Assembly: GCA_008360955.1 (NCBI GenBank)
Contig: LUCM01006656.1
Location: 129,427-193,426, forward strand
Reading direction: 5' to 3'
Origin: Fasciolopsis buskii
Lineage: Eukaryota > Platyhelminthes > Trematoda > Plagiorchiida > Fasciolidae
Length of the DNA stretch: 64,000 nucleotides
Shown: one piece after another, positions 1 through 64,000 of the stretch
Layout: each line of letters opens with the position of its first letter
How positions within the stretch are numbered: the stretch's first letter is position 1
Notes under the pieces: generated by a model
The model's database searches: none
Told to the model about the DNA's origin: nothing
Seen by the model: only the letters and a program-made list of their open reading frames with translations
Program-made: the position numbers and the translations under genes

Positions 1-3000
1 CATGAAATACTTTCTGAACCGTCCCATCCTCTATGCAATGACCTTTCGAAATGCCGTAATCATAACAGGACACGTTCAACTTTCCTTTCCATACCCTGTC
101 ACATAAACATCAGCGGGAACTCAATTGTTCCCTACCTGGCCCGAATTCTCATCACCGATTTTCTACACAATCTCTGGAGAATTTATTTCATTTTCGCTAC
201 GCTTTCTTCCAACTCCGTATTCCGATGAGTTGGTAAACTCATCGCTTTTAATTGAAATGTGGACACCTATGTAGGGAAACGTTCAAATAACAATACCGTA
301 CAATACACTACAACAGTCGAGACAATCGTATGATGATCATGTGGATGACTGAGTGCCGAACAGTGTCGGGTGACGAATGCAGTCTATTATCCTGTGTTCG
401 ACCATTGCCACGTTTTGATTTCGTCTAAGGTAACGCGCTCACGCTCGCATGTTTTGACGTTTGTATGGCAGCAAACGCGTCCGAAATTTTCGAAAAATTC
501 GGTTATGATTGATGCGCATGTGTGGCTCTTCATTTTGCTGAATTCACTTTGTTAGATGACGAAATTTTTCCCGTATGACACAAATGCCTTTCTCGCTTGA
601 TTTAGAAAGTCTGGCGAGTTGTTGGCAGTTTTCCCCTTTCTAATTCTGCTCCACAGTTTCGTCGAAGGCTCTTTCGGATGCCCTACTCCCCCCTCCAAGA
701 TCATGGAGTCACTGTCAGCCTTCAGACAAAGCGTGCAAGTCATTCCTCGACAGGGATCTTCTGTTTTTCCAAAGTCATACGTACGTTCGTCAGACTTGGG
801 GCAGTCGTAGTTTCTGCAATGCTAACTCACCGAGTGACAATCCATTAAATAAACCATCCTACTTGTCTAAATTTAGTTGACTTTTGGCACTCAGCCGTGC
901 TCACAACCGAAAAGCAAACACTAGCTGCGTGTTCACTAGATTTTATTGTTTAGTAAGATCAGTGTTCCTGCACAGTTGAATGCTTCAACAGAACAAATAG
1001 CCATCTGCCTGATCGGCCGCTAGGACAATGCGCTCCGTCTTTGGTCAGAGAGTTCACAAAGTCCATAATCTGTACGATACTGGCCCGTGCCATCAATAAC
1101 TCTCGAATGCCGGTGCGAGACGGACTGCTTTGAGTCGTTGATCGCGTGTACGGCCACTGCTCGAAAATGTTCAAACAACGAATCTCATTCTTTGCATAAA
1201 AACTTTCTGTTCTAGTAGAAATAGTTGTTCAAGGATTTACACCTTCCACGTTACAAATCCGCAAAGTCGGCGTGACAAACAAACAGAATTTGCCTACTTG
1301 TTGATGATTCTGATAAGACTGTTCATTGTAAGGGCGCTAATGAGCTCTGTGATACGTTGTCAAAATGTGCATCCGAAATACGAAAAAGGCCGGACTGTCC
1401 ACGTATGCTGCATTGGGGTGATAAGAATTACTGAAATGACATATCTGTGGATGCCATTTTACTGCCGAAAATCTATGGGAATGTTTCATGAAAAGCTGGA
1501 TATGTGAAGACCAACGGCAATTGTCGATTATATAGCCCCCTAAATGTGATGGAGTTAACTTTGACAACGGATTTGTCATTAACAGCCAAGCATTCCCTAG
1601 GAATCGGATATCGAGAAAGAGTAAACCAACACTCAATGAGTTTGGTTGGCTTTAACTTGAGACCTGAGCTGGTGGCAAAGAGTTCATGACTCTATAGATT
1701 TCCGGTAAGGCAGTCTAAAGCAGCGTTGCTAGTGCTGAATTGGCTTAGAACGACGCCACCCAGTCATTTATTAAACCCTCGATGTGTCTGCATTGATCGT
1801 TAATGCGAAATTCACTCCAAAGAAGTGCGCTTTGTCCTGTGCCTTAAGTCCATCATGCCAAAAAGTTAAGCACGTGAATTTATGGCATACCGAACAAAAG
1901 ATCAATACTAGTCGATCCAATCACGCTCATCCACACAGGGTGTGGTGGGATCATCCATTTGACTCTCGGTAAATTAAAGTGCAAGAGGACCACAAGTGAA
2001 CTGCTGTTAAGGTACAGTGTTTGTGCATATCTTGAAACACCATGTGGAAGTAGAGTCACAAGGGACTGACGGACCGGGAAAAAATCTTACTGGTTTTGAT
2101 GTGTCATTTAAAGACCCGGTGCCCGGTTGGGATGCGAAATCTAAGCTACAACTACCAGACCTGTAAGCTTTTTGGACTCATGGAGGCCAGCTGCATGTCT
2201 GGAACCGTGTAATATTGACTGTCTCGGTCATTTTGGGGACAATTAATCTACGGAAGATTGGGAACAAAAGCACAATTGCAACTCGTGAATTGATGTTCCA
2301 CCGTTTAATCGCGATGTTTGCGGGCCTCTGCGACTCGCAATTGCCAAGGCACACCACACACTTGGCCACGTGGGTTCTCACCATTTCGAGCAAACGGCCA
2401 ATTCCATATTTTAGTAAAACGCGCGAGAAACCATCTAGCTCACTGCAGAGATATACTTGCCTCGCATTATTCCTGGAGTGCGCAGTACCCACCTGCGAAT
2501 AATTAAAAAAAATCAGAGGAGAATGAAAGAAGCATGGGCTGTAGGCCTCTCCAAATGGTTTTAGAGCACACACGTTACGCACGTTGAGCACGTTACTCTC
2601 GTTAACTCACACGCACATTGGATTAAATGACTCCGAGTGGCGATGTTTCTGAAATTTCGGTCGGAATGACTACAAATCAGCAATCGGCACTCACAATCAC
2701 CCGGATCGATGAAGTCTCAAAATTTTCGCTCGCAAATTGACGAGCACAACTATCCATTTCCTGTGAATCTAGCTCTATTTTGTTTACCCTGTCGTGCGCT
2801 ACTTGTGGTCTTTGTTCTTGTTCCAGCCACACCACCCTAAGCCCGTTTTTCTGGCGTTTTCTAAAACTCTTAGAGTAGTAGCAATATATTTATTTCATTA
2901 CAAGGCTATGGGTTCTAAACACGGCAGAATCGGCATACAAGGGCGATTTGGTACACCCAGTTGCGTTGCTTCCGTTCTTTTATCTTCATGACTTCTTATT

Positions 3001-6000
3001 ATGTCTTTAGCAATTAACTCCTATTTGGACGAGAATGTCGTCTTCATGATGCTTCGACCGAGGGTGATGAAAACAAATCACAAGTGTACTTATCAATACA
3101 CGATTTGAGGATGTGAGTTGGATGTGATATTTTCGAAAACAGTTGCCAAATGTTAGTGCCGATGGACTCTCGGCTTGAATGGCTGGTTGAACCCGGGACC
3201 AGTATATCCCGCCAGAACGCAGTTCGTTTTTTAGTTCAAGCTTATTTGTCCTGATTACGGGGTAACAGCAGGAATAATCTGTTCAGGTTCAGGAAATGAA
3301 CAGTTAAATCTCACGAGCATAAGACGTGCGCTTACGCGACACTACCAAGATGACCGTAACTATTCAGCTTGTTTGTCAGCGAGTGACACCGCTGGGCAGA
3401 TAGACTACGAGCGTGTGGCGTATATAAGTAACAAAGAACCGTGCTGCATTAACCTGCCCCTCCATATTGGCAAACGGAAAGAACCAATTTGATCATTGAA
3501 ACACCATTTATTTGAACTCATTGTAACCGTCTTCTGCCCTAACATTGCTGGGGTTGGCCCAAACCCAGTTTACCATGATCAGGATTTCACACTCAGCACG
3601 TTTTGCAGCCGAATCTGCTAGCCCAAAGCAAAAGTGACCTCAAAAATGAACTGAATTCAGGGGGATTGGACCCAACCATCTCCAACTGAGGTTACTGAGT
3701 CAACCAACTGAGGCCCAATCAGTTAGCGTTAATTTGTCACCACAACACTCGAGCTGTTGATGCTCGCAGTACGAACCAGGTGTCCACAAACGACTAGCCT
3801 CCTGCACATTTTTTTCTGTTGACAGGGTATTTGAGAGGGATCTTGTCATTATCCTGGCCGCTGTTTGCTTCTACTCGATCGAGTTCCGCGTCAGCAAGGA
3901 AATTGCATTCATTCTGAAGGGCAGGTCTGTCCAACGATACGACCAGGCTGCTTTGTGTATCGCTGTTCGGAGCATTGTACGCTGTACTCAGCAGAACATT
4001 TTCAGGATTTGTTATCGTTCAACGTTAATCGCTGGACTTCGTTGTTACGCAACTAATGTAAATATCATTGTGCACGGCTTTCAGTAGGCACGGCATCGCT
4101 AGTTTTGCTTGCACACTTCGCAAGTGTTATTGACGCGACTACATGATGCAATCACACCATTGATGAGCGATATTCCGCAAGGGAGATAAGGACCGGTGAA
4201 AAAGTGAGCAGCGAGGATAGGATTATCAGTGGTTAGATCATTCCGATAACCGCCGGTCTCCTAATAAATTGCTTGATTTCCCGCCATTTGACTTGAGTCG
4301 ATCAAAAAACTGAACTATTAATCATTAAGAAGTACTGGAAGGTAAAGCTTGTGAGAAGATTATTCACGAGAAAGAGATCGGTAAACTAGTGGGAGTGATT
4401 CATGCTGTTAAATTCGCTAAAGTAGATCTGGTGTGCCATGGCCATCGGACTGAACATTTCTCTCACGTCAGCTCAACGAGATAAGGTCAACGGTCACTTG
4501 TGAAGATCGATAGAGCTTTGTTCAGCTCCACTAACATGCTCGCAGCAGCATGTCTAGCTCTCTATCTATTTACAAGGAATTTTTCCCACACATCTTTCGA
4601 GCAAGCCTTCAGATGTATCAGTAATCCCCTACCCACAAGGGAAAGCTGGCTCATGCAGTCTGCACGCCTAGACAGACCATCAACGGAGTCATCAAGACTG
4701 GCAACCCCGGGCGTTTGTAAACACACATAAGCCCACGTTCAACCGAAGCACGTCCGGCGTGTGCATATTGGGCTCAATCGCCTGAAGCGGACTGCTACTG
4801 ACAGACATGTGCCCTATCTACCAGGAATTACTCCGGTCTTTTAATCCATTTCGCACGCGGACGGGATGGGGAACGTCGTTTTCACTCCCACCCATCAAGT
4901 TTTCCGACATGTGGGATTAACCAATCGCACCAGCTTTCGTTCTTCGGTTAAGCTGTCCGCACCCGCTCTTTGTCATTTGCTACCCTGGTTCACCAATAGG
5001 GTACAAGCCCAGCTGACTGTCTGTCCTGTCGCTTATGGTGTGTGATGCGTGTTTTTCAATCCTGCTTGTTCTTGGGTCAGTTCTAATCCGGCAGTTGCGT
5101 GTAGATGGTTGAAAGATGGAATTATCTTCACCGAATTCTGGGCCTTTGAATTACGCTCAGTCGTGACCGGGACAGGAAGCACTGACATGTTAGCAATGTA
5201 AAATATACGAGCTCGGGAATCTCCTCAACAAGAAGGCTGTTGGATGCTATCTACTTAACATCATTGCATCACAACCTACTTGATTGAGGGGTACTCGATC
5301 TTTGATCGCCCCAGATTTGAGCCGGAAATGTGGATTTCATCTATCGGTTTCCTCCATTCTGATACCAATTTACGTGATTCACGCACAAATGGTTGTCATT
5401 TCAGTACATTCGAACTGGACGTGGGTTGTGTAGGTAATCGTGGTATGTGGTGAGCTCACTTGTGATAGCTGGTTAGACGGATGTTGGGCATTGAGACTGT
5501 TGCCCGCGGCTAGTGTGTCAACGCTAGCTGCAGTGTGTCTGTTGTCATCCGTTATAGCATCCAACACCTATTCCCGTCGAATAAACCATTTTCGTGTGGA
5601 TAGATTTTCCGGGCTCACTATGCCCCAGAATGACGATGTTTTAAATTTTGTTTAGGTCACGGTATCTAAGCCCGCATACCCCAGGTACTGACTCTTGTGG
5701 AGTAGTCACATGTACATATGGATAATTAGCTTTTAAGGACGTTTTCCTATTCCGTTACTATGATTAATGGCATTAACAACAGTAGTAATAGTAGTAATAT
5801 GATCTACTTTAATCTGATTACTCATTCCACTTTGATACATCATTTATTTTATCACAATTCGTGTCTTTCCTAGTCTGTAAGTAGTCACTGGATGTTCACT
5901 CCCCTCGTGTTTTCAGATTCGTGACAGCTTCGAGGAATGTGAACACTACGAGATATCTTAACAACTGGAAGCAACTGTTCCCGTCAGTGGAGATGCCAGC

Positions 6001-6690
6001 TCAGTCGTTGTGGGTCAGATAAACATGGTCGTGAGTTGGTTCGATCTTTTGCTGCAATTTGCTCTACCCATCCGGCTGTGAATTTCCGTCAGTGATTGTG
6101 AGATGCCATCTAATCATCTTGGCAAGGACAACCTGTTGGCCAATAAACCCTTTTCTAAACGTTTTCACCTGTGCACAACAGTGGGCATGAATCAGATATC
6201 ACCCGAAAGAAACGACGCGTTAAAGATTGGGCATTGTGAGTGAACTGAAGTAGAATGATTGGATAAGGGAATCCCTACCGCAGTGTGACCGCGCACCTGT
6301 TTGGACAACTGGTCTCAGATCATTGATATCAGGGTCAAACAGCTTTGACGGCATTCCTTGTTGGTGTCTGGGTTTGGCTGGTTGCGCTAGCTACTGGACT
6401 TCTCCCGGTCAGCGGTCAAACCGCTTTTCTCATTCCATGCCTGGCATATGGGTGCAGTGATCGGGACATATCCCACTTCCGCCATGGTCTACTCACTATG
6501 CGAACGTCGGGTAAGGTAACCAAGACCTTGAAACTTGGATCGACATAAAATCCCATCAGGGTTTCGAAATGATTTGAACGCATGAGTGATTTTGTTAGGT
6601 ATCAGATGGGCATGTAGTCGTCGCACTTCGCCTAATACACCCTGACTTATTTTGTTTATTCCTATTTAGCGGAATGGAAGACAGGAGCAA
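1..6690. other. Anonymous non-coding stretch
   Basis: I see no gene, tRNA or recognisable mobile-element protein here. Open frames on both strands are short and of random character. The longest, on the minus strand near 2178-2591, reads as low-information sequence with no motif. There is a short stretch of degenerate AGTAAT triplets near 5780-5800. Base composition and texture match the other anonymous parts of the window, so it is most simply intergenic or intronic DNA. Confidence 0.5.
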
Positions 6691-6696
6691 ACCTGC

Positions 6697-6790
6697 GTCG
6701 AGAAAGACTACCCATGGTGGTCGAAACTTAGGCGCATTACATCTACCAACAACTGTATTATTAACATTATATCATTCACAATGTAAACGC
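6697..6790 (+). mobile_element. Penelope-like element terminal fragment
   Basis: About 90 bases match the two arms of the inverted repeat at 15848-16040. The shared order is a GACTACC stem (6706-6712), CAT loop, GGTGGTC (6716-6722), GAAAC (6723-6727), then a CATTACATCTACCAAC block and a TTATATCATTCAC tail. The 7-pair stem (one G-U wobble) followed by GAAAC is the stem II and 3' core half of a hammerhead ribozyme, a fold known from the terminal repeats of Penelope-like retroelements. The 5' core that should read CTGANGA is GTCGAGA here, so the copy is probably inactive. No reverse transcriptase or endonuclease coding is visible next to it, so it is a solitary end. Confidence 0.65.
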
Positions 6791-6799
6791 AACATTGCT

Positions 6800-8340
6800 G
6801 CGTATGAATCTCTCAATGTTGGTATCGCACTTCATACAGTGGTGGAAAGTAATACTGTATGACAGTGATAGCATGCATATATTGTTGACTCATTCAGCTA
6901 CTGCTTGCAATTTCTGTCTATTCTTGGAGCGTTCTACCCTCATCCCTAAGTTCGGCTCAGCCAAAGTGACAAAAAATTACCGTTCTGCACGATATCTCAG
7001 CCTCTCCAAACAGCATCGGTCCTCACTTTTTCGGCCTCAACCAGGAAGGCTGAAAGCACCAACCGAGACGAAAACCAAAGTTATCTTCCCTATACCTCCA
7101 CCGCAATCAAAGCCTGACCGCCGCATCGCTTCGTCTAATCTTGCCTAGCACGTGCAAAAATAACCAGAAAAGACAGACGGCAAACAGGTGTAAGCAATGT
7201 GTCCAAGCCTCCGAAAGCTACGTAGAACGATTTCCTCAATTATACGGGGAACGTCTGCGCCGAACAACCTAGCCTCTAGAGCCCACTGTGCCTAAAGAGA
7301 GAACCGACAACCAGGTAGTTGGAAGCTGGAATGTCATGCGAACGCAGAATCTGAATAAGTCAAAAGTAGTAACGAGCTAGATGACAGGGAATTTTCGTCA
7401 ACCCCAAAGAGTGCGTAGTACAATAAAATACAATAAAACAGTCAACTGATGGACCTGAAACTTGATTGTGTTCTCTGGGATGACAGACCCTTAGTTCACT
7501 TGACCACTGACTTCAGTAAGAAAAGCCTGGAAAACCGAAACGAGGACAAAGGATACCGTGGACCGTTAAAGATGGTGTTCTGACGCCACAACGTTCATAC
7601 AGAACTTCAAAAGTCGACTTTGAGAGAAATCCCCCTAACATTATGTATTTGTACAGAGTCATTGAATTAGAACCCAAATGGCCTTGGCTTTTCCGGACGC
7701 GTCACTTTTACACATTCTGTTTATCTACAGAGGATTCCATTCCAATCATCGGAGCATTCCCTTTAGTGGTAACTCACCACTTTTGTGTTGAACTACCAAG
7801 TACGCAGATAGCTGCATGTGAAGCTCTGGTAGACAAGACTAAAAAAGCAAAAGTCATTTCAGGTGATTCATTTCCCAGTCCTTCCTAATACATGCTCCAT
7901 CGATACAGTTTGTCGAGACTATGGTTATCGAGTAGGGAGAAGAATAGCGTTTGTGTCTATCACTCCGAGGATCACCGGAAATTCTTGCTCCGAGTGAGTG
8001 CACTGCGACCGGTTATTTATGGCGACTGAAAAGTCGTCTCATCGTTACCCCCGCCTAGGAGACTATAATTTTGATGAATGCGAACTCCTAAAATCTGCAC
8101 TCGAAACCAAGATGACACCAGAAAGACGTTGTCCATCTGTTACAGCAAGCACCCGTTGGTTTAAAGGAGTGTATAAAGTCGACCGTTTGGCCGATCCGAG
8201 AATACATTCACATTACCCTGTGTGGACAAGCAAAAATTGATAATTCCCGGCCCATGTTCCGTAAAAGCGATTAAAGTGACAAAACTTTAGATACGCATAA
8301 TAGGTATTCACGAAACTGTTTGCGGCTGTAGATTTTGCTA
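6800..8340. other. Anonymous non-coding stretch
   Basis: No supported gene. An open frame at 6795-7148 runs 117 codons but has no methionine-initiated domain or motif that I recognise and has no support beyond length. The interval separates the Penelope terminal fragment from the first tRNA-like SINE. Confidence 0.4.
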
Positions 8341-8357
8341 CTCCTTACAATCTCCTT

Positions 8358-8534
8358 CGGCCGGCGGAGGCCGAACGAATAAGGTCGTAGCGTTTGGACG
8401 TGAAGCTCGCGGGTTCGGACCATTCCATCACCGGCCAACTTCCCCACTTGGCAACCCTCTGTTGGCCGCGGACTCCTTCCTGAAAAATGATGCACGCTAT
8501 TCCTTCATTAATTAGGGAAGTAAATGATAAAATG
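8358..8534 (+). mobile_element. SINE family 1 copy (tRNA-like head)
   Basis: This belongs to a family with at least seven copies in the window. The 5' part is tRNA-like: a degenerate A box around 8365-8385, a GCGTTTGGAC segment, and the B-box-like GGGTTCGGACC. The body follows with the family's conserved blocks: CCGGCCAACTTCCCCACTTGG, a CTCTGTTGGCCGCGG block, CCTTCCTGAAAAATGATG, and an A-rich tail ending near GATAAAATG. SINEs are non-coding and depend on a partner LINE for movement. Head and tail are both present, so the copy is near full length, with mutated promoter boxes. Confidence 0.68.
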
Positions 8535-8825
8535 TGTGCAGTGAAATCGACTCACTTTGGTCTCGTACAGATTTCGGAGTTTTTCAGTCGTGTAGGTAGG
8601 ACATCTGGCCGCGGTTCGCAGACATGCTGTTGGTAAATGAGACAAAGGGAGATCTAAGTTGGTTCTGATCTGCAAAAGTGTATGCTGAAATACATTCAAT
8701 GAGCTTGAAAATTGGTCCAAAGTATTACTGATTTCTTTTGCGATCGTTGAATCCTAGGTCACTGTAATTGATACTACCCAATGCGTTTAGTTCTCAACGT
8801 AGCAAACTAAATCGTCCTTGTTATG

Positions 8826-9125
8826 GATACAAAGTGGTCAAGCTCTGCAGGACATGTCCAAAGCCTTCTTTTTACTTGGGCTACTTGGAAACAAATCAGT
8901 TATTAGTGGGAATCGATCGCCAAGGGACCATGGTCGTGCAAATGGGTGACGGATGAGTGGATGACCATCACGTGGTGAAGTTCAGCAATGGCCTTCTACT
9001 CACCGTCGTTCGTCTCGAATTTGCGGCCCAGTTCCGGTACGGTGAATATGCAGTGCTGATGATTTATTACAAGAATGAAACAGTACTTTCATTGTTTCCT
9101 AACCGTGAGACAAGTGAAAATATTG
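8826..9125 (+). mobile_element. Composite SINE family 2 copy
   Basis: This stretch resembles 19078-19385 in order and content. The shared blocks are CAAGCTCTG, TCCAAAGCCTTC, a GGCTAC segment, ATCAGTTATTAGTGG, GTGACGGAT, CACGTGGTGAAGTTCA, then a second module with TCGTTCGTC, CAGTTC, GGTGAATATGCA, GCTGATGATT and AAGAATGAAAC. The two modules lie in the same order at both loci, so either they move together or a dimer was copied. Divergence is substantial and the tRNA-like boxes are degraded, which makes it an older copy. Confidence 0.6.
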
Positions 9126-9129
9126 GATG

Positions 9130-10080
9130 GTGAATAACTTCGCGATAGAATGTTCCCCTTTGCAATAGGTGGAGGAGCTCGCCAAATTCGTGGATATTGT
9201 TCGCCGTGGAGTGGAGGGAACCAGAAAAGAGTTAACTCAGTTACTAACTGCCAAGGACACTACGAAAATCACACATAACAGTAACTTAGTCTCACCTTCC
9301 ACTCCACTGTTATTCAATTGTTGATCGAAACGAGTAAACATTTGACGGAAGGTTGCATCATGAAATCAGATCATATTCTGCGGAGTTTGTTTTGCTTTCA
9401 TGAGTGGAGAATTGTCCGAGTTTTGTTCCCCATGGACATGTTTATTTATCCGACTGTTGTTTTTTTGGTATCATGTTTACTTCTCATAGGTAGCAGAAGT
9501 TGGAGTATCCGGTTGAAGCGATCAATATACAGCTAATTACATTATTCACGCGAAAGGGCAACTTTCGAGGTGCACTAGAAGCAGATCATGGTTGGTCACG
9601 AACGATGATGATAAGATAATCTCATTCCCTATCGTATAGCATTAGAAATTGAACATACTGTGGGAAACAGTTCAGTTGTTGCAATTGCGTGCTGTGTTTT
9701 CGCAAAGAAATCGCGAACAGAATAAGAGCGCTTACAGCCGCAAATATACACAACCACTGGTCTACTAAAAGTGAATCTGCCCCCGGTCTAAACTCATTCA
9801 GTCGACAGAACCTTTGTCATCAAGGAGGATAGAATATGAGAACAGTGCGTGCACGAATTGCCACCCGATTAAGTATTTCAAGCAGCTGCCTTGTGATAGG
9901 TGGACAATGGATCAGGGGAGCAGTAGGTATCTGGATCACTATTTGTAATATGCGCAAATTCTGCGGAGAATCCAACCGTCATTCGGGCATGGATCGCCTG
10001 ATAACAAACGGTCTGTATCCTGCGAAACCCACTGATCGATAAAGCCACATACAAGGTACTGACCCCCTTTGATAAACTAT
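9130..10080. other. Anonymous non-coding stretch
   Basis: I see no supported feature. Open frames near 9318-9536 and 9836-10042 are under 75 codons. The first is hydrophobic but shows no credible family signature. Confidence 0.4.
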
Positions 10081-10084
10081 TGAG

Positions 10085-10225
10085 AGTCTACCCGTTGCCT
10101 TACTGACTCGTCCTAGGTTCGCTTTGCATTTGGGGTGTCGTGTGTATGAACTGCTGGTGATTCATAACAAGGATGAAACTGACGCTTCTTGATGGCGAGT
10201 TAAGCGTTGGTGGCAAATCAGGAGT
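10085..10225 (+). mobile_element. SINE family 2 fragment
   Basis: A B-box-like AGGTTCGCTTTGC is followed by a body segment reading GCTGGTGATTCATAACAAGGATGAAAC, in 20-base-or-shorter blocks. That segment matches the same region of the intact module at 19335-19365. A GGCGAGTTAAGCG block then corresponds to the GGTGAGCTGAAC block of the reference copy. The A-box half of the head is not recognisable, and the end is undefined. Confidence 0.5.
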
Positions 10226-10386
10226 CACTTGGACAGGCAGCTGTAAAGTGCTTTTGATCACAGAGACGGGAGGGGAGATTGTGCAGACGACAGAATCAGC
10301 TGTGCTTAAAATACGACATTCAACCAATCTAGACTGCTAATCCTGCATCTCGTACGGCGCAAGGAGAGGTTGCGCCTTGTTTGCAG

Positions 10387-10432
10387 TATATATATATATA
10401 TATTTGTTTACGCATCCAGATACTACTTCCTG

Positions 10433-10479
<47 letters not shown>
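10387..10479. repeat. (TA)n microsatellites, two tracts
   Basis: Two alternating TA runs, about 10387-10403 and 10434-10473, are separated by about 30 non-repetitive bases. Tracts of this kind recur through the window (near 14.9, 33.7, 33.8, 35.5, 55.2 and 57.0 kb), often close to mobile-element remnants. Confidence 0.95.
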
Positions 10480-10499
10480 CACACTGTGAACGAGACGCA

Positions 10500-12460
10500 T
10501 GTTCTCCGTGCCCCGTACGAGGTCCGGGGTCAGAAGTCTAGGTTAGTTGGACGCCATGCCTTAAACACAGCTGATTCTGTTGCAATTTAACTGGACAGTT
10601 ACTGCCCTTTTCACTCAAAAACAATTTGTGGTTATTCTGCGGTTTCCCTTTGCCTTTGTCAAACCCCGGGGAGACATTGGACCGGACGACGATTGACAGA
10701 AAGCACGTACATCCAATCTGTACATCACAATTGATGTCATCAATACGCGTTTTCTCATCCTCCTTTGGTCTGACCTTAAACCCTGAAATGCGTATGGAAT
10801 GCTTCGATACAATGGCAAGCATACAAATCACTGGAAACTAGCTTGTTCATCCACTTTGCGATTTCATTGGGCCCTGCGCGAATATTCCGACAACTGCTTC
10901 CCCGAACCGTCCGTGTGAGTCCCAACAATGACTTACCTTTCCCATGGTAACGAAATCGGCTTCCTCTCAACCAAATAACCACCGCATTCTGTTCATGTTA
11001 GGTGCACAAGTGCAAAAGCTTCCCTTCGATACTGCAATGACACCCCTCGATTTGGTGCTTTTGAGAATCCCAGTGAAATGAACTGCAAATAACATTTTTT
11101 AAGTACTAGATTATGCTTCCATGACATTACTCTTCATGCAACATCCGCGGTTAGCCCATCATTAAAAAACCATGGACATGCTTCCATGGCTTCTTACAGA
11201 TGACATGAACATCGAGATCACGTGATGGATAACGTCTTGGAAACAAATATGCAACGTCATATATAATCTAGTGTCCTTCGTTTCCGCCGTCGGGATGTAA
11301 AAACCCGAAATACTCAACAGGCGAATATTACCGAAATTTCACCACGAGCTTTTTTCGTGGCATACTACAGATTCTAATGATAGGAAAAGTTCCGTACCAG
11401 AGTAATCCTTCCTTTTCGTGTAGTGTTACCTGCTTTCAAGTGGGTCACATCCTGGGACACAGGTCGTGGAAGAGATCTTATCTCACCTGCGTTCCCGGAA
11501 AGGTACTCTCTTGATGGGTCGTGCGGTAACAAAGTGACTCGTTTAGGCCATTCGTAGAATAACCTAACTAATATCGTTTTATAACCGGATTTTCCGCTAA
11601 CTATCGGTTTTTCTCACTCATCTCGATTCTTGTTCAACCCCACCCCGCCTAATCAAACCAGACTGATTAAATTGCATATAATCGGTTTGTGCAACTATTT
11701 TTCTTTTGTTTGTCTTAGCCAAACGGTTTTATGGGGATGGCACGCTGGCCGATTTCACCCCGTCTCTCGGGCAAATTGCTAATTCTCTAATCTTCATTTC
11801 GATCGTCGATCTGCGCGTTCAATAAAGAGCATTCAATGTTTTTAAACTTTCGCCTTGTGGGTTCTGAATTCTCCCGGGGAATGAATAATTTGGACCAAGT
11901 TATTCTAGGCTTCACATCGTCCTTAACATGCAGTAGGAAAATCGGACTCATGACGTCCCTGTTTCACGGTATTTGTACCTTTTCCACCGCTCTATTTTGA
12001 ACTGGCTGGGAATCAGCTGTCTCATATCAACCCAACCGAAGTGGACAGTGTGGTTGCGTGACACTACAACCGCCAGAAACGAGTCTCATCAAAATTTAAA
12101 AATATCCCCGTAAATGAATCAGTAATGAAGATTAATTGAACATTTTCGAGGACGCCAACGTTCATTTCACTCGACTGCTGGTAGTCTTCGTGTAAACTTT
12201 CCTAAGAGTGGTGCACACCGCCTCTTACAAACCGAAAAAAACCGATCAGCTGCAAAAATTTGTGATAATAAATGGAAATAAATGACTGAAGTGACAGAGG
12301 TTGTTCAAGTGATCGATGCCATGAGATGTATATATTCATTTGGAGAGTTTCCAACAACGGGAGCCATGAAATCTCCGCGACATGAATATCAGTCCACACT
12401 AGACCGCTTGTCGTATTCGCGTGTCTCACTGACTTCAATTTTTGCTGTAAGTCTTATCTG
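10500..12460. other. Anonymous non-coding stretch
   Basis: No gene, RNA or mobile-element signature that I can support. Small overlapping open frames occur on both strands around 10540-10980 with no motif. Confidence 0.4.
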
Positions 12461-12472
12461 TTTTTTTGACAG

Positions 12473-12765
12473 CCTTTATTGGTGGTATCAGTCCAATCAT
12501 GGCGAACTACTCTTGGGGAATGTGGCTGTTAACAGACCTCTTGTACCCGATCGAACAATCCACTGTTATGCAGGTCCTCGAAGGAACTTTTGAATCCAGC
12601 CTAATCGCAATGATGTTTCTTTTTTGGCTCACGAAATACATTTCCTCAAGAAATCGGGAAATGAGTCGAACGTGTGGTGCGTTCACGCAGCACATTTTTG
12701 TGATATTTGTCTTACTCGTGCAAATAGTACCAGTAATAATCGATCAGCCAAGTGCAGAAATGTGA
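12473..12765 (+). CDS. Weak candidate 3' exon with two hydrophobic segments
   Basis: A pyrimidine-rich run ending in GACAG (about 12460-12472) resembles a 3' splice site. It is followed by 97 open codons to a TGA at 12763. The translation has two strongly hydrophobic stretches that could span a membrane: one near residues 45-60 (SSLIAMMFLFWLTKYI) and one near residues 77-93 (HIFVIFVLLVQIVPVII). No initiating methionine is needed if this is an internal or terminal exon. I do not recognise the protein. Length is within chance for this window, no partner exon could be joined in frame, and the same frame is wrecked in the noisy copy downstream. Treat it as a hypothesis only. Confidence 0.18.
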
Positions 12766-14922
12766 CCGTCCATTTTTCTCCCAAATCCGTTCGGAACCGG
12801 AGGAAGAAAGGACGAAACAGCTTTGTGAACGTGATTCTAACTCCGAGTCACGCAGCCTGGAAGAGCCGCATTTAGTCACCCTAAGTGTTACCATGACTGT
12901 AAATGTCAACATTATGCAAACAAACTGTGAGCCAAGTTTTCGGCCAATATGACCCAATCAGACAGTTTTGCCGCACAAATCGATCAACCAGACGTGTCGA
13001 CAGCACGTTACAATACCTCAAGCACCTGCGGCCGACAGATCACGTGATATATACGGACGGTCGATCGGCTTTCCTTCGGGCACCCCTCATTTGAGCCATG
13101 ATGACCGTGGTATTCTAGGGTGACAACAACAGAAAAACTAGGAAATATAAAAAACTAGGAAAGTGCAATGACGACTATCCGGATATCGTTTTGTCAAGAA
13201 ACCGACATAATAAAAAAACGAGGGGGATCTATTCTACCATGATGGGATAAACAAACTAGAGGCAGCAATAAATTAAATTAGTCAATGGCTAATAAAATGT
13301 TCAGGATGTTACTCATGCTTCTTAACTTAAATAGTTTTAAATGTGACTGAGAAAATAATTAGTACTCATATTTTGGCATCTCGCATTCACGTGTAAAAGA
13401 AACGGTCTTGCAGTTATTTTAATTAACGTGACCCCAAAATGATCATTCTCATTTCGGTAGTTTCTAAGGCAATCGTGACACTATCCAGACGAATACAAAT
13501 ACGTAAATCTACCTTCTTACTCAAATTTTTTTCACAAATCAACGTAGGTCCCTCGCTGACTCTCCATATCCACACACTGTTGTCTTTTCCTCCCGGTAAA
13601 GAGTCGTATATTCATGCATCAAGATGGAGCATTGATTATTCACTAGACAGTTGCCTCCTCTTTTGAAATAATCGTTCAACTGTGGAAGCCAATGTCTCGT
13701 TTTTCCGCGGAAATAAAATGACACTCACTTCTCTGAAGTTACAATGCAAATGTGAAACCATAGTATCCAGTGAAAGCATCACGCACAAACCCTGTGTGTG
13801 AGGCGTGATAGTGGTGATTATTCTCTAAATAAGTGGCTAATCAAAATGCTTTCATGTCCTATTTACTTGATTTTAGGTGCGAGTCCTTAGGTGCTTTGGA
13901 TATCTGTTTTTTTGCTAACTTTTCCTGGAACTGGACATTTTTGTGGGTTTCAGCTGCCACATAGACTTTTTTAATGGCTGTGTCGGGGTATTACGACGCT
14001 TACATCCTGTGTACGCAGTTCGGATTTGCTTTTACGGATCAAAGCCTGTAGTTGCTGTGTAATGTCCTGGGGTTCATTTTCTCTAGGAAAAACCCCCCAA
14101 CCCGACAAAAATATAACGCTTTGCCTTTAGTAGGTCGCGTGTGAGCAGTCTCAAAGCCTAGCGTATCAGTCAGCATTGCCCTCCGTTATCTATTGTCGAT
14201 ACCCCTCTTACATATGTAACATGACTGGTCTCCTGGATGAATCTTTGTGTTTCTAACTGAAACTGGATAATGGCGGTAAGTTTTTCCACTCCATGTTCTA
14301 CAAACCCGTGAGCCTAAGTAACCGTTACACTATACAAGCTGTCTATGACAGCCCAGTGCGGAGATAAGCTGCCCCATAAGGCCCTCCCGCCGCACAATTC
14401 TCAAACAAGGTCGGTGACAGAGAAGAACGGATGTAGAGAAACCACCCAGGGGCTTTATTTAGCTTTTATCGGAGAAGCAGAGGCACTGAAGACTAATTGG
14501 GAAGACGGGTGTCAACGCAAATGAAAAATTTTGAATGATTTTTTCTTGTGTAAGTATGCTCTTTCCGACTATGGTTACCGAAAAGATCACAGTTTTGACT
14601 GATTCAAGGATAGGCTGAAAGCCTACTTACCGACCAAGAATCTCACCGGTAAAAGCATTTGCCACGCCAGGGAAACCTAAAACGCTGATCATTACCATAC
14701 TAAGCAGCAACATTTAACTCTGCCCACCCATTTCACGGTATACAAGTCATTCAAAAATCGGAACGACAAATTTCCCTAGAACTGGAAACGTGAACTGCAT
14801 TGTTGTTCTCCTCGGCAAAGATAAGGTGGAAAAAAGCTAGGATCACAGATACCGGTTATCTCTAGATATATTTTAAAAAAAGAAAAAAAGTAAATTTAAA
14901 ATAATTTAAATTCTTAAATTTG

Positions 14923-14927
<5 letters not shown>

Positions 14928-14958
<31 letters not shown>
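14928..14958. repeat. (TA)n microsatellite
   Basis: A pure alternating TA tract of about 30 bases follows an A/T-rich lead-in. The corresponding place in the noisy copy (about 21711-21745) is a broken TA/CA/GTA mixture, as expected from raw-read error in a simple repeat. Confidence 0.95.
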
Positions 14959-14960
<2 letters not shown>

Positions 14961-15424
14961 GAGAGACTGCATGTCTGGCAAGGATAACTATGCGTCACAG
15001 TACATGAACAAAACTTGCTACGGTCCCTAGTTCGACCTAGGTAATTCCATGGAAGCGAAAAGTTCTTTGTTTGCACAGCCAAAGTTATCAGGATATTATA
15101 TTGAGCCAAGTTACTGTGTTGTGTTCTACCATCAGATAATTAAAACAACTTTTATTCCGTGACGAATGGGAAAATGGGAGATGGAATCAAAATGTTGGAG
15201 TGTTCACTCGGAAAAGAAAGTTTACAGCCTAGCTTACACAATCCCGAAACATCAGTAATGAGTTTACAGGTATGCGCGGGTGAATGAAAAACCGAGTCAC
15301 TTTGATCTGGTTGTTTGAAGCGCATTTTTTGTTCATCACTTTGAGCACCATCTCTCCTGAGCCTGTTCTAGCACTTTGGCGTTAATTATTCTGCAAGTGA
15401 TCCTAAGTGTTTGGTTTATCGATT

Positions 15425-15860
15425 TGATTTCTTATCGACAGTGAAAGCAAATCAATCAACAATATTATCAAAGACATCAAGTTCACCATGGAACCGAAGA
15501 AGCATGGAGAGCTGACATTTCTAGATGTGTTGGGTAGAAGGAAAGCCAACAGCACGCTGGAGATAAGATGGTATCGCAAACAAACCCGTGCGGATCAAAT
15601 ATTCAAATGTCATAGCAACCACCCAAATAGTCACAAACGGTCCAGTTCCTTTTCAAGAGAGCCAAAACTTACTACAGCACAGAAAGACTGAGAAAGCAAA
15701 AAAGAAGCCTATCGCTTCAATATGTTCGAGAAAAACGGATATTCCAATAACTTCGTGCACGCAATAAAGAAAGAAAAGAACAGAAGAGCACAACCAAACA
15801 AAAGGATCGTCATAGCTACATCAAAAATTTATCTAAATAAACTGCGAAATTGTGAATGAT
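15425..15860 (+). pseudogene. Penelope-like element: reverse transcriptase C-terminal part, decayed
   Basis: Translation gives the conserved C-terminal region of a Penelope-like reverse transcriptase, in order: INNIIKDIKFTMEPKKHGEL (from about 15455), TFLDVLGRRK, YRKQTRADQIF, HSNHPNSHKRS, then after an in-frame stop near 15690 MFEKNGYSNNFVHAIKKEKN and RRAQPNKRIVIATSKIY (to about 15835). In this family the LDVL, HP.SHKR and FEKNGY.NF blocks follow the catalytic palm, and a linker then leads to a GIY-YIG endonuclease. The upstream palm motifs, including the catalytic aspartates, are absent, so the copy is 5' truncated. Stops and small frameshifts show that it is dead. The coding continues at 16040-16500 after an inverted-repeat insertion. 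Confidence 0.85.
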
Positions 15861-16040
15861 ATAATGTTCACGACATAGCGTTTTTGGTAGATGTAATACG
15901 CCAACGTTTCGACTACCGTGGGTAGTCTTTCTTAAGGCAAGTTTTGCAATCAACTACCCACGGTGGTTGAGACGTTGGCACATTATATCTACCAACAACG
16001 CTGTGTTACTAACGCGATATCATACAAAATAAAAGCCAAT
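15848..16040. repeat. Inverted pair of Penelope termini with hammerhead-like folds
   Basis: Two arms of about 85-90 bases face each other around a spacer of about 15 bases. The left arm (15848-15936) read on the minus strand and the right arm (about 15945-16040) read on the plus strand share the same order: a 7-pair stem with a CAC loop, GAAAC or GAGAC, GTTGG, CATTA(C/T)ATCTACCAA, an AACGCT(A/G)TGT block, and ATATCAT. The left arm is close to a full hammerhead core on the minus strand: CTTAAGA (15930-15936), a perfect GACTACC/GGTAGTC stem (15911-15927), and GAAAC (15906-15910). The insertion lies between the reverse transcriptase and endonuclease parts of a Penelope-like element. Confidence 0.8.
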
Positions 16041-16500
16041 AAATGGCGCATCGATTTTTCAGTACACTCCTTATGTCATTCGGTCCTGAAGTTTACAAAA
16101 TGCAAAATTACTCAAACCACAAGGAATCGCGGTTGCTCACAGACTTTCGCAATTTTCAAGAAACCTTGAATCAAGACCAAAAGAGCGACTGAAAATGAAG
16201 AAAAAAAAAACAAATTTCGTCTACAAAGTTAGGTGCATGGACTGCGACAAGTGCTGCGTCAGTCAAACCGGGTGAAAAGTGACTATTTGAATGTGCGCGC
16301 ATTAACTAGCTACAAGAAGACACGACCCTCTCTCTCTCTCTCATATCCGTCCACAAAGACCAAGAATGACACAAATATAATCAGGATAACGTTGAGACTA
16401 AGAGGGACGTGAGTTAGGTGTTAGAAGCATGGTATTTTTCAAATAATTCAATCAATAGACACATCGAATTGGACCACCTGAGCACTCGGACCAGAGGCAC
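16040..16500 (+). pseudogene. Penelope-like element: linker and GIY-YIG endonuclease, decayed
   Basis: The frame reads, with several stops: SQTFAIFKKP (linker), KTNFVYKVRCMDCDKCCVSQTG (from about 16210; longest run quoted in two parts, KTNFVYKVRC and MDCDKCCVSQTG), LATRRHDPLS, ISVHKDQE, VLEAWYFSNNSINRHIELDH (to about 16472). These match the order expected in a Penelope endonuclease: VYK.C..C...YVGQTG, then an LAT.RHDPLS block, then EAW...NSINRHIELD at the C-terminus. The GIY-YIG core YVGQT is CVSQT here, and the region where the catalytic arginine should lie contains stops, so it cannot be active. This is the 3' half of the element that begins at 15425. Confidence 0.83.
16328..16342. repeat. 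(CT)n short tract
   Basis: A run of CT dinucleotides lies inside the decayed endonuclease, at the place encoding PLSLS. It probably grew by slippage and contributed to the local frame disruption. Confidence 0.85.
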
Positions 16501-16699
16501 ACAGTGCAACTAGTTGGGAAAACCGAAATTCGCACCAACAATGTCACCTCGAGTGATGATGAAGCGTTTGCGTTCGAAATGTCAAACTCAGTTAACAGAA
16601 CACCATGGAAACCCTCAATCTGAGCTGCGGCCAACACAAATTTTCAAACACTATAACATCACTCAGTACGAACAGTTCAATTACGGCCCATTAGCAATC

Positions 16700-18930
16700 T
16701 AATTTGGATAATCTAAGTCAAACAACAAACTAGAGGATGGGGGAAATTCACGTGAGTCACATGACCGTTGTCAGTTATTCATACGTATGCCAAGATGCGA
16801 CGCTAAATGGGATAAAGGTAGCAGAGGAGAAGGATGGCGACCAATTTCCCACACTTACTAAATATTTTTACTATCACTAGCCATGCTTTATATTTTGCGC
16901 TTCACTGAGCACAAAGTTGGGTAATAAAAATTTTATCCCCTTTTCTTTGGTCCGAACAACTACGACTCGCCCATGTGCTGAATCATCCTTGCATGTGCCG
17001 AGGCACCCGAACCATTCTTTGTTTTGTTGCCCACGGCAACGATTTGCACACACGACCTTCATCACGGGCTTAACCGACTGAAATCACGTGTGCGTGATCT
17101 GACTGGGATCGGTTCAGATCTCCGATTTCCGAAAGCATGGAAAGAATCCAAGCCCGTTCATAAAGTGAAAACAAGACAACAAGCTCTGTCAGTGTCATCG
17201 ATCGGGACGGAATGTGCGCGTGTGTGAATTGGGTTCTCCTCGTAGTTCACGGCACAACTATTCAGTCACTTAAATATCGATCCAAAAATAAGTGCTTTCA
17301 TGATCGACCCCGTGATAGAAAATTTTTGATTCCTGGCTTTATTTCTTATTCGGTAGGAAATTGTTAAATCAAAAGATCTTTTCTAACTCGTGTACACCGT
17401 TTTCATTTTTCCGTGATAAATCTATCGGGACTAGCACCAATGATATAGCTAAAGTGTTTGTTTCCGTAATATGTGATACTGCTTATTGCTAAGTGTTATC
17501 ATAAGTGTGCATCGTTCCGAAGCTTTGTTCAAATCACACTAAGCTGGTTGGTAATTGTGCACAAGACACGCAGTCGATTGCAGTACTTCGTTAAAATGAA
17601 CGTACAGAATACCAGTAGGAAGTTGCGTAGCCTTGCCATTTCTATTTGACATAGCTCGCCTACCTTTTAAGTTGTTATCCGATAGAGCAGGTTGTTTGAA
17701 AATCGTTATTATACACCCGTAAAGGCACATCACGGTTCCCGTGCCTGGGAAGTACACTTCTGAATATGAAGCAGAAAATAATTTTTGCCCATACGTGAAG
17801 GCTTCACAAGTGCCGCAAATTTCCCGTTTCTTTTTGGTGTAAACGTGTGCGAAATGCAAGTGAACACAACCAAGTCAAACCTGCTGCTGCTAGTACGGAT
17901 AATCCATTTCGACAACCGTGCACCTGCAGAAACTGCAAGAGACTTCTAAAGAAACACAGTGTAGAATGTGCATTGAAAAATAATGAACACAAGAGTTTCC
18001 CAAGGATTGATTATTTTGCCAGCTACACAGAAGAAACTTCCTGAAGCATTTTACCGTGAATATTTTATGGTTTTGGTTTCAAATGGTCCAAAGGATATAG
18101 GATAAAGCTTCAAGCTTAAATCTGAAGCAAATTGCAACCGGAACAAACAAGAACGCAAATTGCCAACTGCTCAACTATCCGACAAGGAGCAGAAATAGAC
18201 AGAGGACGAGAACAAGTTGAACAGAAGAAACAGTTCTTTGAACAATCTTTTCTAATTACGCTAAACCAAACCCCATCAAACGTAAACGTATGTGTTCGCC
18301 GATGGGTCACTACAAATTGGTTACCTGGAGACGGGGCGTTCGCGATCACTTTTGGACTTGGGCAACACGGCATTGGTTTTCTCCAAACCGGGGACAAATA
18401 TGACTCCCATTTTATATGCAAAAATCTAAAAATGAGAAGAAAAACGTTGCGAGTTGCGAATATATGCTGGACTAGTTCCCAACTCAGTAGACTTGCACAA
18501 GTAGGTTTGTTAAAAATCACATCAACTGGTTGTACATAGAAACGTACAAAATCGGAATTGCATTCAGCTTTTTCCAGACATCCTTTCCGGAGGTTTGATG
18601 ACTTTCAGAAATCCCCTTTTTGTCTGTGGGGGACCAAAAACATTTTAAACGCCGAGTCTTACTATTCACGGTGTTTGGGCAGTTCTGGACTTGGCTGACC
18701 ACAGATTGCAAAATTAGCCAAACCTGGCGTACAGGCAGACAATCCAAGTTCAGTTATGCTTATCTACCCTACGGAAACCAAACAGGAAATGGGAAAAAGT
18801 GAATATTTAACTGCCAAAAGAACCTAGTCTACAACAAGTTCTCTGCAGGATTGCAGCCTGCGAGTGAGCTTGCTTAATTTGAGCCGGTAATCACCGTTTC
18901 CCGACTGAATTTTTCATACACCCGCCAGAG
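16700..18930. other. Anonymous stretch, source of the downstream noisy copy
   Basis: No supported gene. Open frames on both strands at 18116-18539 run about 135 codons but overlap each other antisense, show no domain and are not preserved in the noisy copy. The stretch is useful mainly as the accurate reference against which 23800-26400 can be aligned. Confidence 0.45.
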
Positions 18931-18935
18931 TTGGT

Positions 18936-19606
18936 CTGGTAGCTGGTTGTACATGCGCGACGGCAGTGCACCAGTTTCCTCCGCTCGTGGGTTCGAATCT
19001 CGCATTTGAATTTGTTTCAACTTCGTTCAGCTGATAGCCTTTCAGACTGCATCTTCCACGAACGAACCCCAAGTAGCCAAGCTCTGTAAGTCATATCCAA
19101 AGCCTTCGACGTACTTAGGCTACCTTCAGAGAAATCATTTATCAGTGGTGGTCTACTGCTGTGTGCTAGCGGCCCGCGGCCGTGAAAATCAGTGACGGAT
19201 AGGTGCAACATCATGTGGTGAAGTTCAACAAACCGTTCAGAGCCTGCCCGGTAGCGTAATGGCTAAGGCGTTCGACGCAGAATCGTTCGTCCTTATTCGG
19301 GTTCGCGTCGCAGTTCAGGCGCGGTGGATATGCACAGCTGATGATTCCTAACAAGGATGAAACAGCTGTACAGTGGATCTATGGTTTCTTTATGGTGAGC
19401 TGAACAATGAAATCGCATGGTGAATTATTTCATGAAAACTCCAGGTCATCTGATTGACTTAAGCTTCGAGGCAGTAGACCTGAGTTTCGTTCTTGTTAGA
19501 ACTGCCGAGTGTTGGTGACTGTCATTGAGGATGACAAGTGAATAAATCTAAGCCGGCACTTCTGATTAACCTGAACGGGAGCTGGTGGTGCAGTAGTAAT
19601 ACACAC
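18936..19606 (+). mobile_element. Tandem run of SINE modules (tRNA-like heads)
   Basis: Three tRNA-like heads follow one another. The first has the B box GGGTTCGAATCTC near 18990, with a body containing AGCCAAGCTCTG, TCCAAAGCCTTCGAC and CATGTGGTGAAGTTCA. The second starts at 19244 with an A-box-like TAGCGTAATGG and B-box-like GGGTTCGCGTC, then a body with AACAAGGATGAAACAGCTG and GGTGAATTATTTCATG. The third starts near 19582 (GCTGGTGGTGCAGTAGTAAT) and is cut by the N gap. Its second half reappears at 27075. Single modules of each kind occur elsewhere in the window, so this is a composite or a set of nested insertions. Confidence 0.65.
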
Positions 19607-19616
19607 NNNNNNNNNN
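19607..19616. other. Assembly gap (10 Ns)
   Basis: Ten undetermined bases form the only gap in the window. They mark the exact point where accurate sequence stops and the noisy copy begins. A fixed 10-N run is a placeholder, not a measured distance. Confidence 1.
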
Positions 19617-22600
19617 AAAAGAAGAGAGATTCCAGTTTTTCTCCAAATCGTTCGACCGGGAGGAAGAAGGAACGAAACAGCTTTGGTGTTATGAAAACGG
19701 TGATTTAGACTCCGGTCAACGGCCAGCCTGAAGAGCGCATTTTGAGTCCAACCACTAGTGTTACCATGACAGTAATGTCAACATTAGCCAAACAACCTGT
19801 GCCAAGTTTCGGCCAATATTGACCCAAATCAGAGACAGTTTTGCCGACAGATCGATCAAGACTGGTGTCGACAGCACGTTACACAATACCTCAAGCACCT
19901 GCGGCCGACAGATTCACGTGATAATTATACGGACGTGTCGATCGCTTTCCTTCGGGCACCTCATTTGAGCCATGATGACCTGTGTATTCTAGGGTGAGCG
20001 ACAACAGAACAAATAGAAATATAAAAACAAGGAAAGTGCAAGTGCGACTTCGGTAAGTAATGCGTTTGTCAAGAAACCGAATAGAAAAAAACGAGGGGGA
20101 TACTATTCTTACCATGATGGGATAAACAAACTGAGGCAGCCAATAAAGTTAATTATCTGGTAATAAATTTCAGGATGTTACTCATAACCAGCAACATCTC
20201 GATAACACAATATAAATAGTTTAAAAACTGTGACCTGAGAAAATAAATAGTACTCCAACTAAATATTATGGCAATCATCGCCTCCTCCACCCCCGTGAAA
20301 AAGAAACGGTCTTGCAGCTTCATTCCAGTTAATTCAAAGTCGAACCCAAAACAGAACCAATTCTACATTCCGGTAGTTCTCCTAAGGCCCAATCGCTGAA
20401 ACACACCACACAACCACCACAGCACGAATACACAAACATACGCTAAATCTACCACTTCACATTATACTCAAAACTTATCTCTTAGTCCAAAAGATGGTCC
20501 CCCTCCTGACTCTCCATATCCCAACACCACCTTCACTCTTCCCAGGATAGAATTATATTCCATGCTCAGATGTGAGGGGCATTGATTTCAACCAACAGTT
20601 GGCTCCTCTTTTGAATATGCGTTCTAATTTGAGCCAATGTCTCGTTCTTTCCGCGGAAATAAAATGACACTCCTTCCTGAGTTACAAATGCATGTGATGG
20701 GCTTCAAAGTGACATAGTACAAACAACTGTTACGTTGATAGTGTATCTACAAAAAATGGCTTGTAATTACAAGAATCTTCAAATGATCCTAAACTTGTTT
20801 AGTGAGTCTATGCAAAAAATTTGCCTACTTCTGATGGTAAATATGGTCCACCCCAAAACCACGACTTTACCCTACTATGTCGTATAAGACCAGCAACCAC
20901 AATCGGACTGATCTACGGCAAAACTGAGTTGCTGGTGTAAGTATCTTGTACTTAGTAGTCTCTTAGATGACCTCAAAATAAAGCTTTGGGCCTTGTGGTC
21001 GTACTAGTCTCAAGCTAGAGAACTGTGCATAAAGCTATTCGGTTATTCATTGTTCTACCCTCTACATGTACAATAATGATCTGGTGAACTTTTTGTTTTT
21101 CTACTGAAACTGAGTATGGGATTTTCACTACAGTTCTAACCCTGGCCAAGTAACCGTTACACTATAAAGCTTTCAAGAACCTGAGTGAGGAGCGGATAGG
21201 CGTAGCCCCAAAGGCCCGCATGATTATTATTTCAGTGGTGACAGAATGACGGTAATTAGATAAAACCCCCAGGGTTTTCATGCGTATGTGAAAGCAGGCT
21301 GCAAGACTAATGGAAGAACGGGTGATCAGAGTACGAGCAAATGAATTTTGGAAGTGATTAGTTTTAGTGAGTATAGACAGGACAGTCTTTTCCGGTATGT
21401 GTGTACGAAAGATCACATTTTGACTGATTCAGGATTGGTGAAGAGCACGCAGACAAGATTCATCACGGTAAAGCTTTCCGATTGAAGATGTCGGCGGACG
21501 AGGAAACTCAGAACGACGGGGCTGTTCATCTAAGCAGCAAATTACTCTGACCTTTGTTATATGTATTTCAAGAAATCCGGACGATTTCTAAACTGGGAAA
21601 CTTGAACCTGCATGGTTTTTCCGGGATAAAGTGAAAAGCTAACACAGAACCGTTTCATCTTATAATATCTAAGATATGATCTATGTTATTTAGTATATAG
21701 TATTATTTATAAATATATATATATACATATGTATATATATATATAGATCATATAGGTGTATAGCTAGAATCTGCAATGTCTGGTCAAGACTGATATAACT
21801 AAGCGTCACCAGTACATGACAAAACTGATGCCTACGGTCCCTAGTTCGCCTAGGGTATCCACTGGAGCGAAAAGTCTTTGTTTTGCCACAGCAACAAGTG
21901 CTATCACCGGACCACTTATCATTTGGCAATGTTACTGTGTTGTCGATATCTATCCATCAGATGAATTAAAAACAACTTTTATTCCGTTGACGAATGGAAA
22001 ATGGGAGAATGGAGATCTGAAAAGATGTTGGAGTGTATCACGTCGACAAAGAAAGTTTTACAGCAGCCTATGTTACACAACGCTGAAACATTCATGTAAT
22101 GAGTTTAACAAGGTATGGCGCGGCGTGAAATGAAAAGCACGAAGTCAACTTTAGAATCTGGTGTTTGAAAGCGCATTGTTTGTTCATACCACTTTGGAGC
22201 GACCATCTCTCTAGAGCCTGTTCTAGCAATGGCGTAATCTATTCTGGCAAGTGATCCTAAGTTGTTATGGTGTTATCGATTTTGATTTCTGATCGGACAG
22301 TGCAACAGCATCAATCCACAATATTATCAAAGACCTAGTTCACCATGGAAGCCGAAGAAGCTGCGAGGAAGCACTGACATATTCTAGATGTGTTGGGTTA
22401 GAAGAAGCCAACAGCAACGCTGGAGATAAGATGAGTATCGCAACACGACCCGTGCGGATTAGATATATTCAAAGATGTCATAGCGAACCGAAATCCCAAA
22501 AATAGTCAACAAAACGGTCCAGTCCTTTTCAAGAGAGGCCAAAACTTATAAGCACAGAAAAGCTGATGAAAGCAAAAATAGGAGAGTCCTATCCGTGTCA

Positions 22601-25600
22601 GAATAATAGTTACGAAGGAAAAAAAGGCTATTCCACGATAACTTCAGTGCATCCATAAAGTAAAAGAAAAAATACCAAGAAGCGAGGCTACAACCAAACG
22701 CACAAAGGATCGGCATAGCTTACATCAAAAGTTGTTCTTATAATAAGACTGGCGAAATTTGTGAATGATATATGTTACGATTTCACTATTAGGTTTTGGT
22801 AGATGTAATAGAACGCCCAACGTTTCGACAGCGCATGGGTGAAGTCATTCTTATAAGGCTCAGGTCTTTTGCAGATCAAACCAACCGACGGTTGGTTGAG
22901 ATGATATGCATTGTGATAAGTCCTACCAACTAACAGCTGGTTTTGTACTTAATCCGCGATAATCCATAAAAATGAAATAGCCAGATAAATGGCGCAGTGA
23001 TTTCAGTAAATCTTTGTGCATTCGTCCTGAAGTTATAATAATCGCAAATTTAATAGCAAATGACACAAACGACAGGAAATTCGCGTGTGCTTCACGAGAC
23101 TTATTCAGACACTATTCGAAAGAATGATATAGTCCTTGAATCAAAGGACACATCAAATAAGGAGCGACTGAAAAACTGAAGATCGGAAAAGAAAGAGAAT
23201 CACACATTTCTGATCGTAACAGAAGTTATGGTTTTTTGCATTGGAACTGCGACTGCATAAGCTCGGCTTGCGTGCAGACAATACCGGGATGTTGAAAATG
23301 ACTATTTTGATATGTGCCGCCAGCAATTGTAACTCTATAGCGTCAATAAGATTAGACACTGTCACGGTCTGCTTCTCTCTCGTCATATCCACGATCTCTA
23401 AGACCAAAGACAGTAGAATGGATACAAAATCTAAATTAGGATATAATATGATTTAGTAGACTAAGAGGGACCCGGTGAGTTCAGGTGGTTAGACAGCATG
23501 GTAGTTTTTCAAATTAATTCCAATCTAAATAAGACACAGTCGAAGTTTGGGGACCACCGTGAGCACTCGGACCAGAGGCCTACAAGTGCAACTAGTTGGG
23601 AAAACGAAATTCGCACCGAACAATGTCACCAGTCTGAAGTGAAGGTTGATGAACTGAGTTCGTTGTCGTTCGAAATGTCAAACTCAGTTAACAGAACACT
23701 ATGGAAACCCTCAAGTCTGAGCTGCGGCCACAACCATTGCTACAACATTTCTAATAATTGAAGCATATCAGTACACATCAGGACTCAGTCACGATAAGTA
23801 CAGTTCAACCTTTACGGCCGATTAGCAGTCTAATTAGGATAATCTGCAGTTCTAAACAACCAAAACATAGATGATAAGGGCCTCTGGAAAGATCAGCGAA
23901 GTGATTTCACATTGGAGCAAGTGTGTCAGATTGATTCGATGACGGTTCGCCAAAGGATGTGCGACGGCTGAAAATTGGGATATAGCAGGTAATATGTAGA
24001 GGGAGAAGGTATGGCAGACAAATTTCCCACACTTTATAAATATTGTTTGTACTAATGCATAGACCATGCTTGTACGTATTTTGCGCACTTCAACTGAGCA
24101 CAAAGTCGTTGGGTAATCAAGAATATTTAATCTACCGTCTTTTCTTTGGTCCGAAGCAGAAACTAACGGACTCAGCTGCAGTGCTGAATACTCAATTACG
24201 ACACTGCTATGTCGTCCTTCGTATGGCATGTTTCCGAACTAGTTCATTATGGTTCTTTGTGTGTCCGTTCTCTCTTTTTTATTTATTCCCACGGACACAG
24301 CCCGATTGGCACACAGCTAGCCTTTTGAATGGAACCACGACGCTTTACGATGACACGGCATTAACAGCGAGTCGTGAAATTCTACTGGATGTGCCGGATG
24401 GAATCTGATGGGGTCTGGTTCAGCCAAGAATCTCCGATTCCGAGAAAAGCAATGGAAGAGAAAGATCGAACAAGCGCTGCTTCATAAAGGTCGATAATAG
24501 CATAGAGAGACGGCATCTAGGTTCCAGTGTCAATCTGTCGGGCACGGAATGTGCGCGTGTCTTAGGTGTGAAATTGGCATTCTCTGTACTCGTGTTCACG
24601 GACACACTAATTACAGTCTCTTGTGTAAGTAGCGTGCGCAGGACCAAAAATAAAGGTGCTTTCATGAATCGAGCCGCTCGTGATGTAGACAATTTTTGAT
24701 TCCTGGATTTTATTTCTTTATCGGTAGGAAATTGTTATAAAGTCAAAGTATCTTATTCTACTCGTGTATATGCGTTTCATTTTGTCGTTGATAATCTATC
24801 GGGGACTACACCAATGAATAAGACTAAAGTGTTTTTTGTTTGCGTAATGAGTGTGTACTGCTTTATTGCTAAAGTGTTGATATAAGTGTGCATCGTCGTA
24901 CAGCTTTGGTTAAATCAACTAAGCTGGTTTGGTAATTGTGCACAAAGACAAAACAAGTCGAGTTTGGCAAGTATTTTGTATCATTTTCGTTACAAATAGG
25001 ACGTACAGATACCATTAGGATTGAATTGCGTACCTTGCATTTCTATTGTACATAGGCTCGCTACATTTTTGAAAGTTGTTATCCGATAGAATGAGGGTGT
25101 GTTATGTAAAATCGTTATTATACTACCCTCCGTAACAGGCACATCTACGGTTCCGTTGCCTGAGGAAGTAACTTCGGAATATATAGAACGAAAATATAAG
25201 TTTTGTTGCCACGACACCGTGGAGGTTCAACAAGTGCGAAATTTCCCGTTCTTTTTGATGTAAACGTGTGCGAAATGCAGGTGAATCATCAACAAGTCAA
25301 ACCTGCTGCTGCTAGTACGGATAACACAATTTTACTGCAACCTGGCATGCTAGCAACTGAAAGAGACTTCTAAAGGAAACACAGTGGAGATGTGCCTTGA
25401 AAAATAATGAACTCACAGGTTTCGCAAGGATTGTTATTTTGCAGCTGACGAGAAAACTTCCTAGAAGATTTTACCGTGTATATTTATGGTTTTTGTTTAA
25501 AATGGTCAAAGGATATAGGATAAAGTTCAAGTTTAAGATCTGAAGCAATTGCACCGAACACAACAAGAACGCAAATGCCAACTGCTCAACTATCCGAAAG

Positions 25601-26711
25601 GAGCAGAAATAGAAGGCGAGCAACAAGTTGAACAGAGAAACAGTTTCTTTGAACAATCTTTGTCTATTCGGACTAAACAAACCTATCAAAACGTAAGAAG
25701 CATTTGTTCGCGGATGCTGGGGTCAAGCTACCAAATTGGTTACCTTGGAAGTGGGCGTTCGCGAACATCAGTTTTTGATCGACTTGGGGCACACCGGCAG
25801 ATTGGTTCTAATCCAAACAGGGGCAAAGTATGACCCCTTTTTATATGCATCAAAATCATAAAATGAGAAGAAAACAGTTGTGAGTGATGCCGATATAATA
25901 CGCTGAGTCTAGTTTCCAACTCAGTAGACGCTTGCCACAAGTTAGGTTTTGTAAAAATCATCATTTACTGTTGTACAATAGAACGTGCAAACATCGGAAT
26001 TGCTTCAGCTTTTTCCAGACATCCTTTCGGAGGTTTGTGATTTCAGAATCCCTTTCTGTCTGTGGGGAACCCAAAACATTTTAACGCTGCGTCTTACTAT
26101 TCCGGTGTATTGGGAGTTGGATTGGACTGACCAGAATTGCAAAATTAGCCAAACGGTACGGACAGATCATCCAAGTTCCAGTTAATGCTTATCTAACCCT
26201 CGAAACCAAGACAGGAATCGGGAAACAGGTGAAGATTTAACTGCCAAAGCAACTAGTCTACTCAACAAGTTCTCTGCAGGATTGCAGCCGACTCTGAGTG
26301 AGCTTGTTTCTAATTTGAGCCGGGTAATGCAAGTTTTCCGACTGAAATTTTTATACACCCGCGAGGAGTTGGTTGGTAACCGTGGTGTACATGGCGGACG
26401 GCAGTGCAGCCAGTGTTCCTCCTGACTCGTGGGTTGAAATCTCGCATTGTGAATTTTTCAATCGTTCAGCTTAGCACTCAGACTGGTTTCCACGAACGAA
26501 ACCAGTAGCCAGCTCTGTAGAGTTTACATATCCAAAGCCTTCGACGGGGTACTTAGGCTAACTGTTCAGAGAAATCATGTTATCAGTCGGTGGTCTACTG
26601 CTGTGTGCTAGGGCCCGCGGCAGTGAAAAATCCTGACGAGATGGTGCAAACATCAGTGTGGGGAAGTTCAAAACGTTCAACCTGCCGTCGGTAGCGTCAA
26701 TGCTAAGGGCG
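19617..26711 (+). other. Assembly artefact: noisy duplicate of about 12755-19272
   Basis: This block is collinear with the preceding accurate sequence throughout. Anchors include: 19630 with 12765; CAAGCACCTGCGGCCGACAG at about 19893 with about 13018; the ACCATGGAA of the Penelope fragment at about 22343 with 15485; CAGGATTGCAGCC at about 26277 with about 18847. Differences are mostly single-base gains and losses spread evenly through coding-like, spacer and repeat sequence alike. The copy is about 7.1 kb against 6.5 kb for the source. That is the profile of an uncorrected, insertion-biased long read and not of evolutionary divergence. Every open frame and the second Penelope copy inside (about 22290-23560) should be ignored as separate features. 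Confidence 0.93.
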
Positions 26712-27074
26712 CTGCCCGGTAGCGTAATGGCTAAGGCGTTCGACGCAGAATCGTTCGTCCTTATTCGGGTTCGCGTCGCAGTTCAGGCGCGGTGGATATG
26801 CACAGCTGATGATTCCTAACAAGGATGAAACAGCTGTACAGTGGATCTATGGTTTCTTTATGGTGAGCTGAACAATGAAATCGCATGGTGAATTATTTCA
26901 TGAAAACTCCAGGTCATCTGATTGACTTAAGCTTCGAGGCAGTAGACCTGAGTTTCGTTCTTGTTAGAACTGCCGAGTGTTGGTGACTGTCATTGAGGAT
27001 GACAAGTGAATAAATCTAAGCCGGCACTTCTGATTAACCTGAACGGGAGCTGGTGGTGCAGTAGTAATACACAC
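26712..27074 (+). other. Exact 363-base re-entry copy of 19244-19606
   Basis: The accurate sequence restarts in the middle of a SINE head and repeats 19244-19606 (offset 7468) with no difference that I can find. It then continues past the point where the first copy hit the N gap. Just upstream, 26680-26711 is the noisy read's own version of the same bases (GGTAGCGTCAATGCTAAGGG against GGTAGCGTAATGGCTAAGGC). So the head appears twice in succession, once noisy and once clean. This is the overlapping end of the next contig, not a biological direct repeat. Confidence 0.93.
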
Positions 27075-27235
27075 GGCTTCCATGTGGAAATTCCGAGTTC
27101 AAACTTCGGGTACGAAGGGAGATACTCACCACCAGATGAATCTTGATGGGAGCGAAGTTGAAGTCTGAAGTTTCCGAGTGCAAGGCCCGAGGTTTGTGCT
27201 CGAAATGGCCAGTCAGTCGAGCAAATTGTCATCAA
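27051..27235 (+). mobile_element. SINE family 3 copy
   Basis: The tRNA-like head begins GCTGGTGGTGCAGTAGTAAT. It includes ACACGGCTTCCATGTGG and the B-box-like GAGTTCAAACTTCGG, followed by a body with CACCACCAGATGAATC, GAAGTCTGAAGTTTCCGAGT and CCCGAGGTTTGTGCTCGAAA. A diverged relative lies at 55320-55650 and a minus-strand fragment at 38070-38140. Its first 24 bases are the duplicated overlap. In the corrected sequence it follows directly on 19606. Confidence 0.62.
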
Positions 27236-27239
27236 CAGT

Positions 27240-30200
27240 CCAAATTTATCGCTTCTTGTTGTAGGGTCTATATGCTGCGTTCGTCAACCACGTCAAACCA
27301 AACCAAGCAGAATGTATGTTTCACGGCGCTTTAGCCTTTCAGTGCACTGTGAGAAATAACTCACCGATACTACACAAACCCGAACTTCTTTCGAACCTAG
27401 TTTACAAACACGACCAAGAATTTATGAAAATCAGTATCGTACAACACACAAAAATTTCCACATAACCTGACTACCGAAAAGAACTATAGACACGTTGTAA
27501 ATGCATTTTGTGAACTGCAAAGTGACAACCTCGGTATGACCAAATAAAATCAGATTAGTGTTACTTGAGACGACAATATGCAATTCGACCGATGGCAAGG
27601 AAGTACGTGTATGGACTGCCAGTTCGCAATGGCACGACTGCGGTCCAAACTATGTGAATGAAGACATCCAGAAGACCACAAAAACTGTAAAACATGTTAC
27701 GGGTTTAGTTACGACCCCTGTGTTCACACAAATTTTCTATTTGGTTAAGCATGTTCTCACCAGTTTTATTTGGGGTCGACTTTCCTGCTTCGTTTTCGGG
27801 TTTTGTCATGGTTCTGATGGACTGGTTGTGTACGGAGGCTACAGCAAAGCTATACTTCGCCGTATCAGGTGATCTCCTCATAGACTGATCACATCGTCCC
27901 GACTACACCAAGGCGATTCAGCAGATTGCGTCAGAACCACAGCTTTCATGGTTAAGCCAGAACAAAACATATAATCAAAGGTTTCGTCATGCACATCACT
28001 TTCTAATGGTCAGTGGCTGTGCAATTAGGTTATACTCATTTAGGACAGTTGGGAGAACTGGATCACTGGTTGCAGTTCAGCTGGGATGACATATGTCAGC
28101 ATTTCACCTGTTTCAGCTGCTGTGATCGGCGGCCTACCATACCACGTATGCCATCCTTATGCGTCGATTGAACAAGCAAGGATTTCGCAAATGAAAGCTT
28201 AGTTCCGATTCTCTGTTGGTTGAAAATCATCGAAAATTGCTGTTAGAATGTAGGATGAAATGTGGTTTTTGAGGAACAGTGGAAATAAGCACTTTGTCTT
28301 CTAAAGAAAATTTGTATGGGCGCACACCTCTTAAATCAGTGAAAGAATTGCGGGGATAGCTAGAATCCAGCCCAGTTCATGGCCAGTGGTAGTCCCAAGA
28401 GCCACCTAGCTAGGATGTTAGAGTAAGGTGGTTACCTCTGTCACTAGCGGAAAAAAGAAGCGTTGATTAATATGTGGCTGACATTTTTGCAATATTCCTT
28501 ACGATTCTTACAAAGTGTCGGAAAAATAAGGCTAAATCGCATTAGACAAACAAGTCACGCGCCTTTTGCGGCATTTCTGACGCGAACAGCATCTCATCTC
28601 CTATGTGCTTTGACTACGTCTTACAGACACGCGCGTGGCTGGATATCGAAGGCAATCGACCGGTGCCGTTATCCATATCGACTTCCAGGAGACGCTGACA
28701 TTACAACGGAACTCGTTTTTTCAAAGCTTTAGGAAATTTTATTGATGTGATGTGTTCGCCTGGAAGTCACTTGACATAGCCCGGTAAGGTTTCGCTATCG
28801 TCTTGGATTACGACCAGCCGCCCAAGATGTTGCGGAATAGCAGAGATGAAAAGTGAACATTCCAAGACGGGTGCCGGTTCAATCGCACAGGGTAGCGCCT
28901 AGAACAATTTCAACTGTGGATGTTGATGAATCCCCGTATCAAACTGTCACGTTTCCAAAATTTCTTGTGTTTCAAAACTATCATTTCATTTTATCATCGT
29001 TACTAAGAAAAAGGTTTATCTAACGCTTTCATCTAGCCGATCAATACGAGCAAAACGAAATATCAGCATCTAGCAGCGTTTGTCTTTTTACCCTGATGAG
29101 CTTCTTGAGGCGCGGGTTTTTTAACCCAGAAGCAACCGATCCGTAAGCATACTTATTCGGATACCGGACAGGAAAAATTGTATGCGTAGGCATGGAGAAC
29201 AAAACAACTGACAAAACACAAATCATTGAAAACAGTTCAAGTCACCCGCTGCTGTGACAGGGAGGTTTTGGGTGAATCCCGCTTGTATTGGGAGACAATC
29301 GATTGCTTCAAACGGAGCCAGGTGCAATTAACAGCTAGTTGGATACTTCAATAACAAATCCAACTTATATTGCATGTGTGAAAGGTATCGAAATTTTGGC
29401 CAATCACGTCTAACCGGTGTGGTTCCATGTTCAATGTAGTCCGAGATTTCTTCCGCCGAAGAACTGTCCGCTTGTCCAAAACTTGTCATCTTTTTTTCTA
29501 TCCAAAGAGGAGAGAGTGTGGCTAAACTGTGCGTTTGATTTCCAAATATGCCCCGTTGAATTATTCAACACAGACAAAAAACGCATCCCGACGTGGGGAT
29601 TAAAAAACCCGAAACAATTGGGATGGAAACGAGGAAAATCCAGCCAAAAGGGGCCGTACGAATTTCGGATAAATATAGGTTAAGGGGAGAAATGGGCTAT
29701 ATATTTAACCAGGTGTCACGAAAATGTGTAAAATAATTAGCTTTCCCGGGATGGATAAAAGCAACTGTTGGCAGTTCTGTCCTATTCATCAGTTTTGTAT
29801 TTTGTTCATTGTTTTGCCTTGCTGATGAAATCAAACAAATTTCATGATTTTTTCTGGCACTAATTCTGCCCCCAAAAGCAGACCATGTGACCGGGTTTGG
29901 TCATTCACTTTGCACGGTATATATCGGAACGCTGCACTGTATTTTCATAAAAAACTCACTGATATAAATTTGTGAAAACTACGGGATATTGGACACCAAG
30001 TGGACTGTGGTACAAAATTACCCTTGTCGGGAAAATAAATTCAAATTACTCGGATGAACTCTTTATCTGTCTATCCTTAGAACAGGGTCAACGGATATGC
30101 CTCCGCATAAGGCGATTTGATCGCTATGGTTACGGTATCAACATAGTTCGTTCGCCGTATCAGCTAATCCGATAGCCGAAAATAAGCCCGTTATTAAGGT

Positions 30201-30880
30201 CGATGACGTGAAGTTTCCTCTGGAGAAACAAGCTCATTTCCTGTGGGCGAAAGGTCTATTCTGCCCAAAGTATTGTGTTGTTCCACTTAGATTGAATGAT
30301 AAGTTTCCTGAAAACGAAAAGAGTTCAATCGCATAACTGTCCACACCTGCGATCTGTCTCAGAGCCTGTCTTGCGAATTCTAAATAATCTCAACTGTCTG
30401 CATATTGGTCATTGTGTCACATATGTATCGCTTTCTGTAAGCATACGGTTAGCGGTCATTTGTAGAGGTGTCACAAAGCAGTCACTTCTGGCGAGTGTCT
30501 TCTCACGGTTCAGGTAAACGTAAACTTTACTCATAGTGATCTTTTACTTTACTTCATAAAAACTGTTATCATTTCGTAAAATTACCCTCAAGTTGAGGGG
30601 TGGCCAAACTTCGAATCGGCTGGCGGGTGAAGAAAGTAAACACGTGATCTTTACGCTCACAATTTAAAATAACAATATATTGATCATCATCGACCAGTCC
30701 TGTCAGACTGCCGTAGCTGCAGACACCGAGCAGAGCAATTAATTAGTTATCTTGTCTCGTACATGCATTGAGATCGATAAGGCCGTGGTTTGTAGTTCAT
30801 TTATTTGTGATTCCTTCATCCTCCTGGTAGCTTTTGGGCATAGCCCGAGCGTGTTTTCCTGACTGCCGATGGAAATGATT
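27240..30880. other. Anonymous non-coding stretch
   Basis: No supported gene or element. Open frames near 27558-27872, 28463-28732 and 29417-29683 are around 90-105 codons and carry no motif. The 3' end may contain the unrecognisable continuation of the minus-strand gypsy remnant, but I found no reverse transcriptase motif there. Confidence 0.4.
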
Positions 30881-30882
30881 TT

Positions 30883-31790
30883 TTAGTACTTGTTACCCAT
30901 AGCCTGGTGTTTGGTCAGGAAGTGCATGCCACAGATCATGTACCAAGTCACCTCAGAAATCAGGAAGTCATGTATTAATGCATAGCCAGAGACGGTCATG
31001 GTTAGAAAGGCTTCCTTGAGGCGATACCCACCTTCCTTCGGCATTGGTTATATGAGGCCTCTGTGTGTAGCTCTCGGTGGTTGATTCTCTATGAAGGTGG
31101 TACTGGCAATGGAGTAGGCGGCACCCATGTCGATCAGAATCCGAAACAGGACGTCGATAAGGAGAAGGGCGAAAAAGCAGCACATGCCAACTCACTTGGA
31201 CCACTAACCGGTTTGACTGTCGAGCTGTGCCGCAAAATTGAACTGTTCGTCCAGATGGAGAACGGTAGTAGCAAGCAGAGCGCGGTGGTCGGTGGACTCG
31301 ATATGGCATGCGGCTGTTGCTCCGGCTGAGGTTGATTATGTTCAGAGTACATGACTTCTCGATCCGGGTGAATGCCTCCTACCCTTCTGTAATCTGGACC
31401 GAGTTGCTCAAGAACTTAGGTGAGTGACGGATAAACTTTGACTACAGCTTCGGGAGACATGTGACTGTTTAGAGTCGGCGCAGTGCCTCACGTTCCAGTT
31501 CTTCGCCGGACATCTCGAGAAGGCATACATCGCCACCACTTGGAGGTGGGCTTGATGCGTTTGCATGGACTTCCTGGGCTCCTGAGCATTCTGACAGAAT
31601 CTGTCGAGGAAAGCAGAATCTGGAGTGGTGTCTGCAAAACAGTTCCCTCACGTAGTCCCAAACTTCTTCTGGAATTGCTGAGGCAAGCAGATTACTACTC
31701 AGAAACTGTCGTGTGGCACTGTCAGATAGGTCTGATCATGAAGCTCTTTAGTTCTGTCAGGGAGGCATCACAAAGATAAAAACACATCTA
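30883..31790 (-). pseudogene. Ty3/gypsy gag-protease remnant (CsRn1-like)
   Basis: Read on the minus strand, the order is that of a Ty3/gypsy element. A gag part (about 31790-31400) contains SAIPEEVWDYVRELF and, one frame over, LQILLSSTDSV, which fits the usual LP..V...LAS.D segment. A zinc-knuckle-like CYYRSPSGRTVQFC (about 31273-31229) resembles the CYYH..FG..A..C form of the CsRn1 group. An aspartic protease follows, with the active-site motif LIDMGAAYSIAS (about 31138-31103; usual motif DTGA) and a distal ICGMHFLTKHQA (about 30937-30905). Frames shift between blocks, and there is a stop after HRGLI near 31050. Reverse transcriptase, integrase and LTRs were not found, so this is a dead fragment. 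Confidence 0.63.
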
Positions 31791-32063
31791 AGCCTCCTAC
31801 AAGTCGCAATCATCTCCAAGGAGACAAAAACTTTAGGCGGTTTCACATAATGCTGCTAAACTTTCATCAGTGGAAGCAGCATTTTCTCCAAAGGAGGTGT
31901 AACGGAATTCTCGGGCTTTCTCGTTTCCGACTTCTCACTGCTGACACGATTTAGAATATGGCAGCACTCGTTTAAATTCGTACCTCATACTACACTTGGG
32001 GCTGTAATGGGAGAACGGTTGGAACGGAACCTATTTCGTGTACTGATTAAAGGCTACTGAAAG

Positions 32064-32085
32064 ACACACACACACACACACACAC
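32064..32085. repeat. (CA)n microsatellite
   Basis: An alternating AC tract of about 22 bases lies between the gypsy remnant and the interspersed repeat that begins near 32305. Confidence 0.95.
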
Positions 32086-32304
32086 GAACGCCAAGAGAAA
32101 ACAGAAGGAAAGCGGAAGCAGGTGGTAGTTATGATTATCATTGAATCCGGTTTACAATTGGCCTTGAATGTAAAGAACGGGTTGGACCGTTATTTCTCTC
32201 CTTCTTTCTCTTTGCGTTTCCTATAACTCGTAAGTGGCCTTGTAGCCATTGGTCAACATCCACCACGCATATCTGCCCGGCACCTGAAGGGCCGTAACAC
32301 AAAG

Positions 32305-32850
32305 CCTCAGAATGCCTCAGCAAGGGCAGGGATGTGTCTCAAGCTCTGAGTTGGCTAGTCGCCCTGAACCCTTCTTGAAATGCTCCCAAGTACACGGCAT
32401 CTCAAATAGTCTCTGCTGAGGAACTTCTATGTATTACGTTCTCTTGTCGGTGTTCCTATTAAAGTGCCGGGACGAAGGTAAACGCATGGCGCCCGCCACC
32501 GGGTTGACTGATCACTGATAGTCAGTCTAGGGGAGTTGGCTAAACCTCTGATTCCAAACCAGCCATTGGCGGTGTACAAAGCACACGGCTGTGCCCACCG
32601 GCATACATGATGACGGGGTGTACTGGGCACCCAGGATGTCTAGCCCCATCCGAAATTCGCGTGAACTGGGCAATCGGTCACCGGCCCTCGGTGGGTTAAG
32701 TAACCCTCGGATCGTCAGGCTGCCTTGCGGGTTAGACCAAGTGGTCAAATGCTAGTGGTAAAGGCCCCCTAAGTTAACCTTCGTTTTCGGTCTGGGCAAC
32801 CGGGTAGTAGCAAAACCGCAGAGGACTCATAGATTCCGATGGATGGTAGG
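32305..32850 (+). repeat. Unclassified interspersed repeat, copy A
   Basis: This stretch is visibly related to the reverse complement of 57190-57725. Shared blocks, in order, are: GAATGCCTCAGCA, GAAATGCTC, AGTCTCTGCTGAGGA, GGGTTGACTG, CCAGTCTAGG or TCAGTCTAGG, GGTC or GGCTAAA, GCACACAA or GCACACGG, CTGGGCACCCAGGATG, TATCCGAA or ATCCGAAATT, CACCGG, GGTCAAA, and GATTCC(G) ATGGATGG. It is richer in G+C than its surroundings and has no long open frame. This could be the 5' untranslated region of a LINE or a non-autonomous element. I cannot decide between them. Confidence 0.6.
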
Positions 32851-32859
32851 CGATGTGGA

Positions 32860-33700
32860 GATGAGAAATAGAAGTACTAGCATTATTCGTGAACTCTACG
32901 CGTTGTTCCTTTATCGTTCCCCTTTTCGTTCCCTATTTTCATCCTTTGCTATGATTCCGATGGCACACTATCTGTGTTCAGACATGTGGAAAATATACAT
33001 ATGGGTGAGACAGGAGAAGATTATTGTTAACGAACCGCATAAATATGCCCTAATCGGTTTCACAGTCATCACAGCTGACACAGGTGTTCTCTCAATTCAT
33101 TTGACTGCGTTTCACCACAAAATTATTTAGTTCTCATAAAAAGCTCCGTTCTGTTTGACCAAAACTTGACATATATTGGGCTGACTAAGGTGACTACGCA
33201 TCGGTTCACCTTCAATCAGACCAAACAAGGCCGTATTCTAATGTCTGATTTGTCCTGTTACCAAACAGTAGAGTGGAGCTTAACGTTAATGAAGAAGTGT
33301 TTGCTAATCTGAATGAAAAAGTAATCGAGCCATCTAAACACCCGAAAACCAGTGAATACAAAAAGCAGCATCTCCATTCGACTGATCCACTCCACCCCGT
33401 AAAAGGTCAATCAAGCAATGGATAAATAGCATATCTGACAAAGCTGATTGTTTCAGATCGCTCGGATTAATTTACCATAGGCTGATTTTATGTCGTTCTC
33501 TTTGTCCAATATTTCTCGCTGTCTCGTGCACTTGTCATTTCTCGTGGTTTGTGTTGACCAAATGCGGAAGCAAGTGATGACGGCTGAATAGCGGAAAAAA
33601 GAATGAAAGTTGTAGTGATTCAGAGCTTAGCTGTAATCTTTTCCATACGGAATTAATTCATTTGGCTATTCATTTCCATAATCCGTCACAGAAATGAGAA
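32860..33700. other. Anonymous non-coding stretch
   Basis: No supported feature. One open frame at 32843-33130 (95 codons) begins inside the end of the interspersed repeat and has no recognisable motif. Confidence 0.4.
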
Positions 33701-33701
33701 G

Positions 33702-33819
33702 ATATATATATATATTTATATATAGAGAGAGAGTTGAGAAGGCATACACTGAGTTAATACATTTATCGTGACGTTTCGATCCAAACTAGGACTCGTTGTT
33801 GAACGCGAATGAGTGATTG

Positions 33820-33859
<40 letters not shown>
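33702..33859. repeat. Paired (TA)n tracts flanking an 85-base unique core
   Basis: The first tract, 33702-33724, runs into (GA)n to 33735. The second, 33821-33859, is almost pure TA. The core between them contains the ribozyme-like motif described separately. Symmetric flanking by TA repeats suggests that an element inserted into, or carried, TA repeats. Confidence 0.85.
33755..33805 (-). mobile_element. Hammerhead-like motif, probable Penelope terminus of a second type
   Basis: The minus strand reads ACAACGAG, then GTCC, a TAGTTT loop, GGAT and C, then GAAACGTCAC (GAAAC complement at 33773-33777). GTCC and GGAT form a four-pair stem with one G-U pair, and GAAAC follows one base later, as in the 3' half of a hammerhead core. 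GTCC stems next to CGAAACG are familiar from flatworm hammerheads. The 5' core CTGANGA is only partly kept (ACAACGA). There is no coding sequence beside it. The assignment to Penelope is by analogy with the copies at 6.7 and 15.9 kb, whose stem sequence differs. Confidence 0.35.
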
Positions 33860-33861
<2 letters not shown>

Positions 33862-33869
33862 CGGGTTGC

Positions 33870-35500
33870 ATTGCATCCAAAATTTCTTTTTGCTAATACT
33901 CCTTCGTTTGCAGTAGTTGCTGGGCCTAAAGATGTATGAACAAATATCATGAATTTATTTACAAGTTTCCTAATTATATCTGTTCGTAAACTGCAATAAG
34001 GCCAATTAAATATGAATAATCTCGGTTGCCAACCTAAATTTGAACTTGAAAAATGAAATCCCAGTGATGCATGAAAATTTTGTGAACGATTTTGGAAGGT
34101 TCTCAGAGTTCATTCTAGTTTAGATTCGTAAACCCGAGCAACTTCGTTTGTCCAGCAAAAAGCACTTTTTCGTCGAGTGTTCTGTTCACGATTTCGCCGA
34201 CAGTTTCAGGCTGATGGTAACTGCTTATTAACGGAGATCCTGTAGATTAACCGGAGTTTAATAACCAAGGTTGATCACGCACGGGAAATTTTTCGACTAA
34301 GAGGGATTTTGATTCGGGCTCAAGGATGACCTCACGCGAAGGTCATTTAGGCAAGCTGTGTTAATCGCTCGAGATGCTATCGTGAGAGTGAAGCAGTGAG
34401 TGAGAAACGGCAAATTCTCTTATTGTCACACTGTAGGGCACAATGATCAGGTTAAAAAAATCTCGGTCAGTTTATTAATGCGTTTATGCTTTTCCAGGGT
34501 TTTAAACTAAACAAGGCCGCCGTTCTTATCATATTGGACAAGTGAACTATGTTAAGGCCATGTCTCTGGTGGAGGAAATCAGTCGTATTCAAAAGTGACC
34601 ACATAAAAACGTGTATTTATGTCAGAACTTTGGGACAGTTCTTTTTTCAATCCCGACGTAGATTATTACCGGTATTGAATTCACCATTGTCCGGGTAACG
34701 CTGAACAGATCTTAATCACTCCAGATCTTAGGAGGTGCGGAGCATGGACTAAATAAGTAATAAAGCCAGGAGCTTAATTACTCTGCGCAATGGTAGAAAC
34801 TGTTGTTGGTCCTGATCTGGCGACCCTTTAATTTTGTTGATGAACGCATGACGCGTGGTGACCAGCAGAACACTTATGAAATGAACATTTCGAAAGAGAA
34901 ATTCTTCGAAGTTGCCACACTTCATTATTCTCCACCAAGTTGTTAAACCTTACATGAATAAAGTGAGAAAAGTCCTACAAACAAATTAGAAGAGAATGCA
35001 TTGCATGTACGGGAAATTGTATAGTTTTTAATGGAAACATTCTCTTTATTCTAAGAAAGCAGACCATGTAAAAAATGACAGCATCCAAAAGAACCTGCTT
35101 GTTCTAATGGGCTAGAATTTAGCAAACGTTATCCCGACTAAAGTGTTTTGCTTTCATTTTAAAGTAAACCCGATGAAAGCATACTTGGATCTTGAGTATG
35201 CTACGTACAAATCGCATCGCAGCCCAAAACTCGATTCTCTCCTAATTGTTCCATGTTCTGACACGAATAAATCTCACTTTGTTCTCCTCAGCTGGCTCAT
35301 TTTGCATCACGATGGAGATAGAACACTGTTGCTCGGATGAGATGCCGACAAAGGTTCTAGCTGATTTGCAAGGCAGATAGCATTGAGGTTTACAACTCTT
35401 TGTCGGAAAGATTCTTGCGGAATAAAAGGAGTAAAAATTCAAGTGTTTATTTCTTTTTGCTGTTGTCTACTGAAGCGGAGAGCGCTTACATGAGGTTTAG
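33870..35500. other. Anonymous non-coding stretch
   Basis: No supported gene or element. Open frames are under 70 codons. Confidence 0.4.
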
Positions 35501-35505
35501 GAAGA

Positions 35506-35542
35506 CATATATATATATATATTATATATATATATATATATA
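35506..35542. repeat. (TA)n microsatellite
   Basis: An alternating TA tract of about 37 bases, with one phase slip (ATTA) in the middle. Confidence 0.95.
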
Positions 35543-36104
35543 CTGGGCAGAGTTAGATGTCATGGATGTCGGTTGGATTTTCCAATAACCCAATGGATTT
35601 ATTTACAAGTTAACAAGGTAAAATGACTTTGTTTGTTATTCGTGAGGACTCAGATCCGTACTGCGTGGCTGCAAGACGCACTTGTGTAGAACAGCCTGCC
35701 GGACTTTATCGACTCATTATTTTCAGATAATCATTCGACGCGAGTTATTCCCAGCTTATCTCCAAATATCCATTTCCGGCTTGGTTCTTAACATTAAACA
35801 GACCGATTCTCTCCTCCAACTGATGTCTCCTTTCAAATCTGTTGATCGTAAACCATAGCCTCGGTTGAAATAATCCATTGAATTAGATAGGCTGAGACAG
35901 AAGTATGGATGCATACCACCGCGGTAGATACACAACGAGTGATGGTTGTATTCTAGATTTTATAACTCATTACATTCGAAAAAACACCCAAAGCGACTCA
36001 CATGTGAACAGTACTACAACACACGTCTCATCGTATTTCGGTCCACTAAGGGAACGGTTCACGCTTGGTGTATGCAAGCAAAACACACCCATGCAAACTT
36101 GTTT

Positions 36105-36345
36105 CAATTGTTGTTTTCGTTGTCGTCGTCGTCGTCCTTGCAGCCGCTGCTACTGCCGCTGCCGTCTTCCGTAGTCGCGTTGTTTTGGCTATTTGCATTA
36201 CTGTTGGGAAAACCATTAATATATTTTTCATTTTCACCATTGCTAATGCTGTTATGTTAAAAGCATTATTAATAATGTCGCCAATTCTGTTGTCTTTATT
36301 ATTATTATCATGGTAACCGTTTTGTCGTTTTTATCGTTCTTGTAG
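36105..36345. repeat. Cryptic triplet-periodic tract
   Basis: About 240 bases have strong period-three texture, in blocks of GTC/GTT (36115-36145), GCT/GCC (36140-36165), then ATT/GTT (36230-36345). The plus strand is pyrimidine-rich at fixed positions, which keeps several overlapping frames open (for example 35946-36260 and 36065-36316) and gives Leu/Val/Ser-rich translations. Openness in more than one frame at once is the mark of a degenerate simple repeat and not of a gene. Confidence 0.6.
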
Positions 36346-36349
36346 CTTT

Positions 36350-38060
36350 CGATGTTGATACAACTATCGTTTTGGACGGGTGAAGAGAATATCTCCATCA
36401 AGTTCCATTTCATTGTGCCACACACACTAAGACGTACTATTTGCCTGTCCAATTCTTGCATAAAGAGGCTGAATTCAATCTGCGAACAATGTGTCCGGCA
36501 ATATCGATGTTCAGATTCCTTCTGAGGGTCAGCTACCTTCCACCTGTGTCAAGAGAGACGACAGCTACAATGGATTCTATTCAGAATCGTACTACTTGGA
36601 CCATTCACTGCAAATGAATTGCACTTAATCACCTCCATCCCGAACCAATCGAGGTAAACAATAAACGGTTCATATAACGGCGACAGGACATCGTACCTGA
36701 CTTTACTTTGGTCCCTTTGAATGGTAGCAATCGGTTCTGTTAAAATTTTTTCAGTTTGAAGATGGGCGTTATTCATGCAAAATGTCACTGATAAGCAAAA
36801 GTGTTCACGGTCAAAAATATACCCCGGGAGTTTTTATTATTCTGAGCCCAGCGCACCAGGGAGGTTGTTGAATTTATTCGGCGAACGATTTCTAACCAGC
36901 CGCGGTTTTTACTCGTTGTTTGACAGCTGATGATGATTAAGGATGGATTACATATTCTGCGATTTAATACATCAACGGAGGATGGTGCACTGATGATTGA
37001 TTTTCTTGTCCAAAACCACCGATCGAGAATTCCGGAAAATATCATCAATTGCATCCCTACGATTTGGCCTGTTTTGGGTTCATTATTTCACCGGCAAACC
37101 AAAGGCCCACTAATTGGTGAGGACATCTATTCAGACCAATACAATCTGTTATCAGGAACGATTAAAAATGTATTTTTGTATGCAGCATTAAAATAGATAG
37201 TCTTTGAATCGCTAAGCCATTGTAAACAGCGTTTGAAAAATTTATACATGTCAACGTTATGCATTATTACTTGATCAGTGATATGATGCTAATTAGAGGT
37301 GATTATACCATACCCATTTGTATAACCCCGTGGTTCGTTTTCAGCTTCTAAAGAGACTAATCTAAATCAATTCGATAGTGCTTTAATTCTTCTGAGGCCT
37401 AGAGCTTTATGCATCGTTCACCGCCAAACTTGGTCCCTTGGAAACAAGAGCGTTATTTCCACATGAACAAGGGATAACTGGGATACGTTAGGCATTTGAA
37501 AAAAGGCAAGACTATCCCTCGATCGTTCGGTGTTTTTTATCAAGTTTATCGTTAGCACTAAAAGACAAAGAAGACTGAAAACATTGTGAAAGTGTTTGTC
37601 CCTAAAACTGGGAAAACTTCAGAAAATCGGTGTGATTGGATATCATTCCACCGGCAAGGTGATCATCCAGGACGCAGTCCTGCCACAATAGTATAACTGA
37701 GAATTCAAAATAAAATGTGACTGAGCTCTGTAGTTAGTATCACATACACTACATGGCAGATCACCAGCCAGACATCGTTCACACAGGTTCTGGGATAAAA
37801 CGGAACCGTCAGAAATGTCTGGATACCGTGTACTCTTTCCTTGATCAGGGTTTCACTTACAGATGTAAGAACTTTACAAGGAGAATAGGATCGTTCACAC
37901 GATTACGATAGTATGTAGTGGTGCACTGATGGAATCCATGTTTATTTTCCTTACCAGTCTGCTTTTTAGTATGCTTTTTACAAACACGAACCCCAGTCGG
38001 TCATCTTTACATTTGGGAATCGCCAAACTCGAGTTTCGCTGTCATCAGATTTGAGAAGCG
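36350..38060. other. Anonymous non-coding stretch
   Basis: No supported gene. Sense and antisense open frames of 88-89 codons overlap at 36785-37196, with no motif on either strand. Confidence 0.4.
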
Positions 38061-38069
38061 GTACATAAA

Positions 38070-38140
38070 CATTGTCTCACCCAGGATTCGAATCCCAGAG
38101 TTTCATCTGGAAGAAGTGTGTAATACCAGGGAATCATCAG
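38070..38140 (-). mobile_element. SINE family 3 fragment
   Basis: On the minus strand it reads CTGGTATTACACACTTCTTC, CAGATGAAACTC, then the B box GGGATTCGAATCCTGGG. This corresponds to the head of the copy at 27051-27105 (GTAGTAATACACACGGCTTC, ATGTGGAAATTCC, GAGTTCAAACTTCGG). The B box is closer to a functional consensus here than in the other copies. The body beyond it is not recognisable. Confidence 0.5.
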
Positions 38141-38562
38141 GTTCCATTCAAGTTGTTTACAATTAGCTGCAGGTAGTTGTGAAATTCACGCAAATTCGTA
38201 TCCACTCGCCTTTTTCGTTTGATCAGCTTCATTATGTGGAAAAATTTTTGTGTTGTCAAGCGATTTGATCCACTTGTCTTGATCATCAAAATAAATTACC
38301 CTGTCAGATCTTCTGTTCGAATTACCCGACATCACTGTTTGTAAAACCAATTTTCCAGATATTAAAACTAATACGGATATTTAGACGTTTGAGTAACCCA
38401 AAATTCCATGTTTCAAATGAGGCAGTGTTCCAGTGGGCTGTCAGATCATGTCGCATGTGGAATTGTCTCCCCCCGTGTGGATGATTTGCATGGCCAAGCG
38501 GGCGTATTTTGTTCTTACCGCTGCGATTGTCAAGTTCGAGCAGTCACTTGAGTTTTGCAATT

Positions 38563-38748
38563 AGGCCGGTGGTGGCCAGACGGATAAGGTTGTGGCGTTT
38601 GGACTTGAAGGTCGCGAGTATGAATCCTCACATTGCCAGTCAACTTCCCCATTTGGCAGCCCTCTGCTGGCCACGGCTCCCTTCCTGAAAAAATGTTCTA
38701 CATTGTCATTTAATTAGTAGAGGAAGTGAAAAGATAAAGGATAGATTA
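38563..38748 (+). mobile_element. SINE family 1 copy
   Basis: The head reads GGTGGCCAGACGGATAAG (A box), GTGGCGTTTGGACTTGAAGG, and B-box-like GTATGAATCC. GCGTTTGGACTTGAA is reminiscent of the anticodon-arm region of a serine- or leucine-type tRNA, which points to the ancestral tRNA class. The body follows: CAACTTCCCCATTTGG, CAGCCCTCTGCTGGCCACGG, CCTTCCTGAAAAAATG, CATTTAATTAGTAGAGGAAG and an A-rich AAAGATAAAGGATA tail. This is one of the two best preserved members in the window. Confidence 0.72.
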
Positions 38749-38759
38749 GTCGGCTATAG

Positions 38760-41700
38760 ACTAACCTCAATTAGACGGCCCACCGAAATAGTGTGCCTTT
38801 CAGCAGGAAATTACTTTGATATTGTGGTGTTGAAGGTACTTTGCTAACCCTGTGGCACTGATCGGGTGACACAGTCAAGAATTCTATGGAAGACTGTCAT
38901 CGAGGCACAAATTTTAGAACACGGGTAACGGTATCCAGTTCAGGTTGACTAAAGCTGTCTTGTTCCCCTTTCTGATGAATGATAGTCAGTCTGTGAGCTT
39001 TGAACTTCTATTTTGAAATGCAACAGACCCATTTTTACCAAAAAACGTCACCTTTGTAACGACCGACACCTCGTTTCAATGCATCAACTGAACTCGGACA
39101 GTTTGTCCAAACTACTTTTACAGAAGGCGTTCAGCGACCTAGTCCCGAAAGAGTTTCCTATTTCCTTTTGAAACTGCAGTTATCAGTATCCCCCAGTCGA
39201 CAAAGGAGATGCGACGAATGTAGTATGTTTACCACAATACCAAAATAGCACCCATACGTGCGAAAATGAACCACAGTTAGAAAAAAGCAAAGCTACTTGT
39301 GCCGTTCGAAAGCGAGAACTCACAAACGTGCGGCACAAAAGCAAATGTAGATTCTGGTGACCGGAAAAACAAATACAATCAAACAAATATCGTAAAAAAT
39401 TAACAAACAACAAAACAGATCGTGGAGTTAAGTTTGTCCGAGAATTGCCAATTTCTCCAAATGGTCGATGCCAAGACAACTTCTTGGTTCAGTGGATCCG
39501 TGGTCTGTTATTGCAAGAGAGTTGCTTGTCCAAGACGACGAACCACGAGCATGAAAAACCTAATCTGGACACCAAAGTTGCACACGTATTTCGTTTCCTG
39601 ACCGGGAAGCAAAAGTCGTTCTAGAGGTTTGCTAATATGTCCAGTCATATGTTCCAACTTCCGATTTTCAGCAGTACCGGTCACATGAGACATCAACACT
39701 AAAATCACCGTTGGAAATCATGGAAGAAGTGTGCAGGTGTTTTGTTTTACTTGGATATCACTTGCACAGCCCTAGCCAGAAAACTGAATGTGGAAAATGT
39801 CCGCCGGTTCGTCTGACATGTTACCTAATTGGTTCATTGTTCTTCTTCTTCCTCATTCACTGGGTTTTGCCAACCCTAAACGTTTGCTCACTCCGTGTAA
39901 TGTAGAAATGAAAGCTTTCTGACAGAAAAGCTCCCTATGATTGTCGTAATGGCTATAAATATCGCAGATTACTGGGTAATTCTGTATACAAATAACATTA
40001 ATGTGTGTTTAGTGAGGACGAACAGGTTTTTGGATAGTCCTTCGGTCTTAAAATTTCACAGCCGGTAGTGTTTCGTTTTTCCCGTCCAGCGTGTTCGGCT
40101 CAAAGGCGTGACGACATATTGATTCCAAAAACGGTCCATTGCCACCTGGCATTGACAAATGATCTTCATTAAAATCGGCAATATTTCAACGCATTCAAAT
40201 CACAATTAAGAAAAAATGACGCCCCAGTCATGGGCTGATTCAACAGAAAATCCATTTCCGAGGAACACAACAGACTTACTATATGTCGGGTTTGTCAAAA
40301 ATCGTACAAACGCGCACCTGTTTCTCGTTTTTATTTCCAGCAAGCTACGGACATTACGGGGAAGTTATTCAACTTTTGACCAGTATAAGATGAGAAGGCC
40401 CTAGAACAGTATATTTTAAGATGAACGGATGGCAGACTAGCCAAAATCACAATAAATTACTCTGATATTTTCTTGTTTCTGCAACTACTAATCGGGCTTG
40501 AAATGACTTATTTAAAGCTCATAGATGAGCGCGAAAAGAAATGGATCTGCAGTCTGCATTTTAGAAAACGGAACAATTGTTGTTCATTCTTACTAAACAT
40601 CTGTTGATCTCCCTCAGTTGTTTAGTACATTTTCGGTCTTTTCTGAACGGATTCCGTCCATTTTGTCAAAAATTCACCTTCGATTTCATGTTGCCATACG
40701 TAGCAAACGTTGAACTCCATTGTTCCATGTGCAGTTGGCCTGATAACTTTTAATCAGGTACCAACGAACCAATTCCCGAAACCGTGCAAATCCGGAATGC
40801 TAGGCGGGAATCGAATGAGCTGGACGTTCAAGCTTCCAAGTTTTTCGCAAACCTTGGACGAGCTAAAGAGAAACCGATCTTCTTGAGTTAATGAAGCTAA
40901 CTAACTGTTGCTTCTGTACTTCACTAGCCTTTCCGAGGCAGGGTGAGATTAAATATACGAGAACCACAGTTCATTCGATACTAATGAATTTTCATTTCTA
41001 ACCATATTTAAAGCTGTCTGATTTTCATTTCATTTCTAAAACCGTGATTCGAATTAATAAAATGGTCCGGTGAACAATTAGTGATTGGAAAGTAATTTGG
41101 ACATCTTCCTCAATCCGTGTGTACACTTAATATGAACGTTTTTTGTTGTTTCGTAAGTCAGTTTTGTGCAGCAAGCGAATTATGTTTGATTAACTACGGT
41201 TATCTATGAACATCAGCCCGCAATTTGCACGGGAGCATCTTGCCAGTGCGGTTGGAATTTTCGGTGCTCAAGGCATCGTGCTCTCTTAGCCTGATTTTCT
41301 ACAAAATGAAACCTCGAATTCCAAACTTTGCATAATACGACGTCAGCTAGGAATCAACTTTTGAACACAAACAGGATGTGACCAAACTGATACGTTTTAA
41401 ACGCAACCGGAAATTAAGTTTGCTGCGAAGTACCAACGAGGTGAAGTTAACAAAAAGTGGAGTTCTTCGCGATGTTTCGTTGTAAAAGCTCGCAATCAGT
41501 CACGTACAGTCTAGTTAGATTCCCAGCTGCAATTAACTTTTGTTTTTATTACATCCGTGTATGATTCATTTTCGCAATGTACTGACATGAAGGGATTCTA
41601 TTATGATCTGTGACTGATCTGTTGGGAAACGTCCGTTGCTGTTTCTGCTGGCTGCCAAGGATTTTCCCATGATGTTCACGATCAATAGACAGATACAATT

Positions 41701-43500
41701 TCGCAACTAATTTGGCCCTGTGCCAAGTCGTGAACGACAATGGAAATGCCCGTTTTACTGTCACACAGAAGGAACGTCTTTTAAACCCTCTGCCTGGCCA
41801 ATGCATGAGGACTGTTCTGGAATTGGTAATCGAGTCAGAGTTCATTCTGACCTCTACTGTCAGTTTCGTAGTTCCCAGACGTGCGCGCTGTCTATCTCAT
41901 TCCGATTGGAGGTGAGATTGGCAGCATTCTAATCGCGCATTTGACAAGTCAATTAAACAAGCGGATGCGGCGTTTTCTTTCAGAGTATGGTCTTGAGAGG
42001 TGAATTGTGTCTTACTAAAAATCCCAGAAATTGTATTTACCTATTGACTACGGCCTCGAAAGTATCAGTGTAGAGTGCTGTGTTCACGGTGGCTGAGCGA
42101 GAGCAGCCCATATAGATTGCTTAGAGGAGATCATGGATAAAAACTAATAACGAAAACAATAACGCTTCCTGATTGCACAGGTCATATCAGCGCCTGCTAG
42201 AATAAGGAAAACAGAACGAGAAATATCAGTGGATGGAATGCTCAACAGTACACTGAACAACTGTGTAAGAAGGGGAGTTTTCGAATGGAAGACTCCCACT
42301 GATTGTGACACCGAGTCACATCACTGATCCTGTGCAAACACAGCTTGCTCGTAGAACCCAGCCAGGAAGTCCAGTTGGGCAAGCACAGAATAGTCCACCA
42401 GTTATGGTCCTCATACCAGTTTTGCATGTCACCGAATGATCCCTATGCTGATCGATCAACTACTACCTGCCTCGGATACATGAGACACACATCGTCGCGC
42501 TTTCACTATGGAAAATCTACAGTTACGACGGAGCTGAGAAGTAGAAAGGTGACTGACTGGACAAATGGGTCGACACAAGAGAGCCAGCTGGTTATATCGG
42601 CTCTAACCGAAGTAAGAAACGACTGCAAGAAGGACAATAATGAGATGACGCATTTTGCGAGTTGCATAGAGAAATACGAATATATTGCTCAAACGAAGCG
42701 AAAGGCATATCTCCGAAATCCCTTTTACAGTCTGAAATTCTCGGTTTTTCAATTCTATGGATGAAAACGCTTAGTCGAATTCAGGGTGTGATATCTTATT
42801 CAGCCTTGCCCGTATACGTCTGGTCTGGTGTTGATGAAACCGGTTATGGGCCCTCAACACTGACCACTGGGCACCTACACAGGATTCGTTAAGGGCAGCA
42901 GGATGTGAGGTAAATTAACGACGGTTTTCTACGGTCAAGTGCAATCAACCATTCGGCTCGCGAACAGTCAGCAATTGACTTCAAAACAATTGCTTTTCAT
43001 CCTCTGGAGAGTTGTCACATCGGAGTTGGTGAAAATGAGCACCTCAACAGTATATCGGCCGACAATGAGATAGAAAAATTCAAATGCATCCAAACAAATT
43101 CACCAATGTATTCAGGTTCATAACCAAAAGGTCTGGACGACATCAGCCGATAGTCCGCAGGGGAATTGATGGGCGGTTTCTTTGAATGAGTTACTCCAAA
43201 ACGGAGTGAAGTTTGGACCAAAGCGAAGATGTCTTCTTTGCATGTTTTCTAGTCGATATCAAATATTTCAATAATTTTGACAAGCAGTGGTGTTGTTAAC
43301 CCAGCATGCTATGTTTTATATAGTTCTAAATGGCTAGGTTGAGAATTGGTTAGCCAATGTCTCTTGAATACCTGAGATGGAATTATCTTTGCATCGATTA
43401 TAATTCATTTTACAATGTAAGCCAATCAAAACAGATTGGAAACCCAAAATAGGATTGTTTGTGTATACCGCGTCACATTTGTTCTTTACTGGAAGGTTTT
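38760..43500. other. Anonymous non-coding stretch
   Basis: No supported gene, RNA or element in nearly 5 kb. Open frames such as 42345-42764 (139 codons, non-ATG start) are within chance length and have no motif. Confidence 0.4.
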
Positions 43501-43502
43501 AG

Positions 43503-43626
43503 TTTCCCCAAAACGCTCGACCCACGAACAACTGCTGTTCCTAACGGAACACTTGAGAAGTACCTTACCAGCAAGTGAAAGCTGCTGGGCTCCGGTAAAC
43601 GGAAGCCAATTTGTGATACATGCATG
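43503..43626 (+). CDS. Weak candidate internal exon
   Basis: A 124-base open block is bounded by an acceptor-like GGTTTTAG (to 43502) and a consensus donor GTAAGT (43627-43632). It encodes about 41 residues including STHEQLLFLTEHLRSTLP, which reads like an amphipathic helix. Both ends fall inside a codon in compatible fashion. No neighbouring exon could be linked, and no family is recognised. Splice-like signals are common by chance, so this is a candidate only. Confidence 0.18.
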
Positions 43627-43639
43627 GTAAGTACGAATA

Positions 43640-44560
43640 ATGTCAGAGATCAGAAAAATAGGGACATAAATTTATAACAAATATTATATGAATCTTCAAG
43701 GGATTATATCCGGAAGTGGTTAGTAAACGGCGAACTGCCTCCGAGAAGATCAGAAAAATATATCATCTTATAGGAAACCAGAAAAGCTTACAAAGCGTAC
43801 TGAGAAATGGGAAACACGATAAGATTGACCGGTCCATTATCTCAAGCACTATTATTCAAAAGGTACAGTGCCCTCAGTAACAATAAAACAACTCTAATTA
43901 AACCCAATTAGCTCCCCAACGAAAGAATGCTTCCCCGCACTGCTTGTCATTCGATTCTTTGAAGCAGACAGTTGGCGAGTTGAAGTGACAGCCAGTTTTA
44001 CATGTGTTTCATATACTGCTTTGTGCGTGGAGAAGTCTCAGTTCGGCCGAGTTTCAGTTTATATAACCATCAACCTTGCATCAGTGTGCTCTCATTGCGA
44101 CTGTTGCATCCCAGCCTCATCATCGTGCACTTAAAGAAAATAAAACGGGAACATCAGATCATGGAAGATCGGGTAGTGAGAAAAAAACAGAGGCTTCGAG
44201 TGAGAGAATGCCACGGAGTGATGCAATAATTCATATCACCCGCTGTCTGGAACCAATCATTCAGGAACCGGGTGGACCGAAAAACCGCTAGTCAAATTGG
44301 ACACACAAGACAGTTTCCTGATCGGAGCACTCATATGCTTTTGCCGCATCAGCGAAAGAGGGCATCGATCCATCTTCCAAACACTGTCTGACTTGGGAAA
44401 CGGTCTACAACAGCAAAACCGCCTTGTGATATCAACGCTCAACTCACCATTAAGAAACCATGCAATCACCCTACAGTTGTTTCATGCTTGATGGAAATCG
44501 CCAGCAGTGCACATCCCCGATGCTCGAACTGGGAAGCCTAGCCGGGAAGAACGAATTTAT
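43640..44560. other. Anonymous non-coding stretch
   Basis: No supported feature. Overlapping open frames at 44002-44491 on both strands are 64-75 codons with no motif. Confidence 0.4.
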
Positions 44561-44574
44561 ACCGAGCTGTGCGC

Positions 44575-44620
44575 GGACATCATTTGGTGAATTGCTTCAT
44601 GAAAACATATAATCTTTTAT
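44575..44620 (+). mobile_element. SINE family 2 tail fragment
   Basis: ATCATTTGGTGAATTGCTTC followed by ATGAAAAC matches the end of the family 2 body at 19415-19440 (ATCGCATGGTGAATTATTTC, ATGAAAAC). Only about 30-45 bases are recognisable. It lies immediately before the LINE fragment. Confidence 0.4.
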
Positions 44621-44669
44621 TACTAATACATAACAACAAAATCGTTCTTATGGAAGTCTTGGTTAGGAT

Positions 44670-45130
44670 TCACCAGTCTGACGCATCTGTGGCGTCTGCA
44701 TGACATCCACTAATTGGACAGAGGCCAACTTGTATCGCCCACATTAAGACTGCAGCTGCGAAGCGGCTGAAACCACGCCGCTGAAGACAAAAGATCTGAA
44801 AGAAATATCCATGTCTAAGCACCGTTGTTCTCGTGGTATTGGTAAAATATACCGAGGGAGAATTTTGTCAGTAACTCAGAAGTTCGGCGTGAGTTATTGG
44901 AATTTAGGATTCCAGTCAATGAATGTGGATAGATTCAGGTGTTTGGGTCACGTGTTTCTTAAGGCCACAACACGGCTTCCTCGTTGAATGCTGTTTCTCG
45001 AGACAGTTAATGACTGGAAGACGGGTCGAGGTGGTCATTGGATGACATGACAACAGTACAAGAATCTCACTCGGTGGACTTTCTGATTTGGGCCCACGAG
45101 ATCTCTCTAAGCCATGGTTAGAGAAAATGG
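44670..45130 (+). pseudogene. LINE reverse transcriptase 3' end, decayed and 5' truncated
   Basis: Across short frame breaks the translation gives blocks of the C-terminal region that follows the reverse transcriptase in flatworm non-LTR elements: SLTHLWRLHDIH (about 44680), an HRCSRGI block (HRCLR.I in relatives, about 44820), FRCLGHV (about 44935-44955), TRLPR (about 44970), a W..GRGG block (about 45015-45030), then FGPTRS (usual GWGPRD, about 45088). In intact elements these read LWR.HDI, DHRCLR.IA, RLRWLGHVLRM..HRLPRRA and GWK..RGGQ. Stops and frame changes show decay. Everything upstream of the palm is missing, the usual 5' truncation of a LINE insertion. Confidence 0.72.
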
Positions 45131-45134
45131 ATAA

Positions 45135-47860
45135 TGTACCTCTGTACCGTAAACACTGACATTATTACATTCATTTTTTTTTGTTTCCCATACGATTCTT
45201 ATATTTATTGCCTTTAGATTGATCTTTCACTATTTTCCATGTTCTTCCTTCTTTCTGAGTAGATGGTGCTGTGATGTAGCTGCCGAAAATCCGTGCGCTT
45301 TGGGAAAAGTACAATGGTTGTAAAAACTAAAATAAACTGCATAAGATTCAGAACACTTGAAATCCCGCTTAGGAATTCAATTCTCATCAAAATTGCCATC
45401 GGACACCAGTACAATCACGACTATTATTGATTATATCGGTTACATTCAGAAGGCAGGCAGCTATCACATGACAATTGTACTTTGCGCTTTTATATTTTGT
45501 ATGCTTTTATTTCCTTTATTATTTGCTCGAAAAAGTTCATCCTTCTCGAGGAATTTGATTAGGACTAGTTGGAAACTACTAAATTGTGAAGTAGACTGGC
45601 CCCGTTACTTCTCCTGACATGGAGAAGTTTACAGATGTAAGTGAAAATTCAGATAACAGAACCTGCTTGAAAATTGTTGGAAAAGACCAGATCGGCAGAC
45701 ACCGGTGGCCGAAATGAGGAACATGAGAAGCAGTTGGCCACGAGTGACCTGTAGACTTTCAAAACTTAGGTTTCAGTTGACAGACCGTCTTGGTACGCCA
45801 AATGGATGCAGTGAAGTTTCCGAAATGACATGTTTTCCCGTTCTCCAACCTTCCAGTTTTTCAGGCGAATAAATGAGGTTTATAATTAGCTGGATGGTAT
45901 TTTCTTGTTCTTATATTTTCTAGTCTTTGATTATGATATCATGAAGATTTCGCAAAATATCATCCTCCTTGGAAAATCACTCCAGTTTCACGATGAGTCC
46001 CTTGATTCCGGTACTGCCTTGCGTCGGAACAGACCGCAGACCGTAGTGGTCAAAACGACAATTATCGTGCTGCGAAATGATCTGTAGAGTAACGTAAGCC
46101 TCCCCTTTTCGGATGCTATTTGTAAAATAGGGTTCATTTGCACTGGAAAGTAATTTAGATGCCACCATTACGCGTTGTTTACTTGTGCGGATCCCGTTCA
46201 ACTGTACGTGATAATCAAAATTTGCGACCAAAATTATAATCTTTGCTTGATTGTTTTGTGGCGTAATCTCTTTTTGCTACTTTCCATTTTCGGTGAACAC
46301 CTTGAAAATTCTACGAAACTAGGACTAGGGTGCAATAACTGGTTCAAGACGGGAGTAAGGCAAACTTTGCAGGAATGTGACAATCTGATTTGATCATCTT
46401 TAGCACTATTGGACAGGCAGGTCGGCTGGTAGGACGAATTGAGTGTTCATACAACCCGTATGTTTACATATCTTGTACAAACATGTGCACGACTATATTG
46501 TCATCAGATTCACGGGTATAAACGGGAAACTTAAAAGCACTCGGTCCTTTACATGCCGCTTTTTCAAGAATTCCCATAAACCCAAATAACTGTCACTCAA
46601 GTCTCTGGTTTCTTTGTGGTCATTGTACAAACTAAATGTCCAAACTGAGCTAGGGTATTTTCAGAAGATCCAATTTCGTACTTCCATTCAAAATACTTGA
46701 TCTTAAAACCAACGCGTTGAAAGGTGATCTTTTTTAAGACGACTGAGCCCCGGTGACCGATAGTTCCATTTCTAAGCCAGACGATATTCGAGAAATCTGA
46801 GCCACGCGCAACCTTTTTCGACAGTAATGCTCCATTGAGACGAAGGATTATGACTCAAATGAATAATTTGGCACATTTGCCACGTCACGGTGCAACCAAC
46901 GGATTTTCGTGGTAGTTTTTGATGAGAACACGTCCCAGTCGAGAAAATTCCAGGTCCCCGACACCACCACTGCAAATTTGCAACCGCCTGTTCGGTTAGT
47001 TTGATTTCACACTGACTTCACGATTAACGGACGCGACGCACGTTTCCTTCTCTACCATCTCGGGACACGCCGGGCAGTGTTTAGTTGTGCTGTACATGCA
47101 TAATTCTCATGGTCAGCAAACGGAAATTCAGAACCATTGGCAACCAAATCCATCTCATAAAGTGATTCGGAGAATGATATGCAGCACCTGTCAAAAAACG
47201 ACTAGAACTCACAGGAGCTTTGGTGACCAGTGCAAGCGAATTGATTTTACGCACCCAAAAGCTACTAATTCCGTTACATTTGGCTGACTGCAGACTAAAG
47301 TCAATTTGTTCTTCAAAAAATGTGCTTTGGTTCAATACGTATCCGCATATACAGCTGGAAACTGTGCTTCCGAGGAGAAATGTTTGGGAGTTTTTGTCAT
47401 TTTTCCATCTTGAATTAACGGAGAAATTTAACGCGCTAATTTGAATACCCAAAACGAAAAAAAATTTCTGATCATGGTAGTAATGGAACACACACACGCA
47501 AACAGACGCCAGCTGCGCCTCGGTATGTTCCGTCATTCGGACTGCGAAGGCATGCTAAAAACTGCCTGGGTGGTACGTTGTTACCGGACTGAATCCCATC
47601 GCGGTAGGCTGGTTCAAACGTTCCCGTTCGTTCAACATATATCATATTTGCAGTAACATTTTTCACAACGTTTTACTTCAAATTATGACCGATAAAGACA
47701 ACTACCCTCGGAACTAGGAAGACAGTCAACCAGATAACACTCTCTCAGCAAAATCGTCCCTAACGCTAGGACCGAGGAAGTTACTTAGTCACACTGGGTA
47801 ATGAAACAGACTAACGCAATGGGATCGTGAAGATGCACACGGGCGTTACAAAAGTGAATT
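45135..47860. other. Anonymous non-coding stretch
   Basis: No supported feature. The minus-strand frame at 47081-47536 (151 codons) is among the longest in the window but has no motif and overlaps plus-strand frames of similar quality. Confidence 0.4.
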
Positions 47861-47912
47861 GTGCTAGTGCGGACGAGCACTATCAGCGAACACCCTGCTC
47901 AGGATTTTTCAG

Positions 47913-48203
47913 TGGGTTCAATGTGCAAATCACGTACAGCCTGATGAAGCGATCATGCTAAACTTCGATAATGACGCATTTAGCGAACGATCAACGCTGA
48001 GTTCCGATTTTCACACGGTCACTATTCCACGGGATGGGTACAGAACTCGCGGAAAAGATTTTCAGACAGATTTTCCAATTCCCCTATTTTCCTCTCCCCA
48101 ACAAACTGGTAGATCAATAGGGGCGAAACACAGTTTGCCAATTCAAAAATCAGACGACGAATCGTTTTGGTTGGAAGATGAAATTGAAATTGGACGAAAA
48201 TAA
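47913..48203 (+). CDS. Weak candidate terminal exon
   Basis: After an acceptor-like GGATTTTTCAG (to 47912), 96 codons are open to a TAA at 48201. The frame is open further back, to 47868. The product is hydrophilic, with an acidic end reading DDESFWLEDEIEIGRK, and I do not recognise it. Two overlapping AATAAA polyadenylation signals (48199-48204 and 48203-48208) sit on the stop codon, which would fit a terminal exon with a very short 3' untranslated region. That could equally be coincidence in A-rich DNA. Starting instead at ATG 47955 gives 82 residues. Confidence 0.22.
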   Translation, partial: WVQCANHVQPDEAIMLNFDNDAFSERSTLSSDFHTVTIPRDGYRTRGKDFQTDFPIPLFSSPQQTGRSIGAKHSLPIQKSDDESFWLEDEIEIGRK

Positions 48204-49294
48204 ATAAATCAAGCCGAGAAAATTATTAGAACTGGTCACGTTTTATTCAGAAAGTGAGAAAGCGACTTGTTGAATTTCTATGTTCACATGTGCCTGAAGA
48301 ATAAAAGCAAGTAAATTGCAAAGTGAACTGACAATAGCAACAAACATCAATTTTTGGCGTTGAAATTTGAGGCCGTTTTAGCTTATTTGGGATCTAATAC
48401 ACACCTAGCACTGGCCAACACTTGCACCTTAGTGGAATTATTCTGTAGTTGTATTAGGCCGGAGAAAAATGTCGTTTCTATTCACCTTATTCATCAGTGT
48501 AATTACAAACAACTTTATTGTTAACATGGATTTTATTTTTAAAAAAATTGTTTCCGTTTGCACGGCTCAATCAGTTTAGCTAAAGATCGATTTAATCCAA
48601 ATTATTGATTATTTTGCTTTATCAACCGAATACGATAAAGTTCAGTAAAAATTTTTTAGGCCAAAGATGAATTGGTTGCCTAAATACATGAGTACACCAG
48701 GGCATCAAAAACCATTCTTTTTTTCGGGGAAAACTTCCCCTTTTCGCGATTATATTTCCTTCGCTCAATACACGGGCTTTTCTGCTGCATCTATTATGTT
48801 CGGTGATGTCAGCCCTTTGGTTTTGATAACTCAAGGAGCTGGAAAGTGCTAATTTGAAATGTATTCATCTTGCACGAAATTTGTCAAATAAGATGGAACC
48901 AAATCATGAAAAGTGTCATCCACGCACGCTTTCAGTCAGAACAACAATAAATATAACCGAAACTGCTGTCCGGTTATGGAATGACTTGTAAAAGACACGC
49001 CCAAATTTCCAAATCGATGAGAACGTGTGGGTAATCCACGTGTACTTGCCGAGAATAGTTAATAACAAATGCCTTAATTCAGGTTATGACAAGGTCCAGA
49101 TACAAGAGGGAAGCGACTACGGCCTGTTGAATAGTAAATGACCGAGTCCTTGTTCGATGTAAGAAAGAGTGACCATTTCAGGTCAAGCATAAAGAAACTG
49201 ACATAGCGTCTGATGGGAGTTCACTTCTAATCACGCCACTTTAAATCTGCCATTCAGGCAACGACCTAGTTGGGTGGACACTCGTGCACATCCA

Positions 49295-49330
49295 AACACG
49301 CACGCACACGCACGCACACACACACACACA
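49295..49330. repeat. (CACG)/(CA)n compound microsatellite
   Basis: About 36 bases of ACGC/ACAC units resolve into pure CA at the 3' end. Confidence 0.92.
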
Positions 49331-50053
49331 GCCCAGAACAAATAAACAGGACACATGAAGATCAGCTTAATTATAAATGGGGACACCAAACTGGAAGGGA
49401 AAAATAGAAGAACAAAGAACGACGAAATTTCCAGAAGGATGAACTATGCCTGAAATCCGAAAGCCACGAGAACCGGTGGAGAGGGAGATCGTGTTTCAGT
49501 CAATGTCATTCAGACCACTTTTCACGCTCGGTTCAACACAAGGTTAGATTACAATCCACGTGTAAGGGCCGAAATTGTAAATCGTCTAGGCTAACGATAG
49601 CCTTGATTAATCAATCAAACTGGAAAATGTAAGGAAATCATGGGAACCGTATCGAGTAGACAAATGTGAAAATGTTTTGTGCGAGAATTTCCTAGACTTC
49701 TTCAATGCGTTGTAGTATCAAGTGCTTTCCAAAAGAACCATCCAGAAACACTGTACCCATATTTGAAGCTTCCATAAATAATGACTGAGGTTTCGACTGA
49801 AAAATTCGTGGTAGTTTCTAGACTAAATCTAGAAATGCTTGATGAATTTGGTAGTGGGCACGACCGTGAGATTAATTATACATGAACTTACGCGCACTTT
49901 CTGTTTGACATGTATGGAGACAAAAACATTTTCGCGGCATTCCCTTGCTATTTCCAATTGTTCCATCAGGTCCACGGTCAGATCGATGGAAAAGTGATGC
50001 AAACCTGGAAAATCGAATTTGATCCTACCTGTTCATCATATCGTACTGCTTCA

Positions 50054-50081
50054 ACCAATCAACCAATCAATTAATCAATCA
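50054..50081. repeat. (CAAT)n-like short tandem repeat
   Basis: Imperfect tandem units of AACC/AATC/AATT spaced four bases apart, in about 28 bases. Confidence 0.75.
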
Positions 50082-50204
50082 GTAACGAACATTTTAAACG
50101 CGAAGTTCCCTGTGTTTATTCCACATGGATTCAATTGGTTATCTGTACAACTACACTAACTGTTTTAATTGAAGTGATAATGTATGACTCTTGAATTTTG
50201 CCTT

Positions 50205-50384
50205 TTAGTTTTTATTTTCTTTATTAATGAAATAACAATGTACATCATTTTTCAGGAAAGGGTTCGCGGCCAAGAGAGAACGGCCAAGTGGAGGAGTTGG
50301 CCGGCGGTGGAAGGATTCGAATCCGTGACCCTCACGTCCAAACGCCACGATCTTATCCGTTTGGCCACCACTGATCACTGTGAT
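50205..50384 (-). mobile_element. SINE family 1 copy with best-preserved promoter boxes
   Basis: Read on the minus strand from about 50384, the A box is TGGCCAAACGGATAAG and the B box is GGATTCGAATCC, both close to RNA polymerase III consensus. A GTGGCGTTTGGACGTGAG segment lies between them. The body has CCGCCGGCCAACTCCTCCAC, CTCTTGGCCGCGAACCC, TTCCTGAAAAATGATG and ATTGTTATTTCATTAA, and ends in an A-rich tail at about 50205. The head supports descent from a serine- or leucine-type tRNA. No terminator or target-site duplication could be fixed by eye. Confidence 0.75.
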
Positions 50385-50399
50385 TGAGACTTGTTTCAT

Positions 50400-53255
50400 C
50401 GATTGGTAATAAATCAAAAATAGGATTTGACATATTTTGAATGTGTTTAGTTCACACTTATGTGCTAAGTTAGTCCGTACAAATCGAGGAGTGTGTCCAA
50501 TGGATGGTTGGCACAAAATTTATAGCCGTGTCAAAGTGTGCCAAGAACGCACGATGCATTACGTAGTCATATGTATTTAATTAATAATTGCCAAATTACA
50601 ACTAATAAAAGGAACTCAAAACGACAAAGTGTCGTAAGCCCCGGGGAACAAGATTTTTCTTAGTTGAATATGTTTCTTCTAATTTCTGCATCTTACTGTC
50701 TTAACACGGATTCGACTTGTCTATTATGTAGAGTGGGTTTACATGTTTGCGGTACCCATTTGCACAGCAGGCTAAACTAACAACTGATCGCAAATTCGTC
50801 ATACAGTTGGGAATTGGTAAAAAAGTTGGACCGCTGCAAGACCTAAGACATCAAATGTGTCGTAACAGAACATTTGTCGAAATCGCTCGCTCTCTTCCCA
50901 CGCTCCATCCCTTATCGCGTGTTTGGCAGCAACTGGGACGGATATCTTCAGTCTGAAATGTTGTTTCCGTCTCCTGAATTGTGGTTGTCTTGTAGCGAGA
51001 ATCTCTCAAATCAGTGTTGCTAAGATCGATTTACGAATTTATACTAATCAAACGGGACAAGTATTACGGAGCACATTAGATTTTTAGGTTGCGCCAGCAG
51101 ATAGAAAAGCAAACCACTAAGTACACGCAACAAATTTATGGCGAACAAAATAAAAATTTATTTCCATTTTATCCAGACAGTATCCCACAATGTCAGACTT
51201 TTCAAATTACTGAACTGCGGAATCCCTAAAAAAAAAGTTTGCCATTTAAAATAATGTTACACATTTTCATACTGGACAGTCAAATTACACACTTTGATGT
51301 TAATGAAGGGGAAAAGACTCGACAATTATTTACCGTTACTTCCTCAGTGCTCGCGAAAAATATCGATCGTTTTGTGGTGGATCGAACGGTTTGGCCGACA
51401 GTGATCGGTAAACAAACCCTTGTTGACAACTTAGTCCCAGTTCAAATGGGTTGTTGCTTTGCCTATTGAGAAGACCAAAGCTTATCTATTCCGGCCACAA
51501 TTAAAACAGTGGCTGATAGGGAACGTTCCGGGATGGGTATCCTATTGGACCGAGACCATTACCAGCTGAAAGTCCGAAATTGTTTGTTCACTGGTGACGA
51601 TTAATCGCGAAGACTGGGGGAGGGGGTTTAATTCATTTCCGTTAGTTGCAATGAAATACGAACGCGGTGAGCCGGGCTGACCGGCCAGATTTTCCACCTC
51701 GTTTTGCACAGATAATCATGACAGGCAAGAATGCGTTTTGTTCAATAGAGCTGGCATTATGGAAAGTGTGCTAGGTAAAGCGATTTGCAATAAAGTTTTA
51801 TTTTCAAATGATGACAGTATTGTGTGGTAATTTGGTGTTGAAAGATAAAACGTTTTTCAACTCGTGAAAATCTGTCAGTCATTCGTGCCAATGAGATTTG
51901 GGCCCCCTCTTGGGAACCGTAAACACTTCATTGTAAGATAGGGTTGATCATTTGAACCTCGAATTCAAACAGCATTGCTTTGAATAGGTCATGTGACGAA
52001 TAAACTACAAAAGTACATGACATTCAAAACGGCAATTCAATCGCCTGCATTATATTCTGTCCGTATAGATCAACCGTTGTTCGCCGGGTGGACTCACGGG
52101 CGTCACACGTTTGGATGGCAGTTGTCTGGCTCATGAAAAATGGCTACTAAAATCAAATTTATTAGTAGTCGCTTTCGAGTGGATTTTCAAATTACTTGTC
52201 ATTTGTATCAGACTTGATCGCATTCAAATGGCACATCTGTGCATGCATAGATAAGTATTGTTTTGGCTACCGAGTGTTCGTGCCCCAGCAGAATACTAGG
52301 TGTGACAATTGGGATCCCCTCTGCGACAAAATGGGTTGATGAAGTCCAGCTGTTTCTATCTCGGCCGTCCCATGTCCCATTTCGAAACCTATTGCCGGCT
52401 CTTAAGTATGGCATAAATCATAATAAATGTGCTTTCGTCTTTCACTGTTGACCTCCGTACTGGTGAATCACGTTGGCTAAGCTAAGCGTGACCCTACTTC
52501 AACGCCGTGAAAGTACGATACAATTCGCTCGTCAAATTTGACCAAACGACAGAATCGCGCTTCCAAACTGGCCCAAAATTCACCATTGTCTGCCTACTTC
52601 CTCCAAGTTCACAACGGATAAACTTCAACAGTTGATGATAATTGACTAACGTTTCACATCGGTAGTTTGAAAGTGCAAAATTAAAGACTTCGCTGCACCC
52701 GTAATATTTCGGCAGATATGATCAGAAAATAGACTGATTTTGCTCCCTACAATTTTCTTCGGATAACAATTGAACATTGTGTTCTTGCTGAAACTAGCGT
52801 CTTTTCGTGGCTTCCTAAATGACTAGAACGTTAACTTTTCGAGGCTGCTTTAGACAAAAGCATCCTCAGTTATACTGTGTGGATTACCGCGTGTGTTATA
52901 CATTTTTCTCATAACTGGATAGTCTATATACCATGTAGTGTGAATTACACTTCGCGACAGGTGAAGGCTATTGCAGAATTCACCTGTTTTCTGGACGTAA
53001 GCATTTTCACTGTAACATACCATCACGTCATTCCTTCTACACTACACAGTTGACCGTATTATTAGCGGTGCTCATTTCCGCGGCAAACTTTCAAGCTTCA
53101 AGGTTTTGTCTTGCCTAAATCTCTTGGTGATTTCAAGGAGTGCTGCCTTAATACCGGGGTCAGTTTGTACTCTTATGTGGAGGGGATCTGTGAGTCGTGA
53201 CACATATCCTTCTGTCCACAATCCCCAATAATGGCGAAGAGACTGATAAAGGCAG
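50400..53255. other. Anonymous non-coding stretch
   Basis: No supported gene or element. Open frames are under 80 codons. Confidence 0.4.
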
Positions 53256-53261
53256 AAAATA

Positions 53262-53425
53262 AATAATGGAAGAGGTCAGATGCTCGGCTTCGTGGATTCG
53301 CAATCTGAAGCTCGCGATTTCTATTCCTGACACCTCCGGGCAAACGTCCCCGCTTGGCAATAGATAGCTGGCTGCGACCCCCTTCCAGAAAACTAATGTC
53401 CATGGTCGCTGCATTAACAAGAACG
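53262..53425 (+). mobile_element. SINE family 1 copy, degraded
   Basis: The body blocks CACCTCCGGGCAAACGTCCC, CGCTTGGCAATAGATAGCTG, GCTGCGACCCCCTTCCAGAA and AACTAATGTC follow the order of the family. In the head, only GAAGCTCGCGATTTCTATTCC remains of the B-box region (quoted block is 20 bases or fewer from GAAGCTCGCG onward). The A box is lost, and the copy is old. Confidence 0.5.
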
Positions 53426-53429
53426 GTCG

Positions 53430-55230
53430 AACGCGAAAGAAAAAGACGGAACTCGGTGAAAACCGGTAACGTCATAGGGTGATAAACGTCCTTGGTTCAC
53501 AGAACCTTTCCAATTAGCTGAGTTCAACAAAATAGAACCACGAGTAATCAGAAACGTTCGAACAATTTTTGTCTTGTTTGCTGTACAAATCACAACGAAC
53601 ACGGTTGTTTGATCCGTTACACTGAACCGATCAAACGCGATATTACGTGACAAGAAATCTCGTTTCCAGTGACTCGTGCTCCTGTCAACGATTAATGACA
53701 ACAAAGAAAAATGATAATGTTGTCCGCCTGTGATCCTGTGTGTGCGTCTGTGAGTATCTAATCGTACAAACTTGACACGAACAATACGATCACAGAGAGG
53801 AGAAATCCATTAAGTTTCCCGGCAAATACAACAAAGAAACTGGGTAAGGAAAGCACAATGGAAAATGTGTTTCACCATCCCCGTGGTGTTTTTGCCTAGT
53901 TGACTGATCTGAGCTACGCACGGATAGAATAATAGAAGCGCATGTGCGATGATCATAAAAAAGAATCGCAATGAAATGAATCTGCTGAAAGGCGTTACGG
54001 AAGTGCAGATTAGGCAAGAAGCTATCATATACACTCAGTAGGACATTGTAGGTTTTACACACCAGTAATCTGTTCACCTCCAAACGGGCAGTGTTTCTAT
54101 CTAAAGAACAAATCGTCACTTTCCATACACGATTTGTTGGTATTCAGTAATTTGTTCTTCTGGTGTGTTTGTCGTTCGCGAACACGAACCGACTTGGTTG
54201 AGTGCAAAGTTTCCAAACAAGGTAACCGCGTAAAAGTTTCAATCGAGCTCAGTTCAATGCATTTTCTTTGTTTTCTACCGACTGTCATGTTGTACTTTTG
54301 AGGCTGGAACAGACCAAGCCGAACGGTTGTGCTTCGTGGCATGCGCATTTTATTTTTATCGGTGAATAAATGTGATCACGAACCTGTTAGATGCATACCA
54401 TAATGAGTCCAATCAATTGGCGAGTGTGATGAAGACATTTCCACTTGTCCACCAGATTTCCCTATGTCAGCTGCCTGTCGTAAACACGAGTGAACTAGTG
54501 GCTATTTTTTTGGGTGCAGTTTGTCCGTGAGCTAAATGATAGTCTGTTCAGAAGTACTGAATTTTCTGGTACACCCTTTGTTTTATGACATCGGTGAGAC
54601 AGACTGGAAATGCGACAACGTATACGGTCCCACTCACGTTTGGCGGTGAATTTGGACCAAAGTGCACGTGACCCTCTCCTCCCTGGGCCAATACGGTTTC
54701 CTCTCACTTCCACGCACCACACCAGGGGGAGCTCCTGTTTCTTCCGACAAAACTCTCACATCTTTCATGTCCGAACAGTAGAAAGACACAAGCATTAGTC
54801 AACAATGGTGAATAAGACAGGGCAAAAAGGAAACAAAGCGACATTTATGAGACATTTTCTCGCGGATCTGTGTCTATTTTCTGATTATCACCTTGTCTAC
54901 AGAATGAACGGGAACACACATGGACTGGACTTCGGTTTAGTCGAAGCGAGTTAACATAGAACAGTAATCTCAAGGGAGACAGTGTGATGCACGTGAACAA
55001 ATAAACACCAAATCACTAAATATCAATGATTCACACAAAGCATGACAATCAGTGGGTCGATCAAGTAAGCCTAACAGCGAGCGGTAAAACCGCATTTCAA
55101 CCATAAAATTCCCAACAGTTGCGCGGCATCCATTGTGGTTAATGCCCCTCGATGACAAAACATATTATTGTATTGCAAGTAATGTGTGGAATCGATGTGT
55201 TGTGTGATTGGTTAAGTGACCTTTGGAGCA
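53430..55230. other. Anonymous non-coding stretch
   Basis: No supported feature. Minus-strand frames of 96-109 codons at 53414-54119 have no recognisable motif. Confidence 0.4.
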
Positions 55231-55240
55231 ATTAACTGTG

Positions 55241-55258
55241 TATATATATATATATATA
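55241..55258. repeat. (TA)n microsatellite
   Basis: A short alternating TA tract lying about 60-80 bases before the SINE family 2/3 copy. Confidence 0.9.
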
Positions 55259-55319
55259 AAACAAACGCGAACCAGACTCGTGGAGATATCCGCACATGCT
55301 GTGAAGAAGCCGTGACTTG

Positions 55320-55650
55320 GGGTTTAAGGTTCTACTGGAGTTAACGACATACGAACCGTTTCTTCCCTCGTGGTTGTCGAACGCCGCCGGCTGTCATCGA
55401 GGACGAAAGGTGACCAAATTCCAATCAGTAGTTCCGATTGGTCTGGACAAGAGGTCGTGACAGTGATAACATCCATTCCTTAAAGTTAAAAAGTCGGGAA
55501 TCAAACACCGAGTGCGATGACGGATATCCACCATTGCTGAGCCCTCATCGGAACGAAACTCGAGTCTGGTGCTTCCCGAGTACAGAGTTGACCGAATGAC
55601 CTGAGGTTTGTGCGCGAAAGGTAGTGTTCGAAGGGCTGTTAACCAAGGGT
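55320..55650 (+). mobile_element. SINE family 2/3 junction copy
   Basis: The order matches 19470-19606 joined to 27075-27230: CTGTCATCGAGGACGAAAGG (GACTGTCATTGAGGATGACA in the reference), AGTTCCGATTGGTC, a degraded tRNA-like head with GGGAATCAAACACCG, then ATATCCACCA, CTCATCGGAACGAAAC, GTGCTTCCCGAGTACAGAGT and CCTGAGGTTTGTGCGCGAAA. The same junction between modules appears here as at the artefact site. This supports the view that 19606 is really continuous with 27075. Confidence 0.6.
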
Positions 55651-55654
55651 GAAG

Positions 55655-57035
55655 AATACATAAGGGAAAAACTGTCCCATTCTTTTTGTGTTCTTATGTA
55701 CGGAAAATCGAGACTAACACAAGCAGCTCACTGAATGTTTTTCAAAGCACACGAAAAATTTACGCATAAAGGTGAGAACGCAAATTTCCTGACAGTTTAT
55801 ATCCATAATGTCTTGATTAGAAAATATTCAAACCGTTTTTTTACGTCAAATTTGCAGAAATCTGTGTTGTGTTGAACTTACGTTAAAGATCGGAGCCAGT
55901 ATTTCAAATTCGCCTCTCTTCGGAAGTGAACAATGGATTCTACAATATAGCGCGGCAAAAATTCTTCCCATACTCGTCCGATTTGCTCTCATCTGGTGCA
56001 AACTACAAGAAAACCTGACGCAAAGTAATAAATTACAGTTACCAAGGAAAAGTTGTTGCCGTGAGAAAGATGTGTTTTTGTGAAAACAGCCTGTCCGAGT
56101 TGGAGTAAGGTTAAGGAATAATTTTTTTCGTATACACTCATCCTATTTCTATAGTCAGAGAGCAGCAGCCTAAACCAACTAAAGCAGTCCAAAAGTTGAA
56201 AGTAATCACAATAACTTTTAACGTCAAGTTTGCCACGGACTATTGTTTACGCATGTTACGTCGTCTACTGTCATTCGGGATTTGTTTGTCCGCCAAGGTC
56301 TACGCAACTCGTTGTGCCTGATTGGGTTTTGTTACACTGGAAACTGCCTTTTTGAGCAGCCTGCAATCGTCATCTTGTCACGTGATTTTAGACTTATCCA
56401 CCTTGTGAGTGCTAGGAGACGTGCATTACAGTAAGTGAGATATTGATTGGCTGACTTCAATTGTGCTTGACCTTTGTTTTCTGTATTGCGCTCCATTATG
56501 CTTACACGATTGAACAGCAGCGGCCGAAAATTTCTCTGATGCGAGGGAATTTTTATTGGACATCCGAACTCCGTACAGCTCGCTCCCAGGTTACCCCCAA
56601 TTGTCCGCTCTGGCGTTCGTTCGATGTCCCGCCTACAACAGTCGACGGCCGATCGTTAATCACAGAATGCAACATCGGACAAAATGCCATATAATTTCTG
56701 GCAGATATCGAGAGTTGTGAAATATTAGAATGGACCTATAAATTAGCAGTGAATGGTTGGTTAAATGCTAAAATAGAAAAAAACTATAAGGATTCATTAA
56801 AGCGAACTTTGAACGAATTCTAACAGTAGGAGAAACGCTGGTTTTGATCGTCAAACGTATTTACTTTCTCATGCATGTGTTGTAGAAAGAAACCTGAATT
56901 AAGAAGGAAACGCAGCCTTAGACACAAAACATTTATATGTAAAACCGGGTACGCATACGTGACGAGCGACAATAATTGCGAAACCCGTAGTGTGCTCCCG
57001 GCAAATTTTGTTCAATCATCTAAATACTACATACT
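55655..57035. other. Anonymous non-coding stretch
   Basis: No supported feature. Open frames are under 80 codons. Confidence 0.4.
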
Positions 57036-57042
57036 ACTTTCC

Positions 57043-57065
57043 TATATATATATATATATATATAT
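57043..57065. repeat. (TA)n microsatellite
   Basis: An alternating TA tract of about 23 bases lying about 125 bases from the edge of interspersed repeat copy B. Confidence 0.93.
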
Positions 57066-57189
57066 GTTTGCAGAAAAAGTTTCGTCGGAACCATGACGAA
57101 TGTCGAAAACAATGGACACGAAGGAGGAAAGGAAAACCCAATATCTACGGTCCATCACACCCGACAGTTTCTCCATCCCACCACTCCAA

Positions 57190-57725
57190 GTTTTCTGCTA
57201 TCCATCTGTATCCATGATTCCCGTTTGCTCAAGATAGAGTAAAGGGTTGACATAGGGGATCCTGCCCAGGGCCTTTGATCAAATAATTTAATCCGCAAGA
57301 GGAGTAGGACGGTCTGAGGGTGATGCAAAAACTTAGGACCGGTGGCTGATTATTGGGTTCATAAACTTGCCTTCGGATAGGACAAATCATCCTGGGTGTC
57401 CACTGCACCTGTCCACTGCAGATACCGATGAGCACACAACAGTATGCTTTGTATTCCTTTCGTGCTCATTTTAGGATCAGGATTTGACCATCTCTCCTAG
57501 ACTGGTTACTAGAGACCAGTCAACCCATCAGAGCACTAGGCATTCTTCTTTGTCTTCTCACTTTACCGGGAACACGTTCACCACGGGAGGGCAGTGTGCA
57601 GGACTTCCTCAGCAGAGACTAGTTAAGATGAATGATCGTGTGCGAGCATTTCGATAGGTTTTCGGGATAATTGGCCCACCCGGAGCCTGAAGCATTCAAT
57701 CCGACCATGCTGAGGCATTTGAAGG
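57190..57725 (-). repeat. Unclassified interspersed repeat, copy B
   Basis: This is the minus-strand relative of 32305-32850, with the shared blocks in the same order (GAATGCCTCAGCA, AGTCTCTGCTGAGGA, GGGTTGACTGG, CAGTCTAGGAGAG, GTGGACACCCAGGATG, CACCGG, GATCAAAGGCCC, GATACAGATGGATAG). The two copies differ by many substitutions and small indels, so they are old and independent insertions. No coding is visible. A family 1 SINE starts about 55 bases further on. Confidence 0.6.
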
Positions 57726-57780
57726 GAGTTTAAATTATCACGATCAATACGTATACAAAACAGGTGGAAGAGGATCGGTG

Positions 57781-57957
57781 ATGGTGAAGGGGTTAACGTT
57801 ACAGTAATTTGATTTGAAAGGCAGCGAATTCGATTCCTTTCACTTGAGGCCGAATTTGGCACTTGAAATCCCTTAGTTGGCTGCAATCTCCTTCCGGAAA
57901 ACGGATACAACTTGTAGTTTGATTGATAAAGGGAGCAAATAATAAACGATAAAAGGA
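57781..57957 (+). mobile_element. SINE family 1 copy, degraded
   Basis: The head is degenerate (GGTGAAGGGGTTAACGTTAC) with a B-box-like GAATTCGATTCC. The body has GGCCGAATTTGGCACTTG, CCTTAGTTGGCTGCAATC and TCCTTCCGGAAAACGG, then a tail with GATTGATAAAGGGAGC and AATAAACGATAAAAGG. Confidence 0.55.
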
Positions 57958-57999
57958 AATCCTGAGATTAAAAGAAATTTATACGGCATTGACGATCAT

Positions 58000-58800
58000 T
58001 TCTTGTCTGAATTTCTGTGACACCTCGAGGATATAGCCGGTCATTTGTTCTGACGATTGCCGCATATGGTCCTGACTCAAAGGCCGCATTTTACCGGAAA
58101 TTGACCACGAGTATAGTTTATTCGGATAAGCTGTTCATACTTTTGTGTAACAAGTAAAGGTGAGCAGTTCTACAAAGGAAATAAGATAAAAACGTTGCTG
58201 GAGAAGAAATTCGTGAATGCAGTGTTTCATCCTTCACTTCATAAAGACGTGCGGGAGACATCAGTTTCACGTGACAGAAGGCATGAGAGCTGTTTAATGT
58301 GCGCTAAACCGGCAAAGGATGTAGGTATGATCAGGCAAACATTCGTATCACGTATGCAATCATGCACACCAACAAGAGAGAAGATAACGAACAAAAGACT
58401 GGTACATCTCCCCGTTTTTCTCTCGTCTGCAAGTCTTGATATTCGTCCGTGAACATGCGGTCTTTTTGATCATTATTCATGCAAATTGTGGTTAGGGCAG
58501 GAGTTGACGAAGAACCGAAACTCATCGGATCGGAATAGTTTCCGGGTTTTTATCATCAAAAAAGCAAACATCACATGATGATGAAAGCTAGTAAGCAAAA
58601 AATTATTTCCGTACATCCAGTATAAGGTGAAGCGAATTGGTTTACATCGCGTTACAGCAAGGTTAAACACAGCGTTAGGAGTTGTAAAAAGCCGATCGGA
58701 AACGCGATCGAACTGGAGAGCTGTCTGGAAATCAGTTTCCCCACGGTGTTTTTCTGCTTAGCTTGAGATGTTTATATGATAACGGTTTCTCGCATACGGT
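58000..58800. other. Anonymous non-coding stretch
   Basis: No supported feature. One open frame at 58195-58452 (85 codons) has no motif. Confidence 0.4.
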
Positions 58801-58811
58801 TATACTCTTCG

Positions 58812-58985
58812 GTAGCCAGAGGTGCTCAAGTCGATAGGGTCGTGACATTTAGACATGAGGGTAGCGGATTCCAATCCTCCTTTTACATTCAACCTCCTAT
58901 TTGGTAGTTCCTCGCTGGTGGCGGCCCCCTTCTCGAAGTAATATTATAAACTGCTATGCCACCAATAAAAGATTTAAAAAGTGAA
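58812..58985 (+). mobile_element. SINE family 1 copy
   Basis: The head reads GGTAGCCAGAGGTGCTCAAG, TCGATAGGGTCGTGACATTT, AGACATGAGGG and a B-box-like GGATTCCAATCC. The body has CAACCTCCTATTTGG, TAGTTCCTCGCTGGTGGCGG, CCCCCTTCTCGAAGTAATA, and an A-rich AATAAAAGATTTAAAAAGTG tail. Moderately diverged. Confidence 0.62.
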
Positions 58986-58989
58986 ACAT

Positions 58990-61550
58990 AATCAAAAAAG
59001 GAATAAAAGATAACGAGGCAGCAAACTTTCTGTGGTTTGTTGTAGACAGACAGTGGCTGCGGGCTAGACGGCAGATGCAGACATTCTGGTGACCAATCAG
59101 GACAAAGCAGCTGATGCACTCTGATTTTCCATGGGGCATTTGCTTGCCATTTGAATTCGACACCAACAATCTGCACCCTCGTATGACATCCTACACATGG
59201 ATAGCAAGGCTGACCGTCGAACGCTGCTGGGGTCAGTCAGACCATTTGGTGCAATGCGGAGTCGCTTGCGACTAGTGTTTCACATGCGACTGTACGCTTC
59301 ACGTTCGACCTTCATCGAACACGTGGCAAATGGGCAAGCTTCTCATTCCTTCCGTGAATTCTGACGAATGTTGGGTGTGCTAAGCCATATCCTAAGTATC
59401 CTCAATTCCACTGGTCAGAGTGTTTGCACAAACTGTCCTCAATAAAAATCAAATCTGGCCTTGTCGCGGCCCAGTGGATTATGATGACCATAAATTAGCG
59501 GATGCATTCATTCTGCGGTTGTGAACCCTGGGAAAAAGAAAATCGCGAATTCGTCACTGTTTACCTTCGCCCCCAGTAGAAGAAATTGGCAAGTTATCGA
59601 GCACTGTTTTGCTCATTTCGAGTGAACACATGATACGTAAAAGCGGTTATTTTGTTGCCCATCAATTAAGTTAACCTTGGGGAAATCTACAAGTTGCACA
59701 TATTTTGGAAAATTTGAGCAACCCAAAGTGTCGCCGGTCCGAAAATCATTAACGGTTGTTTTCCGATATGCCTTTCAGGGGCATACGCATACACCGAATA
59801 TAATTATTCAAATTTCCATGTTTTATGACGTCTTCTTTGACGACTGATGCATGGAACACAACTGATGTTCACCCAGTGTCCAAATGAATAAAGTGGTAAC
59901 ATCTGGATATAACGACCCTGGTTTTGAATTCGCATACCACAAGTCATGGTCCGATTCAATGCCGTAATACTGTCATCGGTCTTCTACGTAAAGTACTCCG
60001 CTTTGGCTTGTAGTTACTGATGAACTCGACAACGACAATAATGTTAATATTACTAGGGTATTATTAATTCTCCATCCAAAAACTCGATTTCCTAACATTA
60101 ATACATTTGTTCAATTATTCTGACTCTATTCGCTGATTCTTACTGACAAAATGCATTCAGAAAAGACACTTGCCGGGAGTTCGAATTGCCCATTTGACGG
60201 TGAAAGTATGTGGCTTTTTTGGACGCCAAACGAAACTCGTTCGTAAACCGGGACCAGGATACGAGCAACATACGTGGCGCAGATTTCGTACCCACTGTTT
60301 TAGTTAGTAGGCCGAGATTCGCATAGAAAAAGTATTAAATCATGAGCGATGGGCCAAATCAGCCCGCGGGCTTTTCGACTAACAAGCACACAGTAAAACA
60401 ACGCGTCAGAAAAAAAAATCAATTTCGCGAGGCCTGCGATCTTTTTAGAACGATTTGCGGGCAGTTGATTGAATTCGCCTAACTTTGTAAGTTCCTCTGA
60501 ATGACTTGTCATGTATGCAAAAATGGAATTTTTTGGTCACGAATTTCACTCATGTTTGGAATGTAGGTCGAGTTTAGATTTTTACAATTTCAGTGGACTA
60601 GTCAATTGCGTTTTTGTGACGGATAGCACCAAAACAAACGTGGAACGCAAACAAGGCACGTGAAGATTCTGAACAATAAACACTAGGGCCATGGCATTGG
60701 TAACCCAGACCAGTTTCAGTCTTAAAGATTTAAATCAAAAATACCCGCATACAGTGAATAGACGAGAGAACCAAGTTGTAGTTGGACAAATGTACCCCTG
60801 GAGCGAAGCACAACAAACACCATTCCGGCTTCTGATATGGGATCTTCGATCGCAATGCAGGTGGTAAAATCGAAGCGTGCTCAATGTACCTTCATCCTTT
60901 TTTTAATTTCGTCACTTTTTCAAGAATGAAAAATCTGGGCTCATTAAATTCTACAGTTTTGAACTTATTCATATTTACCATATTATCACAGACGGACCGA
61001 AACGTTAGAAAGCATTAAATTATCATTTGACTCTATATTGCACGGTTTATCCCAGCCTCCTTGTTTGCTGATCACACCTGAATATGAATCGCACAAATTC
61101 CGTGCTACTTGCATATCGAACATAGAACTAATCTGCGTTTAATCTCTATAAAAAGCTTTATAATCCATCTTTCAGTCACGTGATCCCCGCTCTAAAGGAG
61201 TGCTGATTTGAACGAACATAACTCACCAATAAATGATCAGTGAAATCAATGAGACAATGAACAAAAACTAGTAACAAGATGGAGATGAAGATTCAAGGAA
61301 GCCACTTCTGCTTGGTTATGTCACAAAGTTCAACAGTTTTACAGCTTATAGGTAGTAGTATATTATATTTAATTTTTAAACAATTCTTAAAGCGGCCCAT
61401 TTAAATTTTGGAAATTAACTATTTTGCTCCAATTAGGGACCCTAATAGCGCATTGCCCACCTAGCCAAAATAAAACGTGGACAGGAAATGAAAAACGATT
61501 CCGTGATGAATATCACACATTTAAGGCTACTCGGGGTGACTTTCCCAGAT
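58990..61550. other. Anonymous non-coding stretch
   Basis: No supported gene or element. Overlapping minus-strand frames at 58889-59176 lie partly in the SINE and are not credible genes. Confidence 0.4.
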
Positions 61551-61559
61551 TCCTTCGAC

Positions 61560-61690
61560 AATACCACTACTTGATAACTCGGTGGGTTCTCAACTAACAA
61601 GGATGAAACAGTTGTGTAGTGCTTCCATAGTTTCCCAATGGTGAGTTGAGCGATGATATCACATGGTGAATTATTTCATGATATATAGTT
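61560..61690 (+). mobile_element. SINE family 2 fragment
   Basis: CTAACAAGGATGAAACAGTT, GTGTAGTGCTTCCATAGTTT, AATGGTGAGTTGAGCGATGA and ACATGGTGAATTATTTCATG match 19349-19433 of the reference copy closely, apart from a few substitutions. The tRNA-like head upstream is not clearly recognisable. Confidence 0.6.
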
Positions 61691-61744
61691 TCGCTGCAGG
61701 CAACGAAGACATTAGAAAAACGCATTACCAAGCTTTGTCACGTG

Positions 61745-61927
61745 ATGGTTTCGCGTGCTGTACTCTCACTCCTTACCCTCTTATTACATTTATTGATAAA
61801 GAAACAATGTGTGTCATTCGCAGGAAAACCAGTTGAGGACAACGGGGCATTGCCAAGTGCGAAATCGATCAGCGGTACGAGAACAGGTCAAACCCGTTAT
61901 CTTCACGATGAAATGCCATGGGATTAA
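61745..61927 (+). CDS. Weak candidate small secreted peptide ORF
   Basis: The ATG at 61745 opens a 60-codon frame whose first 27 residues resemble a signal peptide: MVSRAVLSLLTLLLHLLIKK, then a polar QCVSFAG where cleavage could occur after the alanine. The remaining 35 residues are hydrophilic with no cysteine and no recognised peptide motif. The context GTGATGG is acceptable for initiation. It begins about 60 bases after a SINE tail, and an acceptor-like ATTCGCAG lies inside it. Hydrophobic N-termini arise by chance, so confidence is low. Confidence 0.15.
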   Translation: MVSRAVLSLLTLLLHLLIKKQCVSFAGKPVEDNGALPSAKSISGTRTGQTRYLHDEMPWD

Positions 61928-61959
61928 CGCTTAACCGCTGATGATCTAGAATTACTAAT

Positions 61960-63335
61960 GAAATGAGTGCAATGAGCCAGCTCGCGGAGCGTAATTGTTA
62001 TGATTTTTCATTAACCAACTCTCCTCTTAAATCGTTGCCTCGTTTGGATCGATTTGAATGTGCGCTTCTGTCTATTCCCAAAAAGGTGAAGCAGCTAAAA
62101 GACACTTCCATTATTGACCAATGGCGATCTAGGCATTGGAGTCACTTGATGATATATTTGAAAAAACGAGTAAGCTAATTCCTACCTGTTTAAGTACCCA
62201 AAAGCCGAAAACATGTACAGACTGAGATAAAAGTTTTGCGCAAATAGCAAGCAGAGCTATAGCGGTCATTTCAGCGATTCCGATGTTTGCATAGTGAAGC
62301 GAGCAATGCGGCTGTCATCACTGACCACTAGGCGGGTAACCTTTATGCCTATCATGTCGAGTGACAATTCCAGTTCTCCGGGAATGTAGGTTGCGCTTTC
62401 CGAATTTTTCCCACACAAGCTCCCTGTTTTGCCCAGCTAACCCCCTGGGTCCGATTTGGCCGTCTGATGAACTCCCACGGGTTATCACCTCCTCGCTCTG
62501 GCTGGATTGATGCGATTTTTCATGCTGACGATTTGGACTTCGTGTTTTGTCTGAGAAATTCGTGATGTCTACTTGAGCGCTGGCCATGGGCCGCTTGCTT
62601 GCCGATAAGTTAAACTTCGTCGATTGGTGGAAGCCATTGATATGGTCACTTTCACCTCTTTGGATGGCTATTCCCATCTGGTTCGTGACACCGAGACTAT
62701 CACCCATTCCAACAGCTGAAGTCGCACACCACTTTGATTTATGTGCAGAACATCTTGCTAATGACAGCTTATCGACTTCAGATATAGCTACGATATTTTT
62801 GCTTATTTGAGAAAGATCCACAAAAATCCGGACTTCTTATCGTGGAAGAAGCGTTTTCAAAATTCTGTCTTCATCTTTCTAAAAACAACACTGGCCAAGG
62901 AAACGCACTACATTAAAATTGGAAAAACGTCCGGTCGTATGAAAGATTTACGATCTTCGAATTTGTCAACAGTGAAAATGTGGAGACAAGACCGGGTGGA
63001 AATTTAGCAAAAACAGAAGTGAATTGGGTTGTGAAATCCGCACCAGTGAAGGCGTGCCGTTCAGAATGGAGCGGTTATTGATCCGGCACCCAGAAGCAGA
63101 ATGTTTTATGACCAAAAAATACCAGTCTCGGAATATTTTAGTAGCAAATGAGCGTGAAAAACGCCGTTTCACGCACGTCTGTAAAACGGGGCCACATACC
63201 GTTAGGAAATTTAGTACCACCGTTTGACCATGCAAATAAATCTGCTCTACTTGAAAGATTCCCATTTAAACGTTCCTCAAAAATACGGTAATTATTTATC
63301 TTATACGTTAGAAAAGACTCTTTATAAGATTAAAA
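61960..63335. other. Stretch with longest open frame but no supported gene
   Basis: The minus-strand frame 62318-62821 (167 codons, GTG start, stop about 12 bases upstream) is the longest in the window. It is serine-rich and without a motif, and a 75-codon plus-strand frame overlaps it. A plus frame at 61963-62178 ends beside a donor-like GTAAGC. None of these can be joined into a gene model by eye. Confidence 0.35.
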
Positions 63336-63339
63336 CGAA

Positions 63340-63452
63340 TATTTTATCTTTTATCATTAATGAAATAACAATATGCATCGCTTTTCAGGAAGGGGGCCGC
63401 GGCCAGCAAAGGGCTGACAAGTGGGGAAGTTGACCAGTGGTGGAAGGGTCCT
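63340..63452 (-). mobile_element. SINE family 1 copy, 5' truncated
   Basis: On the minus strand it reads CCACTGGTCAACTTCCCCAC, TTGTCAGCCCTTTGCTGGCC, GCGGCCCCCTTCCTGAAAAG, ATGCATATTGTTATTTCATT and AATGATAAAAGATAAAATAT. The body and tail are well preserved, but the sequence stops matching at the B box and the whole tRNA-like head is missing. That is the signature of incomplete reverse transcription. Confidence 0.7.
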
Positions 63453-63459
63453 ACGACTG

Positions 63460-64000
63460 TCAGTGAAAACAGAGCGAAACGTCGGTGCGGTATTGTTTAC
63501 TCAGACTACTAGATATTCCAGCACCATTCGGAATGGGTGAGCAGATGACGCATTTGATTATAATCAATTCGACAGCACTAGGCAAAAACAATTAGCATAT
63601 CCATGTTAGGAGCCCGATAATCGAAGGACCTAACATTCACATTGTGGTGAATGCTACAGGATTCTGCTGCCGTTTGGGAATCGTCCCATGCTTCGGCAAA
63701 ATTCAAAACTACGGCAAATGGGTTTGGAACTGGAACATCACCCGCGGTATTTTCAAGTCTCATTCCAATCGTTATGAGCCAAGACACGTTTGGCAAGCGG
63801 GCACTTATACATCAGTGCAATCTGGTGCACTCCGACGGTCAGCGCTTTAGCCAATAATCTATTAATAATTGATATTTGCACAACCGAATAAGGATTATCC
63901 GCGGTCGTTTCAATTACTCGGAAGATCTAGTGAAGACCTGTTTGACTATATGGATTGCTCCTACGATACACCAACTGTTCATTTTGCGTACAGATGTCGT
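63460..64000. other. Anonymous non-coding stretch
   Basis: No supported feature. Short overlapping frames occur at 63578-63857 on both strands. Confidence 0.4.

Follow-up and report, generated by a model that had tools for sequence, protein, structure and literature searches.

The direct duplication at 19617-27074 of this Fasciolopsis buskii sequence is almost certainly an assembly artefact rather than a real feature of the genome. The window, by which we mean the whole 64-kb stretch analyzed here, covers bases 129427-193426 of a 311,738-base scaffold in an assembly of 703,196,239 bases and 6,974 sequences, and a gap of 10 Ns at 19607-19616 is its only N run. Sequence to the left of this gap is found again to its right, first as a noisy version and then as an exact one, in the following arrangement (window positions).

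12750-19270, plus strand: clean source of the noisy copy, within the left contig ending at 19606, aligned end to end with 19617-26711
19069-19440, plus strand: dispersed repeat of about 370 bases that holds the start of the contig overlap; its genome matches and family alignments served as the natural control and as the reference for polarity
19244-19606, plus strand: end of the left contig and its 363-base contig overlap, repeated exactly at 26712-27074
19607-19616, no strand: gap of 10 Ns, with the left contig before it and the putative read-derived extension after it
19617-26711, plus strand: noisy copy, in all likelihood a leftward extension of the right contig by a single uncorrected long read (75.0% identity; 1,137 inserted, 563 deleted, and 215 mismatched bases over 6,521)
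20186-20560, plus strand: burst of A and C insertions, which make up 89 of the 95 bases inserted (best segment score 77; highest score among 300 shuffles, 21)
26682-26711, plus strand: seam, where the opening 27 bases of the right contig are read once more with errors, aligned to 19244-19270
26712-27074, plus strand: start of the right contig, an exact copy of 19244-19606

The 7,095 bases of 19617-26711 align over their full length, in the same order and on the same strand, to the 6,521 bases of 12750-19270, with 5,743 matches, insertions in 684 events, and deletions in 378 events. The sequence-only reading had reported an N gap, then a copy of about 7.1 kb in unchanged order and orientation that was about 9 percent longer than its source, then a 363-base perfect repeat of 19244-19606. 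All of this was borne out, with a length ratio of 1.088 (8.8% longer), an exact repeat of precisely 363 bases whose match ends at the left edge of 26712, and a small adjustment of the source from 12755-19272 to 12750-19270. BLAST of the window returned the pair as four collinear pieces of 2121, 800, 551, and 272 bits, the first of which includes the exact 363 bases, and this collinearity excludes a chance resemblance of 19617-27074 to 12750-19606. A genome-wide search with 12755-19606 gave 82 matches, consisting of the segment itself, its noisy partner, and short dispersed repeats; among the matches listed, which came from scoring 40 of 5,210 candidates with very common words skipped and so do not amount to proof, there was no further full copy.

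The differences between the two copies are dominated by insertions and deletions. Per source base, the noisy copy carries 0.174 insertions, 0.086 deletions, and 0.033 mismatches, a total of about 29%, and it has 4.94 indel events for each mismatch. As a natural control we aligned 15 distinct copies of the repeat at 19069-19440 with the same scoring, and these have 0.16 indel events per mismatch (78 events and 475 mismatches), a value that depends on gap costs, as stricter costs gave 0.022 over 18 alignments in which two copies were doubled and one was the left half of a duplicate flanking a 68-N gap. The ratio in the noisy copy is thus about thirty times that of natural copies, and none of the 15 approaches it (highest single copy, 0.34). 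Its substitutions, 77 transitions and 138 transversions, are near the random 1:2; the corresponding ratio is 1.07 in the repeat family and 24:6 and 3:4 in two other gap duplicates, which makes it a weak control when taken alone. There was no CpG excess, with a transition at 6 of 481 CpG bases compared to 38 of 1945 other C or G bases, and no preference for homopolymers, with 112 of 273 single-base deletions lying beside the same base against a background of 48%.

The ranking of error types, insertion above deletion above mismatch, is that of raw PacBio reads, for which the PBJelly paper uses an RS profile of 2% mismatch, 4% deletion, and 9% insertion (PMC3504050). Reads simulated at twice those rates and aligned with the same scoring gave, in two runs, insertion rates of 0.147-0.153, deletion rates of 0.051-0.052, and mismatch rates of 0.048-0.051, with a length ratio of 1.10 compared to the 1.088 observed. 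Relative to this doubled simulation the noisy copy has fewer mismatches (0.033) and more deletions (0.086), and PacBio RS is credited in that paper with roughly 15% error in all, half the figure of about 29% obtained here (PMC3504050). The agreement thus extends to the ranking of error types and to the lengthening but not to the exact proportions, and the source read would have been an unusually poor one.

One claim of the sequence-only reading, that indels and substitutions are spread evenly, did not hold. When the source was divided into 26 bins of 250 bases, inserted bases ranged from 6 to 135 per bin and deleted bases from 3 to 78, and the variance-to-mean ratio was 18.7 for inserted bases, 19.0 for deleted bases, and 1.9 for mismatches. 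The regime shifts along the copy, which is deletion rich at source positions 13755-14755 and insertion rich at 15755-17255. This burstiness leaves the raw-read conclusion unweakened, as single-molecule reads would be expected to vary along their length.

In the burst at 20186-20560, nearly all inserted bases are A or C. The best segments for the other five letter pairs scored only 15-18, none of them exceeding its own shuffle maximum. Local correlation of inserted letters tells the same story, with a z of 13.5 for AC|GT, 4.1 for AG|CT, and 1.8 for AT|CG; with the burst removed, AC|GT falls to -0.1 and a weak AG|CT signal persists (z of 3.2). A and C would be the two bases excited by one laser, a pairing for which a literature search found no supporting paper. 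A burst of this kind is what one would expect from a single-molecule instrument disturbed in one dye or laser channel, and we tentatively raise the possibility that the A/C-only insertions are an optical fingerprint of the instrument.

Which of the two copies carries the changes can be read from the dispersed repeat. This element of about 370 bases has at least 38 near-full-length matches at 86-91% among the genome matches listed. Within 19069-19270, where the clean and noisy copies can both be set against the family, they differ at 35 bases (19 inserted, 12 deleted, and 4 substituted). At all 16 substituted or deleted bases the clean copy is in the family majority state and the noisy copy at none, one of the polarized deletions also occurring in some member of the family. 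Where the clean copy itself departs from the majority, at 18 positions, the noisy copy shares all 18. Insertions polarize less cleanly: none of the 19 falls at a family insertion under strict gap costs, and 7 fall within a base of one under gap-friendly costs. Such one-sidedness speaks against two real copies, because copies aging side by side would share out the changes between them. A separate count of 22 columns favoring the noisy copy, 37 the clean copy, and 9 neither was discarded. It rested on a multiple alignment that cut the clean copy off at 19243 but carried the noisy one on through its second reading of the contig start; once those bases were set against 19244-19270, the noisy copy agreed with the family majority against the clean copy at 0 bases. 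Several copies of the repeat have a second copy nearby in the opposite orientation. Motifs in the repeat resemble the two internal promoter boxes of tRNA genes and would make it a possible SINE. No tRNA was predicted anywhere in the window by ARAGORN.

The error spectrum and the polarity together lead us to reject both readings in which the second copy would be real sequence. An old tandem duplication could have decayed and then been homogenized at its right end by recent gene conversion, and partial conversion would indeed be expected to leave one identical end with the rest diverged. We give this almost no credence: the changes sit on one copy at 16 of 16 polarizable substituted or deleted bases, indel events stand to mismatches at 4.94:1 compared to 0.16:1 in natural copies, and an A/C-only insertion burst, a noisy re-read of a contig start directly ahead of the exact copy, and an N gap at the junction all count against such a history. 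The second copy might instead be the allele of the other haplotype, assembled apart from the first, a pattern that may exist on this same scaffold at 230072-230750 and 230752-231431. Here, however, identity is 75% and differences are mostly indels, compared to identities of 94.9% and 98.6% in the two other gap-abutting duplicates; the one-sided polarity and a ratio of 4.94 rather than 0.16 indel events per mismatch are likewise unlike natural polymorphism, and a heterotype false duplication is extremely improbable.

A variant of the artefact itself deserves more weight, namely that the noisy copy came from another platform, such as early nanopore, or is a poor consensus of several reads. The changes of error regime along the copy could mark the passage from one read to another. 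Yet insertions exceed deletions 2:1 and mismatches 5:1, and simulation with mismatch and deletion rates above the insertion rate produced a shorter copy (0.97-0.98 of the source) rather than a longer one. Combining several reads into a consensus should also raise accuracy above that of a single read. We therefore regard this variant as unlikely, and a single uncorrected read as the better description of the noisy copy.

How such a read could have come to stand beside the clean sequence is suggested by the seam. Just before the exact copy begins at 26712, bases 26682-26711 are a noisy re-read of 19244-19270, so that these 27 bases are present three times; because the noisy sequence re-reads the first 27 bases of the right contig, the read would have overlapped that contig and been placed in front of it untrimmed. 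We propose that the left contig, ending at 19606, and the right contig, starting at 26712, overlap by 363 bases beginning inside the dispersed repeat, and that the two were scaffolded and left unmerged. In a later gap-filling or end-extension step with long reads, one uncorrected, insertion-rich read, most likely a PacBio continuous long read, would have been anchored where the right contig starts, and its 7,095-base overhang would have been written into the "gap" as a second, noisy reading of 12750-19270. The filler would have missed the overlap with the left contig, left the 27 bases at the seam untrimmed, and retained 10 Ns. The duplicate, its error spectrum, its one-sided polarity, the exact overlap, and the seam are there to be seen in the assembled sequence; the platform, the single read, and the tool step we infer. 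The earlier attribution of the entire 7.5 kb to an uncorrected long read is accordingly narrowed: error spectrum, polarity, overlap, seam, and gap support a read origin for 7,095 bases, and the last 363 bases are ordinary contig overlap. The true genome should join 19606 directly to 27075. A PCR primer placed just left of 19606 would not discriminate, because its site occurs in both copies.

Artefacts of this class are already known. The VGP paper gives the name homotype to false duplications that are about a read in length and are often found at contig boundaries (PMC8081667). The case here resembles them in lying at a contig boundary and in being tied to sequencing errors or overlapping contig ends (PMC8081667). 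Its duplicate abuts the gap on both sides, with the left match running to 19606 and the right copy starting at 19617, and the copies differ by sequencing error rather than by allelic variants, as judged from spectrum and polarity. At 7,095 bases the noisy copy is plausible as a read, and according to the PBJelly paper PacBio RS reads longer than 7 kb are not uncommon (PMC3504050). An example described in the VGP paper is blamed on a FALCON bug, whereas here a raw read was apparently added beside a clean contig (PMC8081667).

The case also resembles the "overfilled" gaps of PBJelly, 444 of 1,007 of which were attributed to negative gaps in one genome (PMC3504050). Both have a raw PacBio extension of a contig end (putatively so here), no recognized overlap across the gap, a negative gap beneath (here the exact 363-base overlap of the underlying contigs), and the same order of error types (PMC3504050). 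Unlike the published description, the error rate here is about twice that stated and the remaining gap is 10 N (PMC3504050). These 10 Ns could be linked to no one tool. The 27-base seam also lies slightly above the PBJelly limit, under which a read counts if its alignment comes within 25 bases of the gap (PMC3504050). As the tool responsible, PBJelly is a lead only. An S. haematobium paper reportedly mentions it. PBJelly also appears in the methods described for the P. kellicotti assembly (696.5 Mb in 29,377 contigs), where reads were corrected first (PMC7370270). According to the DENTIST paper, the sequence put in by the available long-read gap closers often falls well short of the accuracy of finished sequence, and closure with solitary reads inserts the raw read (PMC8848313). 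The fills benchmarked there close true gaps, whereas at 19607 there was no gap to fill (PMC8848313).

A survey of gaps in this assembly covered four loci of about 3.4 kb, six 10-kb pieces from elsewhere, and 263 kb of a single scaffold, of which about 36 kb is N. This sequence contained 12 N runs, 10 of them with both flanks, some of which may be masked sequence rather than gaps, and the sample is not random because the six extra pieces were picked for holding the repeat of about 370 bases. Direct duplicates abut the gap on both sides at 3 of the 10 gaps, that at 19607 included. One of the others, at C3925:230072-231431 (L025), is a direct duplicate of about 680 bases at 94.9% identity around a single N at 230751; its halves, 230072-230750 and 230752-231431, are identical over about the first 207 bases and then diverge, with 30 mismatches (24 transitions and 6 transversions) and 5 indel bases, and perhaps represent two haplotypes or unmerged overlapping contigs. 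The other, at L034:5380-7214 on another contig, is an 881-base direct duplicate at 98.6% identity whose copies abut a 68-N gap from either side and differ at only a few places, towards the right-hand end. As neither is noisy, the raw-read component was seen once in the sample. Four of the remaining seven gaps had no direct match, two (scaffold 33174 and 104922) had matches away from the gap only, and at the last, a single N at L008:2386, a 353-base match at 95.2% touches the gap on the right but not on the left, and an inverted repeat surrounds the N. The stretch L008:2340-2430 sets that N between nearly perfect inverted arms, and several copies of the repeat of about 370 bases occur there in both orientations.

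Several other elements were noticed along the way. Within the clean source, a translated piece of 49 amino acids at 15485-15631 had no Pfam or protein match and resembles, we presume, the C-terminal part of Penelope-like reverse transcriptases. An imperfect hairpin of about 130 bases at 15873-16008, related to 6701-6782 and to copies on contig C45, is perhaps a small foldback element. The two Rfam hits in 12000-28000 stayed below threshold and were taken as chance (MIR7996, at this hairpin, with 41.3 bits against a gathering threshold of 119, and manA with 17.6 against 55.2). Four related repeats at 8356-8524, 38561-38732, 50209-50371, and 63342-63451 match each other pairwise over about 50-165 bases at 76-91% in both orientations. 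Elsewhere on this scaffold, a GPCR-like frame gave three protein matches, one identical, one to a Fasciolopsis buskii protein at 57%, and one at 43%. Broken COX1-like fragments at G000:C753:1046-1702 (L035), read with flatworm mitochondrial codons, retain two stops; the stretch sits in a 173-kb contig, which makes a nuclear copy of mitochondrial sequence the probable reading.

With abutting duplicates at 3 of 10 sampled gaps, any tandem duplication that lies at a gap in this genome deserves distrust until reads have been consulted. The polarity of differences, judged from a family of dispersed repeats, offers a read-free means of telling which of two copies carries the errors. If the optical origin of the burst is correct, clusters of inserted bases drawn from {A,C}, or from the complementary {G,T}, could serve to mark unpolished raw-read segments in public assemblies for which reads are not at hand. 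The duplication at 19617-27074 adds no biology to F. buskii, and gene callers, repeat-age estimates, structural-variant callers, and counts of genes and repeats would all be misled by taking it as part of the genome.
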